Shown: in pieces, positions 1 to 64,000 of the stretch
How the letters are laid out: every line of letters starts with the position of its first letter
Position numbering within the stretch: position 1 is the first letter of the stretch
Assembly: GCF_009827515.1 (NCBI RefSeq)
Contig: NZ_WTYO01000002.1
Span: 124,001 to 188,000 of the forward strand
Reading direction: 5' to 3'
Length of the DNA stretch: 64,000 nt
Source of the DNA: Pelagerythrobacter marinus
GTDB taxonomy: Bacteria > Pseudomonadota > Alphaproteobacteria > Sphingomonadales > Sphingomonadaceae
Program-made: the position numbers and the translations under genes
Notes under the pieces: generated by a model
Seen by the model: only the letters and a program-made list of their open reading frames with translations
Told to the model about the DNA's origin: nothing
Database searches by the model: none

Positions 1-940
1 GGCGGCCGGCGGCAGGCCGGCGCTGTGCGATGCGGCTGCCCGGGCGGCCGATATCACGGTGGCCGCGATCGTCGGCTGCGCCGGGCTGCGCCCGACGATG
101 ACGGCAATCCGCCGGGGCGGGGCGATCGCGCTCGCCAACAAGGAAGCGCTCGTGTCCGCCGGCCCGGTGATGACCGCGGCCGTGGCGGAGCACGGCGCGA
201 CCCTGCTGCCGGTCGATTCGGAACACAACGCGATATTCCAGTGCCTGCAGGGCGGCCGCCTGGCCGATGTCCGCTCGATCACGCTGACCGCCAGCGGCGG
301 CCCGTTCCGCACCTGGAGCGCGGAGCGGCTGGCCCGCGCCACTCCGGCCGAGGCGGTCGCCCATCCCAACTGGGACATGGGCGCGAAGATCAGCGTCGAT
401 TCGGCGACGATGATGAACAAGGGCCTCGAATTCATCGAGGCGCACCACCTGTTCCCCGTGGGGCTGGAGGCGCTGCGCATCGTCGTTCATCCGCAAAGCG
501 TGGTCCATTCGATGGTCGAATACCGTGACGGATCGACGCTGGCCCAGCTCGGCCCGTCGGACATGCGCGTGCCGATCGCCTCGTGCCTCGCCTGGCCGGA
601 ACGGATGGATACCCCTTGCGACCCGCTGGACCTCGCGGTGATCGGGGCGCTGACGTTCGAACGCCCTGACGAGGGACGCTTCCCCGCCACGCGGCTGGCG
701 CGCGAGGCCGCCCATGCCGGCGGGGCCGCGGCCGCCGTGCTCAACGCGGCGAACGAAACCGCCGTGGAAGCTTTCCTGGCCGGTCAGATCGCGTTCACCC
801 GGATTGCCCTAGTGGTGGAGCAGACCCTCGAACGCCTTGACCCGCCGCCGCCCGCGACTCTCGACGACGTGCTCGCCGTCGATGCCGAGGCGCGGCGCCG
901 TGCCCGCGAAATCATGGAGAACGCCGCAAGTGGCCGATAG
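1..940 (+). CDS. dxr: 1-deoxy-D-xylulose 5-phosphate reductoisomerase, 3' part
   Basis: Dxr converts DXP to MEP with NADPH in the cytoplasmic non-mevalonate isoprenoid pathway. The reading frame is open from the left edge, so the N-terminal NADPH-binding part lies outside the window. Visible are the NKEALV segment of the family, the DSEHNAIFQ metal/substrate region, SVDSATMMNKGLE and the C-terminal NAANE helix. The stop at 938-940 overlaps the start of rseP by 11 bp, which implies translational coupling. Gene order dxr-rseP-bamA is conserved in proteobacteria. Partial only because of the window edge; no internal damage is seen. Confidence 0.96.
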   Translation, partial: AAGGRPALCDAAARAADITVAAIVGCAGLRPTMTAIRRGGAIALANKEALVSAGPVMTAAVAEHGATLLPVDSEHNAIFQCLQGGRLADVRSITLTASGGPFRTWSAERLARATPAEAVAHPNWDMGAKISVDSATMMNKGLEFIEAHHLFPVGLEALRIVVHPQSVVHSMVEYRDGSTLAQLGPSDMRVPIASCLAWPERMDTPCDPLDLAVIGALTFERPDEGRFPATRLAREAAHAGGAAAAVLNAANETAVEAFLAGQIAFTRIALVVEQTLERLDPPPPATLDDVLAVDAEARRRAREIMENAASGR

Positions 941-2069
941 CCCTTCATTCTGGATGTACGTCGTCGGCTTCCTGCTGGTGCTGGGGCCGCTGATCACGAT
1001 CCACGAGTTCGGCCATTACCTGGTCGGGCGCCTGTTCGGCGTTCACGCGGAGGCTTTCTCGATCGGTTTCGGCAAGGAAATCGCCGGCTGGACCGACCGC
1101 CGGGGGACTCGCTGGAAGCTCTCGGCCCTGCCGCTGGGCGGCTATGTCCAGTTTCGCGGCGACATGAACCCCGCCAGCATTCCCGACGACGAGGGGCTGG
1201 CCGCGATCCCCGAGCGCGACCGGGCCGGGGCCTTCCACTTCAAGCCATTGTGGCAACGGGCGCTGATCGTCTTCGCCGGCCCGGCGACCAACGTGATCGT
1301 CGCCCTCGGCATTTTTGCCGCCTTCTTCATGGTGGTCGGCAAACCGGTTCCGGTGGAGGCGGAAAGTCAGCTGACGGTCGCCGGTTTCTCCGAGGAATCG
1401 GCCGCCCGGTCGGCGGGGATGAAGATCGGCGATCGCATCGTGGCCATCGACGGCGAGCCGATGAACGGTTTTCGCGACGTGCAGGATGCCGTCATGCTCT
1501 ATCCCGGGCGCACGTTCGAGATCGCGGTGGACCGCGGCGGCCGGGCACTCGAACTGGAGGTGACCGCCCGCCCGCTGGAGATCGAGGACAATTTCGGCAA
1601 CGTGTCGACGATCGGCCTGATCGGCATCGCCCCGGCGGCGGTCGAACACGATTTCGTCCGCCAGGGTCCGCTGGCCTCGCTCGGCCTGGCAGTGGATCAC
1701 AGCATCGACATCGGGCGGATGATGATCACCGGGGTGGGGCAGATCCTGTCGGGCGAACGCTCGGTCCAGGAACTGGGCGGCCCGATCAAGATCGCCAAGT
1801 TTTCCGGCGAGCAGTTCAGCCTGGGCCCGCTGGCCTTCATCAACTTCATCGCGCTGATCTCGCTTAATTTGGCATTCATCAACCTCTTGCCAATCCCGGC
1901 GCTCGACGGCGGCCACCTGGCGTTCTACGCGCTGGAGGCGGTTCGCCGGAAGCCGGTGGGACCGCGGGGGCAGGAACTGGCTTTTCGCACCGGCCTGGCG
2001 CTGGTGCTGGGATTGATGGTGTTCGTCACGATCAACGACCTGGTTTCGCTGCCGATATTCGGCAGCTGA
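930..2069 (+). CDS. rseP: RIP metalloprotease RseP (site-2 protease family)
   Basis: Inner-membrane zinc protease that cleaves transmembrane segments, classically anti-sigma factors in envelope stress and leftover signal peptides. About 379 residues from a GTG start at 930, which lies inside the dxr 3' end. The zinc motif HEFGH is at residues 25-29 in the first membrane helix. A PDZ domain sits around residues 155-240, and the second catalytic region PALDGGH is in the C-terminal helices. Much longer frames upstream of 930 lie within dxr and are not credible. It sits between dxr and bamA, the usual neighbours. Confidence 0.95.
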   Translation: MADSPSFWMYVVGFLLVLGPLITIHEFGHYLVGRLFGVHAEAFSIGFGKEIAGWTDRRGTRWKLSALPLGGYVQFRGDMNPASIPDDEGLAAIPERDRAGAFHFKPLWQRALIVFAGPATNVIVALGIFAAFFMVVGKPVPVEAESQLTVAGFSEESAARSAGMKIGDRIVAIDGEPMNGFRDVQDAVMLYPGRTFEIAVDRGGRALELEVTARPLEIEDNFGNVSTIGLIGIAPAAVEHDFVRQGPLASLGLAVDHSIDIGRMMITGVGQILSGERSVQELGGPIKIAKFSGEQFSLGPLAFINFIALISLNLAFINLLPIPALDGGHLAFYALEAVRRKPVGPRGQELAFRTGLALVLGLMVFVTINDLVSLPIFGS

Positions 2070-2224
2070 CCGATCCGGGGGGACTATAGAGCGCGGGGGA
2101 CTCGTTCCTTCCTTTGCTTGATCGGGGGCACTGCATCGGGCAAGGGCGGCATTTGCCGCAGCGCCCGATGATGGGCTGCGGCCCATTGGTGCAATGGATA
2201 AGGATGGACGGGATCACCGTGGCG

Positions 2225-4915
2225 ATGACAGAACGCGAGAAAGCCGCCGGCGCATTCGGCAAGACCGGCGCACGTTTCGCGCTAGCCCTCCTGGGGGGCA
2301 CCATGCTGGCCGGCGTGCCGGCGCCTTCGCTGGCACAGGACGCGGGGGCCCCGGCGCAGCCTGCCGCCGCGCAGCAGCCGGCACCGGCGCCCAGCGGCGA
2401 CACGATCCAGTCGATCACCGTGGTCGGGGCCCAGCGGCTGGAGGCGGGAACGATCCTGTCCTATATCGAAATGCGCGCGGGCGATACGTACACGCAGGCT
2501 CTCGCCGACCAGGCGCTGAAGGATCTCTACGCGACCGAGCTGTTCTCCGACGCCAGCATCCGCAACGACGCCGGCACCGTGGTCATCTCGGTGACCGAGA
2601 ACCCGGTGATCAACCGCATCATCCTGGAGGGCAACAAGCGGATCAAGAACGACAAGATCCTGCCCGAAATCCGCCTCGCGCCCCGGCAGATCTTCACCCG
2701 TTCCAAGGTCCGGGCCGACACGGCGCGGATCATCGAGCTGTACAAGCGCCAGGGCCGGTTCGCCGCTTCGGTGGAGCCGAAGACGGTCGAGCTGAGCCAG
2801 AACCGCGTCGACATCGTGTTCGAGATCAGCGAAGGGCCGAAGTCGAAAGTCCGCCAGATCAATATTCTCGGCAACGAGGAATTCGATGACGGCGAGCTGA
2901 AGAGCGAGATGGTGACCAAGGAAGCGCGCTTCTTCCGCTTCTTCAGCTCCAACACCAGCTACGACCCGGACCGGCTGGCCTTCGACCAGCAGAAGCTGCG
3001 CCAGTTCTATCTCACCGAAGGCTACACCGATTTTCGGGTGGTGTCCGCCGTCGCGGAGCTTACCCCCGACAAGCGCGACTTCATCATCACGTACGTGGTC
3101 GAGGAAGGCGATCGTTACCGCTTCGGGGATGTCGAGGTGGACAGCCAGATCCGCGACTTCGACAGCGAACGCATGACCAGCAACCTCGCGATCAAGAGCG
3201 GGGACTGGTACAACGCCAAGCTGGTCGAGGATACGGTCGAGCAGATGAACGAGCTGGCCGGCACGTTCGGCTATGCCTTTGCCGACACGCAGCCGCAGTT
3301 CGTGCGCAACCCTGAAGACCTGACGATGGACGTGACGTTCGTCCTGCGCGAGGCGCCACGCGTCTATGTCGAGCGGGTCGATGTCAACGGCAATACGCTG
3401 ACGCAGGACAAGGTCATTCGTCGCGAATTCCGCGTGGCCGAAGGCGATGCGTTCAACTCGCTGCAGGTCAAGCGTTCGACCAACCGGATCAAGTCGCTCG
3501 GCTATTTCCAGGAAAACTTCGAGATCGAGCAGAAGGAGGGCAGCGCCCCCGACCGCATCGTGCTGGAAGCGAACGTGGAAGAGCAGCCGACCGGCGAGCT
3601 GCAGCTTTCGGCGGGCTTCTCGTCGATCGAGAACTTCATCCTCGCCGGCTCGATCAAGCAGAACAATTTCCGCGGGCGCGGCCAGACGGTCGGCGCATCG
3701 GTCAATTACTCGCGTTATTCGCGGTCCGCGGCGCTGAGCTTCACCGAGCCTTACGTCTTCGATCGGAACATCTCGACCGGGATCGATATCTACCGCAAGG
3801 ACTACAACAGCTTCAACTTCACCAACAACGACCGGAACCGGACGTTCGAGCAATCGACCACCGGTTTCTCGCTGCGCCTCGGCGTGCCGCTGACCGAATA
3901 TATCTCGGCCATCGGCAGCTATACGCTGAACTACGACGACGTCTCGCTCGACGAGTTCACCTATTACAGCGACATCGACGGCGACGGGGTGGCGGAATGC
4001 GACCCGGTGCTCGCGGGGCGTTACTTGTGCGAGGCGGTCGGGACGCGGCTCAGCTCGATCCTCGGGCTCACCGTGTCGATGCGGACGATCGACAATCCCT
4101 ATCGCCCGACGCGCGGGCACACGCTCTCGCTCAGCACCGAGTTCGCCGGGCTCGGCGGCGACGTGAAATACCTGCGGCTGCGGGCCAAAGGGGCGAAGTA
4201 CTGGCCGGTGTTCGGCGGCTTCATCTTCTCGCTCCAGGGCGAAGGCGGCGTGATCAAGGGACTGGAAGATCGCGGCCCGGGGGTGGACGACGTGCGCCTG
4301 ACCGACCGCTTCTTCCTCGGCGAGCCGCAGTTCCGCGGCTTCGACATCCGCGGCGTGGGCCCGCGCGTCCTGCGCCAGCCGATCCGCGATACCGACGGCG
4401 ACGGGGTCGGCGAACTGATCACCGATCGCGACCAGGTGGGCGACGACGCCCTGGGCGGCAATGCCTATTACCTCGGCCGTGCCGAGCTGGAGATCCCGCT
4501 GGGCTCGGGCGCGCGCGAGATGGGGCTGCGCCCCTCGATCTTCGTCGACGTCGGGGCGCTGTTCAACGTGACCCGGCCGGTGCTGCAGAGCTCGCCGTTC
4601 CCTGACGGTATCCAGAGGCAGTTGTTCGATAACGACGGCAACCCGCTCTACGTCGACCCCGACGATCCGACGCAGTGGACCACCGACCCGACCGACGGTT
4701 CGGGCAACCCGAACGATCCGTGGATGTACCAGGTGGCCGCGCCTTTCCAGGAAGTCTTCCTGGGTGATTCCGCCAGCCCGCGCGTTTCCGTGGGTATCGG
4801 CGTCAACTGGAACTCGCCCTTCGGGCCGTTCCGCATCGACTTCGCCCACGTGCTCAGGAAGGAGCCGGGCGACGACACCAAGAAATTCACCTTCAACGTA
4901 GGGACACAGTTCTGA
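2225..4915 (+). CDS. bamA: outer membrane protein assembly factor BamA
   Basis: Central pore of the BAM complex that folds and inserts beta-barrel proteins. About 896 residues: a signal peptide ending near SLA|QD, five POTRA repeats (roughly residues 55-420), then an Omp85 16-strand barrel containing the conserved FRGFDIRG motif and a C-terminal phenylalanine (GTQF). The start is uncertain: ATG 2225 gives a compact signal sequence, while ATG 2204 adds seven residues but has an AAGG placed directly against it; neither has an ideal ribosome site. The stop overlaps the skp start (TGATG). Confidence 0.96.
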   Translation: MTEREKAAGAFGKTGARFALALLGGTMLAGVPAPSLAQDAGAPAQPAAAQQPAPAPSGDTIQSITVVGAQRLEAGTILSYIEMRAGDTYTQALADQALKDLYATELFSDASIRNDAGTVVISVTENPVINRIILEGNKRIKNDKILPEIRLAPRQIFTRSKVRADTARIIELYKRQGRFAASVEPKTVELSQNRVDIVFEISEGPKSKVRQINILGNEEFDDGELKSEMVTKEARFFRFFSSNTSYDPDRLAFDQQKLRQFYLTEGYTDFRVVSAVAELTPDKRDFIITYVVEEGDRYRFGDVEVDSQIRDFDSERMTSNLAIKSGDWYNAKLVEDTVEQMNELAGTFGYAFADTQPQFVRNPEDLTMDVTFVLREAPRVYVERVDVNGNTLTQDKVIRREFRVAEGDAFNSLQVKRSTNRIKSLGYFQENFEIEQKEGSAPDRIVLEANVEEQPTGELQLSAGFSSIENFILAGSIKQNNFRGRGQTVGASVNYSRYSRSAALSFTEPYVFDRNISTGIDIYRKDYNSFNFTNNDRNRTFEQSTTGFSLRLGVPLTEYISAIGSYTLNYDDVSLDEFTYYSDIDGDGVAECDPVLAGRYLCEAVGTRLSSILGLTVSMRTIDNPYRPTRGHTLSLSTEFAGLGGDVKYLRLRAKGAKYWPVFGGFIFSLQGEGGVIKGLEDRGPGVDDVRLTDRFFLGEPQFRGFDIRGVGPRVLRQPIRDTDGDGVGELITDRDQVGDDALGGNAYYLGRAELEIPLGSGAREMGLRPSIFVDVGALFNVTRPVLQSSPFPDGIQRQLFDNDGNPLYVDPDDPTQWTTDPTDGSGNPNDPWMYQVAAPFQEVFLGDSASPRVSVGIGVNWNSPFGPFRIDFAHVLRKEPGDDTKKFTFNVGTQF

Positions 4916-5595
4916 TGAAAACGCTTTTCAAGCCGGTTCTCGCTGCCGGCCTCATGCTGACTGCTTCGGCGGCGCCCATGCTCGCCGCGCCGGCCGTGGC
5001 CCAGGATGCGCGCGGTATCGGCGTCGTCAGCCTGCCGGCCGTGATCGCCAATTCCAACGCCTATCGCACCGCGGAACAGCAGCGCCAGACGACCTACCAG
5101 GCGCAGATCAGCCAGGCCGAATCGCGCCGGCAGCAGATCGAGGCGCAGCTGACCCCGATGATCCAGGCGTTCAACACCGCGCGCCAGGGCGCCAATCCGG
5201 ACCAGCAGGCGCTGCAGCAGCAGGCCGCGCAGATCCAGCAGATCGAGCAGGCGGGCCAGCGCGAACTGCAGACGATCCTCGCACCGGTCGCGCTCAGCCG
5301 CGCCTACGTGACCGAGCAGATCGAAGACCGCTTGGACGAGGCCGTGCAGGCCGCCGCTGCCAAGCGCAACGTCACGCTGATCCTCGATGCAACCTCGGGC
5401 CAGGTCATCTTCGCCGGCGCGCAGCACAACCTGACGCAGGACGTGCTGAACGAGCTCAACACGCTGGTGCCCAGCGTGCAGATCACCCCGCCCGAAGGCT
5501 GGGTTCCGCGCGAGATCCGGCAGCAGCAGCAGGCCGCCGCGCAGGCGGCCCAGGCCCAGCAGGCCGCGCAGCCGCAGCAGCCGACCGGCCGCTGA
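4915..5595 (+). CDS. skp: OmpH/Skp family periplasmic chaperone
   Basis: Periplasmic holdase that binds unfolded outer-membrane proteins on their way to BamA. 226 residues with an N-terminal signal peptide ending near AVAQ|DA, then a long helical region (about residues 55-130) rich in Gln, Ala and Glu, as in the tentacle arms of Skp. The C-terminal tail (from about residue 195) is a low-complexity Gln/Ala stretch, an extension not usual in enterobacterial Skp. The ATG shares one base with the bamA stop, so the two are translated together. Family assignment rests on context plus OmpH-like architecture. Confidence 0.88.
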   Translation: MKTLFKPVLAAGLMLTASAAPMLAAPAVAQDARGIGVVSLPAVIANSNAYRTAEQQRQTTYQAQISQAESRRQQIEAQLTPMIQAFNTARQGANPDQQALQQQAAQIQQIEQAGQRELQTILAPVALSRAYVTEQIEDRLDEAVQAAAAKRNVTLILDATSGQVIFAGAQHNLTQDVLNELNTLVPSVQITPPEGWVPREIRQQQQAAAQAAQAQQAAQPQQPTGR

Positions 5596-5633
5596 TCGAA
5601 CGGTAAGAAGCACAGGGTGAAGAAGGCAGGGCG

Positions 5634-6104
5634 ATGAGCGACGACACGGGCGCACGGTCCGATTACGATATCCGCAAGGTGCTGGCCGCCCTGCCGCACC
5701 GTTACCCCCTCCTGCTGGTGGACAGGGTCCGCTCGATCGAGCTGGGCGAGCGCATTCACGCGGTGAAGGCGGTCACCTTCAACGAGGATTTCTTCCAGGG
5801 CCACTTTCCCGGTGCGCCGATCATGCCCGGGGTCCTGCAGGTCGAGGCGATGGCCCAGGCGGCCGCTATCCTGGGGATCGAGACGCTCGAGCTGGCCGGG
5901 AGCGGAAAGCTGGTCTATTTCATGGGGATAGACAACGCGAAGTTCCGCGCACCGGTGACCCCGGGGTGTCTGCTCGATCTGGAAGTGGAGTTCCTCCAGA
6001 AACGCAGCCGGGTCTACAAGTTCAAGGGCCGGGCCAGCGTGGAAGGCAAGACGACCTCGGAAGCGGAATTCACCGCGATGATCGCCGACCCGCCCGCCGG
6101 CTGA
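5634..6104 (+). CDS. fabZ: 3-hydroxyacyl-ACP dehydratase FabZ
   Basis: Dehydrates beta-hydroxyacyl-ACP in type II fatty acid synthesis. 156 residues, normal length for the family. The hot-dog core carries the [14 protein letters not shown] motif with catalytic His57 and Glu71 (QVEAMAQ). In LPS-producing bacteria fabZ lies between lpxD and lpxA; here it follows skp by 38 bp and is followed by rpmE, with no lpx gene on either side. The ATG at 5634 follows a purine-rich stretch (GAAGGCAGGG). Confidence 0.96.
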
Positions 6105-6207
6105 GGGCACGCCGGGGCCGGCCACCTGCCCGGCGAACCACCCGGGCGCGAGCGGGCTTGCTTTTCGCGCGAAACACGCCTAGGCGCGCGCCTTTCCCGA
6201 CACTGCC

Positions 6208-6225
6208 GACCGGTCGGAACCGGTC
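6208..6225 (+). promoter_or_regulatory. inverted repeat in the rpmE leader
   Basis: GACCGG (6208-6213) and CCGGTC (6220-6225) form a 6-bp stem with a 6-nt loop, 23 bases before the rpmE start codon. Ribosomal protein L31 genes are autoregulated through leader hairpins in several phyla, so a regulatory hairpin is possible. The stem is short and GC-rich, and chance occurrence cannot be excluded. Confidence 0.25.
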
Positions 6226-6248
6226 ATATGCACAAGGATCTTTGAGCC

Positions 6249-6476
6249 ATGAAGGCCGACGCACATCCCGATTACCACACCATCACGGTCAAGATGACCG
6301 ATGGCACCGAATTCCAGACCCGCTCGACCTGGGGCAGCGAAGGCGACACGCTCACGCTCGATATCGATCCCACCAGCCACCCGGCCTGGACGGGCGGCAA
6401 GCAGCAGATCCAGGAAGGCGGCCGCGTGGCTGCGTTCAACAAGCGTTTCGGCGGCCTCTCGCTCAAGAAGGGCTGA
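6249..6476 (+). CDS. rpmE: 50S ribosomal protein L31, cysteine-free (C-) form
   Basis: Large-subunit ribosomal protein at the intersubunit bridge. 75 residues with the family start ([12 protein letters not shown]), the [12 protein letters not shown] core and a basic end. The zinc-ribbon cysteines of C+ L31 are absent: no Cys occurs at all, so this is the zinc-independent form. The ATG is preceded by AAGGATCTTTGAGCC, with a plausible AAGGA site. It is monocistronic, with a good intrinsic terminator about 48 bp downstream. Confidence 0.95.
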
Positions 6477-6523
6477 TTTCGCCGGCGATCGGCGGCGCCG
6501 GTCGCGCCGCGCCGGAAGAATCG

Positions 6524-6550
6524 GGGCGGTCCGCATGGGCCGCCCTTTTT
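6524..6550 (+). terminator. intrinsic terminator after rpmE
   Basis: GGGCGG (6524-6529) pairs with CCGCCC (6540-6545), with CC/GG pairs extending the stem inside, followed directly by TTTTT (6546-6550). This is the clearest classical hairpin-plus-U-tract terminator in the window. Confidence 0.85.
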
Positions 6551-6739
6551 CGTTTGTCCGGCTCGCCCACGCGCGCACCAATCGCGCGGATTCGGGGCGA
6601 GGGCGCGCCATTTCCCGGTCTCGGGGCCATGCCTTCGGAGGCAGGCGAAATTTTCTTGCGCCGGCAAGGGCGGGGCGCAGTTTTCGCTTTGCAAACCGGC
6701 GCGCTTGTGCAACAGGCGCGCGCCTTGGCGGTTCGCGGC
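6551..6739. other. non-coding spacer between rpmE and the tRNA-His promoter
   Basis: The rpmE to tRNA-His gap is 333 bp in total and holds the rpmE terminator, this spacer and the tRNA promoter. The spacer itself shows no credible reading frame with a ribosome site, no repeat unit and no recognisable RNA. Nothing is called here. Confidence 0.6.
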
Positions 6740-6767
6740 TTGACCGCGTGGCGCAGGGGCGTATCAG
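6740..6767 (+). promoter_or_regulatory. promoter of tRNA-His
   Basis: TTGACC (6740-6745), a 16-bp spacer, and TATCAG (6762-6767), ending 42 bp before the mature tRNA. The same arrangement (TTGAx-16/17-TAnnnG) precedes the other two tRNA genes in this window, which supports it as a housekeeping sigma promoter. Confidence 0.6.
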
Positions 6768-6809
6768 CCCCGCTTTAACACGGCAGGCCCAGGTCGGGCC
6801 GGGCATGTG

Positions 6810-6886
6810 GCGATCGTAGCTCAGTTGGTTAGAGCGCCGGTTTGTGGTACCGGAGGTCGCGGGTTCGAACCCCGTCGATCGCCCCA
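6810..6886 (+). tRNA. tRNA-His (GTG)
   Basis: Cloverleaf with acceptor GCGATCG/CGATCGC, D arm from 6819, anticodon stem CCGGT/ACCGG flanking a loop with GTG, and TPsiC arm with GGTTCGAACC. Discriminator base C73 (6883) and a genomically encoded CCA (6884-6886). G at 6809 supplies the G-1 that pairs with C73, the identity element of tRNA-His. Confidence 0.97.
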
Positions 6887-6933
6887 TTTTCCCAGTTTCT
6901 TGCCGTTGATCACAGCGGGGCTTTCTCACGGAC

Positions 6934-8001
6934 ATGACGGCTTTCTGGACCGAAGCGGACTTCGACGATCACGAACTGGTGCAGCTTGTCAGGGATCGCC
7001 GGTCGGGCCTGACCGCGATCATCGCGCTTCATTCGACCCATCTCGGCCCGGCAGCGGGCGGCACGCGCTTCTGGCACTATGCCGATGCGGGGGAGGCCAT
7101 GCGCGATGCCCTGCGCCTCAGCCGCGGGATGAGCTACAAGAACGCCATGGCCGGCCTGCCGATGGGCGGCGGCAAGGCGGTGATCCTGGCCGGTGAGGAC
7201 AAGGCGAAGACGCCCGACATGCTGGCGGCCTTCGGCGACGCGGTGGAGGCACTGGGCGGCCGCTACGTCACGGCCGAAGACGTGGGAATCGGCGAAAGCG
7301 ACATGGTCGCCGTGTCGCAGCGGACCGATTACGTATCCGGCCTGCCGGTCAGCGGCGAAGGGGCGGCAGGGGGCGATCCCGGGCCGTTCACCGCGATGGG
7401 CATCTATCACGGCATCAAGGCCGCCGTGCGGTACAAGCTGGGCAAGGACAGCGTCGAGGGCGTCCATGTCGCGATCCAGGGCACCGGCAGCGTGGGCGGC
7501 GGCGTTGCCCGCCTGCTGGCGAAGGACGGCGCGCGCCTGACCCTGTCGGACATCAACCAGGCTCGCGCCGCCGAACTGGCGGAAGAACTGGGTGCGCAGA
7601 CGGCCGCGCCCGATGCGATCATGGGCGTCGCCTGCGACGTCTTCAGCCCCAATGCCCTCGGCGCCATCCTCGACGAAGACGGGATCGCGCGGCTCGACAC
7701 GCCGATCGTGGCGGGCGGGGCGAACAACCAGCTCGCCCGTGCCCACCACGGCCGGATGCTGGCGGAACGCGGCATTCTCTACGCGCCCGATTACGTTATC
7801 AATGCCGGCGGCATCATCAGCGTGACGCTGGAATACCTGGCCCGCCGCAACGGCACGCCGAGCGACATCAACGAAGTGCGCAAGCGGATCGCGCGGATCC
7901 CCGAGCGGCTCGAGGAAGTCTGGCGCAAGAGCGACGAAAGCGGGCAGTCGCCCGACGTCGTGGCCGATCGCATGGCGCAGGAACTGATCGGGCGCGGCTG
8001 A
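6934..8001 (+). CDS. Glu/Leu/Phe/Val dehydrogenase family protein
   Basis: NAD(P)-dependent oxidative deamination of an amino acid to its 2-oxo acid; length (355 residues) fits leucine or phenylalanine dehydrogenases rather than the longer glutamate enzymes. The dimerisation/catalytic half holds Lys69 and the GLPMGGGK motif with catalytic Lys81. The Rossmann half starts near residue 165 with GTGSVGGG followed by an acidic residue (SDIN), suggesting NAD preference. It stands alone between tRNA-His and the ccm operon. The exact substrate cannot be told by eye. Confidence 0.9.
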   Translation: MTAFWTEADFDDHELVQLVRDRRSGLTAIIALHSTHLGPAAGGTRFWHYADAGEAMRDALRLSRGMSYKNAMAGLPMGGGKAVILAGEDKAKTPDMLAAFGDAVEALGGRYVTAEDVGIGESDMVAVSQRTDYVSGLPVSGEGAAGGDPGPFTAMGIYHGIKAAVRYKLGKDSVEGVHVAIQGTGSVGGGVARLLAKDGARLTLSDINQARAAELAEELGAQTAAPDAIMGVACDVFSPNALGAILDEDGIARLDTPIVAGGANNQLARAHHGRMLAERGILYAPDYVINAGGIISVTLEYLARRNGTPSDINEVRKRIARIPERLEEVWRKSDESGQSPDVVADRMAQELIGRG

Positions 8002-8099
8002 CCGTCCGGCGACGCGATCGCTCGCGGGCGGGGCAGGGCGCGAAACGCTTGCCCCGCGCGGGCTCTCCTGCCATTGCGCCTCGCGAACGGACCTGATCG

Positions 8100-8822
8100 A
8101 TGCATGGCTTCGCCAATCCCAAGCGGTTCCTCTCCCTCGTGCGCTGGCTGACCCCGACGATGCTCGCGAGCGGGCTGGTGCTGGCCGCCGTCGCCCTCGC
8201 CTGGGGGCTGTGGTTCGTGCCGCCCGACCGCCTGATGGGCGAGACGGTGCGCATCCTCTTCCTGCACGTTCCCGCCGCCTGGCTCGGCATGGGGGGATGG
8301 GCGGCGATCGCCGTCGCCAGCGCCGCGTTCCTGGTATGGCGCCATCCGCTGGCCGCCCTGGCCGCGCGCGCCGCGGCGGTGCCGGGCATGGTCTTTACCG
8401 CCGTGTGCCTGGCGACGGGATCGATCTGGGGCCGGCCGACCTGGGGCACCTGGTGGGTATGGGACGGGCGGCTGACGTCGATGCTGGTCCTGCTGTTCCT
8501 CTATTTCGGCTATCTCGCGCTGGCCCAGGCCGTGGCGCGCGAAGGCGGGTCGAGCCGCATCCCGGCGATCTTCGGCCTCGTCGGGGCTATCAACATCCCG
8601 ATCATCAACCGCTCGGTCGTGTGGTGGAACTCGCTCCACCAGCCGCCCAGCATCACGGTGGGCAAAAGCGCGATCGATCCGCAGTTCCTCGCCCCGCTGC
8701 TGGTCGCGGTGCTCGGCTTCTCGCTGGTCTTCGGCGGGGTCGTCCTCGCCCGGATGCGCGCGCTGCTGGGCGACATCCAGGCCGATGCGCGGCTGCGGCG
8801 CAAGGCGGGGGAGGCAGCCTGA
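8100..8822 (+). CDS. ccmC: heme exporter/handling protein CcmC
   Basis: Integral membrane protein of System I cytochrome c maturation that presents heme to CcmE. 240 residues, six predicted membrane helices, and the WWD-type tryptophan-rich periplasmic loop (GTWWVWDGRLT) followed by a conserved His (NSLHQPPS) further on. First gene of a seven-gene run whose starts and stops overlap; the stop TGA shares its final A with the ccmD ATG. The ATG at 8100 directly follows CTGATCG; no strong ribosome site is visible. Confidence 0.95.
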   Translation: MHGFANPKRFLSLVRWLTPTMLASGLVLAAVALAWGLWFVPPDRLMGETVRILFLHVPAAWLGMGGWAAIAVASAAFLVWRHPLAALAARAAAVPGMVFTAVCLATGSIWGRPTWGTWWVWDGRLTSMLVLLFLYFGYLALAQAVAREGGSSRIPAIFGLVGAINIPIINRSVVWWNSLHQPPSITVGKSAIDPQFLAPLLVAVLGFSLVFGGVVLARMRALLGDIQADARLRRKAGEAA

Positions 8823-8962
8823 TGCGCGAGGCGCTGGACCAGTGGACTTTCGTGATCGCGGCCTATGCCCTGGGCATTGCCGCCACCCTGGCGCTCGTCG
8901 CCTGGGCATGGTGGGACATGCGCCGGGCCGAGCGGCGGCGGGAAGAGGCACGCCGCAAGTGA
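8822..8962 (+). CDS. ccmD: heme exporter protein CcmD
   Basis: 46-residue single-span membrane protein that stabilises the CcmC-holoCcmE complex. Sequence begins MREALDQWTFVIAAYALG, one hydrophobic helix (about residues 8-28), then a highly basic cytoplasmic tail rich in Arg (RRAERRREEARRK). Size, topology and position between ccmC and ccmE identify it. The ATG overlaps the ccmC stop and its own stop overlaps the ccmE GTG start. Confidence 0.92.
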   Translation: MREALDQWTFVIAAYALGIAATLALVAWAWWDMRRAERRREEARRK

Positions 8963-9435
8963 CCGCCCCTGCCGACCGGATCAAGGCCAAGCACCAGCGG
9001 CTCGTGCTCGTGATCATCGCGCTGGTCGCGCTCGTCGGCGCGGGCCTGCTCGCCGCGTGGGCCCTGCGCAGCCAGGCGAGCTATTTCTACGTTCCCGAAC
9101 AATTCGTCTCCGAACCGCCGGAGCCGGGCCGCGCAGTCCGCCTGGGCGGAATGGTGGAGGAAGGATCGATCCGCACGATGCCCGACGGGGTGACGATCGC
9201 CTTCGTCGTCGGCGACGGCAAGGCGCGCGTCCCGGTGCGCTTTTCCGGCATCCTGCCCGACCTTTTCGTCGAGGGATCGGGCGTCGTGGCCGAGGGGCGC
9301 CTCGGCGGTGACGGGACTTTCGTGGCCGACAACCTCCTGGCCAAGCACGACGAGAACTACGTCCCGCGCGAGCTGCAGGAAATGACCGAGCACCAGCGGC
9401 GCGACCTCGTGGCCGAGGCGGAGGACGGCGCTTGA
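8959..9435 (+). CDS. ccmE: cytochrome c maturation heme chaperone CcmE
   Basis: Membrane-anchored periplasmic chaperone that binds heme covalently through a histidine. 158 residues from a GTG start that overlaps ccmD by 4 bp (GTGA). An N-terminal anchor helix (about 14-36) precedes an OB-fold. The heme site is intact: His130 and Tyr134 in LAKHDENYVP, the HxxxY form. The stop TGA overlaps the TTG start of ccmF. Confidence 0.96.
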   Translation: MTAPADRIKAKHQRLVLVIIALVALVGAGLLAAWALRSQASYFYVPEQFVSEPPEPGRAVRLGGMVEEGSIRTMPDGVTIAFVVGDGKARVPVRFSGILPDLFVEGSGVVAEGRLGGDGTFVADNLLAKHDENYVPRELQEMTEHQRRDLVAEAEDGA

Positions 9436-11402
9436 TCGCCGGGCTCGGCCTGGCGGCACTGTGGCTGGCAGCGGCGCTCGCCGCCCTGCAGCTCTATGCC
9501 GGCGCGATGGCGCAGCGCGACGGCGGCGGCGCGGCGGCCGCGCTGGTCCGGCCGGCGGCGGTGGTGCAGGGGCTGGCCTGCGCCTTCGCCTTCGTCATGC
9601 TGCTGTGGCTGTTCGCGGTGACCGACCTCTCGGTCAAGCTGGTGGCGACCAATTCGCATTCGGCCAAGCCCTTGATCTACAAGCTGACCGGTGCCTGGGG
9701 CAACCACGAAGGCTCGATGCTGCTGTGGGTCGCCGTGATGGCGCTTTCCGGCAGCTTGATCGCACTGGTCGAACGGCGCCTGCCCGAACGCACGATGCTG
9801 GCCACGCTCGCCGCGCAGGCCTTCGTCGGGCTCGGCTTCTATGCCTTCCTGATCTTCAGCTCCAACCCGTTCGAGCGCCTGCCCCAGCCTCCGGCCGAGG
9901 GGCTCGGCCTCAACCCGCTGCTGCAGGACATCGGCCTCGCGCTCCACCCGCCGACGCTCTATTTCGGCTATGTCGGCCTCTCGGTCGCCTTCAGCTTCGC
10001 CGTCGGCGCGCTGTTGACGCGGCAGGTCACGCCGGAGTTCGCGCGCGTCATGCGGCCCTGGGTCCTGGGTGCCTGGGTCTTCCTGACGCTCGGCATCACG
10101 GCCGGGTCGTACTGGGCCTATTACGAACTCGGCTGGGGCGGCTGGTGGTTCTGGGACCCGGTGGAGAACGCCTCGCTGATGCCCTGGCTGGCGGCGACCG
10201 CGCTGCTTCATTCGGCCAGCGTGCTGGCCGCGCGCGACGCCTTGCGCGCATGGACGATCATGCTCGGCGTCGTCGCGTTCTCGATGTCGATGCTCGGCAC
10301 GTTCCTCGTCCGCTCGGGCATTCTCACCAGCGTCCACGCTTTCGCCGTCGATCCCCAGCGCGGGGCGTTCATCCTGGTCCTGCTCGCGCTCTATATCGGC
10401 GGGGCGCTGGCGCTGTTCGCGCTGCGCGCCGGATCGGTCAGCGAAGGCCAGCGCTTCGCCGCGACGAGCCGCGAGGGCGCGCTGGTGTTCAACAACGTGA
10501 TGCTGAGCGCGATCCTGGCCATCGTCCTGCTGGGCACGCTCTACCCGCTGCTGACCGAAGCCTTCGACGTGCGCGTTTCGGTCGGGCCGCCTTACTTCAA
10601 CCCGGTCGGCGCGATCTTCGCCGTGCCGATGCTGCTGGTCATGGCGGTCGGCCCGCTGCTGCGCTGGCGGCGCGACAGCATCGCCCGCATCCAGCGGCCG
10701 GTCGTGCTGATCGGCGTGATCCTGCTCGCGGCGGCCGCCGCGGCGCTGGCGATCGGCGGCGTCGATCTTCTGCCGCTGCTGGGCCTGGCGCTTTCGGCCG
10801 CGCTCGCTCTCGCCAGCCTCATGCCGCTGCGCCGGCGCCGGCTTCACCGGGTCCCGCTGTCGGTCTGGGGCATGGTCGTGGCTCATTTCGGGCTGGCCGT
10901 CGCGGTGTTCGGCATGGCGAGCGAGACGGCCTTTTCCGACGAACGCCTGGCCGCTGTCGCGCCCGGCGAGACCGTGCGGGTCGGCCCCTGGTCCGTCACC
11001 CTGGCCGAGGTCCTGCCCAATGCCGGGCCGAACTGGACCGCGATCGAAGGCCACCTCGTCGCCAGTTACCGCGACGGGGATCCGGTCGCGCTCGATCCGC
11101 AGTCGCGCAGTTTCTGGGCCCCGGTGCAGGAGACGACCGAGAGCGCGCTGGCCACCCGCTGGAACGGGCAGCTCTATGCCGTCGTCGGCACGGCCGGCGA
11201 TGTCGGCGCCGTGACCGAGGGCGACGTGCGGCGCTGGCAGCTCCGGCTGTGGTGGAAACCGTTCGTGACCTTCATCTGGTACGGCGGCATCCTGGTCGCG
11301 CTGGGCAGCGCGCTGGCGCTGGTCGGGCGGGTTGCGGCGGACGTGAAACGCCGGACGGTCCGCGCGCGGGCCGCAGAGCGCCGGGCGGAGGTGATCGAGT
11401 GA
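9432..11402 (+). CDS. ccmF: heme lyase subunit CcmF
   Basis: Large polytopic membrane protein that, with CcmH, transfers heme from CcmE to apocytochrome c. 656 residues, about 13-15 membrane spans, with the WWD domain (GWGGWWFWDPVENASLMPWL). The best start is a TTG at 9432 embedded in the ccmE stop; no ATG or GTG fits the start of the first helix, so the rare codon is accepted. The stop shares an A with the ATG of the thioredoxin gene that follows. Confidence 0.96.
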   Translation: MIAGLGLAALWLAAALAALQLYAGAMAQRDGGGAAAALVRPAAVVQGLACAFAFVMLLWLFAVTDLSVKLVATNSHSAKPLIYKLTGAWGNHEGSMLLWVAVMALSGSLIALVERRLPERTMLATLAAQAFVGLGFYAFLIFSSNPFERLPQPPAEGLGLNPLLQDIGLALHPPTLYFGYVGLSVAFSFAVGALLTRQVTPEFARVMRPWVLGAWVFLTLGITAGSYWAYYELGWGGWWFWDPVENASLMPWLAATALLHSASVLAARDALRAWTIMLGVVAFSMSMLGTFLVRSGILTSVHAFAVDPQRGAFILVLLALYIGGALALFALRAGSVSEGQRFAATSREGALVFNNVMLSAILAIVLLGTLYPLLTEAFDVRVSVGPPYFNPVGAIFAVPMLLVMAVGPLLRWRRDSIARIQRPVVLIGVILLAAAAAALAIGGVDLLPLLGLALSAALALASLMPLRRRRLHRVPLSVWGMVVAHFGLAVAVFGMASETAFSDERLAAVAPGETVRVGPWSVTLAEVLPNAGPNWTAIEGHLVASYRDGDPVALDPQSRSFWAPVQETTESALATRWNGQLYAVVGTAGDVGAVTEGDVRRWQLRLWWKPFVTFIWYGGILVALGSALALVGRVAADVKRRTVRARAAERRAEVIE

Positions 11403-11926
11403 TGCGCTGGTGGTGGATTCCCTTGCTGCTTTTCGCGCTGTTCCTGGGCGTTGCCGCCTATCAGCTGAACCAGCCGAAGGACGATTTTGTCCCCAGCGCG
11501 ATGATCGGCGAGCCCCTGCCGGCGTTCGACCTGCCGCCCGCGCTGGACGGCGTGCCGGGCGTTTCCAGCGCCGATTTCCGCGACGGCAAGCCGCGCCTGC
11601 TGAACATCTGGGCGAGCTGGTGCGTGCCCTGCATTGCCGAGGCACCGCAGCTCGAGCGGCTGCGCGAGGAAGGGGCGGAGATCGTCGGCGTTGCGATTCG
11701 CGACCGGCCGGAAGACGTCGCCGCCTTCCTCGACCGTTACGGCAATCCCTATACGCGGATCGGCGCGGACGACCTGTCGCAGGTCCAGCTCGCCATCGGT
11801 TCTTCCGGCGTGCCCGAGACGTTCGTGATCGACGGCGAAGGGCGGATCACGCACCAGCATATCGGCGACATTCGCGCAGAGCATGTCCCGCGCCTGCTGG
11901 AGGAATTGCGGAAGGCCGGTCGATGA
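11402..11926 (+). CDS. ccmG: thiol:disulfide interchange protein CcmG/DsbE
   Basis: Periplasmic membrane-tethered thioredoxin that reduces CcmH or the apocytochrome CXXCH cysteines. 174 residues: an N-terminal anchor (MRWWWIPLLLFALFLG), then a thioredoxin fold with the active site WCVPC (Cys74, Cys77) and the cis-Pro region GVPETF. The ATG overlaps the ccmF stop and the end overlaps ccmH by ATGA. Confidence 0.94.
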   Translation: MRWWWIPLLLFALFLGVAAYQLNQPKDDFVPSAMIGEPLPAFDLPPALDGVPGVSSADFRDGKPRLLNIWASWCVPCIAEAPQLERLREEGAEIVGVAIRDRPEDVAAFLDRYGNPYTRIGADDLSQVQLAIGSSGVPETFVIDGEGRITHQHIGDIRAEHVPRLLEELRKAGR

Positions 11927-12348
11927 GGGGCGGCGGCATCCTCGCGGCCCTCGCGGCTCTCGCGGCGCTCGCGCTGGTGCCTGTACTGGCGGCGGCGCAG
12001 CAGGACATGCCGCCCGCGCCCTATGCCTACCGCCAGCTCGACGACCCGGCGCAGGAGGCCGAGGCACAGGCGCTGATGGAGACGCTGCGCTGCCTCAAGT
12101 GCCAGAGCCAGTCGATCGCCGACAGCGATGCGCCGATGGCGGGCGACATGCGCCACCAGGTGCGCACCCGCATCGCCGCGGGCGAGGAGCCGGAGGAAAT
12201 CCGCGCCTGGCTGGTCCGGCGTTACGGCGATTACGTCAGCTACGCACCGGTGATCGGCGAGACGACCTGGCCGCTTTTCGCTGTGCCGCTGGCGTTGCTG
12301 CTGGTGGCCGGGGCGATCCTCTGGCGGCGGCTGAGGGGCGCCCGGTGA
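11923..12348 (+). CDS. ccmH: cytochrome c maturation protein CcmH (CcmL type)
   Basis: Periplasmic, membrane-anchored thiol protein of the heme lyase complex. 141 residues: signal peptide (cleavage near AAAQ|QD), the redox pair in LRCLKCQSQ (Cys57, Cys60), a three-helix domain and a C-terminal membrane span (about 113-131). The family norm is LRCPxCQ; here Pro is Leu. Corresponds to the N-terminal half of E. coli CcmH; the TPR half is the separate next gene. Confidence 0.93.
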   Translation: MRGGGILAALAALAALALVPVLAAAQQDMPPAPYAYRQLDDPAQEAEAQALMETLRCLKCQSQSIADSDAPMAGDMRHQVRTRIAAGEEPEEIRAWLVRRYGDYVSYAPVIGETTWPLFAVPLALLLVAGAILWRRLRGAR

Positions 12349-12977
12349 CCTGGCTGCCCGCCCTCGCACTGGCGCTCGCGCTGTTCCTGGTCGCGGCTTT
12401 CGCGCTGCGCCTGCCGCGCGCGGGCTGGGCGGCCTTCGGCTCGGCCCTGCTGTTCGGCCTGGCCGGCTATGCCTTCCAGGCGCGCCCCGATATCGCGTCG
12501 GCCCCGCGCGCTGCCGTCCCCCGGCCGAGCGAGGCGGGCGAGGCGATGATCGAGGCCCGGCGCACGATGTTCGATGCCCTCGTTCCGCCCAGCAATTTCG
12601 TGATCGTGGCCGACGGTTTCGCCCGGCGGGGGCAATATGCCGACGCGGCCAAGATCCTGCGCGGCGAAGTCCGCAAGGACCCGGGCAATGCGGAGGCATG
12701 GGTGGCGCTGGGCAATGCCCTGGTCGAGCATGCGCAGGGCAACCTGACCCCGGCGGCGACTTACGCCTACGACCGCGCGGCGCGCGCCGCGCCCGGCCAC
12801 CCTGCCGCACCCTATTTCCACGGGCTGGCCCTGCTGCGCGCCGGCGAGCCCGACGAAACGCGCAGGCTCTGGGCGCAGGCGGTGGAGAACGCGCCGGAAG
12901 GGGCCGAGTGGCTGCCTGCGATGCAGCAGCGGCTCGAACGGCTCGACGCGCTGATCGCCGCGCTCTCCGCACGGTAA
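12345..12977 (+). CDS. ccmI: TPR cytochrome c biogenesis protein, CcmI-like
   Basis: Probable apocytochrome chaperone of the heme lyase complex. 210 residues from a GTG start overlapping ccmH by 4 bp. Two N-terminal membrane helices (about residues 2-20 and 28-44), then TPR-like helices from about residue 80 to 200 (AEAWVALGNALVEHAQG, APYFHGLALLRAGE). It is shorter than typical alphaproteobacterial CcmI (about 370-430 residues), so the name is by position and domain, not full-length similarity. Confidence 0.8.
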   Translation: MTWLPALALALALFLVAAFALRLPRAGWAAFGSALLFGLAGYAFQARPDIASAPRAAVPRPSEAGEAMIEARRTMFDALVPPSNFVIVADGFARRGQYADAAKILRGEVRKDPGNAEAWVALGNALVEHAQGNLTPAATYAYDRAARAAPGHPAAPYFHGLALLRAGEPDETRRLWAQAVENAPEGAEWLPAMQQRLERLDALIAALSAR

Positions 12978-13085
12978 TGGCCGTTCCCGGGCCATGTTGC
13001 AGGCGCGAAGGGACGGTGCTAAGCGCCGCCGCCTTTACATGGCGCGTCGAAGGCAGCACCGGGTAGATTCGGGAACGCCGATTTT

Positions 13086-15023
13086 ATGAGCGAGACTTCC
13101 GTTTCACAGGATCCTGTGCCTTCGGGCGGCAGGCAGGCGGGCGCCCACGGCGCATCCTCGTCCAAGGCCGCGCTGGCCGTTGGCGCGATCGGCGTCGTCT
13201 TCGGCGATATCGGCACCAGCCCGATCTACGCCTTTCGCGAAACTTTCGTCGGTCCGCACCCGCTGGCGCTCGACACGCTCCATCTTCTCGGCGTGCTCAG
13301 CCTGATCTTCTGGTCGATGACGATCATCGTCTCGATCCAGTACGTCACGATCATGATGCGGGCCGACAACAAGGGGCAGGGCGGCACCCTGGCCCTCGTC
13401 GCGCTGATTTCCGGCCGGGTGGGGCGAACCGGCTATGGCTGGGTCGCCGTCATGCTGGGGGTCTTCGCGACCGCGCTGTTCTACGGCGACAGCATGATCA
13501 CGCCGGCCATCTCGGTCCTTTCCGCGGTGGAAGGGCTGACGACGGTGGAAGACAGCTTCGAACCTTTCGTCGTGCCGATCGCGCTGGTCCTTCTGATCGG
13601 GCTGTTCCTGCTGCAACGGCGCGGCACGGCCAAGGTCGGGCGGCTCTTCGCACCGGTCATGCTGGTCTATTTCAGCGTGCTCGCAATCCTCGGCCTGATC
13701 CAGATCGTCCAGAACCCGGGCGTGCTGGCCGCGCTCAACCCGTGGTACGCGGTCCAGTTCTTCCTGACCGACAAGCTCCTGGCCTTCCTGGCGCTCGGTT
13801 CGGTCGTGCTGGCGGTGACGGGGGCGGAGGCGCTCTATGCCGACATGGGCCATTTCGGCCGCGGCGCGCTGCGGATCGGGTGGTTCGGGTTCGTCATGCC
13901 GTGCCTCCTGCTCAACTATTTCGGGCAGGCGGCGATGATCATGGGGCTGGAAGCGGCCGCGGCGGCCGACGCGATCCGCAACCCGTTCTTCCTGATGGCG
14001 CCCGACGCCTATCGCCTTCCGCTCGTCCTGCTGGCGACATGCGCGACCTTCATTGCCAGCCAGGCGGTCATCACCGGGGCCTTCTCGGTCACGCACCAGG
14101 CGATCCAGCTCGGCTACGTCCCGCGCCTGTCGATCCTGCACACGAGCGAGACCGAGCACGGCCAGATCTACATCCCCTTCGTTAACTGGGTGCTGATGAT
14201 CGCCGTCATCCTGCTGGTGCTGACGTTCCGCAACTCGTCGAACCTCGCCAGCGCCTACGGCATCGCGGTGACCGGAGCGATGCTGATCGATACCTGCCTG
14301 ATGGCGGTCCTGTTCATCGCGGTCTGGCGGTGGAAGATGTGGATCGTGATCCCCGCCGCCGCGCTTTTCTTCGTGTTCGACGGGGCGTTCTTCGGGGCGA
14401 ACCTGACGAAAGTGCCCGATGGCGGGTGGTTCCCGCTGCTGGTCGGCGCAATCGCCTTCACCTTCCTCACCACCTGGTCGCGCGGGCGCAAGCTGATGCG
14501 CGAGCGGATGAGCGAAGTCGCCCTGCCGATCGAGATCTTCGCCAAGTCGGCCAAGAACAGCGCCATCCGCGTGCCGGGCACGGCGATCTTCATGGCGTCG
14601 AGCACGGCGGGCGTGCCATCGGCCCTGCTGCACAACATCAAGCACAACCGGGTCCTGCACGAACGGGTCGTGATCCTGACGGTCGAGATCGCCGAGGAAC
14701 CCTACGTCGATCCGGAACGCCGGATCGAGTTTCACGACCTGGGCGACGGGTTCTACCGCATGGTGCTGCATTACGGCTTCATGGAGGAAACCGACGTGCC
14801 GGCCGCGCTGAAGCAGGTGAACGGCTGCGGCGGCGCCTTCGACATGATGAACACCAGCTTCTTCCTCAGCCGGCAGACGCTGCTGCCGTCGAAGAACCCG
14901 AGCATGATGATCTGGCGCGAAAAGATCTTCTCGTGGATGCTGCGCAACGCGGCGACGGCGATGGAGTTCTTCCGCCTGCCGACCAACCGCGTGGTTGAAC
15001 TGGGCAGCCAGGTCGAGATCTGA
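13086..15023 (+). CDS. kup: KUP-family potassium transporter
   Basis: Low-affinity K+:H+ symporter of the inner membrane. 645 residues, normal for the family, with the hallmark [10 protein letters not shown] motif in the first helix, twelve predicted spans (about residues 25-470) and a hydrophilic C-terminal domain of about 170 residues. Monocistronic, preceded by a 108-bp gap after the ccm operon and followed by a hairpin between it and the convergent yciB. Confidence 0.95.
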
Positions 15024-15026
15024 TCG

Positions 15027-15050
15027 CCGGGGACGAGATCCGATCCCCGG
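15027..15050. terminator. stem-loop between convergent kup and yciB
   Basis: CCGGGGA (15027-15033) and TCCCCGG (15044-15050) form a perfect 7-bp stem with a 10-nt loop, 4 bp after the kup stop. There is no T-run on either side, so it may be a bidirectional pause or 3'-end stabiliser rather than a classical terminator. Confidence 0.45.
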
Positions 15051-15087
15051 GGGCGGCCGTTGCGGCGCAGCCCGGCGATGGCCCCGG

Positions 15088-15726
15088 TCAGGCGGTCGGC
15101 GGCGGGGTCCGTTCCTCTTCCTTCACCCCCTCGGCCGCCAGCCCGTGGCGCAGCAGCATCGGGATCTGGGTGAAGGTGAACAGGAACGTCAGCGGCAGGA
15201 ACACCCAGAGCTTGGCCCAGAGCCAGGATTCGAACGACAGGCTGGCGCGCAGCACTTCGTTGAGGCCGGCAAGAGCGAAGAAGAAGAACGCCCAGTTGCG
15301 CGACAGCTTGAGCCAGCCCTGCGCGTCGAGCCCCTCGAACGCGGCGCCGAGCAGGATTTCGAGCAGGGCCTTGCCCCGCAGCCAGCCGATGAGCAGCGCG
15401 GTTCCGAACAGCAGGTAGATCACCGTCGGCTTGATCTGGATGAAGCTTTCATCGCGCAGCCAGATGGTGAGCGCGCCGAAGCCGACGATCAGCGCGGTCG
15501 AGAGCCAGAGCATCGGCGAGACGCGACCGAATTTCCATTTCGAGAACGCGAGCGCCACGACCGCCGCGACCATGAAGGCGATCGTGCCGCGGATCACCGC
15601 CGCGATTTCGCCCAGCGCGCTCGATTCGGCGGGGGCATTGAACTTGTAGACGCCGAGGAACACCAGCAGCGGGCCGTAATCGACCAGGATGTTGAGCCAG
15701 CCGGATTTCTGTTTCTGTTCGCCCAT
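15088..15726 (-). CDS. yciB: YciB/IspZ family inner membrane septation protein
   Basis: Inner-membrane protein of the septation protein A family, linked to envelope integrity and cell division; mechanism not settled. 212 residues with five or six membrane helices. Family features include LVDYGPLLVFLGVYKF near the N terminus and the FIQIKPT and SRNWAFFFFALAGLNE stretches. Last gene of the dapF-mtaB-ftsY-yciB run; its ATG shares a base with the ftsY stop. Confidence 0.92.
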   Translation of the reverse strand: MGEQKQKSGWLNILVDYGPLLVFLGVYKFNAPAESSALGEIAAVIRGTIAFMVAAVVALAFSKWKFGRVSPMLWLSTALIVGFGALTIWLRDESFIQIKPTVIYLLFGTALLIGWLRGKALLEILLGAAFEGLDAQGWLKLSRNWAFFFFALAGLNEVLRASLSFESWLWAKLWVFLPLTFLFTFTQIPMLLRHGLAAEGVKEEERTPPPTA

Positions 15727-16649
15727 CAGGCCACTCCTGCAATGACCCGCGCGACCAGGTCGGGATCGAACGGCCTCAGGTCGGATATCTTCTCGCCCAC
15801 GCCGATCGCGTGGATCGGCAGGCCATATTGTTCGGCCGCCGCGACCAGCACGCCGCCGCGGGCCGTCCCGTCGAGCTTGGTCATGATCAGGCCGGTGACG
15901 CCGGCAACTTCCTTGAACACGTCGATCTGGCTCAGCGCGTTCTGGCCGTTGGTCGCATCGAGCACCAGGACGACGTCGTGCGGCGCCTCGGGGTTGAGGC
16001 GGCCGAGCACGCGGCGGATCTTGCTCAGCTCGTCCATCAGCTCGCGCTTGTTCTGCAGGCGGCCGGCGGTGTCGACGATCAGGGCGTCGGTCCCCCGATC
16101 GGTTGCCGCCTTGACCCCGTCGAACACGACCGATGCCGGATCGCCGCCTTCCGGTCCGCGCACGATCGGCGCGTCGATCCGCTCGGCCCAGGTGGCCAGC
16201 TGGCCGATCGCGGCGGCGCGGAAAGTGTCGCCGGCGGCCAGCATGACCTCGTAATCGTCTTCCTGGAACCAGTGCGCCAGCTTGGCGATCGTGGTCGTCT
16301 TGCCGCTGCCGTTGACGCCGATCACCAGGATCACCTGCGGGCGCGGAAAGGCCACGACTTCCAGCGGCCGCGCCACGGGGCGCAGGATGGCGGCGATCTC
16401 CTCCGCCACGGCTTCCTTCAGTTCGCGCTCGGAAATCTCCAGCCCGAAACGCTTGTCCGCCAGGCGGGCGCGGATGCGCGCCGCGGCCGAGGGGCCGAGG
16501 TCCGACAGGATCAGCGCGTCCTCGACGTCGTCGAGCGTCGCATCGTCGAGCCGGGCCGTGCCGACCGCGCCGGTCAAGTTGGTGGAAAGGCGGTCGGATG
16601 TCTTGCGGAAACCCGCGAAGAGCCGCTCGCTCCAGCTCGTCTCGCTCAT
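15726..16649 (-). CDS. ftsY: signal recognition particle receptor FtsY
   Basis: GTPase receptor that docks SRP-ribosome complexes at the membrane. 307 residues: a short N domain, then the G domain with GVNGSGKTTT (P-loop), DTAGRLQNK, and TKLDGTARGG. It lacks the long acidic A domain of E. coli FtsY and starts directly with [14 protein letters not shown]. The ATG at 16649 overlaps the mtaB stop by ATGA, which fixes the start against longer frames that run into mtaB. Confidence 0.96.
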   Translation of the reverse strand: MSETSWSERLFAGFRKTSDRLSTNLTGAVGTARLDDATLDDVEDALILSDLGPSAAARIRARLADKRFGLEISERELKEAVAEEIAAILRPVARPLEVVAFPRPQVILVIGVNGSGKTTTIAKLAHWFQEDDYEVMLAAGDTFRAAAIGQLATWAERIDAPIVRGPEGGDPASVVFDGVKAATDRGTDALIVDTAGRLQNKRELMDELSKIRRVLGRLNPEAPHDVVLVLDATNGQNALSQIDVFKEVAGVTGLIMTKLDGTARGGVLVAAAEQYGLPIHAIGVGEKISDLRPFDPDLVARVIAGVA

Positions 16650-17824
16650 AGGAGCAGGCCTTTCTCGTGATGCCGGGGTGTCAGGGTTACGATCTCGCCG
16701 CCGGCCGTTCCGGCGGGCAGGGCATGGCGCGCGAAATTGGCGGCGTGGCCGGTGCCGTCGCTCTCGGCCAGGACGACCTGTTCGGTGCCGACCAGCCGGT
16801 CCAGCCAGGCATCGCGCACCGCGGCGACTTGTGCGCGCAACTGCGCCGCGCGCTGCTTCACGGTCTCGCGCGCAACTTGCGGCATTCGCGCGGCCGGGGT
16901 GCCGGGGCGGGGCGAATAGGGGAAGACGTGGCCGTGCACGATCTCCAGCTCGCGCACGATCGACAGGTTGTCTTCGTGCGCGGCCTGCGTCTCGGTCGGG
17001 AAGCCGGCGATCAGGTCCGCCCCGATCGCGATCTCGGGCCGCGCGCGCTTCAGCCGGCAGACCAGGGCCAGTGCGTCGGCGCGCAAGTGGCGGCGTTTCA
17101 TGCGCTTGAGGATCAGGTCGTTCCCGTGCTGGAGCGAGAGGTGCAGGTGCGGCATCAACCGCGGCTCGCCGGCGAAGAGGTCGAACAGCTCCGCGTCGAT
17201 TTCGACCCCGTCGAGCGAGGACATGCGCAGGCGCGGCAGCTCGGGAAAAGCCTCGAGGATCGCCGCCACGAGCCGGCCCAGCGGCGGCCGGTCGGGCAGG
17301 TCGTGGCCCCACGACGTGACGTCCACCCCGGTCAGGACCACTTCGGGCGCGCCCTGTTCGACGTGGCGTTCCACCTCGCGCAGGACCTGGGGCACGGTGA
17401 GCGAGCGGCTCGGCCCGCGGCCCTGCGGGATGATGCAGAACGTGCAGGCATGGTCGCAGCCGTTCTGGACGGCGACGAAGGCGCGCGTGCGGCGCGCAGG
17501 CACCGGTTCGGTGCGTTCGGGCGCGTTCCAGGCCCGCGGGTCCAGCTTGCTGCGGTTCGCCACCAGCCCGTCCACCTCGGGCATGGCGGAAAGCTGGTCG
17601 CGCTCGACATCGGCGGCGCAGCCGGTCACCAGCAGCCGGGCGTCGGGCCGCTCGCGCCGGGCGCGCCGGATCGCCTGGCGGGTCGTGCGGACCGCCTCTG
17701 CCGTGACGGCGCAGCTGTTGACCACCACGACGTCGCGCTCGCCCGACAGCATGGCGCGGATGCGCTCGCTCTCGGCAATGTTCAGCCGGCAACCGAGCGA
17801 GATGACCTGCGCGCCGCCCGTCAT
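16646..17824 (-). CDS. mtaB: tRNA t6A37 methylthiotransferase MtaB
   Basis: Radical-SAM enzyme that converts t6A to ms2t6A at position 37 of tRNAs reading ANN codons. 392 residues. N-terminal UPF0004 domain has the three auxiliary-cluster cysteines Cys12, Cys38 and Cys69; the radical SAM motif is Cys123-x3-Cys127-x2-Cys130 (CDHACTFC). A TRAM-like tail (about residues 335-390) follows. Start ATG overlaps the dapF stop; stop overlaps the ftsY start. Confidence 0.93.
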
Positions 17825-18630
17825 GCGAAATCGTCCCATTCGAACGTGCCGCGATAGGCCTCGCGCGCCGGCCCGGTCATCGCGATGCGGCCGTCTTCGC
17901 CCCAGCGGATATCCAGCGGGCCGCCGGGCAGGACCACCTCGACCGCGCGGTCGGCCAGCCCCCGGCGCATCGCCGCGACCGCGGTGGCGCAGGCGCCGGT
18001 GCCGCAGGCCCGCGTCAGCCCCGCGCCGCGTTCCCACACCCGCAGGCGAATGCGGCTGCGCGATTCGACCGTGGCGACGTTGACGTTGACCCGCTCGGGG
18101 AACAGCGGGTCGTTCTCGATCCGGGGGCCAAGCGATTCCAGCGCCACCGCGTCGCAATCGGGGACGAAGAAGACCGCGTGGGGGTTGCCCACGTTCACCG
18201 CGGCGGGCGTTTTCAGCCCGTCCCAGCCGACCGGCATCGACAGGGTGTCCATCGCGTAGGCGAGGGGGATCTCGTCCCAGCCGAACCGGGGCCGGCCCAT
18301 GTCCACCGTGGCCCCGCCATCGCGCGGCTCGGCCGCGAGCAGGCCCCCGTCGGTCTCGATCCGTGCCGGGGCGCCGTGGAGCAGGACGACCGCGCGGGTC
18401 GCATTGCCGCAGGCGCCGACTTCGCTGCCGTCGGCGTTGACGATCCGCATCCGGAAATCGGCGGAATCGGAAGGTTCGAGCAGGATGAGCTGGTCGCAGC
18501 CGATCCCGGTGCGCCGGTCCGCGATGCGCGCGGCCAGCGCGCCCGTCATCGCCGGCAGGGTATCGCGCCGCGCGTCGAGCACGACGAAATCGTTGCCCAG
18601 GCCATGCATCTTGATGAACGGTACGCGCAT
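17821..18630 (-). CDS. dapF: diaminopimelate epimerase
   Basis: Interconverts LL- and meso-diaminopimelate for lysine and peptidoglycan synthesis. 269 residues. Both catalytic cysteines are present: Cys74 in GACGNATR and Cys209 in RACGTGACA. The ATG at 18630 gives the family start [17 protein letters not shown]; longer upstream frames are rejected. First gene of a four-gene overlapping run (dapF-mtaB-ftsY-yciB). Confidence 0.96.
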
Positions 18631-18682
18631 TTCCCGCGCATCTATGCGTCGCGCGAGGGCGCGTCCAGTGCCATGGGCCCGG

Positions 18683-20338
18683 TCAGGCCTTCTTGCGCGC
18701 GGCCTCCCTGGCCAGTTCGGCGGCGCCCGCGCCATCGACCGGCTCGGCCGGCCGGGCCAGGCGGCCGAGGCCTTCCAGGCGCTCGCGCACCTGCTCGATC
18801 GTCTCGGGCCGGCCGTAGATATAGCCCTGGCCCTTGAGCTGGCCCAGCGCGCGCAGGTTGTCGAGCGTCTCGTCGTCCTCGATCCCCTCGGCCGTGATCG
18901 GCATTCCCAGCCCCTGGCCGAGCGAGACGATGGCGTTGACGATCTGCGAGGCCCCGCCTTCGCGGCCGATCGCCGACACGAAACTGCGATCGATCTTGAT
19001 CCGGTCGAACGGCAGCGAACGCAGCTGGGCGAAGCTGGAATAGCCGGTGCCGAAATCGTCGAGGTTGACTTTGATGCCCTGGTTGCGGAGGCTGACGATC
19101 ATCGAACGCACCAGCGCGACATTGTCGTGCAGGCAGCTCTCGGTAATCTCGATCTCGAACCGCTGGGGCGGGAAGTTCGCCTTGACCAGCAGCTTCAGCA
19201 GCCGCTGCGGGAACCAGGGGTCGTTGAACTGGAGCGGGGAGATGTTGACCGACAGGGTCAGGTCCGCGTCCCATTCCTTCGCGTCTTCCAGCGCCTGTTC
19301 GATCAGCTGTTCGGAAAGCTCGGCGATCAGGCCCATGCTCTCGGCGATCGGGATGAACACGTCGGGCGCGACCACGCCGAGGCGGGGGGAGTGCCAGCGG
19401 GCCAGCATCTCGAAACCGGTCAGCTCGCCGTTCTCGAGGTCGATCTGCTGTTCGTAATAGGGGACGAATTCCCCGTTCACGAGGCCTTCGCGGATGCCGG
19501 TTTCCAGCGCGTTGCGGAACTGCAGCTCGTTTTCCATCTGCGGTTCGAACCAGCAATAGCCGTTCTTGCCGCATTTCTTGGCATTGTACATCGCGATGTC
19601 GGCGCGGTGCATCAGCTCCTGCCCGTCCAGCGCCTCCGCGGCGTCGGGGTGGCCGGCGCGGGTGGTCGCTATCCCCACCGAAACGGTCGCCTCCACTTCG
19701 TGCTCCGAAACCGCGATCGGCTCCGCGATCGTCTCGATCATGCGCTGCACCAGCCGGTCGAGCCGCTCGGGCTGCGCCGCGTCGTAAGGCACGACGCAGG
19801 CGAATTCGTCCCCGCCCAGCCGCGCGACCAGCGCCTCGGCCGGGGCCAGGGCGACGATCCGGCGGGCGGTCTCGCGCAGGACCTCGTCGCCGGCGAGGTG
19901 CCCGTTGACGTCGTTGATCCGCTTGAAATTGTCGAGGTCGATCATCGTGAAGGCGACGGCCTGGTCGTCCGAATGGTGCCGCGCGACAAGCGCGTCGGTC
20001 GCCGGGGGCAGGCTGCGGCGGTTGAGGCATCCGGTCAGCGGGTCGGTCTGGGCCAGCTGGCGGGCTTTCTCCTCCGCCGCCCGGCGCTGGCGGATCTCGG
20101 CCATCAGCTCGTTGTAGCGGCGCCAGCCGAAGATGATCAGCGCGATGTTGAGCAGCAGGGCGTTGACCAGCAGCACGTCGGGCGCCTCGCCCGATCCGAG
20201 CCACGAGCGCAGCGCCTGGGGAAAGACCGATCCGCCGGTGCCGACGAACATGATGATGGCCGCCGCGGCGATGCCGATCGCTATCAGATCGCGTTCCGCC
20301 CGCGGGCTGTTCTGCCGGTTGTTCTCTCGTGCCGCCAT
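18683..20338 (-). CDS. membrane GGDEF/EAL c-di-GMP protein
   Basis: Probable cyclic-di-GMP turnover enzyme of the inner membrane. 551 residues: two N-terminal helices (about 18-40 and 55-72), a short coiled segment, a GGDEF domain (about 97-265, intact GGDEF at 175-179) and an EAL domain (about 275-525) with EML at 310-312, DDFGTGYSS (427-435), KIDRSFV and AEGIED. Metal-binding residues of the EAL half look intact. No RxxD inhibitory I-site lies upstream of GGDEF, so product inhibition is unlikely. No sensory domain is recognisable apart from the membrane part. Confidence 0.92.
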
Positions 20339-20362
20339 AGTGTCAGCGGCACCCGGCCGCTC

Positions 20363-20407
20363 CAGCCCCTCGTTGTTCCTGCCGATGGCTTATGGCCGCA
20401 GGGGCTG
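20363..20407. other. inverted repeat in a divergent intergenic region
   Basis: CAGCCCCT (20363-20370) and AGGGGCTG (20400-20407) are a perfect 8-bp inverted repeat separated by 29 nt, between the divergent GGDEF/EAL and EVE-domain genes. It could be an operator or a leader stem; no further support is visible. Confidence 0.3.
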
Positions 20408-20525
20408 AAATATCGGTTAACCACGCCGGGGCGGCGCCACGCGGCGGCCGGCTGGCCTCGACAGGGCCGGTCCGCTATCGCCGCAGGCCGACTGCTTTCA
20501 CGAAACAAGGACAGGAGCGCACGAG

Positions 20526-20939
20526 GTGCCGCGTTATTGGCTGATGAAATCCGAACCCGACGTCTATAGCTGGGACGATCTCCTGGCCGAGGGGGAGGGC
20601 ACCTGGGACGGGGTGCGCAACCACCGGGCCAAGAACAACCTCGCCGCGATGGAAGTGGGCGACAAGGCCTTCTTCTACCATTCGAACATCGGGCTGGAGA
20701 TCGTCGGCATCGTCGAGATCAGCGTGGCCGGCATTACCGACCCGACCGACCCGGAAGGCAAGTGGGCGGCGGTGAAGGTCAAGCCGGTCGAGAAGCTGCC
20801 GCGCCCGGTGACGCTGAAGGAAGTGAAGGCCGAACCCGCGCTGGAGGAGATGGAACTGGTGCGGCTGTCGCGCCTGTCGGTTTCCGAGGTCCGGCCCGAC
20901 GAATGGGCGAAGATCCTGGTCATGGCCGGCGCGCAATAG
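20526..20939 (+). CDS. EVE domain-containing protein
   Basis: PUA-like EVE domain thought to bind modified bases in RNA or DNA; biological role in bacteria is open. 137 residues, entirely one domain: MPRYWLMKSEPDVYSWDDL at the start, then GVRNHRAKNNL and the FYHSN pocket strand typical of this family. GTG start at 20526 is chosen because it begins exactly at the conserved strand and follows ACAGGAG. Monocistronic, followed by a strong stem-loop. Confidence 0.9.
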   Translation: MPRYWLMKSEPDVYSWDDLLAEGEGTWDGVRNHRAKNNLAAMEVGDKAFFYHSNIGLEIVGIVEISVAGITDPTDPEGKWAAVKVKPVEKLPRPVTLKEVKAEPALEEMELVRLSRLSVSEVRPDEWAKILVMAGAQ

Positions 20940-20951
20940 GCCTGGCGCAGG

Positions 20952-20985
20952 CGAATCGCGGCCACGCCGCCGGGGCTGCGATTCG
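20952..20985 (+). terminator. stem-loop after the EVE-domain gene
   Basis: CGAATCGC (20952-20959) pairs with GCGATTCG (20978-20985), with inner GCC/GGC pairs extending the stem, 13 bp after the stop codon. No T-tract follows, so termination is only inferred. Confidence 0.45.
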
Positions 20986-21126
20986 GGGTGCGCCGGGCGC
21001 ACCGGCGACCTCCCCCGGGCGGACGATCGCGTTCCTGCCGGGGCCGTCCGCGTCGCCACAGGCGGCGGTTCGGGGGCGCTGTCGAGGGCATTTTTCGCGC
21101 TTGTGAAAAAGGCGCGCGCAAGTGCA

Positions 21127-21155
21127 TTGACAGCCCCCGCGGCCTGCCCTAGTGG
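21127..21155 (+). promoter_or_regulatory. promoter of tRNA-Asp
   Basis: Consensus TTGACA (21127-21132), 17-bp spacer, TAGTGG (21150-21155), ending 34 bp before the mature tRNA. Perfect -35 hexamer and the same layout as the tRNA-His and tRNA-Leu promoters. Confidence 0.7.
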
Positions 21156-21189
21156 CGCGGCTCCCAAGCGGCGCACCGCCCGAGAATGC

Positions 21190-21266
<77 letters not shown>

Positions 21267-21400
21267 CTTGGGATTTTCTCTTGCACATCGACGCTCGCAA
21301 CCGCCGCCGCCCTGGCGCGCGGACCCGCGCGCGCGCCGACGCACGTCGTGGTCAGGGGGCGATGCCCGCCGGCGCGGTCAGGCGACGATGCCCGCCGGCG

Positions 21401-21616
21401 CTATCCCCAGCGCCCGGTTTCCATCCAGATGAGAAAGCGGCGCAGCGGCAGGAGCCAGGCGACACCCAGCGCCAGGTAGACGGGCCCCTGCCCCCAGGCC
21501 GGCCAGTGGCCGATCAGGTCGGGGACGTAGCGCGCGATCAGCAGGCCATAGACGGTCAGCCCGGCCAGGAGCGCGAGAATGCCGACCGGGAGGCGCCAGC
21601 TCGGTTGGTCGCGCAT
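21401..21616 (-). CDS. DUF2842 small membrane protein
   Basis: 71 residues with two hydrophobic helices (about 10-30 and 45-60) separated by a Trp/Pro-rich loop (GHWPAWGQGP), matching the alphaproteobacterial DUF2842 family of unknown function. The ATG overlaps the stop of the 5-FCL gene (ATGA), so it is translated from the same message as that gene, downstream of 6S RNA and zapA. Confidence 0.8.
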   Translation of the reverse strand: MRDQPSWRLPVGILALLAGLTVYGLLIARYVPDLIGHWPAWGQGPVYLALGVAWLLPLRRFLIWMETGRWG

Positions 21617-22185
21617 CAGAACGGCCCGTAGAGGCGGGTCGGCGTGACGATCGCGTTCAAGGCCATATCGTGCGGCTCGACCGGCAGCTCTTCGACCAAC
21701 TGGGCATCCCACGCCAGGCCGATGCGCACAGTCGCGGGCCGCGAGGCGAGCCAGCGGTCGTAATGGCCGCCGCCCTGGCCGAGGCGCTGGCCCTGCGCGG
21801 TAAAGCCCACCAGCGGCATGAACAGCACATCCGGTTCGACGATCCCGGCGCCTTCTTCCGGTTGCTGCAGGCCGAACGGCCCGGTGACGAGGTCGCTTTC
21901 GCCGAAAGGGTCGCCATGCAGCGCGAATTCCATCGCCGCCGTCTCGCCGCCGAAACGGGGCAGGGCGATCCGGTGCCCGCGTTCGGCGAAGAAACGGGCG
22001 TATGATGCTGCCGGCGCTTCCGCCTCGCGGGCGTGGTAGAGGCCGATCACGGCGTGGTCGGCGATCATGTCCAGCAGGGGCGCGGGCGGCCGGTGGAACA
22101 CCAGCGCGCGGACCTGTTCGGGCAGGGCCGCGACATGGTCGCGCCGGGCGGCGCGCAGCGCCTTTCTGAGTTCGGCCTTCGTCAT
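21616..22185 (-). CDS. 5-formyltetrahydrofolate cyclo-ligase
   Basis: ATP-dependent conversion of 5-formyl-THF to 5,10-methenyl-THF in folate salvage (YgfA/MTHFS family). 189 residues from ATG 22185 (MTKAELRKALRAARR), the usual family start; an upstream ATG at 22227 would add 14 unlike residues. The signature GQGGGHYDRWL near residue 138 is the ATP/folate site. It follows the probable 6S RNA, the same arrangement as ygfA in gammaproteobacteria. Confidence 0.93.
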   Translation of the reverse strand: MTKAELRKALRAARRDHVAALPEQVRALVFHRPPAPLLDMIADHAVIGLYHAREAEAPAASYARFFAERGHRIALPRFGGETAAMEFALHGDPFGESDLVTGPFGLQQPEEGAGIVEPDVLFMPLVGFTAQGQRLGQGGGHYDRWLASRPATVRIGLAWDAQLVEELPVEPHDMALNAIVTPTRLYGPF

Positions 22186-22231
22186 GCCTCGCCTCATAAC
22201 GGGGAAATGGGGTGGCGGAACCACCATGGGT

Positions 22232-22391
22232 CGTTTTCCGGGAAATCCTCTGACGCCTAAACGTCAGGTGGGCGCCGTATGCCCCGGCCCCCCGGACGAA
22301 CCAGTGAACCAGGGCAGGGACAGCTCCCGTTGGATTGCTTATAGCCTCAGGGATATTCAAACGGCTCGTGCCGGGCAGTCCCGCCGAGGTC
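22232..22391 (-). ncRNA. ssrS: 6S RNA (probable)
   Basis: About 160 nt between zapA and 5-FCL on the minus strand, the conserved position of ssrS across proteobacteria. No reading frame is present. Seen in the sequence: the central-bubble-like string CCCTGAGGCTATAAGC (complement of about 22337-22352), flanking arms that can pair (TGCCCGGC with GCCGGGGCA), and a hairpin CTGACG/CGTCAG (22250-22255 and 22262-22267). 6S RNA mimics an open promoter and binds the housekeeping RNA polymerase. Ends are approximate; the call rests mainly on synteny and fold. Confidence 0.65.
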
Positions 22392-22394
22392 TAT

Positions 22395-22868
22395 CTAGGT
22401 GCTCGGCCCCTTGCCCTCAAGCTTGTCGGCGCATGTTTCGAGCAGGTCGGCGAAACGTTCGAGGGCCGGGCCCAGCTCCGGGTCGTCGAACAGGGTGGGC
22501 GCGGCGTCTGCCGGTGGGGCCGCGGCCGGCTGGGTCCCCGCAGCCTCGACCCGCGCCGCCTCGACCCGCGCCGCCTCGACCGCGCGCCGGGCCTCGGCGA
22601 CTTGCGCGGCGAGGGTCTCGCGCTCGGCCCCCGCTTCTTCCACCTGCGAACGAAGCGCCTCACCCTCCTTGCGCGCTTCGTGGAGTTCGTCGGCCAGCAG
22701 GAGCGCGGCGAACAGCATGTTCTGCGCGTCCTTGGTCGAGACATTCCTGCCAAGTTGTTGAAATTTCCGGTCAATTGCCGCGCCCAGGCGAGCGACGTGC
22801 GCTTCTTCCCCGTCGGCGCACGACACCGCGTAGTCGCGCCCGCCGATCGTGAGCGTCACCTCGCTCAT
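22395..22868 (-). CDS. zapA: cell division protein ZapA
   Basis: FtsZ-associated protein that cross-links protofilaments at midcell. 157 residues. The N-terminal ZapA domain (MSEVTLTIGGRDYAVSCADGE) is followed by a long coiled coil (about residues 60-110, repeated EAARVEAARVEAA) and a C-terminal extension absent from E. coli ZapA. The extension is Pro/Ala-rich then acidic. The ATG overlaps the stop of the small upstream gene. Confidence 0.92.
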   Translation of the reverse strand: MSEVTLTIGGRDYAVSCADGEEAHVARLGAAIDRKFQQLGRNVSTKDAQNMLFAALLLADELHEARKEGEALRSQVEEAGAERETLAAQVAEARRAVEAARVEAARVEAAGTQPAAAPPADAAPTLFDDPELGPALERFADLLETCADKLEGKGPST

Positions 22869-23119
22869 CGTTCGAGTGCCCCGATGATCGAATCGAGCTC
22901 CGCCAGCGCGCGCGTCGCCGCACCGGTCAGCCGTTCGTGGCGCGCGGCGAGATCGATGCCTTCGGGATCGGCCGGTTCGGAACTGGCCGGCTCGGAACTG
23001 GCCGGTTCGGAACAGGCCGGTTCGGAACTGGACAAAGGCCCGTCTTCGGCCACGGCGGCGATCCGCGCCAGGGCGGCTTCAATTCGCTGCACGGCGCTTT
23101 CGATCCGCGGGTCGGCCAT
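22865..23119 (-). CDS. small hypothetical protein with pentapeptide repeats
   Basis: 84 residues, not recognised as a named family. Helical N-terminal part (MADPRIESAVQRIEAALARI), then four near-identical SSEPA-type pentapeptides (about residues 31-50), then a second helix (LTGAATRALAELDSIIGAL). Two helices joined by a repeat linker suggest a small coiled-coil protein. It is translationally coupled to zapA by a 4-bp overlap, hinting at a division-related role, but this is inference. Confidence 0.75.
   Translation of the reverse strand: MADPRIESAVQRIEAALARIAAVAEDGPLSSSEPACSEPASSEPASSEPADPEGIDLAARHERLTGAATRALAELDSIIGALER
22971..23030 (-). repeat. 15-bp tandem repeat, four copies, in frame
   Basis: Four consecutive 15-bp units (GCCGGTTCGGAACTG on the plus strand, with one substitution each in units 2 and 3) at 22971-22985, 22986-23000, 23001-23015 and 23016-23030. 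The unit is a multiple of three, so copy-number change keeps the frame and varies only linker length. Confidence 0.95.
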
Positions 23120-23332
23120 AAGACCAAAATATCGCAAATGCGTGACCGCGCAAAGCCTTGTCGCTGCCTGTTGATAACTCGCCGCGTCTGCGGGCCGGGC
23201 TGCGGGCGCGGCCGGCCCGGTGTGTGCCGGCCGGGCCGCTGTTGACCTGCGCCCCCGCGTCCGCAAAGGGTTTCGCGCCCGAATCGTCACGGGCGCAGAC
23301 CGACAATACTTGCCCGCAGGAGCCCACCCCGC

Positions 23333-25318
23333 ATGAGCCTCGACCCGACCCGCCTCGCGCCGATGGCCAATGCCATCCGCGCCCTGTCCATGGACGCGGT
23401 GCAGGCAGCCAAGTCGGGGCACCCGGGAATGCCGATGGGCATGGCCGACGTCGCCGCCGTGCTGTGGTCGAAATACCTGCGCTTCGATCCCGCCGCGCCC
23501 GACTGGGCCGACCGCGACCGCTTCGTGCTGAGCGCGGGGCACGGATCGATGCTGCTCTATTCGCTGCTGCACCTGTCGGGCTATGCCAAGCCGACGATGG
23601 AAGACATTTCCAAGTTCCGGCAGCTGGGCAGCCCCTGCGCCGGCCACCCGGAAAACTTCCTGCTCGACGGCGTCGAATGCACGACCGGGCCGCTCGGCCA
23701 GGGGCTGGCCATGGCGGTCGGCATGGCGATCGCCGAACGGCACCTGAATGCCGAATTCGGCAACGACCTGGTCGATCACCGCACCTGGGTGGTCGCCGGC
23801 GACGGGTGCCTGATGGAAGGCATCAACCACGAGGCGATCGGTATTGCCGGCCACCTGAAGCTGGGCCGGATGATCGTGCTGTGGGACGATAACGCGATCA
23901 CCATCGACGGCTCGACCGACCTGTCCACCAGCGAGGACATCCGCGCCCGCTATGCCGCGACCGGCTGGCACACGGTGACCTGCGACGGGCACGACCCGGA
24001 AGATATCGAGCGCGCGATCGACGAGGCGCTGGCCGACGAGCGGCCCTCGCTCGTCGCCTGCCGCACGGTGATCGGCAAGGGTGCGCCGAACAAGGAAGGC
24101 ACCAGCGCGGTCCACGGCGCGCCGCTCGGGCCCGAGGAAGTGGCCGCCGCGCGCGAGGCCATGGGCTGGGCCGCCGCCCCGTTCGAGGTGCCGGACGACA
24201 TCCTCGAAGACTGGCGCGCCACCGGCGAACGCGGCGCGGCCGCGCGCAACGAATGGAACGCCCGGCTTGAGGCGTCCGACTGCAAGGCGGAATTCGTGCG
24301 GCGCATGGCCGGCGACCTGCCCGAAGGCGACAAGGCCGGGCAGGCCTTCACCGAATGGCTCGCGCAGGACCTGACCGTCGCGACCCGCAAGGCGTCGGAG
24401 ATGACGCTGGAAGTCCTGACCCCGCTTGTGCCGGAAATGATCGGCGGATCGGCGGACCTCACGGGATCGAACAACACCAAGACCAAGGCCATGCAGCCGC
24501 TGACCGCCGACGATTACGGCGGGCGCTATCTCTATTACGGCATTCGCGAATTCGGCATGGCCGCGGCGATGAACGGCATGGCGCTGCACGGCGGGGTGAT
24601 CCCTTATGGCGGGACGTTCCTGATCTTCAGCGACTATTGCCGCAACGCGGTGCGCCTGTCGGCGCTGCAGCAGACGCGCGCGATCTATGTCTTCACCCAC
24701 GATTCGATCGGGCTGGGCGAAGACGGGCCGACCCACCAGCCGGTGGAACAGCTGATGAGCCTGCGGCTGATCCCGAACCTCAACGTCTTCCGCCCGGCAG
24801 ACGTGATCGAGACGGCCGAGTGCTGGAAGCTCGCGCTCCAGGCGAAGGAAACGCCTTCGGTCCTCGCGCTCACCCGCCAGGGCCTGCCGCAGCTGCGCAA
24901 CGCCGAGAATTCGGGCGAAGGGATGCTCAGCGCGCGCGGCGCCTACCGCCTGCGCGCGGCGCAGGCCGGGCGCAAGGTCGTGCTGGTCGCGACCGGTTCG
25001 GAAGTCCAGGTCGCCTGCGCCACTGCCGATGCGCTGGAGGCGGAAGGGATCGGCGCCGACGTCGTCTCGATGCCGTGCATGGAGCTCTTCGCCGAGCAGG
25101 ACGAGAGCTATCGCAGCGATCTCCTCCCCGCCGATGCGCTGAAAGTCTCGATCGAGGCCGGATCGACGCTGGGCTGGGAACGCTATACCGGGACCGACGG
25201 GCTGCAGATCGGGCTCGACCGGTTCGGCGCCTCGGCCCCCGCGGCCGACCTGTTCGAAAAGTTCGGCTTCACCGCAGAAGCCATTGTCCCCCAAATCAAG
25301 GCCCGCCTGGGCCGCTAG
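23333..25318 (+). CDS. tkt: transketolase
   Basis: Thiamine-diphosphate enzyme moving two-carbon units in the non-oxidative pentose phosphate pathway. 661 residues. Visible: [12 protein letters not shown] (ThDP/substrate region), [13 protein letters not shown] (metal and pyrophosphate binding), and [15 protein letters not shown] in the second domain. Start ATG 23333 follows CAGGAG with normal spacing. It heads the run tkt-gap-pgk-thioesterase-fba; gap begins 14 bp after its stop, so the two are likely cotranscribed. Confidence 0.97.
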
Positions 25319-25332
25319 CAGGAGCTTGTCAT

Positions 25333-26340
25333 ATGGCGACCAAGGTTGCGATCAACGGATTCGGACGTATCGGGCGCCTCGTCGCGCGGGCCATCCTGGA
25401 GCGTGACGACCACGATCTCGAACTTGTCTCGATCAACGACCTGGCCGACACCGCGTCCAACGCCCTGCTGTTCGGTTTCGACAGCACGCACGGCCGCTTC
25501 CCCGGCACGGTGGAGACCGAGGGCAACGACCTGGTCGTCAACGGCAAGCGGATCCACGTCACGGCCGAGCGCGAGCCGGGCAAGCTGCCGCACCGCGAGA
25601 ACGGGATCGACATCGTCCTGGAATGCACCGGCTTCTTCCAGTCGGACGAGGCCAGCCGCCCCCATATCGAGGCGGGCGCCAAGCGCGTATTGATCTCCGC
25701 CCCGGCCAGCGGCGTGTCGAAGACGATCGTGTTCGGCGTCAACCAGGACACGCTGACCGCCGACGACGACATCGTTTCCAACGCCAGCTGCACCACCAAC
25801 TGCCTGGCCCCGGTGGCCAAGGTGCTGAACGACGCGGTGGGGATCGAGCGTGGTTTCATGACCACGATCCACAGCTACACCAACGACCAGCGGATGCTGG
25901 ACCAGATCCACAAGGACCTGCGCCGCGCCCGCGCCGGCGCGCAGAACATGATCCCGACGACGACCGGCGCCGCGCGCGCGGTCGGCCTGGTCCTGCCCGA
26001 GCTGAAGGGCAAGCTCGACGGGTCTTCTGTCCGCGTGCCGACGCCGAACGTCAGCCTCGTCGATCTGGTGTTCACGCCGGGCCGCGACACCAGCGCGGAG
26101 GAGCTGAACGCCGCGCTCAAGGCCGCGGCCGACGGGGCGATGAAGGGCGTGCTCGACTATACCGACCAGCCGCTGGTCTCGAGCGACTTCAACCACTACC
26201 CCGCCAGCTCGACCGTCGACAGCCTCGAGACTTCGGTCATGGAAGGCAAGCTGGCGCGCGTGGTCAGCTGGTACGACAACGAGTGGGGCTTTTCCAACCG
26301 CATGATCGACACCGCCGGTGTCATGGCGGGCCTGCTGTAA
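25333..26340 (+). CDS. gap: glyceraldehyde-3-phosphate dehydrogenase, type I
   Basis: Oxidises and phosphorylates glyceraldehyde 3-phosphate with NAD. 335 residues, standard length. N-terminal Rossmann start [12 protein letters not shown], and the catalytic Cys153 in [13 protein letters not shown] ribosome site (CAGGAGCTTG) lies just upstream of the ATG at 25333, which rules out the longer frame running into tkt. Followed by a perfect 10-bp stem-loop before pgk. Confidence 0.97.
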
Positions 26341-26348
26341 GGCACGAT

Positions 26349-26372
26349 CCCTCCCCCGATCGCGGGGGAGGG
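26349..26372 (+). terminator. stem-loop between gap and pgk
   Basis: CCCTCCCCCG (26349-26358) pairs perfectly with CGGGGGAGGG (26363-26372) around a 4-nt loop, 9 bp after the gap stop. No T-tract follows. It may attenuate transcription into pgk or protect the 3' end of the tkt-gap message. Confidence 0.5.
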
Positions 26373-26497
26373 GCCGGCCGGCGGCCGGCGGAAGGGCACC
26401 CGCCGCCGCCCGCAACGTTTCACCAGTGCCCTTCCACCCCGCGCCGCCGTGCGCGAGCCCCTGTCCGCAACCGGGGGCAAGGACCGGAGTTCGCCGA

Positions 26498-27697
26498 ATG
26501 CCCGAATTCAAGACGCTCGACGACCTGGGAGACGTGACCGGCAAGGTCGCGCTGGTGCGGGTCGATCTCAACCTGCCGATGAAGGATGGCTCCGCGACCG
26601 ACGTGACGCGGGTGGAAGCCAGCATGCCGACGATCCTCGAACTGGCGGACGCGGGCGCGAAAGTCCTTCTGCTCGCCCATTTCGGCCGTCCGAAGGGGGA
26701 ACGCCACTCGACCCTGAGCACGAGCTTCGTCCAGGGTGACGTCGAGCGGGTGCTGGGCCGCGAGATCATGTTCATTTCCGAAGTCGCCGGCCCGGTGGTC
26801 GAACAGTCGCTGTCGATCCTGCGCAACGGCGACATCGGCCTGCTCGACAACGTTCGCTTCTGGCCGGGGGAAGAGGCCAACGATCCCGATTTCGCCCGCG
26901 CGATCGCGACGCTCGGCGATTTCTACGTCAACGACGCCTTTTCCGCCGCGCACCGCGCCCATGCCTCGACCGAGGGGCTGGCGCACCTGCTGCCCGCCTT
27001 TGCCGGGCGGGCGATGGAAAAGGAACTGACCGCGCTCGACAAGGCGCTCGGCAACCCGGCAACCCCGGTGGCCGCGGTCGTTGGCGGGGCGAAAGTCTCG
27101 ACCAAGCTCGACGTGCTGGAAAACCTCGTCGGGCGGGTCCAGCACCTGATCATCGGCGGGGGGATGGCCAACACCTTCCTCGCCGCGCGGGGCGTCGATG
27201 TCGGCAAGTCGCTGTGCGAGCACGACCTGACCGCCACCGCCAATGCGATCATGGACAAGGCCGACCATGCCGGCTGCACGATCCACCTGCCCTACGACGT
27301 GGTCGTGGCGACCGAGTTCGCCGCCAACCCGCCTTCGCTGCGCACCTGCAACGTGCACGAGGTGGGGTCGGACGAGATGATCCTCGACATCGGCCCGCAG
27401 GCGACCGAGGCCCTGGCCGACGTGCTCAAGACCTGCCGCACGCTGGTGTGGAACGGCCCGCTGGGCGCGTTCGAGACCGAGCCGTTCGACACCGCCACCG
27501 TCGCCCTGGCGAAGACCGCTGCGGCGCTGACGCAGGACGGCTCGCTGACCTCGGTCGCCGGGGGCGGCGACACGGTCGCGGCGCTGAACCACGCCGGCGT
27601 CGCCGATGGCTTCAGCTACGTTTCGACCGCCGGCGGTGCCTTCCTCGAATGGATGGAAGGCAAGGAACTGCCCGGCGTGGCGGCCCTGGCGCGCTGA
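26498..27697 (+). CDS. pgk: phosphoglycerate kinase
   Basis: Transfers phosphate from 1,3-bisphosphoglycerate to ADP. 399 residues in two domains: substrate side with [12 protein letters not shown] (residues 20-31) and HFGRPKG, nucleotide side with the Gly-rich [11 protein letters not shown] near residue 350. ATG 26498 gives the family start. Separated from gap by 157 bp containing a strong hairpin. Confidence 0.97.
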
Positions 27698-27716
27698 GCC
27701 GGCGGGGATAGACGCG

Positions 27717-28178
27717 ATGAGCGAAGCACCGGTTGTCGGCGACGATAACGGCCTGGTCGAGGTGACCGAAGGCGAGTGGGCCGGGTGGTGGCGCTGGCAG
27801 GGCGATCCTTTCGAGGAGCGGACCGGCCCGTTCTACGAGAAGGAGCTGGAAGACGGGACGATGGTCACCGCCTTCCGCGCCGAGCGGCGGCACATGAACG
27901 GCGCGGGCTTCATGCACGGCGGCTGCCTGATGACATTCGCCGATTCGGCGATCTTCACCATCGCGCGCAAGGCGATGGGCGGCAGCCACGGGGTCACGCT
28001 GCATCTCGGGGCCGATTTCCTCGATCCCGCGCGCGTGGGCCAGCTGATCGAAGCGCGCGGCGAAGTCGTGCGGGCGGGGGGAAAGACCGTCTTCGTCCAG
28101 GGGCTGGTCACGGCCGACGGCCAGCCGGTCCTGCGGCTCAACGGCATTATTCGCAAGGTTTCGGGGCGGCGCGACTGA
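27717..28178 (+). CDS. PaaI-like hotdog thioesterase
   Basis: Probable acyl-CoA thioesterase of the PaaI family. 153 residues with the family block HMNGAGFMHGGCLMTFAD, where HGG with the downstream Asp forms the active-site helix. Starts 19 bp after pgk, so probably cotranscribed. Its presence within a glycolytic run does not identify the acyl substrate. Confidence 0.85.
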   Translation: MSEAPVVGDDNGLVEVTEGEWAGWWRWQGDPFEERTGPFYEKELEDGTMVTAFRAERRHMNGAGFMHGGCLMTFADSAIFTIARKAMGGSHGVTLHLGADFLDPARVGQLIEARGEVVRAGGKTVFVQGLVTADGQPVLRLNGIIRKVSGRRD

Positions 28179-28278
28179 CGCCGGCCGGCCGCCGGTCCGC
28201 GCGCGGTTGCGGCGGCCCGGCGGGCTGGCTAAAGCCCGCCCGACGCATTCGTATGCACCGGACATGAGGACACTGTCG

Positions 28279-29166
28279 ATGAACCACCAGGAAATGACCG
28301 ACCGCATTGCCAACGGGCAGGGCTTTATCGCCGCGCTGGACCAGTCCGGCGGCTCCACGCCGAAGGCGCTGCGCGGATACGGGGTTTCCGACGATTCCTG
28401 GTCGAACGAGGACGAGATGTTTGCCCGGATCCACGCCATGCGCAGCCGGATCGTCGAAAGCCCGTGCTTCGGCTGCGGCAAAGTGCTGGGCGCGATCCTG
28501 TTCGAGAAGACGATGGACGGCGAAAGCGGCGGCAAGCCGGTGCCCGACCGGCTGAAGGAACGCGGGATCGTGCCTTTCCTCAAGGTCGACAAGGGGCTGG
28601 AGGACGAAGCGAACGGCGTCCAGATGATGAAGCCGATGCCCGACCTCGAAAGCCTGCTCGAACGCGCGAAGGCCAAGGGGATCTTCGGCACCAAGATGCG
28701 TTCGGTCATCAAGCGCAACGAACCGGCGGGGATCAAGGCGATCGTGCGCCAGCAGTTCGCCGAGGGCGCGCGCATTCTCGCCGCCGGGCTGGTCCCGATC
28801 ATCGAGCCCGAATACGACATCAAGGCCGAAGACCGTGCCGAGGGCGAAAAGATCCTGCTCGAAGCGATCGAGGAGGGTCTCGACGCCCTGCCGGCGGACC
28901 AGAAGGTCATGCTCAAGCTCTCGATCCCGGCCGAGGCGGGGCTCTACTCCGGGCTCGTCGATCATCCGCGCGTCCTGCGCGTCGTCGCGCTGTCGGGCGG
29001 CTATTCGACCGACGAGGCGTGCGAGAAGCTGGCGCAGAACCCGGGCATGATCGCCAGCTTCAGCCGCGGCCTGCTGCAGGATCTGCGCGCGACGCAGAGC
29101 GACGAGGAATTCGACGCGACGCTGGGCGCGGCGATCGACCGGATCCACGCCGCCAGCATGGCCTGA
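28279..29166 (+). CDS. class I fructose-bisphosphate aldolase
   Basis: Schiff-base aldolase cleaving fructose 1,6-bisphosphate. 295 residues, the usual bacterial class I length, with ALDQSGGSTPKAL near the N terminus, the KRNEPAG segment and the KLSIPAEAG strand carrying a candidate lysine. ATG 28279 is preferred over ATG 28264 because GAGGA at 28266-28270 sits eight bases before it. Last gene of the tkt-gap-pgk cluster; no class II enzyme is seen here. Confidence 0.93.
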   Translation: MNHQEMTDRIANGQGFIAALDQSGGSTPKALRGYGVSDDSWSNEDEMFARIHAMRSRIVESPCFGCGKVLGAILFEKTMDGESGGKPVPDRLKERGIVPFLKVDKGLEDEANGVQMMKPMPDLESLLERAKAKGIFGTKMRSVIKRNEPAGIKAIVRQQFAEGARILAAGLVPIIEPEYDIKAEDRAEGEKILLEAIEEGLDALPADQKVMLKLSIPAEAGLYSGLVDHPRVLRVVALSGGYSTDEACEKLAQNPGMIASFSRGLLQDLRATQSDEEFDATLGAAIDRIHAASMA

Positions 29167-29176
29167 TCCGCGCGGG

Positions 29177-29596
29177 CTAGCGCGCCGCGTAGACGAAGCG
29201 GTACGCGCGGGTTTCGATCTCGCTTTCGGCCTGGCGCCCGGGGGTCGCGGAAACGAGCGCGATGACGCGCCCGTGCGTGCCGTATGTCTGCCCCAGCGTC
29301 AGGTCGGCCGTGTCGCGCCAGCCCGCCCCGTCGATCCGCGTCCGCACGATCAGCCGCCCCGGCCAGACGCAGCGCGCGGTTTCGGGACAGCGGCTGTCCT
29401 CGACCACGGCCCTGGGCGTGACGACGAGGTCGCCGACGCGCACCGGCCGGTCGATCGGCACGCCGTGCCCTTCGGGCGCGGGGGTGCCTTCGACGTTCGG
29501 CGCATCGGGCACGAGCACGCACCCGCCCAGCGCCAAGGCGACGAGGGCGAGCGGTGCGGCGGCGAAGGGCGAGATTGCGGCAGCCATGCCGGCCAT
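29177..29596 (-). CDS. putative lipoprotein, unknown function
   Basis: 139 residues from ATG 29596 (alternative ATG 29587). A hydrophobic leader ends in the lipobox LGGC (VALALGGC), so a lipid-anchored envelope protein is likely. The mature part has a Cys pair (SRCPETARCVWPGR) and a beta-rich tail ending RFVYAAR. I do not recognise a named family. Convergent with fba (10 bp apart) and divergent from thiE. Confidence 0.75.
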   Translation of the reverse strand: MAGMAAAISPFAAAPLALVALALGGCVLVPDAPNVEGTPAPEGHGVPIDRPVRVGDLVVTPRAVVEDSRCPETARCVWPGRLIVRTRIDGAGWRDTADLTLGQTYGTHGRVIALVSATPGRQAESEIETRAYRFVYAAR

Positions 29597-29666
29597 AACG
29601 CGCAGCCGCCCTTTCGGGTGCCTGAACGCGTGACGAATCCGTGCCGGGCCATTACCTAGCCGCCTC

Positions 29667-30308
29667 ATGACAGCAACCAACCCGCCCACGCAGCTCTATC
29701 TGATCTCCCCCCTCGACGTGGGGGGCGATTTTCCGGCCCGGCTCGAAACCGCGCTCGCCGGCGGCCCGGTGGCCGCGTTCCAGCTGCGCGTGAAAGGCAT
29801 CGACCAGCACGAGGCCGCGCGCCTCGCCGCGCCCTTGCAGGAGATCTGCGCCGCGCGCGAATGCGCCTTCATCGTCAACGATTCGGTTCCGCTGGCCAGG
29901 CGCCTTGGCGCCGACGGCGTGCACCTGGGGCAGGCCGACGGCTCCCCGCGCGAGGCGCGCGAGGCGCTGGGGCGCGAGGCGCAGATCGGGGTGACGTGCC
30001 ATGCGTCGAAGCACCTGGCGATGGAGGCGGGGGAGGCCGGGGCCGACTACGTCGCCTTCGGCAGCTTCTTCCCCAGCGAGACAAAGGCGAGCGAGCACCG
30101 GCCCGGGCCGGAACTGCTGGCCTGGTGGCAATCGCTGTTCGAGATCCCCTGCGTCGCGATCGGCGGCATCACGCCGGGCAACTGCGCCCCGCTGGTCGCC
30201 GCAGGGGCCGATTTCCTCGCCGTGAGCCACGCGGTCTGGGGCGCGGCGGATCCGGGCGCGGCCGTCGGCGACTTCCACCGCGCGATCGCGGCGGCCGGCG
30301 GGGACTGA
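29667..30308 (+). CDS. thiE: thiamine phosphate synthase
   Basis: Joins HMP-pyrophosphate to thiazole phosphate in thiamine synthesis. 213 residues forming a TIM barrel. Family features: FQLRVKG (substrate strand), FIVNDSVPLA, GADGVHLGQ and VAIGGITPGN for phosphate binding. No TPP riboswitch is visible in the 70 bp between it and the divergent lipoprotein gene. Stand-alone, without other thi genes nearby. Confidence 0.93.
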   Translation: MTATNPPTQLYLISPLDVGGDFPARLETALAGGPVAAFQLRVKGIDQHEAARLAAPLQEICAARECAFIVNDSVPLARRLGADGVHLGQADGSPREAREALGREAQIGVTCHASKHLAMEAGEAGADYVAFGSFFPSETKASEHRPGPELLAWWQSLFEIPCVAIGGITPGNCAPLVAAGADFLAVSHAVWGAADPGAAVGDFHRAIAAAGGD

Positions 30309-30375
30309 TCGGCCCGCGGGCGGGGTGTGTCAGGTCTATGGCTGCCGCGCCGAAAGCGTGCTATTCCAAGTGGCT

Positions 30376-31074
30376 ATGGCCCTCGACTTCCTCGATCGCA
30401 CCCTCACCGTGGTGGTCACCGCCACGCTGACGTCCGCCGTGTGGATCGTCGCGGGGGGCAGCCTGATCGAACTCGCCGACAGCGAGGGGCAGCGCGAGAC
30501 GACCCGGCCGGCCGAGGCCGCGCCGAGCCCCAGCCCGACACCGGTCGCGACCGACGATCTGGCGGGCCCGGCCGGCGGCGCCTTGCGCGCCGCGCCGCTG
30601 GAACCGGCCCCGGCGGCGACGCCCGGCACGTCGACGCGCGACCTGATCATTCCCGTGCTCAACGTGCGCGCGCGCGACCTGAGCGACACGTTTACCGACA
30701 GCCGCGACGAGGGCGCAGGGCTGCACGAGGCGATCGACATCATGGCCCCGGAAGGCACCAGCGTGGTCGCGGCCGCGCCGGGCACGATCGAGAAGCTGTT
30801 CCGCTCCGAGGCCGGGGGCAACACGATCTACGTCCGCTCCACCGACGGGGAGACGATCTACTACTACGCCCATCTCCAGCAATATGCGCCCGGCCTGACC
30901 GAGGGGCAGCGCATCCGGCGCGGCCAGCGGCTGGGCGCGGTCGGCAGCACGGGCAGCGCCTCGGGCGAGACGCCGCACCTGCATTTCGCGATGCTGCGGA
31001 CCACCGCCGATGCCGAGTGGTGGGAGCCGGCCAATGCGATCAATCCCTATCCGCTGCTGACCGGCGCGCGCTAG
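30376..31074 (+). CDS. M23 family metallopeptidase
   Basis: Membrane-anchored periplasmic peptidoglycan endopeptidase. 232 residues: one N-terminal membrane helix (about 10-31), a Pro/Ala/Thr-rich linker (about 40-85), then a LytM/M23 domain with zinc ligands His117 and Asp121 (HEAID), His166 (YAHL) and His203 (HLHF). All four residues are intact, so catalytic activity is expected. The start is ATG 30376; an upstream GTG would add residues unlike a membrane lead. Confidence 0.9.
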   Translation: MALDFLDRTLTVVVTATLTSAVWIVAGGSLIELADSEGQRETTRPAEAAPSPSPTPVATDDLAGPAGGALRAAPLEPAPAATPGTSTRDLIIPVLNVRARDLSDTFTDSRDEGAGLHEAIDIMAPEGTSVVAAAPGTIEKLFRSEAGGNTIYVRSTDGETIYYYAHLQQYAPGLTEGQRIRRGQRLGAVGSTGSASGETPHLHFAMLRTTADAEWWEPANAINPYPLLTGAR

Positions 31075-31486
31075 CGCGGGGTTTCAGGGCCGGCCGACCC
31101 CCCCCGCGCACGCAGCGCACGCGCCCCGGCACGCCGTTGGCGCCCAGTTCGCGCAGGGTCCCGGTGCCGGTGCGCACGAAGCGCCGCCCCTTCAACGGCC
31201 CGCGCGTGAAGACCACGCTGTCGCCGGTGAGCAGGTACGTCCCGGTGTCGCCCTGCGCGCGGTAGGTGGAGGCGGTGTTGATCGCGAACGCGTCCCCCGC
31301 GATCGGGCGCCAGGGCTGGCCCGCCGCGTCGCCGGGCGTGGCGCAGCGGTAGATGCCGTGCGGCAGCGTGCCGAGCTTGCCCCCCGGCGCGGCGGCGCCC
31401 GGCCCGACGGCAAGCGCGCCGGCGGCGATCGCCAGGCCGGCGACGACCGCGCGCGGGGCGCGGGAAATGGCGGAGGAACGGGGCAT
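31040..31486 (-). CDS. small secreted protein, unknown
   Basis: 148 residues from ATG 31486. A basic, hydrophobic leader (about residues 8-34) indicates export. The mature part contains a Cys in GIYRCATPG and another near the end, reminiscent of small one-disulfide periplasmic proteins, followed by an Arg-rich tail. The 3' end overlaps the convergent M23 gene by 35 bp. Not recognised; composition and frame use look genuine. Confidence 0.65.
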   Translation of the reverse strand: MPRSSAISRAPRAVVAGLAIAAGALAVGPGAAAPGGKLGTLPHGIYRCATPGDAAGQPWRPIAGDAFAINTASTYRAQGDTGTYLLTGDSVVFTRGPLKGRRFVRTGTGTLRELGANGVPGRVRCVRGGGRPALKPRASARRSAADRD

Positions 31487-31614
31487 CGGCGCGCCCCTTA
31501 GCATTCGCGCCGCCCCCGCGCCAGCGACCTTGCCCGAACAGGGCCGCTGGGTTAAGGCGCGGCGCGCGATTGCGGGCGGGCTGCTCCGCCCATCAGACGA
31601 AGGCTCCTTGAACC

Positions 31615-32178
31615 ATGAAAATCAGCGGCGTGGACATCCGTCCCGGCAACATCCTCGAATACGAAGGCGGCATCTGGAAAGTCGCCAAGATCCAGCACAC
31701 GCAGCCCGGCAAGGGCGGTGCCTACATGCAGGTCGAGATGAAGAACCTGCAGGATGGCCGCAAGACGAACGTCCGCTTCCGCAGCGCCGACACGGTCGAG
31801 CGCGTCCGGCTCGACACCAAGGAATTCCAGTACCTCTACGAAGACGGCGACATGCTGGTCTTCATGGACCAGGAAAACTACGAACAGATCCACCTGCCGT
31901 CGGACCTGCTGGGCGAGGCCAAGGCCTTCCTGCAGGACGGTATGCAGGTGACGCTGGAGCTGTGGGAGGAGAAGCCGATCTCGGTCGCGCTGCCCGAACA
32001 GGTCGAGGCGACGATCGTCGAAGCGGACGCGGTGGTGAAGGGGCAGACCGCTTCCTCCAGCTACAAGCCCGCGGTGCTCGACAACGGCGTGCGCGTGATG
32101 GTGCCGCCCCATATCGAGAGCGGGACGCGCATCGTGGTCGACGTCTACGAACGCACTTACGTGGGCAAGGCGGGCTGA
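31615..32178 (+). CDS. efp: translation elongation factor P
   Basis: Relieves ribosome stalling at polyproline. 187 residues, three beta-barrel domains. The modification loop PGKGGAY places the lysine at residue 33, so an EpmA/EpmB-type lysylation is expected if those genes exist elsewhere; they are not in this window. ATG 31615 follows a weak AAGGCTCCTTGAACC leader. The next gene starts 1 bp after its stop. Confidence 0.97.
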
Positions 32179-32179
32179 C

Positions 32180-32533
32180 ATGGGCGAAGGGGGCGATCCG
32201 AGACTGGCCGGGATCGACCTGGCCACCAGCTATATCCTCGGCGTGATCTACGACGACGAGTCGCTCACGCTGGAGATGGATTTCCACCTGCTCGACGCCC
32301 ACCCGCGTTACCAGGCTCCCGCCGACGGCGAGGACGGCTGCTATCGCAAGGGCTTCATCCGCTTCGCCGACCTCGACGACCTTCGCCTGCGCAAGGCCCG
32401 GCCCGAAGACGGGCGCGAGGTCGATTATTCCGATATCTACTCGGCCACGATCGACGGCGACTATGCCAATATATCGAGCGGGTGGGGCGAAATCGAACTG
32501 ACCGCGCAATCGATCCAGATCGCGCTCGACTGA
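32180..32533 (+). CDS. conserved hypothetical protein between efp and the IMPase gene
   Basis: 117 residues, acidic, no membrane segment or signal peptide. Sequence MGEGGDPRLAGIDLATSYIL then alternating beta-like stretches with many Asp/Tyr (DYSDIYSATIDGDYANISS). No catalytic motif recognised. It begins 1 bp after the efp stop and ends 16 bp before the inositol monophosphatase gene, so it is part of a three-gene unit. Confidence 0.75.
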   Translation: MGEGGDPRLAGIDLATSYILGVIYDDESLTLEMDFHLLDAHPRYQAPADGEDGCYRKGFIRFADLDDLRLRKARPEDGREVDYSDIYSATIDGDYANISSGWGEIELTAQSIQIALD

Positions 32534-32549
32534 CAGGACTGACAAGACG

Positions 32550-33383
32550 ATGGCCCTTTCCGGACTGATCCGCGTAATGGAGCGCGCCGCGCGCAAGGCC
32601 GGCGGCCGCCTGCGCCGCGACTTCGGCGAGATCGAGCACCTCCAGGTCAGCCGCAAGGGGCCTTCGGACTTCGTTTCCAAGGCCGACCGCGCGGCCGAAC
32701 GCACGATCTACGACGAGCTGATCCATGCCCGCCCCGACTGGGGCTTCGTGATGGAGGAGGCCGGCACGATCGAGGGCGATCTGGGCAAGCCGCGCTGGAT
32801 CGTCGATCCGCTCGACGGCACCAGCAACTTCCTCCACGGCATTCCGCACTTCGCGATCTCGATCGCAGTGCAGGAGCCTGCGCTGGACGGGAAGGGGCCG
32901 GACGGTTCGGGCTGGGGAGAGGTGACGGCCGGGGTCGTCTACCAGCCGATCACCGACGAGACGTTCTGGGCCGAGAAATCGCGCGGCGCCTGGCTGCAGG
33001 ACGCGCGCCTGCGGGTCTCGTCGCGCTCGCGCCTGCCCGAATCGCTGATCGCGACCGGCATTCCCTATGGCGGCCACGGCGATTTCGGCGAATGGGGCCG
33101 GATCTTCGCCGCGATCGGGCCGCAGGTCGCCGGCATCCGCCGCTACGGCGCGGCCTCGCTCGACCTCGCTTGGCTGGCCGCGGGCCGGTTCGACGGCTTC
33201 TGGGAAAGCGACCTCGCGCTGTGGGACACCGCCGCCGGCTGCCTGCTGGTGCGCGAGGCGGGCGGCTTCGTCAGCGACTATCGCGGGCGTACGCAGCCGA
33301 TCCACGCGAAGCAGGTCCTGGCCGCGAACGACACGCTCCATTCCAAGCTCCACAAGCTGCTGGCGGGCGCGCTCAAGGCCTGA
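32550..33383 (+). CDS. suhB: inositol monophosphatase family protein
   Basis: Mg-dependent sugar-phosphate phosphatase of the SuhB/IMPase superfamily. 277 residues with the first metal motif WIVDPLDGTSNFLHG (Asp-Pro-x-Asp-Gly) near residue 90 and the second ESDLALWDTAAG near residue 220. Substrate may be inositol phosphate or another small phosphate ester. E. coli SuhB also acts in rRNA antitermination, but whether that applies here cannot be told. Confidence 0.9.
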   Translation: MALSGLIRVMERAARKAGGRLRRDFGEIEHLQVSRKGPSDFVSKADRAAERTIYDELIHARPDWGFVMEEAGTIEGDLGKPRWIVDPLDGTSNFLHGIPHFAISIAVQEPALDGKGPDGSGWGEVTAGVVYQPITDETFWAEKSRGAWLQDARLRVSSRSRLPESLIATGIPYGGHGDFGEWGRIFAAIGPQVAGIRRYGAASLDLAWLAAGRFDGFWESDLALWDTAAGCLLVREAGGFVSDYRGRTQPIHAKQVLAANDTLHSKLHKLLAGALKA

Positions 33384-33438
33384 CGATCCGCGCCGCCCGG
33401 GCAGGGGCGGCGCCGCGGGGCGCGCGCGTCGCTGCCGC

Positions 33439-33467
33439 TTGAACCCCGGCCCGCGCGCGGCTATCCG
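33439..33467 (+). promoter_or_regulatory. promoter of tRNA-Leu
   Basis: TTGAAC (33439-33444), 17-bp spacer, TATCCG (33462-33467), ending 18 bp before the mature tRNA. Same layout as the other two tRNA promoters in the window. Confidence 0.6.
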
Positions 33468-33485
33468 CCGCTCTCCCGCACCAGT

Positions 33486-33570
33486 GCCCCTGTGGCGGAA
33501 TTGGTAGACGCGTTCGACTCAAAATCGAATTTCCACGGAAGTGCCGGTTCGAGTCCGGCCAGGGGCACCA
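33486..33570 (+). tRNA. tRNA-Leu (CAA)
   Basis: 85-nt class II tRNA with acceptor GCCCCTG/CAGGGGC, anticodon loop CTCAAAA (anticodon CAA) on stem TTCGA/TCGAA, a long variable arm, TPsiC GGTTCGAGTCC, discriminator A (33567) and encoded CCA (33568-33570). The segment immediately downstream has abruptly lower GC. Confidence 0.97.
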
Positions 33571-33793
33571 GAGTTTGATGTCGCCCTATCTTTCGCCCGT
33601 TTTCTAAAGGTTGGGCAATCGACTTGAGGCGCAGCCATGTCGAACCTTGATCTGGCCGCGTGTTGGCAGAATCGCTCCAACCTGGGCTAAATGCCGGATT
33701 TCCGCTAGCGACGACTTTGCGGACAAATCAGAAGGCGTCAACTTCAAGCTATCGGCAGAGACAACGTGTCCAAGATTCCGTGGGGGCTTTGGA

Positions 33794-34180
33794 ATGAGGC
33801 GACTTCTTGTTGGAATTACACTGGGTGCGGCAGCGAGCACTCTTTCTTTCATTGTCGGAGAATTTCTGTCTCAAGAAAAAAGCCATGAAGAAAGGACAGT
33901 CATCTTATTTTTCGATGGTGAGAAATCGGAAGAATATTACCATTCAGCTTCCGCTTATGAGTTAGGTGTAGCATCTATAGGCAAAAAACTGAGAAATTGC
34001 GGTGTAATCGAATTGCACTTCGTCCCTTCTCAAGGCCTTCATTCAAGTCCGTTTGTTGCTGTTTTTTGGGACGAAATGAATGATGTAGAGTCCGACTGTG
34101 TAGAAAATATCATGAAAAGTGGAGAAGGGAGTTGGTCCATCCACTCGGCTAAGGATGCAATCGAGTTAGGACTGCCCTAG
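33794..34180 (+). CDS. orphan membrane-anchored protein in a low-GC segment
   Basis: 128 residues from ATG 33794. A hydrophobic N-terminal helix (about 5-24) is followed by a soluble domain (EKSHEERTVILFFDG...) with no recognised motif. Base composition is distinctly AT-richer than everything around it, with codons such as TTA, AGA and ATA that are rare in the neighbours, so horizontal acquisition is likely. It lies directly after tRNA-Leu, a common integration site. No integrase is present. Function unknown; possibly a leftover of a larger island. Confidence 0.6.
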   Translation: MRRLLVGITLGAAASTLSFIVGEFLSQEKSHEERTVILFFDGEKSEEYYHSASAYELGVASIGKKLRNCGVIELHFVPSQGLHSSPFVAVFWDEMNDVESDCVENIMKSGEGSWSIHSAKDAIELGLP

Positions 34181-34600
34181 CTTAGGTGCCCAACCAGGCC
34201 TTAGATCTCCCTTATTCCTCGTCATTGTCACCCACGGAATTGAGTCCCGTCCGCAAGCCACCCGATTTCGGTCAAAAGACCAGCATCGCTGTCTGCGGGA
34301 ACGGCGGCGTTTCGGTTTCCGGTCTGACGATGGGCGAAATCGCACACGCAGACAGTTGGGCATCGGCTTGCTGCTTGCGGCGGCTTACCGCGGGCCGCCA
34401 GATAAGTTGGACATCAGCAAAGCGCTGATTCCATGGAATTCCTGCACCCTTACCCTGGGCATCATCGGAATAACGCGCGGCCCGCCGCCACTTTCACCTT
34501 ACACCGTAGCCCCGTTGCCCGGCATCTCCCCACTCCACGACAGACCGCATCGGCGATATTCGCTTGATATTGCGGCGCACCTCTGGGAATTCGGCAGCGA
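34181..34600. other. non-coding remnant region after the low-GC gene
   Basis: 420 bp with intermediate GC. Short open frames exist on both strands (up to about 80 codons) but none has a ribosome site, a recognisable domain or codon use like the neighbours. It may hold decayed coding sequence. No copy of the tRNA-Leu 3' end was found, so attachment-site boundaries cannot be drawn. Confidence 0.5.
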
Positions 34601-36403
34601 ATGTTGCCGGGGGTTCCTTCTTTCCACGCGATTGCGGCGATGGCGATCACGGTCGTCATGTTCGTCGCCTTCGCGCGCGGGCGCATGCCGGTGGAGATCA
34701 TCTCGCTGTTGACGATCGCGGTGATCGCGGTCGGTCTCTACTTCTTCCCGCTCGAGGGGACGGGCCCGACCGACGGGCTGCAACTCGCCTTCTCGGGCTT
34801 CGGCCACTACGCGCTGATAACGATCTGCGCGCTGATGATCATGGGCCGCGGGCTGGTGGTCACCGGCGCGCTGGAGCCGGCGGCCCGGTTCCTCGAACGC
34901 GTGTTCAAGCTCAACGTCCAGCTCGGCCTGCTGGTATCGCTGCTGATCGCTTTCGCCCTGTCGATGGGCGTCAACGACACGCCGGTTCTCGTCCTCCTCC
35001 TGCCGATCTTCGTCAGCCTCGCCGCGCGCGGGGCGATGCCGGCATCGAAGACGCTGATCCCGCTCAACGCCGCCGTGCTGATCGGCGGCATGGCGACCAC
35101 GATCGGCACGTCGACCAACATCCTCGTCGTCTCGATCGCGCGCGACCTGGGAATGCCGCCGATGGGCGTGTTCCACTACACGCCGATCGTCCTCGCCGCC
35201 TCGCTGATCGCGCTGCCCTATCTCTGGCTCGTCATGCCGCGCCTCCTGCGCGACAACACGGTGGCCGAGGCCTATGTCCCCCGCCGGTTCCAGACCCGCC
35301 TGCGGATCGGCGACGACAGCGCGCTGAACGGCCAGGTCCTCGCCTCCATCCTCCCGCGGCTGCCGGCGGACATCGCCTTCCACGACGCGCCCGCCGGGCC
35401 GATCCAGCCGCAGCAGCAGTTGACGATCTCGGGCACGCACGAGGCGCTGGAAGAGGCGATGCGCACGCTCAAGGGCGAAGTCGCCCCGGCCTGGGTGCTC
35501 GACCGGATCCGGCGGCGCTCCTCGGAAACCGGGGCCGATATCGCGGTCGTCGAAATGACGGTCACGGCCGATTCGCGCCTCATCAACCGCACCCTGCCGA
35601 CATCGGGCATTGCCGATCTCTACGGCGTCGCGGTGCTCGGCATCCACCGGCCCGACCGGCTTGTGGGGGAGAAAGACCGTTACAGCGAAGGGGGCGACCT
35701 GCGGATCGCCGAAGGCGACGTCCTGCTGGTCATGGGACTGGGGGAGGATCTCAACGATTTCGCCCGCGCCGACAGCCTCCTGACGCTGGAGGGCATGCGC
35801 GAGCTTCCGCGCCGCTCGAAGGCGGTGCTGGCGGGCGCGATCATGCTCGGTTCGGTCGGGCTGGCGTCGATCGGGCTTCTGCCGATCGCCATCTCGGCGC
35901 TGGCCGGGGCGATCCTGATGTTCGTGACCGGCTGCGTGAAGTTCGACCGCGTGGGCCGCGCGCTGTCGGCCAAGGTCATCGTGCTGGTCGCGGCCAGCAT
36001 CGCGGTCGGCCGGATCGTGCTCGAAAGCGGGGCGGCGGCCTGGCTGGGCGAGGCGCTGGCATCGGGGCTGCAGTTCCTGCCGCCCGCCGCGGTCCTCGCC
36101 ACGATCATGCTCTTCGTGACGTTCCTGACCAATTTCGCCTCCAACGCCACCGCGGCGACGGTCGGCACCCCGATCGCCTTCAGCATCGCGCAGCAGCTCG
36201 GCCTGCCGCCCGAACCGCTGATCCTGGCGGTCCTGTTCGGGTGCAACCTGTGTTACGCCACGCCGATCGCCTACCAGACGAACATGCTGATCATGGCGGA
36301 GGGGAACTACGAGTTCAAAGACTACATCCGCACCGGCGTGCCGCTCGTCCTGCTGATGGTGGCGACGCTCTCGGTCCTGCTGGTGACGACTTACGGGATG
36401 TAA
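34601..36403 (+). CDS. SLC13-type permease with RCK_C (TrkA-C) domains
   Basis: Inner-membrane carrier of the DASS/ArsB-like superfamily, likely for an anion such as sulfate or a dicarboxylate; substrate not determinable. 600 residues: about five helices, a cytoplasmic insert of roughly residues 205-400 with two TrkA-C-like domains (ADIAVVEMTVTADSRLINRTL, EGDVLLVMG), then about six helices. Conserved GMATTIGTSTNILV and the second-half TNFASNATAATVGTPIA mark the two inverted transport repeats. Confidence 0.88.
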   Translation: MLPGVPSFHAIAAMAITVVMFVAFARGRMPVEIISLLTIAVIAVGLYFFPLEGTGPTDGLQLAFSGFGHYALITICALMIMGRGLVVTGALEPAARFLERVFKLNVQLGLLVSLLIAFALSMGVNDTPVLVLLLPIFVSLAARGAMPASKTLIPLNAAVLIGGMATTIGTSTNILVVSIARDLGMPPMGVFHYTPIVLAASLIALPYLWLVMPRLLRDNTVAEAYVPRRFQTRLRIGDDSALNGQVLASILPRLPADIAFHDAPAGPIQPQQQLTISGTHEALEEAMRTLKGEVAPAWVLDRIRRRSSETGADIAVVEMTVTADSRLINRTLPTSGIADLYGVAVLGIHRPDRLVGEKDRYSEGGDLRIAEGDVLLVMGLGEDLNDFARADSLLTLEGMRELPRRSKAVLAGAIMLGSVGLASIGLLPIAISALAGAILMFVTGCVKFDRVGRALSAKVIVLVAASIAVGRIVLESGAAAWLGEALASGLQFLPPAAVLATIMLFVTFLTNFASNATAATVGTPIAFSIAQQLGLPPEPLILAVLFGCNLCYATPIAYQTNMLIMAEGNYEFKDYIRTGVPLVLLMVATLSVLLVTTYGM

Positions 36404-36432
36404 GCGCGACCGCTTTCCTACACGCGCGCGAT

Positions 36433-36550
36433 CTGCAATGGTTGCAGCTCCGGGGTTGCCCGCGGGGGTCGCCCCCGGGGGCGGTGCGGCGGCAGGCGCG
36501 GCGGGGACGAAAGGTCACGGCGCGCGCGGCAGGCCGGGCGAAAGGTCACG
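36433..36550 (+). promoter_or_regulatory. cluster of repeats upstream of the M20 gene
   Basis: Three elements in 118 bp: a perfect inverted repeat CTGCAA-TGG-TTGCAG (36433-36447); a stem CGGGGG/CCCCCG (36463-36468, 36472-36477) that may terminate the permease message; and a direct repeat CGAAAGGTCACG at 36508-36519 and 36539-36550, 31 bp apart, just before the ribosome site. The spacing of about three helical turns suits a DNA-binding protein. Function is inferred only. Confidence 0.35.
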
Positions 36551-36569
36551 AGCAGGAGGGAATCGTTCA

Positions 36570-37928
36570 ATGATCGCAGGCATTTCCAGCAAACGTGCAA
36601 GGCGTTTTGCGTCACGGGTCTCGCTCTTTGCCGGGGCCATGATGATGGCTGTCCCGGCCCAGGCCGACGAACTGCGCGACGCGGTCGCGGCCGACATGCC
36701 GGGCCTGATGGAACTGTACCGCGATCTCCACGCCCACCCCGAACTCAGCTTCCAGGAAGTGAAGACCGCGGCCAAGCTGGCGGCGCGCATGCGCGAACTG
36801 GGCTTCACCGTGACCGAGCAGGTCGGCCGCACCGGCGTCGTCGCCGTGCTGGAGAACGGCGAAGGCCCCACCGTCATGCTGCGCGCGGACATGGACGGGC
36901 TGCCGGTGGTCGAACAGACGGGCCTGCCCTTCGCTTCGAAAGAGGTCGCGGTACCGGCCTCGGGCGTGGAGACCGGGGTCATGCATGCCTGCGGGCACGA
37001 TACCCACATGGCGGCCTGGTACGGCGCGGCGATGCAACTGGTCGAACGGCGCGATAGCTGGTCGGGCACGCTGGTCATGATCCTCCAGCCGGCCGAGGAA
37101 CTGGGCGAAGGCGCGCTCGCGATGATCGAGGACGGCCTCTACACCCGCTTCCCCAAGCCCGATTACGTGATCGCCTTCCACGACGCGGCGCAGTTCCCCG
37201 CCGGGATGATCGGCTATTCCCCCGGCTTCGCGCTGGCCAACGTGGACAGCGTGGACGTCGTCATCCCCGGCGTCGGCGGCCACGGCGCCTATCCGCACAC
37301 GACGCGCGACCCGATCGTGCTCGCCAGCGCGATCGTGATGAAGCTGCAGACGCTGGTCAGCCGCGAATCGAGCCCGCTCGAACCGGCGGTGGTGACGGTC
37401 GGCAGCTTCCATTCGGGCGCGAAGCACAACATCATCTCCGACGAGGCGCGGCTCCAGCTCACCGTGCGCTCCTACACCGACGAATCGCGCAAGCTGCTGC
37501 TCGACGGGATCGCGCGGATCGCGCGCGGGGAAGCGATCGCCGCCGGGATGCCGGAAGACCGGATGCCGGAGGTGACGGTGCAGGAACCCTATACCCCGGC
37601 GACCTACAACTCGCCCGACTTCACCGAGGACGTGATGGCCGCCTTCCGCGAACGCTTCGGCCAGGACCGGGTGCAACAGGTGCCCTCGGTCATGGGCGGG
37701 GAGGACTTCAGCCAGTACCTGCGCGCCGATCCCGAGGGGGTGAAGTCGCTGATCTTCTGGGTCGGCGGCGTGCCGCAGGAACAGTTCGATGCCGCGCAGC
37801 GGGGCGAGGCCACGCTGCCTTCGCTGCACAGCCCGTTCTGGGCGCCCGACGCGGAGAAAGTGATCGCGACCGCGGCCGAGGCGCTGACCGCGGCGACGCT
37901 CGACCTGATGCCGGCAGCGGGGGGCTGA
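36570..37928 (+). CDS. secreted M20 family amidohydrolase/peptidase
   Basis: Zinc-dependent amidohydrolase of the IAA-amino-acid hydrolase/hippurate hydrolase group. 452 residues with a signal peptide (cleavage near AQA|DE), so it acts in the periplasm, unlike many relatives. Catalytic features: LRADMDGLPV, the HACGHDTHM metal motif, PAEELGEGA and GGEDFSQYL. The ATG at 36570 has an excellent AGGAGGG site nine bases upstream. Natural substrate unknown. Confidence 0.92.
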   Translation: MIAGISSKRARRFASRVSLFAGAMMMAVPAQADELRDAVAADMPGLMELYRDLHAHPELSFQEVKTAAKLAARMRELGFTVTEQVGRTGVVAVLENGEGPTVMLRADMDGLPVVEQTGLPFASKEVAVPASGVETGVMHACGHDTHMAAWYGAAMQLVERRDSWSGTLVMILQPAEELGEGALAMIEDGLYTRFPKPDYVIAFHDAAQFPAGMIGYSPGFALANVDSVDVVIPGVGGHGAYPHTTRDPIVLASAIVMKLQTLVSRESSPLEPAVVTVGSFHSGAKHNIISDEARLQLTVRSYTDESRKLLLDGIARIARGEAIAAGMPEDRMPEVTVQEPYTPATYNSPDFTEDVMAAFRERFGQDRVQQVPSVMGGEDFSQYLRADPEGVKSLIFWVGGVPQEQFDAAQRGEATLPSLHSPFWAPDAEKVIATAAEALTAATLDLMPAAGG

Positions 37929-37947
37929 GCGGCGCCGGGGCGGGGCG

Positions 37948-38481
37948 CTAGAGCTCCAGCCGGGTTCCGCCGCGTTCGGCCGAGCGTTCGAGCAGGGCGC
38001 GCGCCTGGCGCGCGCGGCGGTCCCGCAGCTGCTCCAGCAGGGCGCGCTGCTGGCTCGGCGAAAGGCTCTCGAACTCCGCGCGCGTCATGCCCAGCGCGGT
38101 GTAATCGACGACCGGGCCGGCCCCCGCGCCGCCCACCGCGCCGCCGCCGCGGGCGGGCTGCCGGCCGCTGCCCAGTTCGGTCACCGCGACCCGGTCCATC
38201 GGCGCGCCGAACTCGCCGCCGGCATCGCCGTGGTCGAAACGCGCGGGGCGCTGGCGCGGCCGGGCCCCGGCGGCGTTGATCAGGCGGGGCTTGCCGTACT
38301 TGCGGGCCTCGGCCTCGGCCAGGCGGGTCTGCTCCTCGCGGTCGTCGATCGTCTCGGCGACCGCGGCGCGGTTCTCCCCGTCGGCGAAGATCGCCAGGGT
38401 GCCCGTCAGGCACACGGTGATCACCGCGAAGTGCCTGTATACCTTGGCATTCAGTCCGGTCGGGCGTGCGCGACGTGCCAT
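37948..38481 (-). CDS. hypothetical single-span membrane protein
   Basis: 177 residues: basic N terminus, one hydrophobic helix (about 16-34, RHFAVITVCLTGTLAIF), then a periplasmic region rich in charged residues and Gly/Ala, ending in a helical Arg-rich segment (SPSQQRALLEQLRDRRARQARALLE). The N-terminal part resembles conserved sphingomonad proteins of unknown role. Convergent with the M20 gene. No enzymatic motif. Confidence 0.7.
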   Translation of the reverse strand: MARRARPTGLNAKVYRHFAVITVCLTGTLAIFADGENRAAVAETIDDREEQTRLAEAEARKYGKPRLINAAGARPRQRPARFDHGDAGGEFGAPMDRVAVTELGSGRQPARGGGAVGGAGAGPVVDYTALGMTRAEFESLSPSQQRALLEQLRDRRARQARALLERSAERGGTRLEL

Positions 38482-38617
38482 TGCGTCCGCCTAGGGGGGA
38501 AAGGTTAAGATCGCCGCAACGCGGGCCGCCGCCACCCGCCGCCGATACAAGACGACCGCCGAAGCCCCGAAGGACCCCGACGGCCGTGCTCTCCTCCCCA
38601 GGAGACTGTGAGCAGGC

Positions 38618-38791
38618 TCAGCTGTAGGTGCCGAGCCGGTGGTGCAATGCGTTGATGCGGGCGAGCTCGTCGCGATCCTCGACCGTGCGGGCGTGGCTGG
38701 CCAGCGCGGCGCGCAGGAGCTTGAAATCGGCGGTCGAGAACAGGGCGCGGGCGCGGCCCGGTTCGCGGGGCGGGGCTTCGGTGGTCGTCAT
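38618..38791 (-). CDS. 57-residue conserved-looking small protein downstream of aceA
   Basis: Begins MTTTEAPPREPGRARALF and ends HRLGTYS. Basic N-terminal part, then a helix with DFKLLRAALASHARTVEDRDELARI. GGAGAGGC, a usable ribosome site, lies seven bases before the ATG (minus strand). It starts 70 bp after the aceA stop on the same strand and is probably read from the aceA message. Not recognised as a named family; helical, soluble, no signal. Confidence 0.6.
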   Translation of the reverse strand: MTTTEAPPREPGRARALFSTADFKLLRAALASHARTVEDRDELARINALHHRLGTYS

Positions 38792-38861
38792 CGTGCCTCT
38801 CCTTCAGGCGGTGTCGCGGCGGCGGGGGACGGTGCCGCCGCGATCGGGTTGCGAACGCCGG

Positions 38862-40460
38862 TCAGGCGGCCGCGAACTGGTTCATCGTGTTGTGCTCGCC
38901 GCCGGCCTTCAGGGCGGCTTCGCCGGCGAAGTACTCCTTGTGGTCGTCGCCGATGTCGCTCCCGGCCATGTTCTGGTGCTTCACGCAGGCGATGCCCTGG
39001 CGGATCTCCTCGCGCTGGACCTGGCGGACGTAGCCGAGCATCCCTTCTTCGCCGAAGTAACGCTTGGCGAGGTTGTCCGTGCTCAGCGCCGCCGTGTGAT
39101 AGGTCGGCAGGGTGATCAGGTGGTGGAAGATGCCTGCCTCGCGCGATGCGTCCTTCTGGAACGTGCGGATGCGCTCGTCGGCCTCGGCAGCCAGGTCGGT
39201 GCCGTCGTAATCCACGCTCATCAGCTTGTCCCGGTCGTAGGCCGAGAGGTCGCGGCCTTCCTCCGCCCAGGCGTCGTAGACCTGCTGGCGGAAGTTGAGC
39301 GTCCAGTTGAAGCTGGGCGAGTTGTTGTAGACCAGCTTCGCATCGGGGATCACCTCGCGGATCCGGCTGACCATCCCGCCGATCTGGCCGATGTGGGGCT
39401 TCTCGGTCTCGATCCACAGCAGGTCGGCCCCGTTCTGGAGCGCGGTGATGCAGTCCAGCACGCAGCGGTCTTCGCCGGTTCCCTGGCGGAACTGGTAGAG
39501 GTTGCTCGGCAGGCGCTTGGGCCGCATGAGCTTGCCGTCGCGCGTGATCAGGACCTCGCCGTTGCCGATCGAGCCCGGTTCCACCTCGTCGCAATCGAGG
39601 AAGGCGTTGTACTGGTCGCCCAGGTCGCCCGGCTCGCTGCTATAGGCGATCTGCTTGGTCAGGCCGGCGCCGAGGCTGTCGGTGCGGGCGACGATGATCC
39701 CGTCTTCGACGCCGAGTTCGAGGAAGGCATAGCGGATCGCGCGGATCTTCTGCAGGAAGTCCTCGTGCGGGACGGTGACCTTGCCGTCCTGGTGGCCGCA
39801 TTGCTTCTCGTCGCTCACCTGGTTTTCGATCTGGAGCGCGCAGGCCCCGGCCTCGATCATCTTGCGGGCGAGCAGGTAAGTCGCCTCGGCATTGCCGAAG
39901 CCGGCGTCGATGTCGGCGATGATCGGCACGACGTGCGTCTCGTGGTTCTCGATCGCGTGTTCGAGCCGCTTGGTTTCGACCGCGTCGCCGCGTTCGCGCG
40001 CGGCATCGAGATCGCGGAACATCATGCCCAGTTCGCGCGCGTCGGCCTGGCGCAGGAAGGTATAGAGCTCCTCGATCAGCGCGGGCACGCTCGTCTTCTC
40101 GTGCATCGACTGGTCGGGCAGGGGCCCGAACTCGCTGCGCAGCGCGGCGACCATCCAGCCCGACAGGTAGAGGTAACGGCCCTTGGTGCTGCCGAAGTGC
40201 TTCTTGATCGAGATCATCTTCTGCTGGCCGATGAACCCGTGCCAGCAACCCAGCGACTGGGTGTAGGCGGCGGGATCGGCGTCGTAGGCCGCCATGTCTT
40301 CGCGCATGATCCGCGCGGTATGGCGCGCGATGTCGAGCCCGGTGGGGAAGCGGTTCTGGATCTTCATCCGGGCCGCCGACTCGGGATCGATCGCATCCCA
40401 CGGGGCGCCGCGGCTGCCGATGGTGCTGCGAAACTCGTCGATCTTGCCCTGGTACGTCAC
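38862..40460 (-). CDS. aceA: isocitrate lyase (long form)
   Basis: Cleaves isocitrate to glyoxylate and succinate in the glyoxylate shunt for growth on acetate or fatty acids. 532 residues, the longer pseudomonad-type form, about 100 residues larger than the E. coli enzyme. The catalytic motif reads KQCGH with Cys221 (KKCGH in E. coli). GTG start at 40460 is fixed by AGGAG eight bases upstream. Transcribed divergently from an ScfR-like regulator, a typical control arrangement. Confidence 0.96.
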   Translation of the reverse strand: MTYQGKIDEFRSTIGSRGAPWDAIDPESAARMKIQNRFPTGLDIARHTARIMREDMAAYDADPAAYTQSLGCWHGFIGQQKMISIKKHFGSTKGRYLYLSGWMVAALRSEFGPLPDQSMHEKTSVPALIEELYTFLRQADARELGMMFRDLDAARERGDAVETKRLEHAIENHETHVVPIIADIDAGFGNAEATYLLARKMIEAGACALQIENQVSDEKQCGHQDGKVTVPHEDFLQKIRAIRYAFLELGVEDGIIVARTDSLGAGLTKQIAYSSEPGDLGDQYNAFLDCDEVEPGSIGNGEVLITRDGKLMRPKRLPSNLYQFRQGTGEDRCVLDCITALQNGADLLWIETEKPHIGQIGGMVSRIREVIPDAKLVYNNSPSFNWTLNFRQQVYDAWAEEGRDLSAYDRDKLMSVDYDGTDLAAEADERIRTFQKDASREAGIFHHLITLPTYHTAALSTDNLAKRYFGEEGMLGYVRQVQREEIRQGIACVKHQNMAGSDIGDDHKEYFAGEAALKAGGEHNTMNQFAAA

Positions 40461-40537
40461 GTCTCGGTCTCCTGAAAATGTCGGCGGTCGCCTCGGGACC
40501 TTTGATGGCAGCCGACAAGCGGAGCGGACAGGAAAAC

Positions 40538-40606
40538 TTACACACTTTGTTGTCCAATTGCGCTGAATGTGGCAATCTGAAGTGTAAAGTTGTAAAGGTA
40601 TTTACA
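40538..40606 (+). promoter_or_regulatory. candidate ScfR operator between aceA and scfR
   Basis: A perfect inverted repeat TGTAAA-GGTA-TTTACA (40591-40606) ends one base before the regulator ATG at 40608. A further direct half-site TGTAAAG (40583-40589) abuts it, and a reversed, looser copy (TTACACACTTTG, 40538-40549) lies nearer aceA. Placement over the regulator's own ribosome site suggests autorepression. Binding is inferred from symmetry and position. Confidence 0.55.
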
Positions 40607-40607
40607 T

Positions 40608-42023
40608 ATGGCGGATGAAGCGGTCTTTGCCGGCCCGGCCCTGCGCCGGTTGCGGCGGCGCGAGGGGCTGACCCAGGCGGCCATGGCCGGGCAGCTGGGC
40701 ATATCGCCCAGTTACCTCAACCTGATCGAACGCAACCAGCGCCCGCTGACCGCGCGCGTCATGATGCAGGTGGTCGAGCGGTTCGATTTCGATCCGCGCA
40801 GCTTGCGCGAGGCGGAGAATGTCGGCGGGGTGGACGGCCTCGCGCGGCGCCTTGCCGACGAACGCTTCGCCCCTTTCGCGATCGACCGCGACGAGATGGC
40901 CGAGATCCTGGCCGTGGCCCCGCATTTCGCCAGCGCCTTCGCCACGCTCTACGACAATGCCGGGCAGGGGACCGCGAGCGGGGAAGACCCCCTGGCCGCC
41001 TGCCGGCGCGAGATCGAGCGTTGGCGCAACCACTTCGCCGATCTCGACACGGCGGCGGAGGAACTGGCCGATGAGCTGCGCCTGTCGCGCGCCGACCTGG
41101 GCGCGGCGCTGACTGAGCGGCTGCGCGAACGGCACCAGATCGCGCTCCGCATCCTGCCGCGCGACGTCATGCCGGACCTCGTCCGCCGGCTCGACCTCCA
41201 CGCCCGGCAGCTGCAGCTTTCGGAAATGCTCGACCCGGCATCGCGCAATTTCCAGATCGCGGCCCAGCTCGCCCTGCTGGAACAGCGCGACGCGATCCGG
41301 GCGCTCGCGGCGGGGGCGGACCTGGCGAGCGAGCAGGCGCGGCGGCTGTTCGAGCGGCACCTGCAGAGCTATTTCGCCGCCGCGCTGATCATGCCCTATG
41401 GCCGGTTCCTGCGCGCATGCGACGCGACCGGCTACGACTTTCCCGTCCTGATGCGCCGCTTCGGGGTCAGCTTCGAACAGCTCGCGCACCGGCTGACCAC
41501 CTTGCAGCGGGTCGGCCAGCGGGGCCTGCCGTTCTTCATGGCCCGGGTCGACCGCGCCGGCCAGTTTTCCAAGCGCTTCGCGGGGGCGAGCGGGGCAACG
41601 TTCTTCGAGGGCGACGCGACGTGCCCGCTGTGGCACCTGCACCGGGCCTTCGACCGCGCGGGCGAGTGGTGCGTGCAGGAAATCGCGGTCGAAGGGGCCG
41701 AGGCGCACGACCACTGGCTGACCGTCGCGCGCATGTCGGAAGGCGTGGGTGCGGGCGACGAGGCGCAGTTCTCGGTCGTCGTCGGGATCGAGGCGCGCTT
41801 CGCCGGCGAACTCGCGGCCGCGCGCGGGCTGCCGCTGCGGCGCGAACAGGCCCAGCGCATCGGCCCGGGATGCCAGGCCTGCCACGCGGTCGATTGCCGA
41901 CAGCGCTCGCTGCCGCCGCGTAACGCGCAGCTGGCGTTCGACAGCCACGAGCGCGGGTTCAGCCCCTATCGTTTCAGCGCCCATGCGGCCGGCGACGCTC
42001 CGCCCTCGCGCAGGCGCGGGTGA
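40608..42023 (+). CDS. ScfR-like short-chain acyl-CoA responsive regulator
   Basis: XRE-type transcription factor of the ScfR/RamB/PccR group, which sense acyl-CoA and control glyoxylate-shunt or propionate genes. 471 residues: HTH_3 (about 8-65, with ISPSYLNLIERNQRPLT as the recognition part), an IrrE/DUF955-like central region (about 180-300) with no recognisable HExxH, and a C-terminal DUF2083 region with CPLWHLHRAF and the Cys-rich GPGCQACHAVDC. Divergent from aceA, which is the likely target. Confidence 0.9.
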   Translation: MADEAVFAGPALRRLRRREGLTQAAMAGQLGISPSYLNLIERNQRPLTARVMMQVVERFDFDPRSLREAENVGGVDGLARRLADERFAPFAIDRDEMAEILAVAPHFASAFATLYDNAGQGTASGEDPLAACRREIERWRNHFADLDTAAEELADELRLSRADLGAALTERLRERHQIALRILPRDVMPDLVRRLDLHARQLQLSEMLDPASRNFQIAAQLALLEQRDAIRALAAGADLASEQARRLFERHLQSYFAAALIMPYGRFLRACDATGYDFPVLMRRFGVSFEQLAHRLTTLQRVGQRGLPFFMARVDRAGQFSKRFAGASGATFFEGDATCPLWHLHRAFDRAGEWCVQEIAVEGAEAHDHWLTVARMSEGVGAGDEAQFSVVVGIEARFAGELAAARGLPLRREQAQRIGPGCQACHAVDCRQRSLPPRNAQLAFDSHERGFSPYRFSAHAAGDAPPSRRRG

Positions 42024-42043
42024 ACGGCGCGCGGGGGACAGGC

Positions 42044-42060
42044 TGTAAAGTTTACCGACA
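42044..42060 (+). promoter_or_regulatory. candidate PrsR/PEP-CTERM-box type activator site
   Basis: TGTAAAGTTTACCGACA, 58 bp before the sugar transferase start. It contains GTAAA-G-TTTAC symmetry and a CCGACA end. The response regulator encoded downstream belongs to a family named after a DNA box found near exopolysaccharide-associated genes, so a binding role is plausible. Consensus not verified here. Confidence 0.35.
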
Positions 42061-42082
42061 TTTCACCTCTGGCGCCTATGCC

Positions 42083-42097
42083 GGCCCGGTATTCGCA
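42083..42097 (+). promoter_or_regulatory. candidate sigma-54 (-24/-12) promoter
   Basis: GGCCCGGTATTCGCA has the invariant GG (42083-42084) and GC (42095-42096) separated by exactly 10 bp and resembles the sigma-54 consensus GGCACG-N4-TTGCA with two mismatches. Expected transcription start is about 42108, ten bases before the ATG at 42118. PrsR downstream is a sigma-54 activator, which fits. Confidence 0.4.
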
Positions 42098-42117
42098 ATT
42101 TTCCGGACCGGACGGGA

Positions 42118-43503
42118 ATGATCCGCCTCTTCAAGCACTATATCCCCCACGCGGTCTTGCTGCTGGGCCTGGTCGACCTGCTGCTGCTCGTCGCCGCCGG
42201 CGAGCTCGGCTGGATCCTGCGCGCGTCGCAGGCGGGGATCGATACCGGCCCGCTGGGCGACAGGGTGGCCCCGCTGGCCGGGTTCGCGACCACGGTCTGG
42301 ATCGCGATGATCTCGGTCGGGGTGTACGGCAGCGAGGCGCTGCGTTCGATGCGCTATGCCTGCGCCCGCCTGCTGGTCGCAATCAGCCTGGCGATCATCG
42401 CCCTGTCGCTGCTCGATTTCCTGATCCCGGGCCTGACCTTCTGGCGTTCGACCCTGCTCTTCGCGATGGTGCTGTCAGCGGCCTTCCTGCTGCTCAATCG
42501 CCTCCTGCTCGGCTCGTTCCTCGGCGCCTCGGCCTTTCGGCGGCGCATCCTCGTGCTCGGCGCGGGCCGGCGCGCGCAGCGCCTGCGCGAACTGGGCGAC
42601 CGCCCCGAAAGCGGCTTCGCGATCGTTTCCTACATCGCCATGTCCGATGGCGAGCGCGAGGTGGAGGAAGCGATCGCCCGCTCTGCCATTCACGATCTCG
42701 GCCGGTTCGTCGAGAACCTGGGGGCGAGCGAAGTCGTCCTGGCGCTGGAGGAACGGCGCAACGCCCTGCCGCTCAAGGACCTGCTGCGGATCAAGACGAT
42801 GGGCGTTCACGTCAACGATTTCTCCAGCTTCCTGGAACGCGAGACGGGCCGCGTCGATCTCGACACGCTCAATCCCAGCTGGCTGATCTTTTCCGACGGC
42901 TTTTCGTCCGGCCGGATGTTCTCCAGCGCTTTCAAGCGGGTGTTCGACATCGTCGCCAGCGGCCTGTTGCTGCTGCTGACTTTCCCCGTGATCGCGCTGT
43001 TCGCCCTGCTGGTGAAGCTCGACAGCAAGGGGCCGGCGTTCTTTCGCCAGACCCGCGTGGGCCTCTACGGGCAGCCGTTCGACCTGGTGAAGCTGCGCTC
43101 GATGCGTGTCGATGCGGAAAAGGACGGGGCGAAATGGGCCGAGCGAAACGATAGCCGGATCACCCGCGTCGGCCGGTTCATACGCAAGACCCGGATCGAC
43201 GAACTGCCGCAGGTCTGGACCGTGCTGACGGGGAAGATGAGCTTCGTCGGCCCGCGCCCCGAAGTGCCCAAGTTCGTCGCCGACCTGGAGGAGAAGCTGC
43301 CCTATTATGCAGAGCGGCACATGGTGAAGCCCGGGATCACCGGCTGGGCGCAGATCAACTACCCCTACGGCGCGTCGATCGAGGACGCGCGGCACAAGCT
43401 GGAATACGATCTCTATTACGCCAAGAACTACACGCCCTTCCTCGACCTGCTGATCCTGCTCCAGACCCTGCGCGTCGTGCTGTGGCACGAGGGGGCCCGA
43501 TGA
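42118..43503 (+). CDS. PEP-CTERM/XrtA-type polyprenyl glycosylphosphotransferase
   Basis: Membrane sugar-phosphate transferase that starts exopolysaccharide repeat units on undecaprenyl phosphate (TIGR03013-type). 461 residues: four N-terminal helices, a CoA-binding-like Rossmann region (RRRILVLGAGRRAQ, about residue 142), a further helix, then the bacterial sugar transferase domain (about 270-455) with KRVFDIVASG, SFVGPRPEVP and PGITGWAQINYPYG. Stop overlaps the prsK ATG. Initial sugar cannot be inferred. Confidence 0.92.
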   Translation: MIRLFKHYIPHAVLLLGLVDLLLLVAAGELGWILRASQAGIDTGPLGDRVAPLAGFATTVWIAMISVGVYGSEALRSMRYACARLLVAISLAIIALSLLDFLIPGLTFWRSTLLFAMVLSAAFLLLNRLLLGSFLGASAFRRRILVLGAGRRAQRLRELGDRPESGFAIVSYIAMSDGEREVEEAIARSAIHDLGRFVENLGASEVVLALEERRNALPLKDLLRIKTMGVHVNDFSSFLERETGRVDLDTLNPSWLIFSDGFSSGRMFSSAFKRVFDIVASGLLLLLTFPVIALFALLVKLDSKGPAFFRQTRVGLYGQPFDLVKLRSMRVDAEKDGAKWAERNDSRITRVGRFIRKTRIDELPQVWTVLTGKMSFVGPRPEVPKFVADLEEKLPYYAERHMVKPGITGWAQINYPYGASIEDARHKLEYDLYYAKNYTPFLDLLILLQTLRVVLWHEGAR

Positions 43504-45629
43504 CGGGGCTCGCCGCAGGCTGGCAGTTCGTCGGCTTCTTCCTGCATCTGGCGGGGGCGCTGGCCTGCACGGTCTCTGCCGGCTGGCTGCTGCGCAACCG
43601 GCGCGTGGCGATCCCGCACCGCGGGTGGACCCTCGGCGCGCTGGCGGCGACCGGTGCCTGGTGCCTGGCGGTCGCCGCGCTCGGGGCGGGGCACGGGCTG
43701 GGCGTGGCCCTGGCCGCCGCCCGCGACGTCGCCTGGATCGCGGTCCTCTACCGCCTCTTCGCCGCGGACGGCCGCCACCACCTGATGCAGGCGGTTCGCC
43801 CGCTGGTTTTCTCGCTCGTGTTCGTGACCGGGTTGCAACTGGCGATTGCCCTGGCGGCACGCGGCACGCTGGCCAACCCGGATTCGCCTGCCTTCGACAT
43901 TTCCGCCCTTCTGAACGTGCTGGTGGCGGTTGGCGCGCTGATGCTGGTTCACAATCTCTATGCCGGGGCGGGGCCGGCGACGCGGACGCTGCTGCGCTGG
44001 CCCGCGGGCGGCCTGGCGGCGTTCTGGGCCTACGATCTCAACTTCTACACGATCGCCTATCTCGGCGGCACGCTCGACGGGCTGGCGGCTTTCCACGGCA
44101 TCGTCGCGGGGCTGGTCGGGGCGATCGTCGTCTTCGGCGGCAGTGCCGAGGTGCAGGCGCGGCGGCTCAGCCCGTCGCACGCGGTCGCTTTCCGCACGCT
44201 CTCGCTGGTGCTGATCGGGGCCTATCTCGTGGCGATGGCGATCCTCGCGCAGTCGCTCGATCTCCTCGGCGACGGGGTGCAGCGCCTTACCCAGGTCGGC
44301 CTGCTGTTCGCGGCAGTCGTGGCCGCGCTCTACTGGCTGCCGTCGCGCAAGCTGCGCGGCTGGTGGAAGGTGACGGTGATCAAGCACCTGTTCGAACACC
44401 GTTACGACTATCGCACCGAGTGGCTTCGCCTGGCCCAGACAATGGGACAGGCCGGGCCGGCTCAGGACGGCAGCGACCTCTACGAGCGCGCGACCCGCGC
44501 CATGGCGGAAGTGGCGGAGAGCCCTTCAGGACTGCTCTTCGTCCCGGACGAGGATGGTGCAATGGTCCTGGCCGCGCGCTGGAACTGGCCCGAGATCGAG
44601 GTTCCGCCGCGCGCGATCCCCGCCCGTTTCGCGGCCGCAGTGGAGAAAGCGGCCCACATCGTCGACGTAGAGGCGCAGCGCGCCCGGCCCGAGGCGTGCG
44701 ATCCGCCGATCGACCTGCCCCCCTGGCTGCGCGACCTGCCGCGCGCCTGGGCCGCGGTGCCGCTGCTTCACTTCGACCAGCTCCGCGGGCTCGTCGTCCT
44801 GGCGAGGCCGCCGATCGCGCGCAAGCTGGACTGGGAGGACTTCGACCTGCTGCGCCTCGTCGGCCGGCAGCTCGCCAGCTACCTCGCCGAACGGGCGAGC
44901 CACCAGGCCCTGCTCGAAGCGCGCCAGTTCGACGAATTCTCGCGCCGGATCGCCTTCGTCATGCACGATGTGAAGAACCTCGCCAGCCAGCTTTCGCTGC
45001 TGGCGCGCAACGCGGAGCGCCATGCGGACAACCCGGACTTCCGGGCGGACATGCTGGTGACCCTGCGCAACAGCGCGGAAAAGCTGACCGCGCTGATGAA
45101 CCGGCTGGGCCGTTACCAGTCGGCCGGAAGTTCCTCGCTCGACCGTGTCTCGCTGGGCGCGCTGGCACAGCGGGTCCGGTCCTCGCTCGGCGATCGCGGC
45201 GCGCTGTCGGTGATCGGCACCGCCGAGGTTGAGGTCCTCGCCGACGGGGAGGCGCTGGAGCAGGCGATCGGACACCTCGTCCAGAACGCGCTCGATGCCA
45301 GCGAAGAGGGGATGCCGGTCTATCTCGACGTTTCCAGCGACGGCGTGCGCGGTCGGATCGACATCGTCGATTCGGGCCCCGGCATGTCGGCGGACTTCGT
45401 TCGCGACGGCCTGTTCAAGCCGTTCGTATCGTCGAAATCCAACGGTTTCGGCATCGGCGCCTACGAGGCGCGCGAACTGGTGCGCGCGATGGGCGGGCGG
45501 ATCGACGTCGATTCGCGGCCCGGCATCGGCACGCGCTTCTCGGTCACCCTGCCGATGTTCGTCGCCGCCCAGATTGCGCGCGCGGGCGGCCACGATGACT
45601 CGCGCGGCGACGGATCGGAGGCGGCCTGA
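43500..45629 (+). CDS. prsK: PrsK-type histidine kinase (exopolysaccharide system)
   Basis: Membrane sensor kinase paired with PrsR. 709 residues: about eight membrane helices (1-285), a GAF-like domain (about 325-460), a divergent DHp segment FVMHDVKNLASQL with His489, and a HATPase domain with DSGPGMS, GLFKPFVSSKSNGFGIG. Start ATG overlaps the sugar transferase stop (ATGA) and the stop overlaps the prsR ATG, so all three proteins are made from one message. Signal sensed is unknown. Confidence 0.92.
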   Translation: MTGLAAGWQFVGFFLHLAGALACTVSAGWLLRNRRVAIPHRGWTLGALAATGAWCLAVAALGAGHGLGVALAAARDVAWIAVLYRLFAADGRHHLMQAVRPLVFSLVFVTGLQLAIALAARGTLANPDSPAFDISALLNVLVAVGALMLVHNLYAGAGPATRTLLRWPAGGLAAFWAYDLNFYTIAYLGGTLDGLAAFHGIVAGLVGAIVVFGGSAEVQARRLSPSHAVAFRTLSLVLIGAYLVAMAILAQSLDLLGDGVQRLTQVGLLFAAVVAALYWLPSRKLRGWWKVTVIKHLFEHRYDYRTEWLRLAQTMGQAGPAQDGSDLYERATRAMAEVAESPSGLLFVPDEDGAMVLAARWNWPEIEVPPRAIPARFAAAVEKAAHIVDVEAQRARPEACDPPIDLPPWLRDLPRAWAAVPLLHFDQLRGLVVLARPPIARKLDWEDFDLLRLVGRQLASYLAERASHQALLEARQFDEFSRRIAFVMHDVKNLASQLSLLARNAERHADNPDFRADMLVTLRNSAEKLTALMNRLGRYQSAGSSSLDRVSLGALAQRVRSSLGDRGALSVIGTAEVEVLADGEALEQAIGHLVQNALDASEEGMPVYLDVSSDGVRGRIDIVDSGPGMSADFVRDGLFKPFVSSKSNGFGIGAYEARELVRAMGGRIDVDSRPGIGTRFSVTLPMFVAAQIARAGGHDDSRGDGSEAA

Positions 45630-46993
45630 TGGCGCAGGACAAACCCCGGCTGCTGGTGGTCGAGGACGACGAGGGCCTGCAGGCGCAGCTCAAGTGGGCT
45701 TACGAGGATTTCGAGATCGTCGCGGCCCGCGACCGCGAATCGGCGCTCGCCGCGTTGCGGTCCGATGCGCCGCCGGTCGTCACGCTCGACCTTGGCCTGC
45801 CGCCCGATCCGGACGGGGTGAGCGAAGGGTTCGCGGTGCTCGACGCGATCATGGCGCTCAAGCCCGATACGAAGGTCATCGTCGCATCGGGCCACTCGGC
45901 CCGCGAGAGCGCGCTCGAGGCGATCTCGCGCGGGGCTTACGACTTCTACCGCAAGCCGGTCGATATCGACGAGCTGGGCCTGATCGTGCGCCGCGCGTTC
46001 AACTTGTGGGAGATGGAGCAGGAAAACGCGCGTCTCGCGCTGCGCAGCCCGGAAGGCAAGACCGTGCTCGGCAGCCTGATCACCGCGGCGCCCGAAATGA
46101 TGAAGGTCGCGCGTACGATCGAACGGGTCGCGAATACCGACGTCTCGGTCATGCTCCTCGGCGCGAGCGGCACGGGCAAGGAACTGCTCGCCCGCGGTCT
46201 GCACGATGCCAGCGGCCGTGCGGCGGGGCGCTTCGTCGCGATCAACTGCGCCGCGATTCCCGAAACCCTGCTCGAGGCGGAACTGTTCGGACACGAGAAA
46301 GGGGCCTTCACCGGGGCGGTGAAAACGACCGAGGGGAAGATCGAGCAGGCCCATGGCGGCACGCTGTTTCTCGACGAAGTGGGCGACATTCCGCTGCCCC
46401 TCCAGGTCAAGCTGCTGCGCTTCCTCCAGGAACGGCAGATCGAGCGCCTCGGCGGACGCAGCGCGATCGACGTGGACACGCGGATCGTCTGCGCGACGCA
46501 CCAGGATCTCGAGGCGATGACGCGCGAGGGGCGCTTCCGCGAGGACCTGTTCTACCGGCTGGCGGAAATCGTGATCAAGATCCCCCCCCTGTCCCAGCGG
46601 CCGGGCGATCCCGTCCTCCTTGCCAAGGCCTTCCTCAAGCGCATGGCGGCGGAAATGAACCCGGCGATCAAGGGTTTCGCACCCGACGCCCTCGCCGCGA
46701 TCGACGCCTGGAACTGGCCCGGCAATGTCCGCGAGCTGGAAAACCGGGTCAAGCGCGCGGTCATCATGGCCGATGGAAAGCTGGTCGGCGCGGCCGACCT
46801 CGACCTGGAGGACGCGCTGGAGGAAGAGGCGCTGCCGCTCAATATCAAGAGCGCGCGCGAGCGGGCCGACCGGCGCGTGATCCGGCAGGCACTGTCGCGC
46901 AGCGAAGGCAATATCTCGAAGGCGGCAAAGCTGCTCGGGATCAGCCGGCCGACCCTCTACGACCTGCTCAAGCAGTACGATCTGCAGGGCTGA
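45629..46993 (+). CDS. prsR: PrsR-type sigma-54 response regulator
   Basis: NtrC-like transcription activator. 454 residues: receiver domain with phospho-acceptor Asp54 (VVTLDLGLPP) and Lys109, AAA+ domain with GASGTGKE (178-185) and the sigma-54 contact loop GAFTGA (225-230), and a C-terminal Fis-type HTH (EGNISKAAKLLGISRPTLYDLL). All motifs are intact. Expected to activate sigma-54 promoters for exopolysaccharide-associated genes. Confidence 0.94.
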   Translation: MAQDKPRLLVVEDDEGLQAQLKWAYEDFEIVAARDRESALAALRSDAPPVVTLDLGLPPDPDGVSEGFAVLDAIMALKPDTKVIVASGHSARESALEAISRGAYDFYRKPVDIDELGLIVRRAFNLWEMEQENARLALRSPEGKTVLGSLITAAPEMMKVARTIERVANTDVSVMLLGASGTGKELLARGLHDASGRAAGRFVAINCAAIPETLLEAELFGHEKGAFTGAVKTTEGKIEQAHGGTLFLDEVGDIPLPLQVKLLRFLQERQIERLGGRSAIDVDTRIVCATHQDLEAMTREGRFREDLFYRLAEIVIKIPPLSQRPGDPVLLAKAFLKRMAAEMNPAIKGFAPDALAAIDAWNWPGNVRELENRVKRAVIMADGKLVGAADLDLEDALEEEALPLNIKSARERADRRVIRQALSRSEGNISKAAKLLGISRPTLYDLLKQYDLQG

Positions 46994-46997
46994 GCCG

Positions 46998-48743
46998 ATG
47001 GCGGGCAGGGGCACGATCGCGCTGCTGGCGCTGGCAATGGCCGCCTGTTCGCAGCCACAGCCGGCATCCGACCCGGTCGACGTCGCGGTCGCCGCGATGG
47101 AGCGGGGCGATCCGCTGGGGGCCGAGATCGCGCTGCGGCGCCAGCTCGACCGCGGCACCGCGCGCGAGGAGCTGGCCGCCTATCTCGGCGAGGCCGAGCT
47201 GCTCCAGGGCGACCTGGTGGCGGCGCGGGCCTGGCTGGGAGGCGGCCAGTTCTCGCCAGGCACGCGGGCGCGGGGTTTCCGCATCCTGGGCAGGCTGGAA
47301 ATGCGCGAGGGCAACCTCGCCGCCGCGGGCGCGGCGTTCGACCGCGCTCTGCGGATCGCGCCCGACGATCCCCGCCTGTGGAGCGATATCGGCCGCCTGC
47401 GCTATCTCGGCGGAGAGCAGGCGCAGGCGATCGCGGCGAGCGAGCGCGCGGTGGAACTGGCGCCGCGCAATGCCGAGGCGCTGCACCTGCGCGGACAGCT
47501 CGTGCGCGATGCGCACGGAATGGAGGCGGCGCTGCCGTGGTTCGAGGCCGCGCTGGAGGTGGAGCCGGCGAACGTCGATCTCCTCGCGGATAGTGCCGCC
47601 ACGCTGGGCGAGCTTGGCCGCGCGCCGGAAATGCTCGCGCAGGTCCGCGAGATGGCCGGGCTGGCGCCGCGCGATCCGCGCGTCCTGCTCTACCAGGCGG
47701 TGCTGGCGGCGCGGGCGGGCGAATTCGGCCTGGCGCGCGACCTCCTCGCGCGCGGGGGCTCTGCCCGGCGGATCGACGCCGCGGCCCGTTTGACCGGTGC
47801 CGTCGTCGATCTCGAAACGGGCAACCCTGCCAGCGCGGCGCAGGTGCTCGATCGTCTGCTGCGCGAACAGCCGGACAACCGGCGCGTCCGGCAACTTCTG
47901 GTGCGCGCGCTCCACCTCGCGGGCAACAACCGCGAACTGGTCTATCGCTTCGCCGCGGCCGCGCGGGCCGAGGATGCCGACCGCTACCTGGTGCAGACCG
48001 TGGGCCGGGCTTACGAGGCGCTGGGCGAACGCGAGCAGGCCGCGCCTTTCCTGGAGCGGGCGGCCGCGCCCATGCCTGACAGCCCGGTCCTGCTGGCAAG
48101 CGGCAGGCCCGGCGGTCCGCTCACACTGGGCGAAGCGCCAAGCGGGATCGAGACACAGGCCTATATCCGCGCGGCGCTGGCGGAAGGCAGGACCGCACAG
48201 GCCATGGCTGCGGCCAAGGCCTTCCTCGGCCGCTTCCCCGGCTCGGCCGATGCGCGGAGCCTTGCCGGCGATGTGCACCTCGCTGCCGGCCGGCCGCGCG
48301 AGGCGATCGAAAGCTATCGCGCGGCGGCGGCCATTCGCCGGCCCTGGCCGCTGGCGCGCCGAATGCTCGCAGCCCACGCGGCCATCGACGATCGCGCCGG
48401 GGCGGAGTGGCTCCTGGCCAACCAGCTCGCGAGCGAGCCGGCCAATCGCGAGGCGCTGGCGCTGGCCGCCCGGCTTGCCTTCGAGGACGACTGGCTCGAT
48501 GGCGCCGAGGCCCTGCTGCGCCGCGCGCTCGCCCTGGGCGGCGCGCAGGACCCCGGGCTGTTGTCGCTCGCCGCGCGGGCCGCGGCGCGCGCGGGGCGGC
48601 AGGAAGAGGCGAGGGAACTGGCCATGCGCGCATTCCGCCTGCAACGCCGGCACCGCGGCGCGCGCGCGGCGCTCGCGCAGGTCCTGCGCGGTGACGGCGC
48701 ACCGGCGCAGGCGGCGGTGGAAGCGCTGGCGAGCGCCCCCTAG
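46998..48743 (+). CDS. TPR-repeat lipoprotein, PrsT-like
   Basis: 581 residues. Lipobox-like end of the leader (LALAMAACSQP) suggests a lipid-anchored periplasmic protein. The rest is helical TPR-type repeats (LGRLEMREGNLAAAGAAFDRAL, LWSDIGRLRYLGGEQAQAIAASERA). Position right after prsR corresponds to PrsT of PEP-CTERM systems, but PrsT is usually near 900 residues, so this is a shorter relative or a distinct TPR protein. Begins 4 bp after the prsR stop. Confidence 0.8.
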   Translation: MAGRGTIALLALAMAACSQPQPASDPVDVAVAAMERGDPLGAEIALRRQLDRGTAREELAAYLGEAELLQGDLVAARAWLGGGQFSPGTRARGFRILGRLEMREGNLAAAGAAFDRALRIAPDDPRLWSDIGRLRYLGGEQAQAIAASERAVELAPRNAEALHLRGQLVRDAHGMEAALPWFEAALEVEPANVDLLADSAATLGELGRAPEMLAQVREMAGLAPRDPRVLLYQAVLAARAGEFGLARDLLARGGSARRIDAAARLTGAVVDLETGNPASAAQVLDRLLREQPDNRRVRQLLVRALHLAGNNRELVYRFAAAARAEDADRYLVQTVGRAYEALGEREQAAPFLERAAAPMPDSPVLLASGRPGGPLTLGEAPSGIETQAYIRAALAEGRTAQAMAAAKAFLGRFPGSADARSLAGDVHLAAGRPREAIESYRAAAAIRRPWPLARRMLAAHAAIDDRAGAEWLLANQLASEPANREALALAARLAFEDDWLDGAEALLRRALALGGAQDPGLLSLAARAAARAGRQEEARELAMRAFRLQRRHRGARAALAQVLRGDGAPAQAAVEALASAP

Positions 48744-48797
48744 GCGCGCGGCAGACCCCGTGCCCGGGGCGGCTCGACAAGGCGCTGGCAAGCCGGC

Positions 48798-49784
48798 ATG
48801 GCCTGCGCCGTGCGCGCTTCGATCCTCCCCCGCATCGATCCGATGGTCAGGCTGTTGGTGGTCGCCATCCTGCTGGCCACGCTGTTGCCCGCGGCCGGGG
48901 CTGGAAAGGCGGTCGCGCAGGCGGTTTCGAGCCTCGCGATCTTCCTGCTGTTCTTCCTCAACGGGCTGCGGCTGGCGCGCGGCGATGTCCTCAAGGGGCT
49001 GGGGCAAGGGCGGTTCCTGCTGCCGCTGGTGGCCTGGTGCTTCGGCGCGATGGCGCTGGCCGGGCTCGCGCTCTCGCGCCTCGTCGATGGCCACGTGCCG
49101 GGCGAAATCGCGATCGGGTTCCTCTTTCTCGGCACGCTGGCGTCCACCGTGCAATCCGCCACGGCCTATACCTCGCTCGCCGGGGGCAACGTCGCCGCCT
49201 CGGTCGTCGCGGCCGCGCTGCTGAACATTCTCGGCGTCTTCGTCACGGCCCCGCTCTTCGCCCTGCTGGGCGGGTTCGCGACGGTCGACGTGGGCTGGGG
49301 CGCGCTTGGACGGATACTGGCACTGCTGGTCCTGCCCTTCGTGCTCGGCCAGGCGCTCCAGGGGCTGGGCCGCGCCTGGGTGACGGGGCATCCGCGGCTC
49401 GTGACCTGGCTGGACCGCGCGGCCATCGCGATCGCCGTCTATGTCGCCTTCTCGGCCGCGGTCGAACAGGGCATCTGGCAGGCGCTGGGCACCTGGCAAT
49501 GGATCGTCGTCGGCGCCGCGCTGGCCGGCCTGCTGCTGTTCGCGTTCGGCGGGGGCTGGCTGCTCGGGGGCGCGCTGCGGCTGCCCCGGGCGACCCGCAT
49601 TTCCTTCATGTTCGCCGGCGCGCACAAGAGCGTGGTGAGCGGCGCGCCGATCGCGCTGATCCTGTTCGGCGCGGAGCGGGCGGGCCTGATCCTCGTGCCG
49701 CTGCTCGCCTATCACCTGTTCCAGCTGATCGTTTCGGTGCCGCTCGCTACGCGTCTGGCGATGCGTTCCCGCCCGTCGGAGTGA
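48798..49784 (+). CDS. bile acid:sodium symporter-like (YfeH/SBF-like) transporter
   Basis: 328 residues, nine or ten membrane helices, matching the SBF-like group. Visible are FFLNGLRLARG in the third span, and LASTVQSATAYTSLAGGNVAAS, the crossing region with an uncharged pocket. ATG 48798 is chosen because homologues have about 15 residues before the first helix (SILPRIDPMVRLL); ATG 48843 is the alternative. Substrate unknown. The 3' end overlaps the convergent DUF475 gene by 38 bp. Confidence 0.85.
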   Translation: MACAVRASILPRIDPMVRLLVVAILLATLLPAAGAGKAVAQAVSSLAIFLLFFLNGLRLARGDVLKGLGQGRFLLPLVAWCFGAMALAGLALSRLVDGHVPGEIAIGFLFLGTLASTVQSATAYTSLAGGNVAASVVAAALLNILGVFVTAPLFALLGGFATVDVGWGALGRILALLVLPFVLGQALQGLGRAWVTGHPRLVTWLDRAAIAIAVYVAFSAAVEQGIWQALGTWQWIVVGAALAGLLLFAFGGGWLLGGALRLPRATRISFMFAGAHKSVVSGAPIALILFGAERAGLILVPLLAYHLFQLIVSVPLATRLAMRSRPSE

Positions 49785-50826
49785 CCGGCTGACGGCGGTT
49801 GTGGCGCACCGACCAGGCCAGCGAGATCAGGATCAGCGTCGCCCCGATCAGGCCGGTGATCGTTTCCGGAACGTGGAAGCGGGCAGAGAACAGCATGATC
49901 CCGCCCAGCGCGATGATCGCCCAGAAAGCCCCATGTTCGAGGAAACGGTACTGCGCCAGCGTGCCTTTCTCCACCAGGTGGATTGTCATCGAGCGCACGA
50001 ACATCGCGCCGATCGACAGGCCGAGCGCGATCACGATCATGTTGTTCGACAGGGCGAATGCGCCGATCACGCCGTCGAAGCTGAAGGAGGCGTCGAGCAC
50101 CTCGAGGTAGAGGAACCCGCCCAGCCCGCTGCGCACCGCCGCGCCGGCCAGTCGCTGTTTCTCTTCGTGGATCTCGAGGATCTTGTTGACGCCCTGCACG
50201 GCGATGAAGGTGACCAGGCCCAGGATGCCGGCGACGAGGAAGGTCAGGGCCTCTTCCGGCTCCAGCATCGCGGAAATGCCCCACAGGACCAGCAGCAGGA
50301 ACGCGATCTCCGCCGCCGGGAGCGCGGCGAAGCGCGACAGGTGCCGCTCTATCACCGCGATCCAGTGAATGTCCTTCTCGTTGTCGAAGAAGAACTTCAG
50401 GCCCACCATGGCCAGGAAGGCCCCGCCGAAACCGGCGATGCCGACGTGGGCCGAGCTCACGATAGCCTCGTACTCCTGCGGCCGGTTGAGCGAGAGGTCG
50501 ATCGTGTCGATCGGCCCCAGCCCTGCCGCGATCGCGACAATGGCGAGCGGGAAGACGATGCGGGTGCCGAACACCGCGATCGCGATGCCCCAGATCAGGA
50601 AGCGCCGTTGCCAGACCGGGTCCATGTGCCGCAGCACCGTGGCGTTGACCACGGCGTTGTCGAAGCTGAGCGAAATCTCGAGGATCGAGAGGACCAGGAT
50701 GATCCACAGCATCGACAGCGTGCCGGCGAGCGTGCCGGTGCTGGACCAGCCGTACCAGATCCCCAGCGCGAAGCAGGTCGCGGTGAAGACCAGCGAGAAC
50801 TTGTAGAAGCGAAGCAGCGTGGCCAT
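49747..50826 (-). CDS. DUF475 (TerC-like) membrane protein
   Basis: 359 residues with about nine helices, of the DUF475 family related to TerC/Alx. Conserved acidic membrane motifs are visible: ISLSFDNAVVNATVLR and, in the second half, LDASFSFDGVIGAFALSNN, a paired repeat typical of metal-ion exporters in this superfamily. Role in metal homeostasis is inferred from the superfamily. ATG 50826 gives MATLLRFYKFS. Confidence 0.88.
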   Translation of the reverse strand: MATLLRFYKFSLVFTATCFALGIWYGWSSTGTLAGTLSMLWIILVLSILEISLSFDNAVVNATVLRHMDPVWQRRFLIWGIAIAVFGTRIVFPLAIVAIAAGLGPIDTIDLSLNRPQEYEAIVSSAHVGIAGFGGAFLAMVGLKFFFDNEKDIHWIAVIERHLSRFAALPAAEIAFLLLVLWGISAMLEPEEALTFLVAGILGLVTFIAVQGVNKILEIHEEKQRLAGAAVRSGLGGFLYLEVLDASFSFDGVIGAFALSNNMIVIALGLSIGAMFVRSMTIHLVEKGTLAQYRFLEHGAFWAIIALGGIMLFSARFHVPETITGLIGATLILISLAWSVRHNRRQPVTPTGGNASPDA

Positions 50827-50923
50827 GCGGCGATCCCGTGAAATGGACGGCTGGAACGAGGCGGCGGACCGGTCACCGCGCCGGCTAGGAAATCCGGCGC
50901 CGGAGCGCAAGTTCCCGTGCGGG

Positions 50924-51793
50924 CTACTTCGGCTGGTAGGTCTGCGCCTCGCCGGGGAACGATCGGTCGCGGACTTCCGCGGCATAGGTCGCGGCGGCCC
51001 GGGAAATCACCTCGGCCATCTCCTCGTAGCGTTTCACGAAGCGCGGCACGCGTTCGAACATGCCCAGCATGTCTTCGCAGACGAGGACCTGGCCGTCGCA
51101 CTGGGCCGAGGCCCCGATCCCGATCGTCGGGCAAGAGACGCCCTCGGTCACCGAGATCGCGATCGGTTCGACGACGCCTTCGACCACGATCGCGAAGGCC
51201 CCGGCCTCGTCCAGCGCCTTGGCATCGCCGACGATCTTCTCCGCCTCCGCATCGCTGCGCCCGCGGGCGGCATAGCCGCCGAGGACGTTGACCGCCTGCG
51301 GCGTCAGTCCGACGTGGCCCATCACGGGAATGCCGCGCTCGGCCAGGAAGGCGACCGTCTCGGCCATGGCCGCGCCGCCCTCCAGCTTGACCCCAGCAGC
51401 GCCGCTTTCCTTCAGCAGGCGCGATGCGCTCTCGAACGCTTGCCGGGGCGATGCCTCGTAGCTGCCGAAAGGCATGTCGACGATGACGACCGAGTGGTAG
51501 CTGCCGCGCACGACCGCGGCGGCGTGGTTGGCCATCATTTCCAGCGTCACCGGGATCGTGGAGGGCAGGCCGTAGATTACCTGGGCCAGCGAATCGCCGA
51601 CCAGCAGCAGGTCGCAATGCTCGTCGAGCAGCTGGGCCTGGCGGGCGGTATAGGCGGTCAGCATGACGAGCGGCTGCTCGGTCACGCCGTCCTTCTTGCG
51701 CTGGCGTATCTTCGGCACGGTCAGCCGGCGCATCGGCTGCGGCGTGGGCGTGGCGCGGCTGGTCGCGGTATCGAGCTGGAAGGTCGTGGACAT
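50924..51793 (-). CDS. panB: 3-methyl-2-oxobutanoate hydroxymethyltransferase
   Basis: First committed step of pantothenate synthesis: adds a hydroxymethyl from methylene-THF to 2-oxoisovalerate. 289 residues with the family sequences [31 protein letters not shown] and the Mg-binding GHVGLTPQ. N terminus is about 20 residues longer than E. coli PanB. No panC or panD nearby. The 115-bp gap to the divergent symporter gene holds both promoters. Confidence 0.95.
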
Positions 51794-51908
51794 GCCCCGG
51801 TTCTAGCGGCGTTGGGGGCAAGCGCCAACCGCGCCCTTGGCCTTTGGTCGAAAACTTGCAACAGGGCTTTCAACAGGGGCAGAATCGTTGAGAGGGAGAG
51901 ATACCGGG

Positions 51909-53342
51909 ATGGTCGCAAGTGCAGGTGCGCAAGCAGGTGAGCAGGGCTGGTCCTCGCGCACGGCATTCATCCTGGCGGCCGTCGGCGCCGCCGTGGGTCT
52001 CGGCAACATCTGGCGTTTCCCGACCCTTGCGGGCGAAAACGGGGGCGGGGCCTTCGTCCTTGTCTACCTGGTCTGCGTCCTCCTGATCGGCCTGCCGCTG
52101 ATGTTGTCCGAATTCGTGGTCGGCCGGGCGGGACAGTCCGACGCGATCGGCTCGGTCGCCCGCGTGGCGGAGGAATCGCGCGTTTCGCGCAAGTGGCGCC
52201 TTTTCGGCGGGATCGAGATCCTCGCCGGGTTCCTGATCCTCTCGTTCTACTCGGTCGTCGCCGGCTGGGTCCTCTATTACATCTGGCTTTCGGGCGGCGA
52301 TTTCTTCGGCAACCTCTTCGCGGGCGAACCGCTGCGGGGCGCGTTCTCCGACATGGGGCAGGATGCCGTCAGCGGGATGATGGGCGAGCTGTTCGCGAGC
52401 CCCGGCCGCCTGATCGGGGTCCACGCCCTGTTCATGGTCGCGACCATCACCATCGTCGCCAGCGGGGTGCACGACGGAATCGAGAAGGCGGCCACCTGGC
52501 TCATGCCTGCGTTCTTCTTCCTTCTGCTCGGCATCACGATCTACGGCGCGTTCACCGGCGACTTCGAACGGGCGCTGGCCTTCATGTTCACCCCCGATTT
52601 CTCCAAGCTCACGGCCCCGGCGATCAACGAGGCGCTGGGCCAGGCGTTCTTCTCGCTCAGCCTCGCCTCGGGCGCGCTGATCACTTACGGCGCCTATGTC
52701 GGGCGCGAGGTGAACCTGGCGCCCACCGCGGCCACGATCAGCGTTGCCGATACCGGCGTGGCGCTGATCGCGGGCCTGATGATCTTCCCGATCGTCTTTG
52801 CCGTCGGCCTGGACCCTTCGGCCGGCCCGGCGCTGATCTTCCAGTCGCTGCCGGTCGCGTTCCAGACGATGCCCGGCGGCTCGCTGATCGGGTTGCTCTT
52901 CTTCGTCCTGATCTTCTTCGCCGCCCTGACCAGCTCGATCTCGCTGCTCGAAGGGCCCACCGCCTGGGCGATCGACCGCTTCGGCCTGCGCCGTCCCGCG
53001 GCCGCGATCATGATCGGCGGCGGGGCCTTCGTCATCGGCATTGCCTGCGCGCTGGGATACAACGTCTGGTCCGACGTGCGCCCGCTCGGCTTCTGGAGCA
53101 TTTTTGCCGAGGCCGACATTCTCGATACGCTGGACGGCTTTACCGGCAAGCTCATGCTGCCGCTGGCCGGCCTGCTGATGTCGATCTTCGTCGGGTGGAA
53201 GGCCGATCGCCGGCTGGTCGAGATGCAGAGCGGCCTGAGCGGGGGGCTGTTCCTCGCCTGGCGCTTCCTGGTCGCCTGGGTGTGCCCGATCGCGGTGGCC
53301 CTGATCCTGGTCTTCGGCCTGTTCCCCGAACTGCTGGTGTAG
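51909..53342 (+). CDS. sodium-dependent NSS-family symporter
   Basis: Neurotransmitter:sodium symporter family; bacterial members usually import amino acids with Na+. 477 residues and twelve predicted helices. The unwound first helix with the GNIWRFP motif is clear, followed by ENGGGAF. ATG 51909 lies eight bases after a GAGAGGGAGAG ribosome site; the longer upstream frame is not credible. Substrate not determinable. Confidence 0.93.
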   Translation: MVASAGAQAGEQGWSSRTAFILAAVGAAVGLGNIWRFPTLAGENGGGAFVLVYLVCVLLIGLPLMLSEFVVGRAGQSDAIGSVARVAEESRVSRKWRLFGGIEILAGFLILSFYSVVAGWVLYYIWLSGGDFFGNLFAGEPLRGAFSDMGQDAVSGMMGELFASPGRLIGVHALFMVATITIVASGVHDGIEKAATWLMPAFFFLLLGITIYGAFTGDFERALAFMFTPDFSKLTAPAINEALGQAFFSLSLASGALITYGAYVGREVNLAPTAATISVADTGVALIAGLMIFPIVFAVGLDPSAGPALIFQSLPVAFQTMPGGSLIGLLFFVLIFFAALTSSISLLEGPTAWAIDRFGLRRPAAAIMIGGGAFVIGIACALGYNVWSDVRPLGFWSIFAEADILDTLDGFTGKLMLPLAGLLMSIFVGWKADRRLVEMQSGLSGGLFLAWRFLVAWVCPIAVALILVFGLFPELLV

Positions 53343-53520
53343 CTTCACGCCGCTGTCGCCTCCGCCGCGCGCGGCGGCGATGCGGGAAACATGCATCGAA
53401 TCGCGGCCTCGTGCGTTGCAGGGGGGACCCCCGGTGGGAAATGCCCGCCGCTGGCGGCCAGGTGGCCGGCCGCAAGGCCGGGACCGAGGCCGGTTTCTCC
53501 CCTGGACGAACGGAGCCGCA

Positions 53521-54150
53521 ATGCGAGAGTCCGACAGTTCCGAGATGGAAGCCCCCGAGACATTGCCCGGGGTCGGCGAGGCCATCTGCAATTGCCGCGC
53601 CTGCCCCATCGGGGCGCTCGACAACCGCGCCGTCATGGGCGAGGGCCCGCGCGACGCGCCGCTGATGATCGTCGGCGAACAGCCGGGCGATGTAGAGGAT
53701 CGCGCGGGCCGGCCCTTCGTCGGGCCGGCCGGGCGCCTGCTCGACCAGCGGCTTGCAAAGGCCGGCATCGAGCGCGAGCGGGCCTATCTCACCAACGCCG
53801 TGAAGCATTTCAAGTTCGCCCGCCGGGGCAAGCGGCGGCTGCACAAGTCGCCCACGACCGGAGAGATCGACACCTGCCGCTGGTGGCTCGAACGCGAACG
53901 CGCGATCGTCGCGCCGCGCCTCGTCCTGGCGCTGGGCGTCAGCGCGGCGCGCGGGGTGCTGGGCAAGACGGTCCGCATCTCCCGCTCGCGGGGGGAGGGG
54001 ATCACGCTCGGCGACGGGGCGGAAGCCTGGGTCACGGCCCATCCGTCGTACCTCCTGCGGTTGAGCGGCGGGAAGAAGGCGGAGCAGGAGCGGCTTTTCG
54101 ATGCCGACCTGGCCGCTGTGAAGGATCGCCTGGAGGAACTGACCCGATGA
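53521..54150 (+). CDS. udgX: UdgX-family uracil-DNA binding glycosylase
   Basis: Uracil-DNA glycosylase superfamily member of the UdgX type, which excises uracil and stays covalently bound to the abasic site. 209 residues. Motif A GEQPG (52-56), the UdgX-specific loop GKRRLH with His108, and the HPSYLLR motif near the C terminus. Candidate iron-sulfur ligands are Cys25, Cys28, Cys119 and perhaps His96, which replaces the family 4 cysteine in NAVKH. ATG 53521 is preferred over the upstream frame. Stand-alone; no radical-SAM partner gene adjacent. Confidence 0.9.
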   Translation: MRESDSSEMEAPETLPGVGEAICNCRACPIGALDNRAVMGEGPRDAPLMIVGEQPGDVEDRAGRPFVGPAGRLLDQRLAKAGIERERAYLTNAVKHFKFARRGKRRLHKSPTTGEIDTCRWWLERERAIVAPRLVLALGVSAARGVLGKTVRISRSRGEGITLGDGAEAWVTAHPSYLLRLSGGKKAEQERLFDADLAAVKDRLEELTR

Positions 54151-54201
54151 GCGACCGCGCCGGCCCGCGCCTTTTCCACTCCCGGCCGCCCGGGGGCGCC
54201 C

Positions 54202-54936
54202 TTGGCTGAGCGGGGCGCCGGCATCTCTCGCCGCATCGGTCGTTTTCGCGGCGACTTGCGCGTGGCTGCCCTGCTGATCGTGGCCGGCATCCTGCTGGCG
54301 GGGCGCGGCTGGCTGGCGGACCACCCGCAGCACAATCCCTGGGCGCCGCTCGACCTCGACGACCCGCCGGGATGGGCGACGCGCACGAAGCTGCTCGCGC
54401 TGAAGGACGACCTGGCCGAATGCCGCGCGGTGCTGGAGCGCAGCGATGTTTCCTTTCGCGCGCTGGAGAGCCAGGGAGAGGGCGCCTGCCACCGCCCCGA
54501 CCGCACCGTGATCGAAACGCTGCCGCTTGCGCCGCGCGTACCGCCCACGACCTGCCCGGTGGCGGTCGGGCTGGAGCTATGGCTGCGCGATATCGTCCAG
54601 CCAGCCGCGCGCCGCCACTTCGGCGCCGAGGTCAGCCGGATCGAGCACATGGGCGCCTATAGCTGCCGCCGGCTCTACGGCCGATCCGAAGGGCGGTGGA
54701 GCGAACATGCGACCGGCAACGCGATCGACATCGGCGGTTTCGTGCTGGAGGACGGACGCCGGATCAGCGTGCTCGGCGACTGGCCGGGGGAGGGGGAGGC
54801 GGCGCAGTTCCTGCGCGAGGTGCGCAATGGTGCCTGCCCGCTGTTCGCGACGGTCCTTTCGCCCGATTACAACGCGGCCCACGCCAACCATTTCCACTTC
54901 GACCAGTCGGGCCGCTACACCGGGGTCTGTCGGTGA
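54202..54936 (+). CDS. extensin family protein
   Basis: 244 residues: N-terminal membrane anchor (about 20-36), then a D-Ala-D-Ala carboxypeptidase-like extensin domain. Metal or catalytic residues are suggested by EHATGNAIDIGGF and HANHFHFD, and four or five cysteines may form disulfides (ECRAVLE, GACHRP, YSCRRL, GACPLF). The start is a TTG at 54202, the only candidate in frame after the preceding stop; see the finding about the overlapping ATG at 54147. Confidence 0.85.
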   Translation: MAERGAGISRRIGRFRGDLRVAALLIVAGILLAGRGWLADHPQHNPWAPLDLDDPPGWATRTKLLALKDDLAECRAVLERSDVSFRALESQGEGACHRPDRTVIETLPLAPRVPPTTCPVAVGLELWLRDIVQPAARRHFGAEVSRIEHMGAYSCRRLYGRSEGRWSEHATGNAIDIGGFVLEDGRRISVLGDWPGEGEAAQFLREVRNGACPLFATVLSPDYNAAHANHFHFDQSGRYTGVCR

Positions 54937-54955
54937 CGGTTCGCGCGGTGGGCGA

Positions 54956-56176
54956 TCAGGCGGCCTGGGCGAGCTGCAGTTCGAGCCGGTCCCAGATCTC
55001 GACCAGCGCGGCGGTCAACTCGTCCATCATCGCCTCGGTATGGGCGGGGCCGGGGGTGAAGCGCAGCCGCTCAGTGCCGCGCGGAACGGTGGGGAAATTG
55101 ATCGGCTGCACGTAGGCGCCGTATTCGGCGAGCAGGATGTCGCTGATTTTCTTCGCGCGCACCGGGTCGCCGACCATCAGCGGGACGATATGCGTCTCGC
55201 TCGCCATGACGGGCAGGCCGGCGGCGGCGAACTTGGCCTTCAGCGTCGCGGCGTTGCGCTGCTGCGCCTCGCGCTCCTCGCTCGAATCCTTCAGGTGGCG
55301 AACCGCGGCCAGGACGCCGGCGACGAGCACGGGGCTGAGCGAGGTGGTGAAGATGAACCCCGGGGCATAGGACCGGATGCAGTCGATCACCTTGGTGTCG
55401 GCCGCGATGTAACCGCCCATCACGCCGAACGCCTTGCCCAGCGTCCCTTCGATAATGTCGATCCGGTGCGCGGCCTCGTCGCGTTCGGAGATGCCGCCGC
55501 CGCGTTCCCCGTACATGCCCACCGCGTGGACTTCGTCGATATAGGTCAGCGCGTTGTACTTTTCGGCCAGGTCGCAGATCGCGTGGATCGGCGCGACGTC
55601 GCCGTCCATCGAATAGACGCTTTCGAAGGCGATGACCTTGGGCGTTTCCGGCGCTTCGGCAGCCAGCAGTTCCTCGAGATGGGCGATGTCGTTGTGGCGA
55701 AACACGCGCTTCTCGCAGCCGGAATTGCGGATGCCGGCGATCATGCTCGCGTGGTTCAGCTCGTCGGAAAAGATCACGCAGCCCGGCAGGAGCTTGGCCA
55801 GCGTGGAGAGCGTGGCGTCGTTGGAGACGTAGCCGCTGGTGAACAGCAGGGCGCCTTCCTTGCCGTGCAGGTCGGCCAGCTCGCGCTCCAGCTCGATGTG
55901 GAAATGGGTGTTGCCCCCGATATTGCGCGTGCCGCCGCTGCCCGCTCCGACATCGTGCAGGGCGTTTTCCATCGCCTCGATCACCTTGGGGTGCTGCCCC
56001 ATCGCGAGGTAATCGTTCGAACACCAGACGGTGATCGGCTTCGGCCCGTTGTGCCCGGCGAAGCAGCGCGCGTTGGGATAGGCGCCCTTGTTGCGCAGGA
56101 TATCGATGAAGACGCGATAGCGGCCCTCGGAATGCAGGCGGTCGATCGCCTGGTCGAAGATCTGGTCGTAATTCAT
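54956..56176 (-). CDS. hemA: 5-aminolevulinate synthase
   Basis: PLP enzyme condensing glycine and succinyl-CoA, the first step of heme synthesis by the C4 route used by alphaproteobacteria. 406 residues. Catalytic Lys248 in EGTLGKAFG, the same position as in Rhodobacter. Family start [14 protein letters not shown]. Upstream neighbour murI is on the same strand, 101 bp away. No other heme genes nearby. Confidence 0.97.
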
Positions 56177-56277
56177 CGCTCGCTCGGTCTTCGTCGCTGC
56201 AACAGCGGCCGCTCCGGGCCGGCATTTAGGCCCCTGTGCCCGCCATTTCCACCGCGATCTTTGCGAAAGGTTCGCAT

Positions 56278-57078
56278 TTAGAACCGGTCGAGCCGCTCGA
56301 TCCCGCGCGCGGCGAAGGCCGGGGCGAGCCCGGTCAAGTCTTCCAGGCCGCCGGTCGTGACCGCGCGGTCGGGTTCAGCGCGCGCCATCGGCTGCCCTTC
56401 GACGAGATGCGCGATTCGCCGGGCGATCCCTTCCGCCCCGTCGACGAGGCGGGTTGCGGCGCCGAAGGCCGCTTGCAACTCGTCGCGCAGCAACGGGAAA
56501 TGCGTGCAGGCGAGCACGAGCGTGTCGATCCGGTCCCCGCCGGCCTGTTCGCGCAAACCCGCGGTCGCCGCCGCGATTGCCGCCGGATCGACCGCGTGCC
56601 CGCGCAGCTTGGCCTCTGCCGCCCCCACGAGGCCGGGGGCCGGATGGCGCAGCAGAGTCCGTCTGGCGGCGAAGGCCTCCTCCAGCTTGTCGACATAGGC
56701 CTGGCGGATCGTCGCCTCGGTCCCGAGCAGCCCGATCACCCCGGTGCGAGTGAGCGCCGCCGCCGGCTTGATCGCGGGAACCGTGCCGACGACGGGGATC
56801 TCCAGCACCTCGCGGACCATCCCCAGCGCGATCGTGCTGGCGGTGTTGCAGGCGATGCAGACGAGGCGCGGATGCCACCGTTCGGCCATCCGGCCGAGAA
56901 GGCCGCAGACCCGGGCCGCGATCTCCGCCTCGCTTTTCGCGCCGTAGGGCAGGCCGGCAAGGTCGGCGGCATAGATGACGGGCACTTCGGGCCGCACCCG
57001 CCGCAGCGCGTCCAGCACCGTCAGTCCGCCGACGCCCGAATCGAACAGCAGGACGGGGGAATGTGCAGAAATGTCCAA
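56278..57078 (-). CDS. murI: glutamate racemase
   Basis: Interconverts L- and D-glutamate for peptidoglycan. 266 residues. Catalytic cysteines Cys77 (IACNTAST) and Cys191 (LACTHFP) are both present, as is the substrate segment FDSGVGGLT. Divergent from plsY with about 107 bp between the starts. Confidence 0.96.
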
Positions 57079-57185
57079 ACTCGCTCCGTTCGCGCGGGGA
57101 CGTGAAGGTCCGCTATTGCTTTGCCGCTGCGCCTATTGGAAGTAACCCGCTTCGACAAGCGATTGGCGCTGGGCCGGGAGGTGGC

Positions 57186-57815
57186 GTGGAAACGGGTCTG
57201 ACAACTGCGATCTTGCTGGCGGCAGCGCTGGGCTATGCCTGCGGGTCGATCCCGTTCGGCCTGCTGCTGACGCGGATCGCCGGGATGGGCGACGTTCGCA
57301 AGATCGGCAGCGGCAATATCGGCGCGACCAACGTGCTTCGCACCGGGAACAAGGGGCTGGCGGCGGCGACGCTCCTGCTCGACCTGGCCAAGGGCTTCGT
57401 CCCGGTCATGCTCGCCGGGCGCCTGTTCGCCATGCCCGGGGCGATGCCGGAAGCTGCCATCGGCCCCGTGCCCGTCGCGGCGCTCTTCGCCGTGCTCGGC
57501 CATTGCTTCCCGGTCTGGCTCGGCTTTCGCGGGGGCAAGGGGGTGGCGACCAATGCCGGGGTCAGCTTCGGCCTCGCCTGGCCGATCGGGCTTGCCTATG
57601 CGCTCGTCTGGCTCGGTATTCTCGGCCTGACGCGGATCAGCTCGCTCGCGGGGATGAGCGCGGTCTGCGCGGCGGCGATCGTCGCGGCCGTCATGGGCTA
57701 CCTGTCCTTCGTGCCGGCCCTCGCGCTGATCGCCGTGCTGGTCCTGTGGCTGCACCGCGCGAACATTCGCCGCCTTGCCGCCGGGACCGAGCCGAAGGTC
57801 GGCTCCGGCAAGTGA
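57186..57815 (+). CDS. plsY: glycerol-3-phosphate acyltransferase PlsY
   Basis: Inner-membrane enzyme using acyl-phosphate to acylate glycerol 3-phosphate, first step of phospholipid synthesis. 209 residues, five helices. Active-site loops: SGNIGATNVLR and GGKGVAT. The GTG start at 57186 has a GGGAGG site about five bases upstream; a longer upstream frame from 57063 would overlap the murI start region. Overlaps dprA by GTGA. Confidence 0.95.
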   Translation: METGLTTAILLAAALGYACGSIPFGLLLTRIAGMGDVRKIGSGNIGATNVLRTGNKGLAAATLLLDLAKGFVPVMLAGRLFAMPGAMPEAAIGPVPVAALFAVLGHCFPVWLGFRGGKGVATNAGVSFGLAWPIGLAYALVWLGILGLTRISSLAGMSAVCAAAIVAAVMGYLSFVPALALIAVLVLWLHRANIRRLAAGTEPKVGSGK

Positions 57816-58909
57816 GCGGCCTCTCGCAGCCGGAAGCCTTCGCCCGCATCAGGCTGCTGCGTTCGCCCAACATCGGCCCGGTCTCCTACGCCCAATTGCT
57901 GGCCCGATTCGGCACGGCGGAGGCGGCGATCGAGGCCCTGCCCGAAGTGGGCGCGCGGGCCGGGCGTGCAGGGCGCGCGGCCCCGGCGCAGACCATCGCC
58001 CGCGAGGTCGAGGCGGCCCGCGATCACGGCGCACGATACCTGTTCCACGACCAGCCTGGCTATCCGCGGCTCCTGAGCCGGATCGAGGGCGCGCCGCCGA
58101 TCCTGCTCTATCGCGGCGACCTCTCGCTGGCGGAGCGGCCCTGCGTCGCGATCGTCGGCGCGCGCAATGCCTCGGCCGCCTCGTCGAAGCTGGCCCGCGA
58201 TTTCGCCGCCGCGCTGGCCGGTGCCGGCATGACCGTCGTGTCCGGGCTTGCCCGCGGGATCGACGGGGCCGCGCACCGCGGGGCCATGCCGGCCACGATC
58301 GGCGTGATCGCCAGCGGAATCGACATCGCCTACCCCCCGCAACACGCCGAACTGCAGGCCGGGATCGCGGCGCAGGGCCTGCTGCTGGCCGAGCAGCCGC
58401 CGGGGACCGAGCCGCGCGGCAGCCACTTCCCCAGTCGCAACAGGATCATCGCCGGGCTCGCCGCCGGGACGCTGGTGGTCGAGGCCGCGCCGCGTTCGGG
58501 CTCGCTGATCACCGCCCGCCTGGCGGCCGAGGCCGGGCGCGAGGTCATGGCGATCCCGGGCAGCCCGCTCGATGCCCGGTCGCAGGGATGCAACCAGCTC
58601 ATCCGCGACGGCGCCGTCCTGGTGCAATCGCCCGAGGAGGTGATCGAACTGCTGACCGGGTTCGACGGCACGCCGCGCACCGCCCTGGCCGAAGCGCCGG
58701 CGGATTTCGCGTTCGAGGCCGCGGAGCTGGCCGATGCCCGGCCGGCCGCGGTCGACAGCCTGCTGTCCAGCGTGCCTGTCAGCGTGGACGAGGTGATCCG
58801 CCAGTCGGGGGAAACGCCGGCCGCGGTGCACCTGGCCCTGCTGGAGCTGGAGATCGCCGGCCGTCTCCAGCGGCACTCGGCAGGGCGGGTCAGCCTTGCC
58901 GGGGGGTGA
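57812..58909 (+). CDS. dprA: DNA-processing protein DprA
   Basis: Loads RecA on incoming single-stranded DNA during natural transformation. 365 residues: N-terminal helical SAM-like region, a Rossmann domain with VAIVGARNAS and GLARGIDGAAHRGAM, and a C-terminal winged helix (VDEVIRQSGETPAAVHLAL) as in many alphaproteobacterial DprAs. GTG start overlaps plsY by 4 bp. No competence pilus genes are seen here. Confidence 0.95.
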   Translation: MSGLSQPEAFARIRLLRSPNIGPVSYAQLLARFGTAEAAIEALPEVGARAGRAGRAAPAQTIAREVEAARDHGARYLFHDQPGYPRLLSRIEGAPPILLYRGDLSLAERPCVAIVGARNASAASSKLARDFAAALAGAGMTVVSGLARGIDGAAHRGAMPATIGVIASGIDIAYPPQHAELQAGIAAQGLLLAEQPPGTEPRGSHFPSRNRIIAGLAAGTLVVEAAPRSGSLITARLAAEAGREVMAIPGSPLDARSQGCNQLIRDGAVLVQSPEEVIELLTGFDGTPRTALAEAPADFAFEAAELADARPAAVDSLLSSVPVSVDEVIRQSGETPAAVHLALLELEIAGRLQRHSAGRVSLAGG

Positions 58910-59015
58910 AGGGCGGGCTCGCGGCGTCATCGGAGGCGAATTGATGGATTGACGAACGCGGCCACATCTCGCCACCCTCGCGCACGTACACACGTAAGGG
59001 ACTGCCGTTACCTCC

Positions 59016-61619
59016 ATGCAGCTTGTCATCGTCGAATCGCCGGCCAAGGCGAAAACCATCGAGAAATACCTGGGCAAGGACTTCAAGGTCCTCGCATCCT
59101 ACGGCCATGTCCGCGACCTGCCGCCGAAGGACGGCAGCGTTCGCCCGGACGAGGATTTCGCGATGGACTGGGAACTCTATCGCGACAAGCAGAGCCGCTT
59201 CAAGGAAATCGCCGACGCGGCGAAGAAGGCCGATCGCCTCGTGCTCGCGACCGACCCCGATCGCGAGGGAGAGGCGATCTCGTGGCACGTGCGCGAGCTG
59301 CTCGCCAAGCGCAAGGCGCTGCCGGCCAAGGTGGACAGGGTGACGTTCAACGCGATCACCAAGCCCGCGGTGACCGAGGCGATGGGCCGCCCGCGCGAGC
59401 TCGATAGCGACCTGATCGATGCCTATCTCGCCCGGCGCGCGCTCGATTACCTCTACGGCTTCACGCTCTCCCCGGTCCTCTGGCGCCGCCTTCCCGGGGC
59501 CAAGAGCGCAGGGCGCGTGCAGTCGGTCGCGCTGCGCCTGATCGTCGATCGCGAGCGTGAGATCGAGGCTTTCCGGCCGCAGGAGTACTGGTCGGCCGTC
59601 GCGCGCCTCGAACAGGACGGCACCGAGTTCGATGCGCGCCTCGTCCGCTACGACGGGGCCAAGCTGGACAAGCTCTCGCTGGGCGACGAAGGGGCCGCGC
59701 AGGCCGCGAAATCGGCGGTCGAGCAGGGTCGCTTCACGGTCGAGGAAATCGAGACCCGGCCGCTGACGCGCAATCCCGCGCCGCCGTTCACCACCTCCAC
59801 GCTGCAGCAGGAGGCCGCGCGCAAGCTCGGTTTCTCGGCCAGCCACACGATGCGCCTCGCGCAGTCGCTCTACGAAGCGGGCGCGATCACGTACATGCGT
59901 ACCGACGGCGTGCAGATGGACGGTGGCGCGATCAGCGCCTGCCGCAAGGCGATCGCCGACCGTTACGACGGGCACTACCTGCCGGAGAAGCCGCGCCACT
60001 ACAGCACCAAGGCGAAGAACGCGCAGGAAGCGCACGAGGCCATCCGGCCGACCGATTTCAGTCGCGACCGGGCCGGTTCGGGCGACGAGGCCAAGCTCTA
60101 CGACCTGGTGTTCAAGCGGGCCATGGCCAGCCAGATGACGCCCGCCCGGCTGGAACGGACCACGGTCACCCTGCGCGAGGGGACCGGCCGCCACGAACTG
60201 CGCGCGACCGGCCAGGTCGTGAAGTTCCCCGGCTTCTTCGCCGTGTACCAGGAGGGGCTCGACGATCGCGACAGCGATGACGACGACGGCCTCCTGCCGG
60301 TGATGAACAAGGGCGACAGCCCGGTGAAGAAGGGGGTCGAGGCGAACCAGCACTTTACCCAGCCGCCCCCGCGCTTCTCCGAAGCCTCGCTGGTCAAGCG
60401 GCTGGAGGAGCTGGGCATCGGGCGGCCTTCCACTTACGCCTCGACCATTCAGACCCTGCGCGACCGGGCCTATGTGCGGATGGAGAAGAACCGCTTCTTC
60501 GCCGAGGAATCGGGCCGCCTGCTGACCGCGTTCCTCGAACGGTTCTTCGATCGCTACGTCGCCTACGACTTCACCGCCGGCATGGAAGACGAGCTGGACG
60601 AGGTTTCGGGCGGCCGCGAGGAATGGAAGGCGCTGCTCAACCAGTTCTGGCGCGACTTCAAGCCGAAGACCGAGGAAGTGATGGAGCGCAAGCCCTCGGA
60701 AGTGACCGAGGCGCTGGACGAGTTCCTGTCCGACTTCCTCTTCCCCCCGCGCGAGGACGGCAAGGACCCGCGCACCTGCCCGCTGTGCGAACAGGAAGGG
60801 CGCGAGGGTGGCCGGCTGGCGCTGCGCGGCGGCCGCTACGGGGCCTTCGTCGCCTGCGCGAACTATCCCGAATGCAAGTACACCCGCCGTTTCGCCCAGC
60901 CGGGCGCGGACGGCGAAGCGGCGGCCGAAGACGGCATTCTCGGCCAGCACCCGGAAACCGGGGAGGAGATCCACCGCAAGACCGGCCGGTTCGGCCCCTA
61001 CGTCCAGATGGGTGAAGGCAAGGAGGCGAAGCGGGCCAGCATTCCCAAGGACCTGCCCGATTTCGACCTCGAATGGGCGGTGAAGCTCCTCTCGCTGCCC
61101 CGGATCGTCGGCAAGCACCCGGAAACGGGGGAGGATATCGAGGCCAGCATCGGGCGCTACGGCCCCTATCTGCGCCACGATGGCAAGTACGCCAAGCTCG
61201 CCTCCACCCGCGACGTGTTCGACACCGGGATGAACGCGGCGGTCGCGCTCCTGGCCGAGGCCGCGCAGAGGGGCGGGCGCGGCCGGGCGAAGGCGGAACC
61301 GATCAAGACGCTCGGCGCGCATCCCACCTCGGGCGGGGAGATCAGGGTGATGCCGGGCCGCTACGGCCCCTATGTCACCGACGGGACGACCAATGCCACG
61401 ATCCCCAAGGACGTGAAGCCCGAAGACGTGACCGAAGCCCAGGCGATCGAGCTGATCGACGCACGCGCCGCGAAGGGTCCTGCCAAGAAGAAGACGCGCA
61501 AGAAGGCACCCGCCAAGAAGGCACCCGCCAAGAAGGCAACGGCGAAGAAGTCGACCGGCCGCAAATCAACCGGTAAGAAAGGTTCTGCGGCGAAGAAGGA
61601 GGAAGCGGCAGGCTCTTGA
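59016..61619 (+). CDS. topA: DNA topoisomerase I
   Basis: Type IA topoisomerase relaxing negative supercoils. 867 residues. TOPRIM near the start (VESPAKAKTIEKYLG, DPDREGEA), catalytic Tyr293 (GAITYMRTDG), one clear zinc ribbon (CPLC...CANYPEC) and repeated topoisomerase C-terminal repeats (GRYGPYV, GRFGPYV). The last about 45 residues are a Lys/Ala-rich tail with tandem APAKK units (15-bp near-repeats around 61493-61545), likely for DNA binding. Confidence 0.97.
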   Translation: MQLVIVESPAKAKTIEKYLGKDFKVLASYGHVRDLPPKDGSVRPDEDFAMDWELYRDKQSRFKEIADAAKKADRLVLATDPDREGEAISWHVRELLAKRKALPAKVDRVTFNAITKPAVTEAMGRPRELDSDLIDAYLARRALDYLYGFTLSPVLWRRLPGAKSAGRVQSVALRLIVDREREIEAFRPQEYWSAVARLEQDGTEFDARLVRYDGAKLDKLSLGDEGAAQAAKSAVEQGRFTVEEIETRPLTRNPAPPFTTSTLQQEAARKLGFSASHTMRLAQSLYEAGAITYMRTDGVQMDGGAISACRKAIADRYDGHYLPEKPRHYSTKAKNAQEAHEAIRPTDFSRDRAGSGDEAKLYDLVFKRAMASQMTPARLERTTVTLREGTGRHELRATGQVVKFPGFFAVYQEGLDDRDSDDDDGLLPVMNKGDSPVKKGVEANQHFTQPPPRFSEASLVKRLEELGIGRPSTYASTIQTLRDRAYVRMEKNRFFAEESGRLLTAFLERFFDRYVAYDFTAGMEDELDEVSGGREEWKALLNQFWRDFKPKTEEVMERKPSEVTEALDEFLSDFLFPPREDGKDPRTCPLCEQEGREGGRLALRGGRYGAFVACANYPECKYTRRFAQPGADGEAAAEDGILGQHPETGEEIHRKTGRFGPYVQMGEGKEAKRASIPKDLPDFDLEWAVKLLSLPRIVGKHPETGEDIEASIGRYGPYLRHDGKYAKLASTRDVFDTGMNAAVALLAEAAQRGGRGRAKAEPIKTLGAHPTSGGEIRVMPGRYGPYVTDGTTNATIPKDVKPEDVTEAQAIELIDARAAKGPAKKKTRKKAPAKKAPAKKATAKKSTGRKSTGKKGSAAKKEEAAGS

Positions 61620-61657
61620 TCCAGTGCCGGGCCGCGAAACCGAGGGGAGAGCGGCCG

Positions 61658-62818
61658 ATGGTACTGAAGCGTCTTCTGTGGGCCATTGCCCTGGCGATCG
61701 CCACCGCGGGGCCGCCCGCGCTGGCGCAGGAAGCGGCGACGGTCGCGGCGCTGCAGCGGCCCGGCACGCTCGTGTCCGCCGACCCGGTCGTTGCCGCGCC
61801 GCCCGGCGCGCAGGCCTGGCGGATCGTTTACTGGACCCGCAGCGACGACGACCGGCCGCTGCGCGTCACCGGCATGGTCGTCGCCCCGCGCGAGGCCGCG
61901 CCGGGGCGGGCGCGCAAGGTCGTGGCCTGGGCGCACGGGACCTCGGGCGTGGTCGAGCGGTGCGCGCTGTCGAGCAACCCGGCTTTCTTCGCGGTGACGC
62001 CCGCGCTGGGCGAGATGATCGCGGCCGGGTACGTCGTCGTGGCGCCGGACTATCCGGGTCTCGGCAGCCCGATGCCGCATGGCTATCTCGCCGGGCGGGA
62101 GACTGCGCGGTCGGTGCTCGATGCCGTGCGTGCCGCGCGGCAGATCCCGGGCGCGGCCGCCGGGCGCGACTTCGCGGTCTGGGGCGAATCGCAGGGTGGC
62201 CATGCCGCGCTCTGGACCGCGGCCGAGGCGCGCGCCTATGCCCGCGAACTGCGGCTGGTCGGCACCGCCGCCGCTGCGCCGCCGACCGACCTGCCGCGCA
62301 ACCTCGAGGGCATGGGCGACAAGAACGTGCAGGCCATGCTCCTGGCCTATCTCACCTATAGCTGGTCGCAGCGCTACGGCGCGCCGATGGACAAGGTGTT
62401 CAACCGCATCGATCGCGGCGTGGCCTCGCGCCTGGCGCGCAACAACTGCATCGAACTGGACGCCAAGCCGCGGCTGGGCACGATCGTCGGCATTCTCGCG
62501 ATCCGCAACGCCTTGCGGAACAAGGACATTGCCGAGATCGACGGTTGGTCCGGCCTCGCCCGGCGCAACAGCATCGCGGCGGGGCGCGTGCCCGGGCCGG
62601 TGCTGATCGCGCAGAGCGCGCAGGACCCGATCGTTTCCGCCGCCGTCACCCGCGATTTCGCGCAGGCGCTGTGCCGGCGGGGCAGGGCGGTGTGGTACGA
62701 ACCGCTGGCCGGCGGCGACCATGCCCGGACCGCGGCGAACAGCGCGCGGGCGACCCTCGACTGGATCGCCCGGCGCTTCGCCGGCGAGAGGCCCGCCAGC
62801 AACTGCCGGCGGCTGTGA
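61658..62818 (+). CDS. secreted alpha/beta hydrolase (secretory lipase-like)
   Basis: 386 residues. ATG 61658 gives a signal peptide ending near ALAQ|EA; an ATG at 61616 would add 14 residues and overlap topA. The nucleophile elbow is GESQGGHAAL (Ser in G-E-S-Q-G), with the oxyanion region AHGTSG and a C-terminal GGDHARTA supplying the likely His. An Asp near ISAQDPI is the third candidate. Probable periplasmic esterase or lipase; substrate unknown. Confidence 0.85.
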   Translation: MVLKRLLWAIALAIATAGPPALAQEAATVAALQRPGTLVSADPVVAAPPGAQAWRIVYWTRSDDDRPLRVTGMVVAPREAAPGRARKVVAWAHGTSGVVERCALSSNPAFFAVTPALGEMIAAGYVVVAPDYPGLGSPMPHGYLAGRETARSVLDAVRAARQIPGAAAGRDFAVWGESQGGHAALWTAAEARAYARELRLVGTAAAAPPTDLPRNLEGMGDKNVQAMLLAYLTYSWSQRYGAPMDKVFNRIDRGVASRLARNNCIELDAKPRLGTIVGILAIRNALRNKDIAEIDGWSGLARRNSIAAGRVPGPVLIAQSAQDPIVSAAVTRDFAQALCRRGRAVWYEPLAGGDHARTAANSARATLDWIARRFAGERPASNCRRL

Positions 62819-63286
62819 TCACTCGGTGACCATGACGTCGGGGATCGTCACCAGCGTCGATCCGCCGCACCCGATGATGATCTCGCGATAGCGCGGATAA
62901 GTCGCGGGGCCGCGATAGCGCACCTCGGTCGGCGTGATGACTTGCGCGACCATCCCGTCGGGCGCGCGGGTTTCCAGCGCGAAGCGCTGCCCCGGCGGCA
63001 TCGCGCGGTCCGCGGGCCCGGGCTTGAGCGAGACCTGGTATCCCGGCGTCGGCAGGTCCACTTCGCCGCTGATGTGGAGCGTGGGCTTGCTGCCGGGCCC
63101 GGGCATCCGGTCGATCCAGGCATGCCAGTTGCGGCTGTCGGAAACCGGGCAGTCGGAGGCAGGCGGCGGGGCATCGTCCACCGGCACGCAGCCGGCGAGC
63201 AGGGCGGCGGCCATGGCGGTGCCGGCCGCGGTTCTCACGGCGTTTCTCGCGGTCGTTCCCACGGGGCCGGGACAGGCATTACGCAT
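62819..63286 (-). CDS. putative lipoprotein, unknown function
   Basis: 155 residues. Start ATG 63286 chosen over ATG 63310 because AAGGGGAG sits seven bases before it. Lipobox LLAGC after an Ala-rich helix, then a mature domain with two cysteines (SDCPVSD, GCGGSTL), likely disulfide-bonded. Convergent with and abutting the hydrolase gene. No named family recognised. Confidence 0.75.
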   Translation of the reverse strand: MRNACPGPVGTTARNAVRTAAGTAMAAALLAGCVPVDDAPPPASDCPVSDSRNWHAWIDRMPGPGSKPTLHISGEVDLPTPGYQVSLKPGPADRAMPPGQRFALETRAPDGMVAQVITPTEVRYRGPATYPRYREIIIGCGGSTLVTIPDVMVTE

Positions 63287-63348
63287 CGCAATTCTCCCCT
63301 TGTCGTTCATGCTCAGTGTTCACGCGAACGCGGGCGAGGCTATACCCC

Positions 63349-64000
63349 CTAGCGGACCCAATCCAGCCCCATCTCCTCGTAGACCTCGCGGCTCTCGCTC
63401 CAGTTCTCCTCCACCTTAACGTGGAGGAACAGATGGACCTTCACGCCGAGCAGCCCGGACAGTTCCTTGCGCGCGGCCTCGCCGATCGACTTGATCCGGC
63501 TGCCGCCCTTGCCGAGCACGATCGCGCGCTGGTTGTCGCGCGCGACGACGATCTGCTGGTGGATCTCCAGGCTGCCGTCGGGACGGGTGCGATAGAGCTC
63601 GGGCCGGACCGCGCTGTCGTAGGGCAGTTCCTCGTGCAACTGGCGATAGAGCTGCTCGCGCGTGATCTCCGCTGCCAGCAGGCGTTCGCTCGCGTCGCTC
63701 ACCTGGTCTTCGGGATACATCCATTCGGCCACCGGCATCATCCCCGCCAGCGCGGTCTTCAGGTCCGCCACCCCGTCGCCGGTGAGCGCGGAGACGAAGA
63801 ACACCTTGGCGAAATCGACCTTGCCGGTCAGTTCCTGGGCGAGCGCGAGCAGCGGCTCCTTCTTCGCCACGTCCACCTTGTTCAAGACCAGTATCCGGCG
63901 CTCCGGCCGCTGGGCCAGCGCCTCGAGCAGCGGCTCCAGCTCGTGCCGGCGCTGCTTGACCGGATCGACCATCAGCAGGACCGCGTCGGCCGCCTCGGCC
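63349..64000 (-). CDS. era: GTPase Era, 3' part
   Basis: Essential GTPase binding the 3' end of 16S rRNA in 30S assembly. The fragment runs into the right window edge, so the G1 to G3 motifs are missing. Present are NKVD (G4), VSALTGDG (G5), and the C-terminal KH domain with LGKGGSRIKSIG followed by VKVEENW, the usual Era ending. Last residues are LDWVR. Confidence 0.96.
   Translation of the reverse strand, partial: AEAADAVLLMVDPVKQRRHELEPLLEALAQRPERRILVLNKVDVAKKEPLLALAQELTGKVDFAKVFFVSALTGDGVADLKTALAGMMPVAEWMYPEDQVSDASERLLAAEITREQLYRQLHEELPYDSAVRPELYRTRPDGSLEIHQQIVVARDNQRAIVLGKGGSRIKSIGEAARKELSGLLGVKVHLFLHVKVEENWSESREVYEEMGLDWVR

Follow-up and report, generated by a model that had tools for sequence, protein, structure and literature searches.

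A free-standing UdgX of Pelagerythrobacter marinus, probably released from an SOS mutasome locus

The window analysed here, a stretch of 64 kb of the Pelagerythrobacter marinus genome, carries a solo UdgX gene (53521..54150, + strand, 209 aa) that was probably freed from an SOS mutasome locus, and whose product is predicted to act as a single-turnover uracil trap that is probably expressed constitutively. The identification of the protein is in itself ordinary, and it is the history of its locus that is of interest. The biological role of UdgX, which the original prediction called unresolved, is indeed described as ‘largely unknown’ in PMC10359453, which also mentions that UdgX serves as a tool, both in base editors and in assays for DNA uracil. 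An ancestor inside an SOS mutagenesis cassette provides a testable frame, comprising damage-induced expression, a partnership with DnaE2, and the gains and losses of solo genes.

Identity of the window protein and its iron-sulfur ligands

The UdgX frame opens with an ATG at 53521, preceded by GGAG five bases upstream, and closes with a stop codon at 54148-54150. An in-frame ATG at 53380 was considered as a longer start and rejected, since the resulting extension is by eye unlike the linkers of fused relatives and GGAG precedes 53521. The protein matches TIGR03914 with 289.3 bits (E-value 2.1e-86), above the cut-off of 189.95, as well as the Pfam UDG family PF03167 (E-value 6.7e-34). Results of a phmmer search show that chains of MsmUdgX are the nearest structures (E-value ~1e-44), with family-4 enzymes as the next best. 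An AlphaFold2 model built from an alignment of 54 sequences (pLDDT 90.7, pTM 0.88) leads to the same neighbour: the best 30 Foldseek matches are all MsmUdgX entries, the top one with a TM value of 0.86 and 43% identity. The assignment to UdgX, originally made from GEQPG, GKRRLH and HPSYLLR, is thus borne out, and its coordinates, strand and frame are exact.

Alignment places motif A, GEQPG, at residues 52-56 (53674..53688, +), where Glu53 and Gln54 correspond to E52 and Q53 of MsmUdgX. The R-loop KRRLH, with the capture histidine His108, occupies residues 104-108 (53830..53844, +), and motif B, HPSYLLR, residues 174-180 (54040..54060, +). In Msm numbering, E52, Q53, D56, D59, F65, N91, K94, R107, H109, H178 and R184 are all retained; the roles of the catalytic residues of UdgX are described in PMC10359453 and PMC10776899. 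Arg106 and His108 align to Msm R107 and H109, the pair given in PMC10359453 as the UdgX signature, with Pro and Asn at these places in family 4. The covalent-capture loop claimed around His108 is intact in the sequence, and the window protein is, judged by its residues, a genuine UdgX for which adduct chemistry is predicted. Motif B keeps His174, Ser176 and Arg180; Tyr177 departs from the printed consensus HPS(S/A)(L/V)(L/V)R, as does this fourth motif place in all but one of the 101 fused relatives, with Tyr in 86 and Phe in 14.

All four iron-sulfur ligand positions, arranged as C-x2-C, H, C, are present: Cys25 and Cys28 in CRAC (53593..53604, +; Cys in 101/101 fused relatives), His96 in NAVKH at the third position (53806..53808, +) and Cys119 at the last (53875..53877, +). 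Family-4 UDGs have Cys as third ligand, and His96 had been read as a departure from Cys. It proves instead to be the rule, as this position (Msm 95) is His in MsmUdgX and in every one of the 101 fused relatives compared; His96 as the mark of a new Fe-S variant was discarded on the same ground. Among 15 solos, 13, including the window gene, retain C24, C27, H95 and C120 (Msm numbering), and in the remaining two, from genomes G096 (L201:5983-6579, −) and G118 (L202:6335-7090, −), the four ligand positions are gone together. This joint loss of the histidine with three cysteines supports a role of His96 as an Fe-S ligand. The two ligand-less proteins still pass TIGR03914 (226.0 and 218.8 bits, respectively) and retain E52, Q53, N91, R107, H109, H178 and R184; they look like UdgX proteins without an iron-sulfur cluster and, being 55% identical to each other, may share a single origin. 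The L201 frame sits behind a LigD-type ligase gene and a 206-aa frame, and a scan of viral contigs with it gave no match.

The window locus in sibling genomes and among fused relatives

The solo gene is flanked on the left by a gene for an SNF-family sodium-dependent transporter (symporter; 51906..53342, +; NF037979, PF00209) and on the right by one for an extensin-like protein (54202..54936, +; Extensin-like_C, PF06904), with gaps of 178 bp (53343..53520, +) and 51 bp (54151..54201, +) between them. The locus was compared with six sibling genomes of the genus (G001-G006), five of which have the symporter there and all six the extensin gene. G001, G003 and G005 show a collinear order of symporter, permease, ImuA, ImuB, radical SAM, DUF4130::UdgX, DnaE2 and extensin, in which the amino-acid permease, ImuA, ImuB, radical SAM and DUF4130 take the place of the 178-bp gap and DnaE2 that of the 51-bp gap. 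The same cassette lies 5′ of the extensin gene in G004, with panB directly next to the permease and no symporter detected. In G002 and G006 the symporter and extensin genes are adjacent, with gaps of roughly 0.2 and 0.13 kb. Descent of the window gene at this very locus is supported by the cassette that G001, G003 and G005 carry between the same two genes. The original description of a gene sitting alone between a symporter and an extensin-family gene therefore holds for the window, but misses what the sibling comparison points to, namely an emptied SOS mutasome site.

Cassette remnants were sought in the 178-bp and 51-bp gaps, where all scores stayed within the range of shuffles and none was found. 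Neither a DUF4130 fusion nor an adjoining TIGR03916 gene was detected at the window locus, nor a sigma-70-like promoter upstream of UdgX. The highest identities of the window protein are to the sibling same-locus copies (73-75%), with 67% to the fused copy in its own genome, and the base composition of the gene is that of its neighbours. It aligns with fused proteins from residues ~10-12 onward, which places the presumed break in or near the linker. At L134 (G001), the same locus as L067, a frame change falls inside the UdgX domain of DUF4130::UdgX; an assembly error is possible there. Elsewhere, the window holds a 6S RNA (Rfam, 53.5 bits) at 22214-22384 (−) and three tRNA genes at 6810, 21190 and 33486.

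The P. marinus genome (3.0 Mb, 16 contigs) encodes UdgX twice, as the window gene and as a long frame on contig 8. This second copy (L007) is a DUF4130::UdgX fusion (TIGR03915 and TIGR03914) that follows immediately on a radical SAM gene (TIGR03916). Two more PF03167 proteins are present, a family-1 Ung and a TIGR04274 DNA-deoxyinosine glycosylase. The genome has its own imuA-imuB-dnaE2 on contig 8, near 249.6 kb; no mutasome genes were seen beside L007 or beside the fused copy of G006.

Fusion is the common state of the relatives: at 77 of 80 named loci UdgX is the C-terminal domain of an in-frame DUF4130::UdgX protein, and a radical SAM gene lies upstream of 76 of these 77 within the stretch examined. 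The three others comprise L067, broken by a frame change, and the solos L060 and L072. Within 6-kb flanks of the named loci, DnaE2 is the next gene downstream at 29/80, ImuB lies upstream at 25/80 and extensin downstream at 23/80. This mutasome setting is found mostly in Erythrobacteraceae and in some Novosphingobium, and it is limited to part of the group, since 51 of the 80 loci are without DnaE2 next downstream and the fused copies of P. marinus and G006 stand apart from mutasome genes. Nor were mutasome genes seen next to the UdgX copies annotated on plasmids of Paracoccus yeei, Azospirillum oryzae and Sulfitobacter pontiacus. In Bradyrhizobium sp. AUGA SZCCT0176 (L129) both systems are joined in a second way: the operon of radical SAM and DUF4130::UdgX and that of ImuA, ImuB and DnaE2 are transcribed divergently, and a single LexA-type box lies in the stretch that separates them.

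In the careful tree, computed after removal of 13 duplicate loci, the window protein falls within a supported clade of 30 rows (96/86), 26 of which are fused, and which itself lies inside larger, mostly fused clades. Its end branch is long (0.46). The nearest rows by path are the fused L013 and L054 in this tree, the siblings being nearest only in a quick tree; forcing the window protein together with the sibling same-locus copies costs 6.17 lnL (AU p 0.405), a grouping neither rejected nor established. The solo label needs at least five changes on the careful tree, where the bootstrap is not fully settled and L130 is counted as solo though a contig end cuts its upstream side. The quick tree is larger and has more solos; nine near-identical fused rows and the Msm row were removed from it, and L130 and L134 were placed in neither group. 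It requires nine changes by parsimony, five of them forced by supported branches (SH-aLRT only).

LexA-type boxes and the free-standing state

The motif GAACN7GAAC / GTTCN7GTTC, the LexA box of Alphaproteobacteria, lies no more than 150 nt ahead of the radical SAM start at 75 of 76 named loci tested, most commonly at −17, where shuffles would lead one to expect 0.32 (4 of the 80 loci were left out for having no radical SAM match or too little upstream sequence). It also precedes imuA in all 17 cases tested, a set that omits ImuA genes with less than 320 nt upstream. The fused copy of P. marinus itself has such a box at L007:6201, at −17 of the radical SAM gene. By contrast with the 75 of 76 fused loci, the whole 64-kb window has no GTTCN7GTTC match (1.3 expected by chance), and none lies in the 450 nt upstream of the window UdgX, so that the check for SOS-box control of this gene, suggested at the outset, came out negative. 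A degenerate box was also tried and dismissed: at three changes the window has seven matches where 5.8 would be expected, all of them away from the gene, and the nearest with up to three changes is at 49858. The lack of an SOS box suggests that the window UdgX is probably always on, and a single cell thereby offers a natural comparison of two copies, the fused one with its LexA-type box and the solo one lacking it.

When the 450 nt ahead of the domain were examined in the 15 solos, a LexA-type box turned up in only two. In L072 (Altererythrobacter segetis) and L197 (G170) the order is ImuB, box, solo UdgX and DnaE2, with ~2.4 kb between ImuB and UdgX in L197. Judged by gene order, both loci resemble an intermediate that has shed radical SAM and DUF4130 but still has its mutasome surroundings.

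LexA control of a Bacteroidetes UDG operon, COG1573-COG4277, is reported in PMC8565304, which cites earlier reports of such control for Verrucomicrobia and Alphaproteobacteria. In the ImuB-C/SRAP neighbourhood study (PMC3765255), DUF4130 is predicted to be a mutagenesis-related enzyme and is associated with radical SAM and uracil glycosylases. The published COG1573-COG4277 operon is taken here to be the DUF4130::UdgX/radical SAM system. SOS control of the UDG-radical-SAM operon is already published; its equation with the UdgX system, and its placement in these bacteria inside imuA-imuB-dnaE2, are links drawn here between two bodies of literature, which other papers may also contain. A limited search found no literature joining UdgX with LexA or the SOS response, and such work may exist elsewhere.

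In a survey of the family, TIGR03914 matched at an E-value of ≤1e-60 in 139 of 199 genomes, at 144 places. Solos were first chosen by an open frame shorter than 300 aa (14 of the 144 places), and G110 (345 aa), which has no DUF4130 match and no radical SAM gene, was added as the fifteenth. No radical SAM match was found in 11 of the 15 solo-bearing genomes, so that the retention of solo UdgX does not depend on radical SAM; the four others (G000, G018, G096 and G229) hold a radical SAM gene together with a second, long UdgX frame. E52, N91, K94, R107, H109, H178 and R184 are retained in 15/15 solos. A custom two-ratio codon model (22 sequences, 199 codons) gives an omega value of 0.084 for the window branch and 0.068 elsewhere (2ΔlnL 0.52, not significant), the former averaging fused and solo phases over a saturated synonymous length, so that it cannot date the constraint. 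Neutrality is rejected on the window branch (2ΔlnL 63.6), and its dN/dS argues against long decay.

Val140 of the window protein (53938..53940, +) aligns to Msm A141, one of the DNA-contact positions listed in PMC10359453. All but one of the 101 fused relatives have Ala here, and its replacement at a near-invariant contact position counts against the explanation favoured here. In a thinned set, 91 of 92 fused proteins have Ala at position 141, whereas eight of the 15 solos have Val or Gly, and no other column at least 96% conserved in the fused set differs in as many solos. With five supported independent pairs and a median p of 0.25 in the sign test, position 141 was rejected as an established mark of solos and is kept as a lead only.

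Plasmid and phage records gave 446 and 38 matches, respectively, none of them with 60% identity or more to the window protein. These low identities, together with a single relative (L130) in a viral-contig scan limited to close relatives, led us to reject a viral origin. At L130 (1-2385; IMG/VR), a UdgX frame starts with the very first base of a viral contig of 41 kb, beside a serine recombinase gene, and this contig edge is possibly a provirus boundary. A solo UdgX of Agrobacterium vitis (L211:4965-5597) keeps the four Fe-S ligand positions and lies on a plasmid typed as conjugative.

Origin of the solo gene and comparison with known systems

The data directly show the family and residues of the window protein, its gene order, its position among fused relatives in the tree, the lack of a box and a constrained branch; its activity, expression and role, and the deletion events at its locus, are inferred. 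On this reading its ancestor would have formed the C-terminal part of a DUF4130::UdgX protein whose gene stood between those for ImuB and DnaE2, within a translesion-synthesis cassette under LexA control that filled the interval from symporter to extensin gene. In the window lineage this site would then have lost the permease, ImuA, ImuB, radical SAM, DUF4130, DnaE2 and the LexA boxes, and one break in or near the linker would have left the UdgX domain as an open gene. Following the mechanism described for UdgX in PMC10359453, the protein is predicted to flip uracil out of DNA, His174 and Asn92 aiding expulsion of the base and Glu53 activating His108, which would then bond to C1′ of the abasic sugar and form a stable protein cap. 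Such a cap would keep the abasic site from being cut until the protein is cleared by recombination or proteolysis. The window UdgX would act as a low-level, always-on trap, and the second, fused copy keeps its LexA box.

The most serious rival holds that the solo gene is a functionless, decaying remnant of the deleted cassette. It would explain a gene left at the inferred site of that cassette without LexA box or partners, its long branch and the second, fused copy in the genome, and it fits the sibling loci, with nothing between the landmarks in G002 and G006 and a fused gene broken by a frame change in G001. We nonetheless hold it to be improbable, because the frame is open and has a ribosome-binding site, every catalytic residue tested is retained, as are the seven residues common to all 15 solos, and the codon model rejects neutrality. 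Horizontal transfer of an already free-standing UdgX into the symporter-extensin interval is less credible still. Solo UdgX genes on plasmids exist, as in A. vitis, and the placement inside the 30-row clade is unsettled, with the siblings not being the nearest rows in the careful tree; transfer would, however, need a chance landing, in the same orientation, exactly where siblings carry the fused gene, and it has against it the top identities to those siblings, the matching base composition and the distance of all matches in the plasmid collection. That the protein turns over as a common family-4 uracil-DNA glycosylase does, leaving no lasting adduct, can be given almost no credence: the family-4 model TIGR00758 does match, yet its 122.9 bits are below the cut-off of 125.3 and far under the TIGR03914 score, and the protein has the signature pair of UdgX, Arg106 and His108, instead of the Pro and Asn of family 4 (PMC10359453).

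Release of a predicted uracil trap from the mutasome locus remains the preferred account of the window gene. A wider proposal, tentative and on balance doubtful, is that UdgX is a working part of SOS translesion synthesis, made together with ImuA, ImuB and DnaE2 and capping uracil or abasic sites at stalled forks against cutting. Radical SAM and DUF4130 would process the adduct or a related lesion, and the solos would be repeated LexA-free escapes serving as always-on traps, with an altered contact at 141 and, in one small group, without the Fe-S cluster.

Among known systems, family-4 UDGs share the fold (TM values of 0.80 for T. maritima 1VK2 and 0.78 for T. thermophilus 1UI0) but, as described in PMC10359453, are without the R-loop histidine and have a different motif A. 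MsmUdgX (PDB 6AJO, 6AIL and 6IOD) is closest: besides the overall fold, the two proteins have in common their free-standing state, GEQPG, NAVKHFKF, the KRR-hydrophobic-His loop and the catalytic residues tested. The window protein differs from it in having Tyr rather than Ser at the fourth place of motif B and Val rather than Ala at 141, in being two residues shorter before the GKRR loop, and in being nested among fused genes. With the DUF4130::UdgX/radical SAM operon (TIGR03915, TIGR03914 and TIGR03916) it shares the UdgX domain, at the identities given above for the sibling same-locus copies and for the fused copy of its own genome, but is without radical SAM, DUF4130 and LexA-type box. As for the imuA-imuB-dnaE2 SOS cassette, the window gene stands where siblings have theirs, with fused UdgX inside, whereas none of the cassette genes was found at the window site. 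SRAP proteins (HMCES/YedK) have a fold unrelated to UdgX and do not excise uracil. Their likeness is one of working only, covalent capping of abasic sites, for which HMCES is cited in PMC10359453, and SRAP genes likewise adjoin mutagenic polymerases (PMC3765255).
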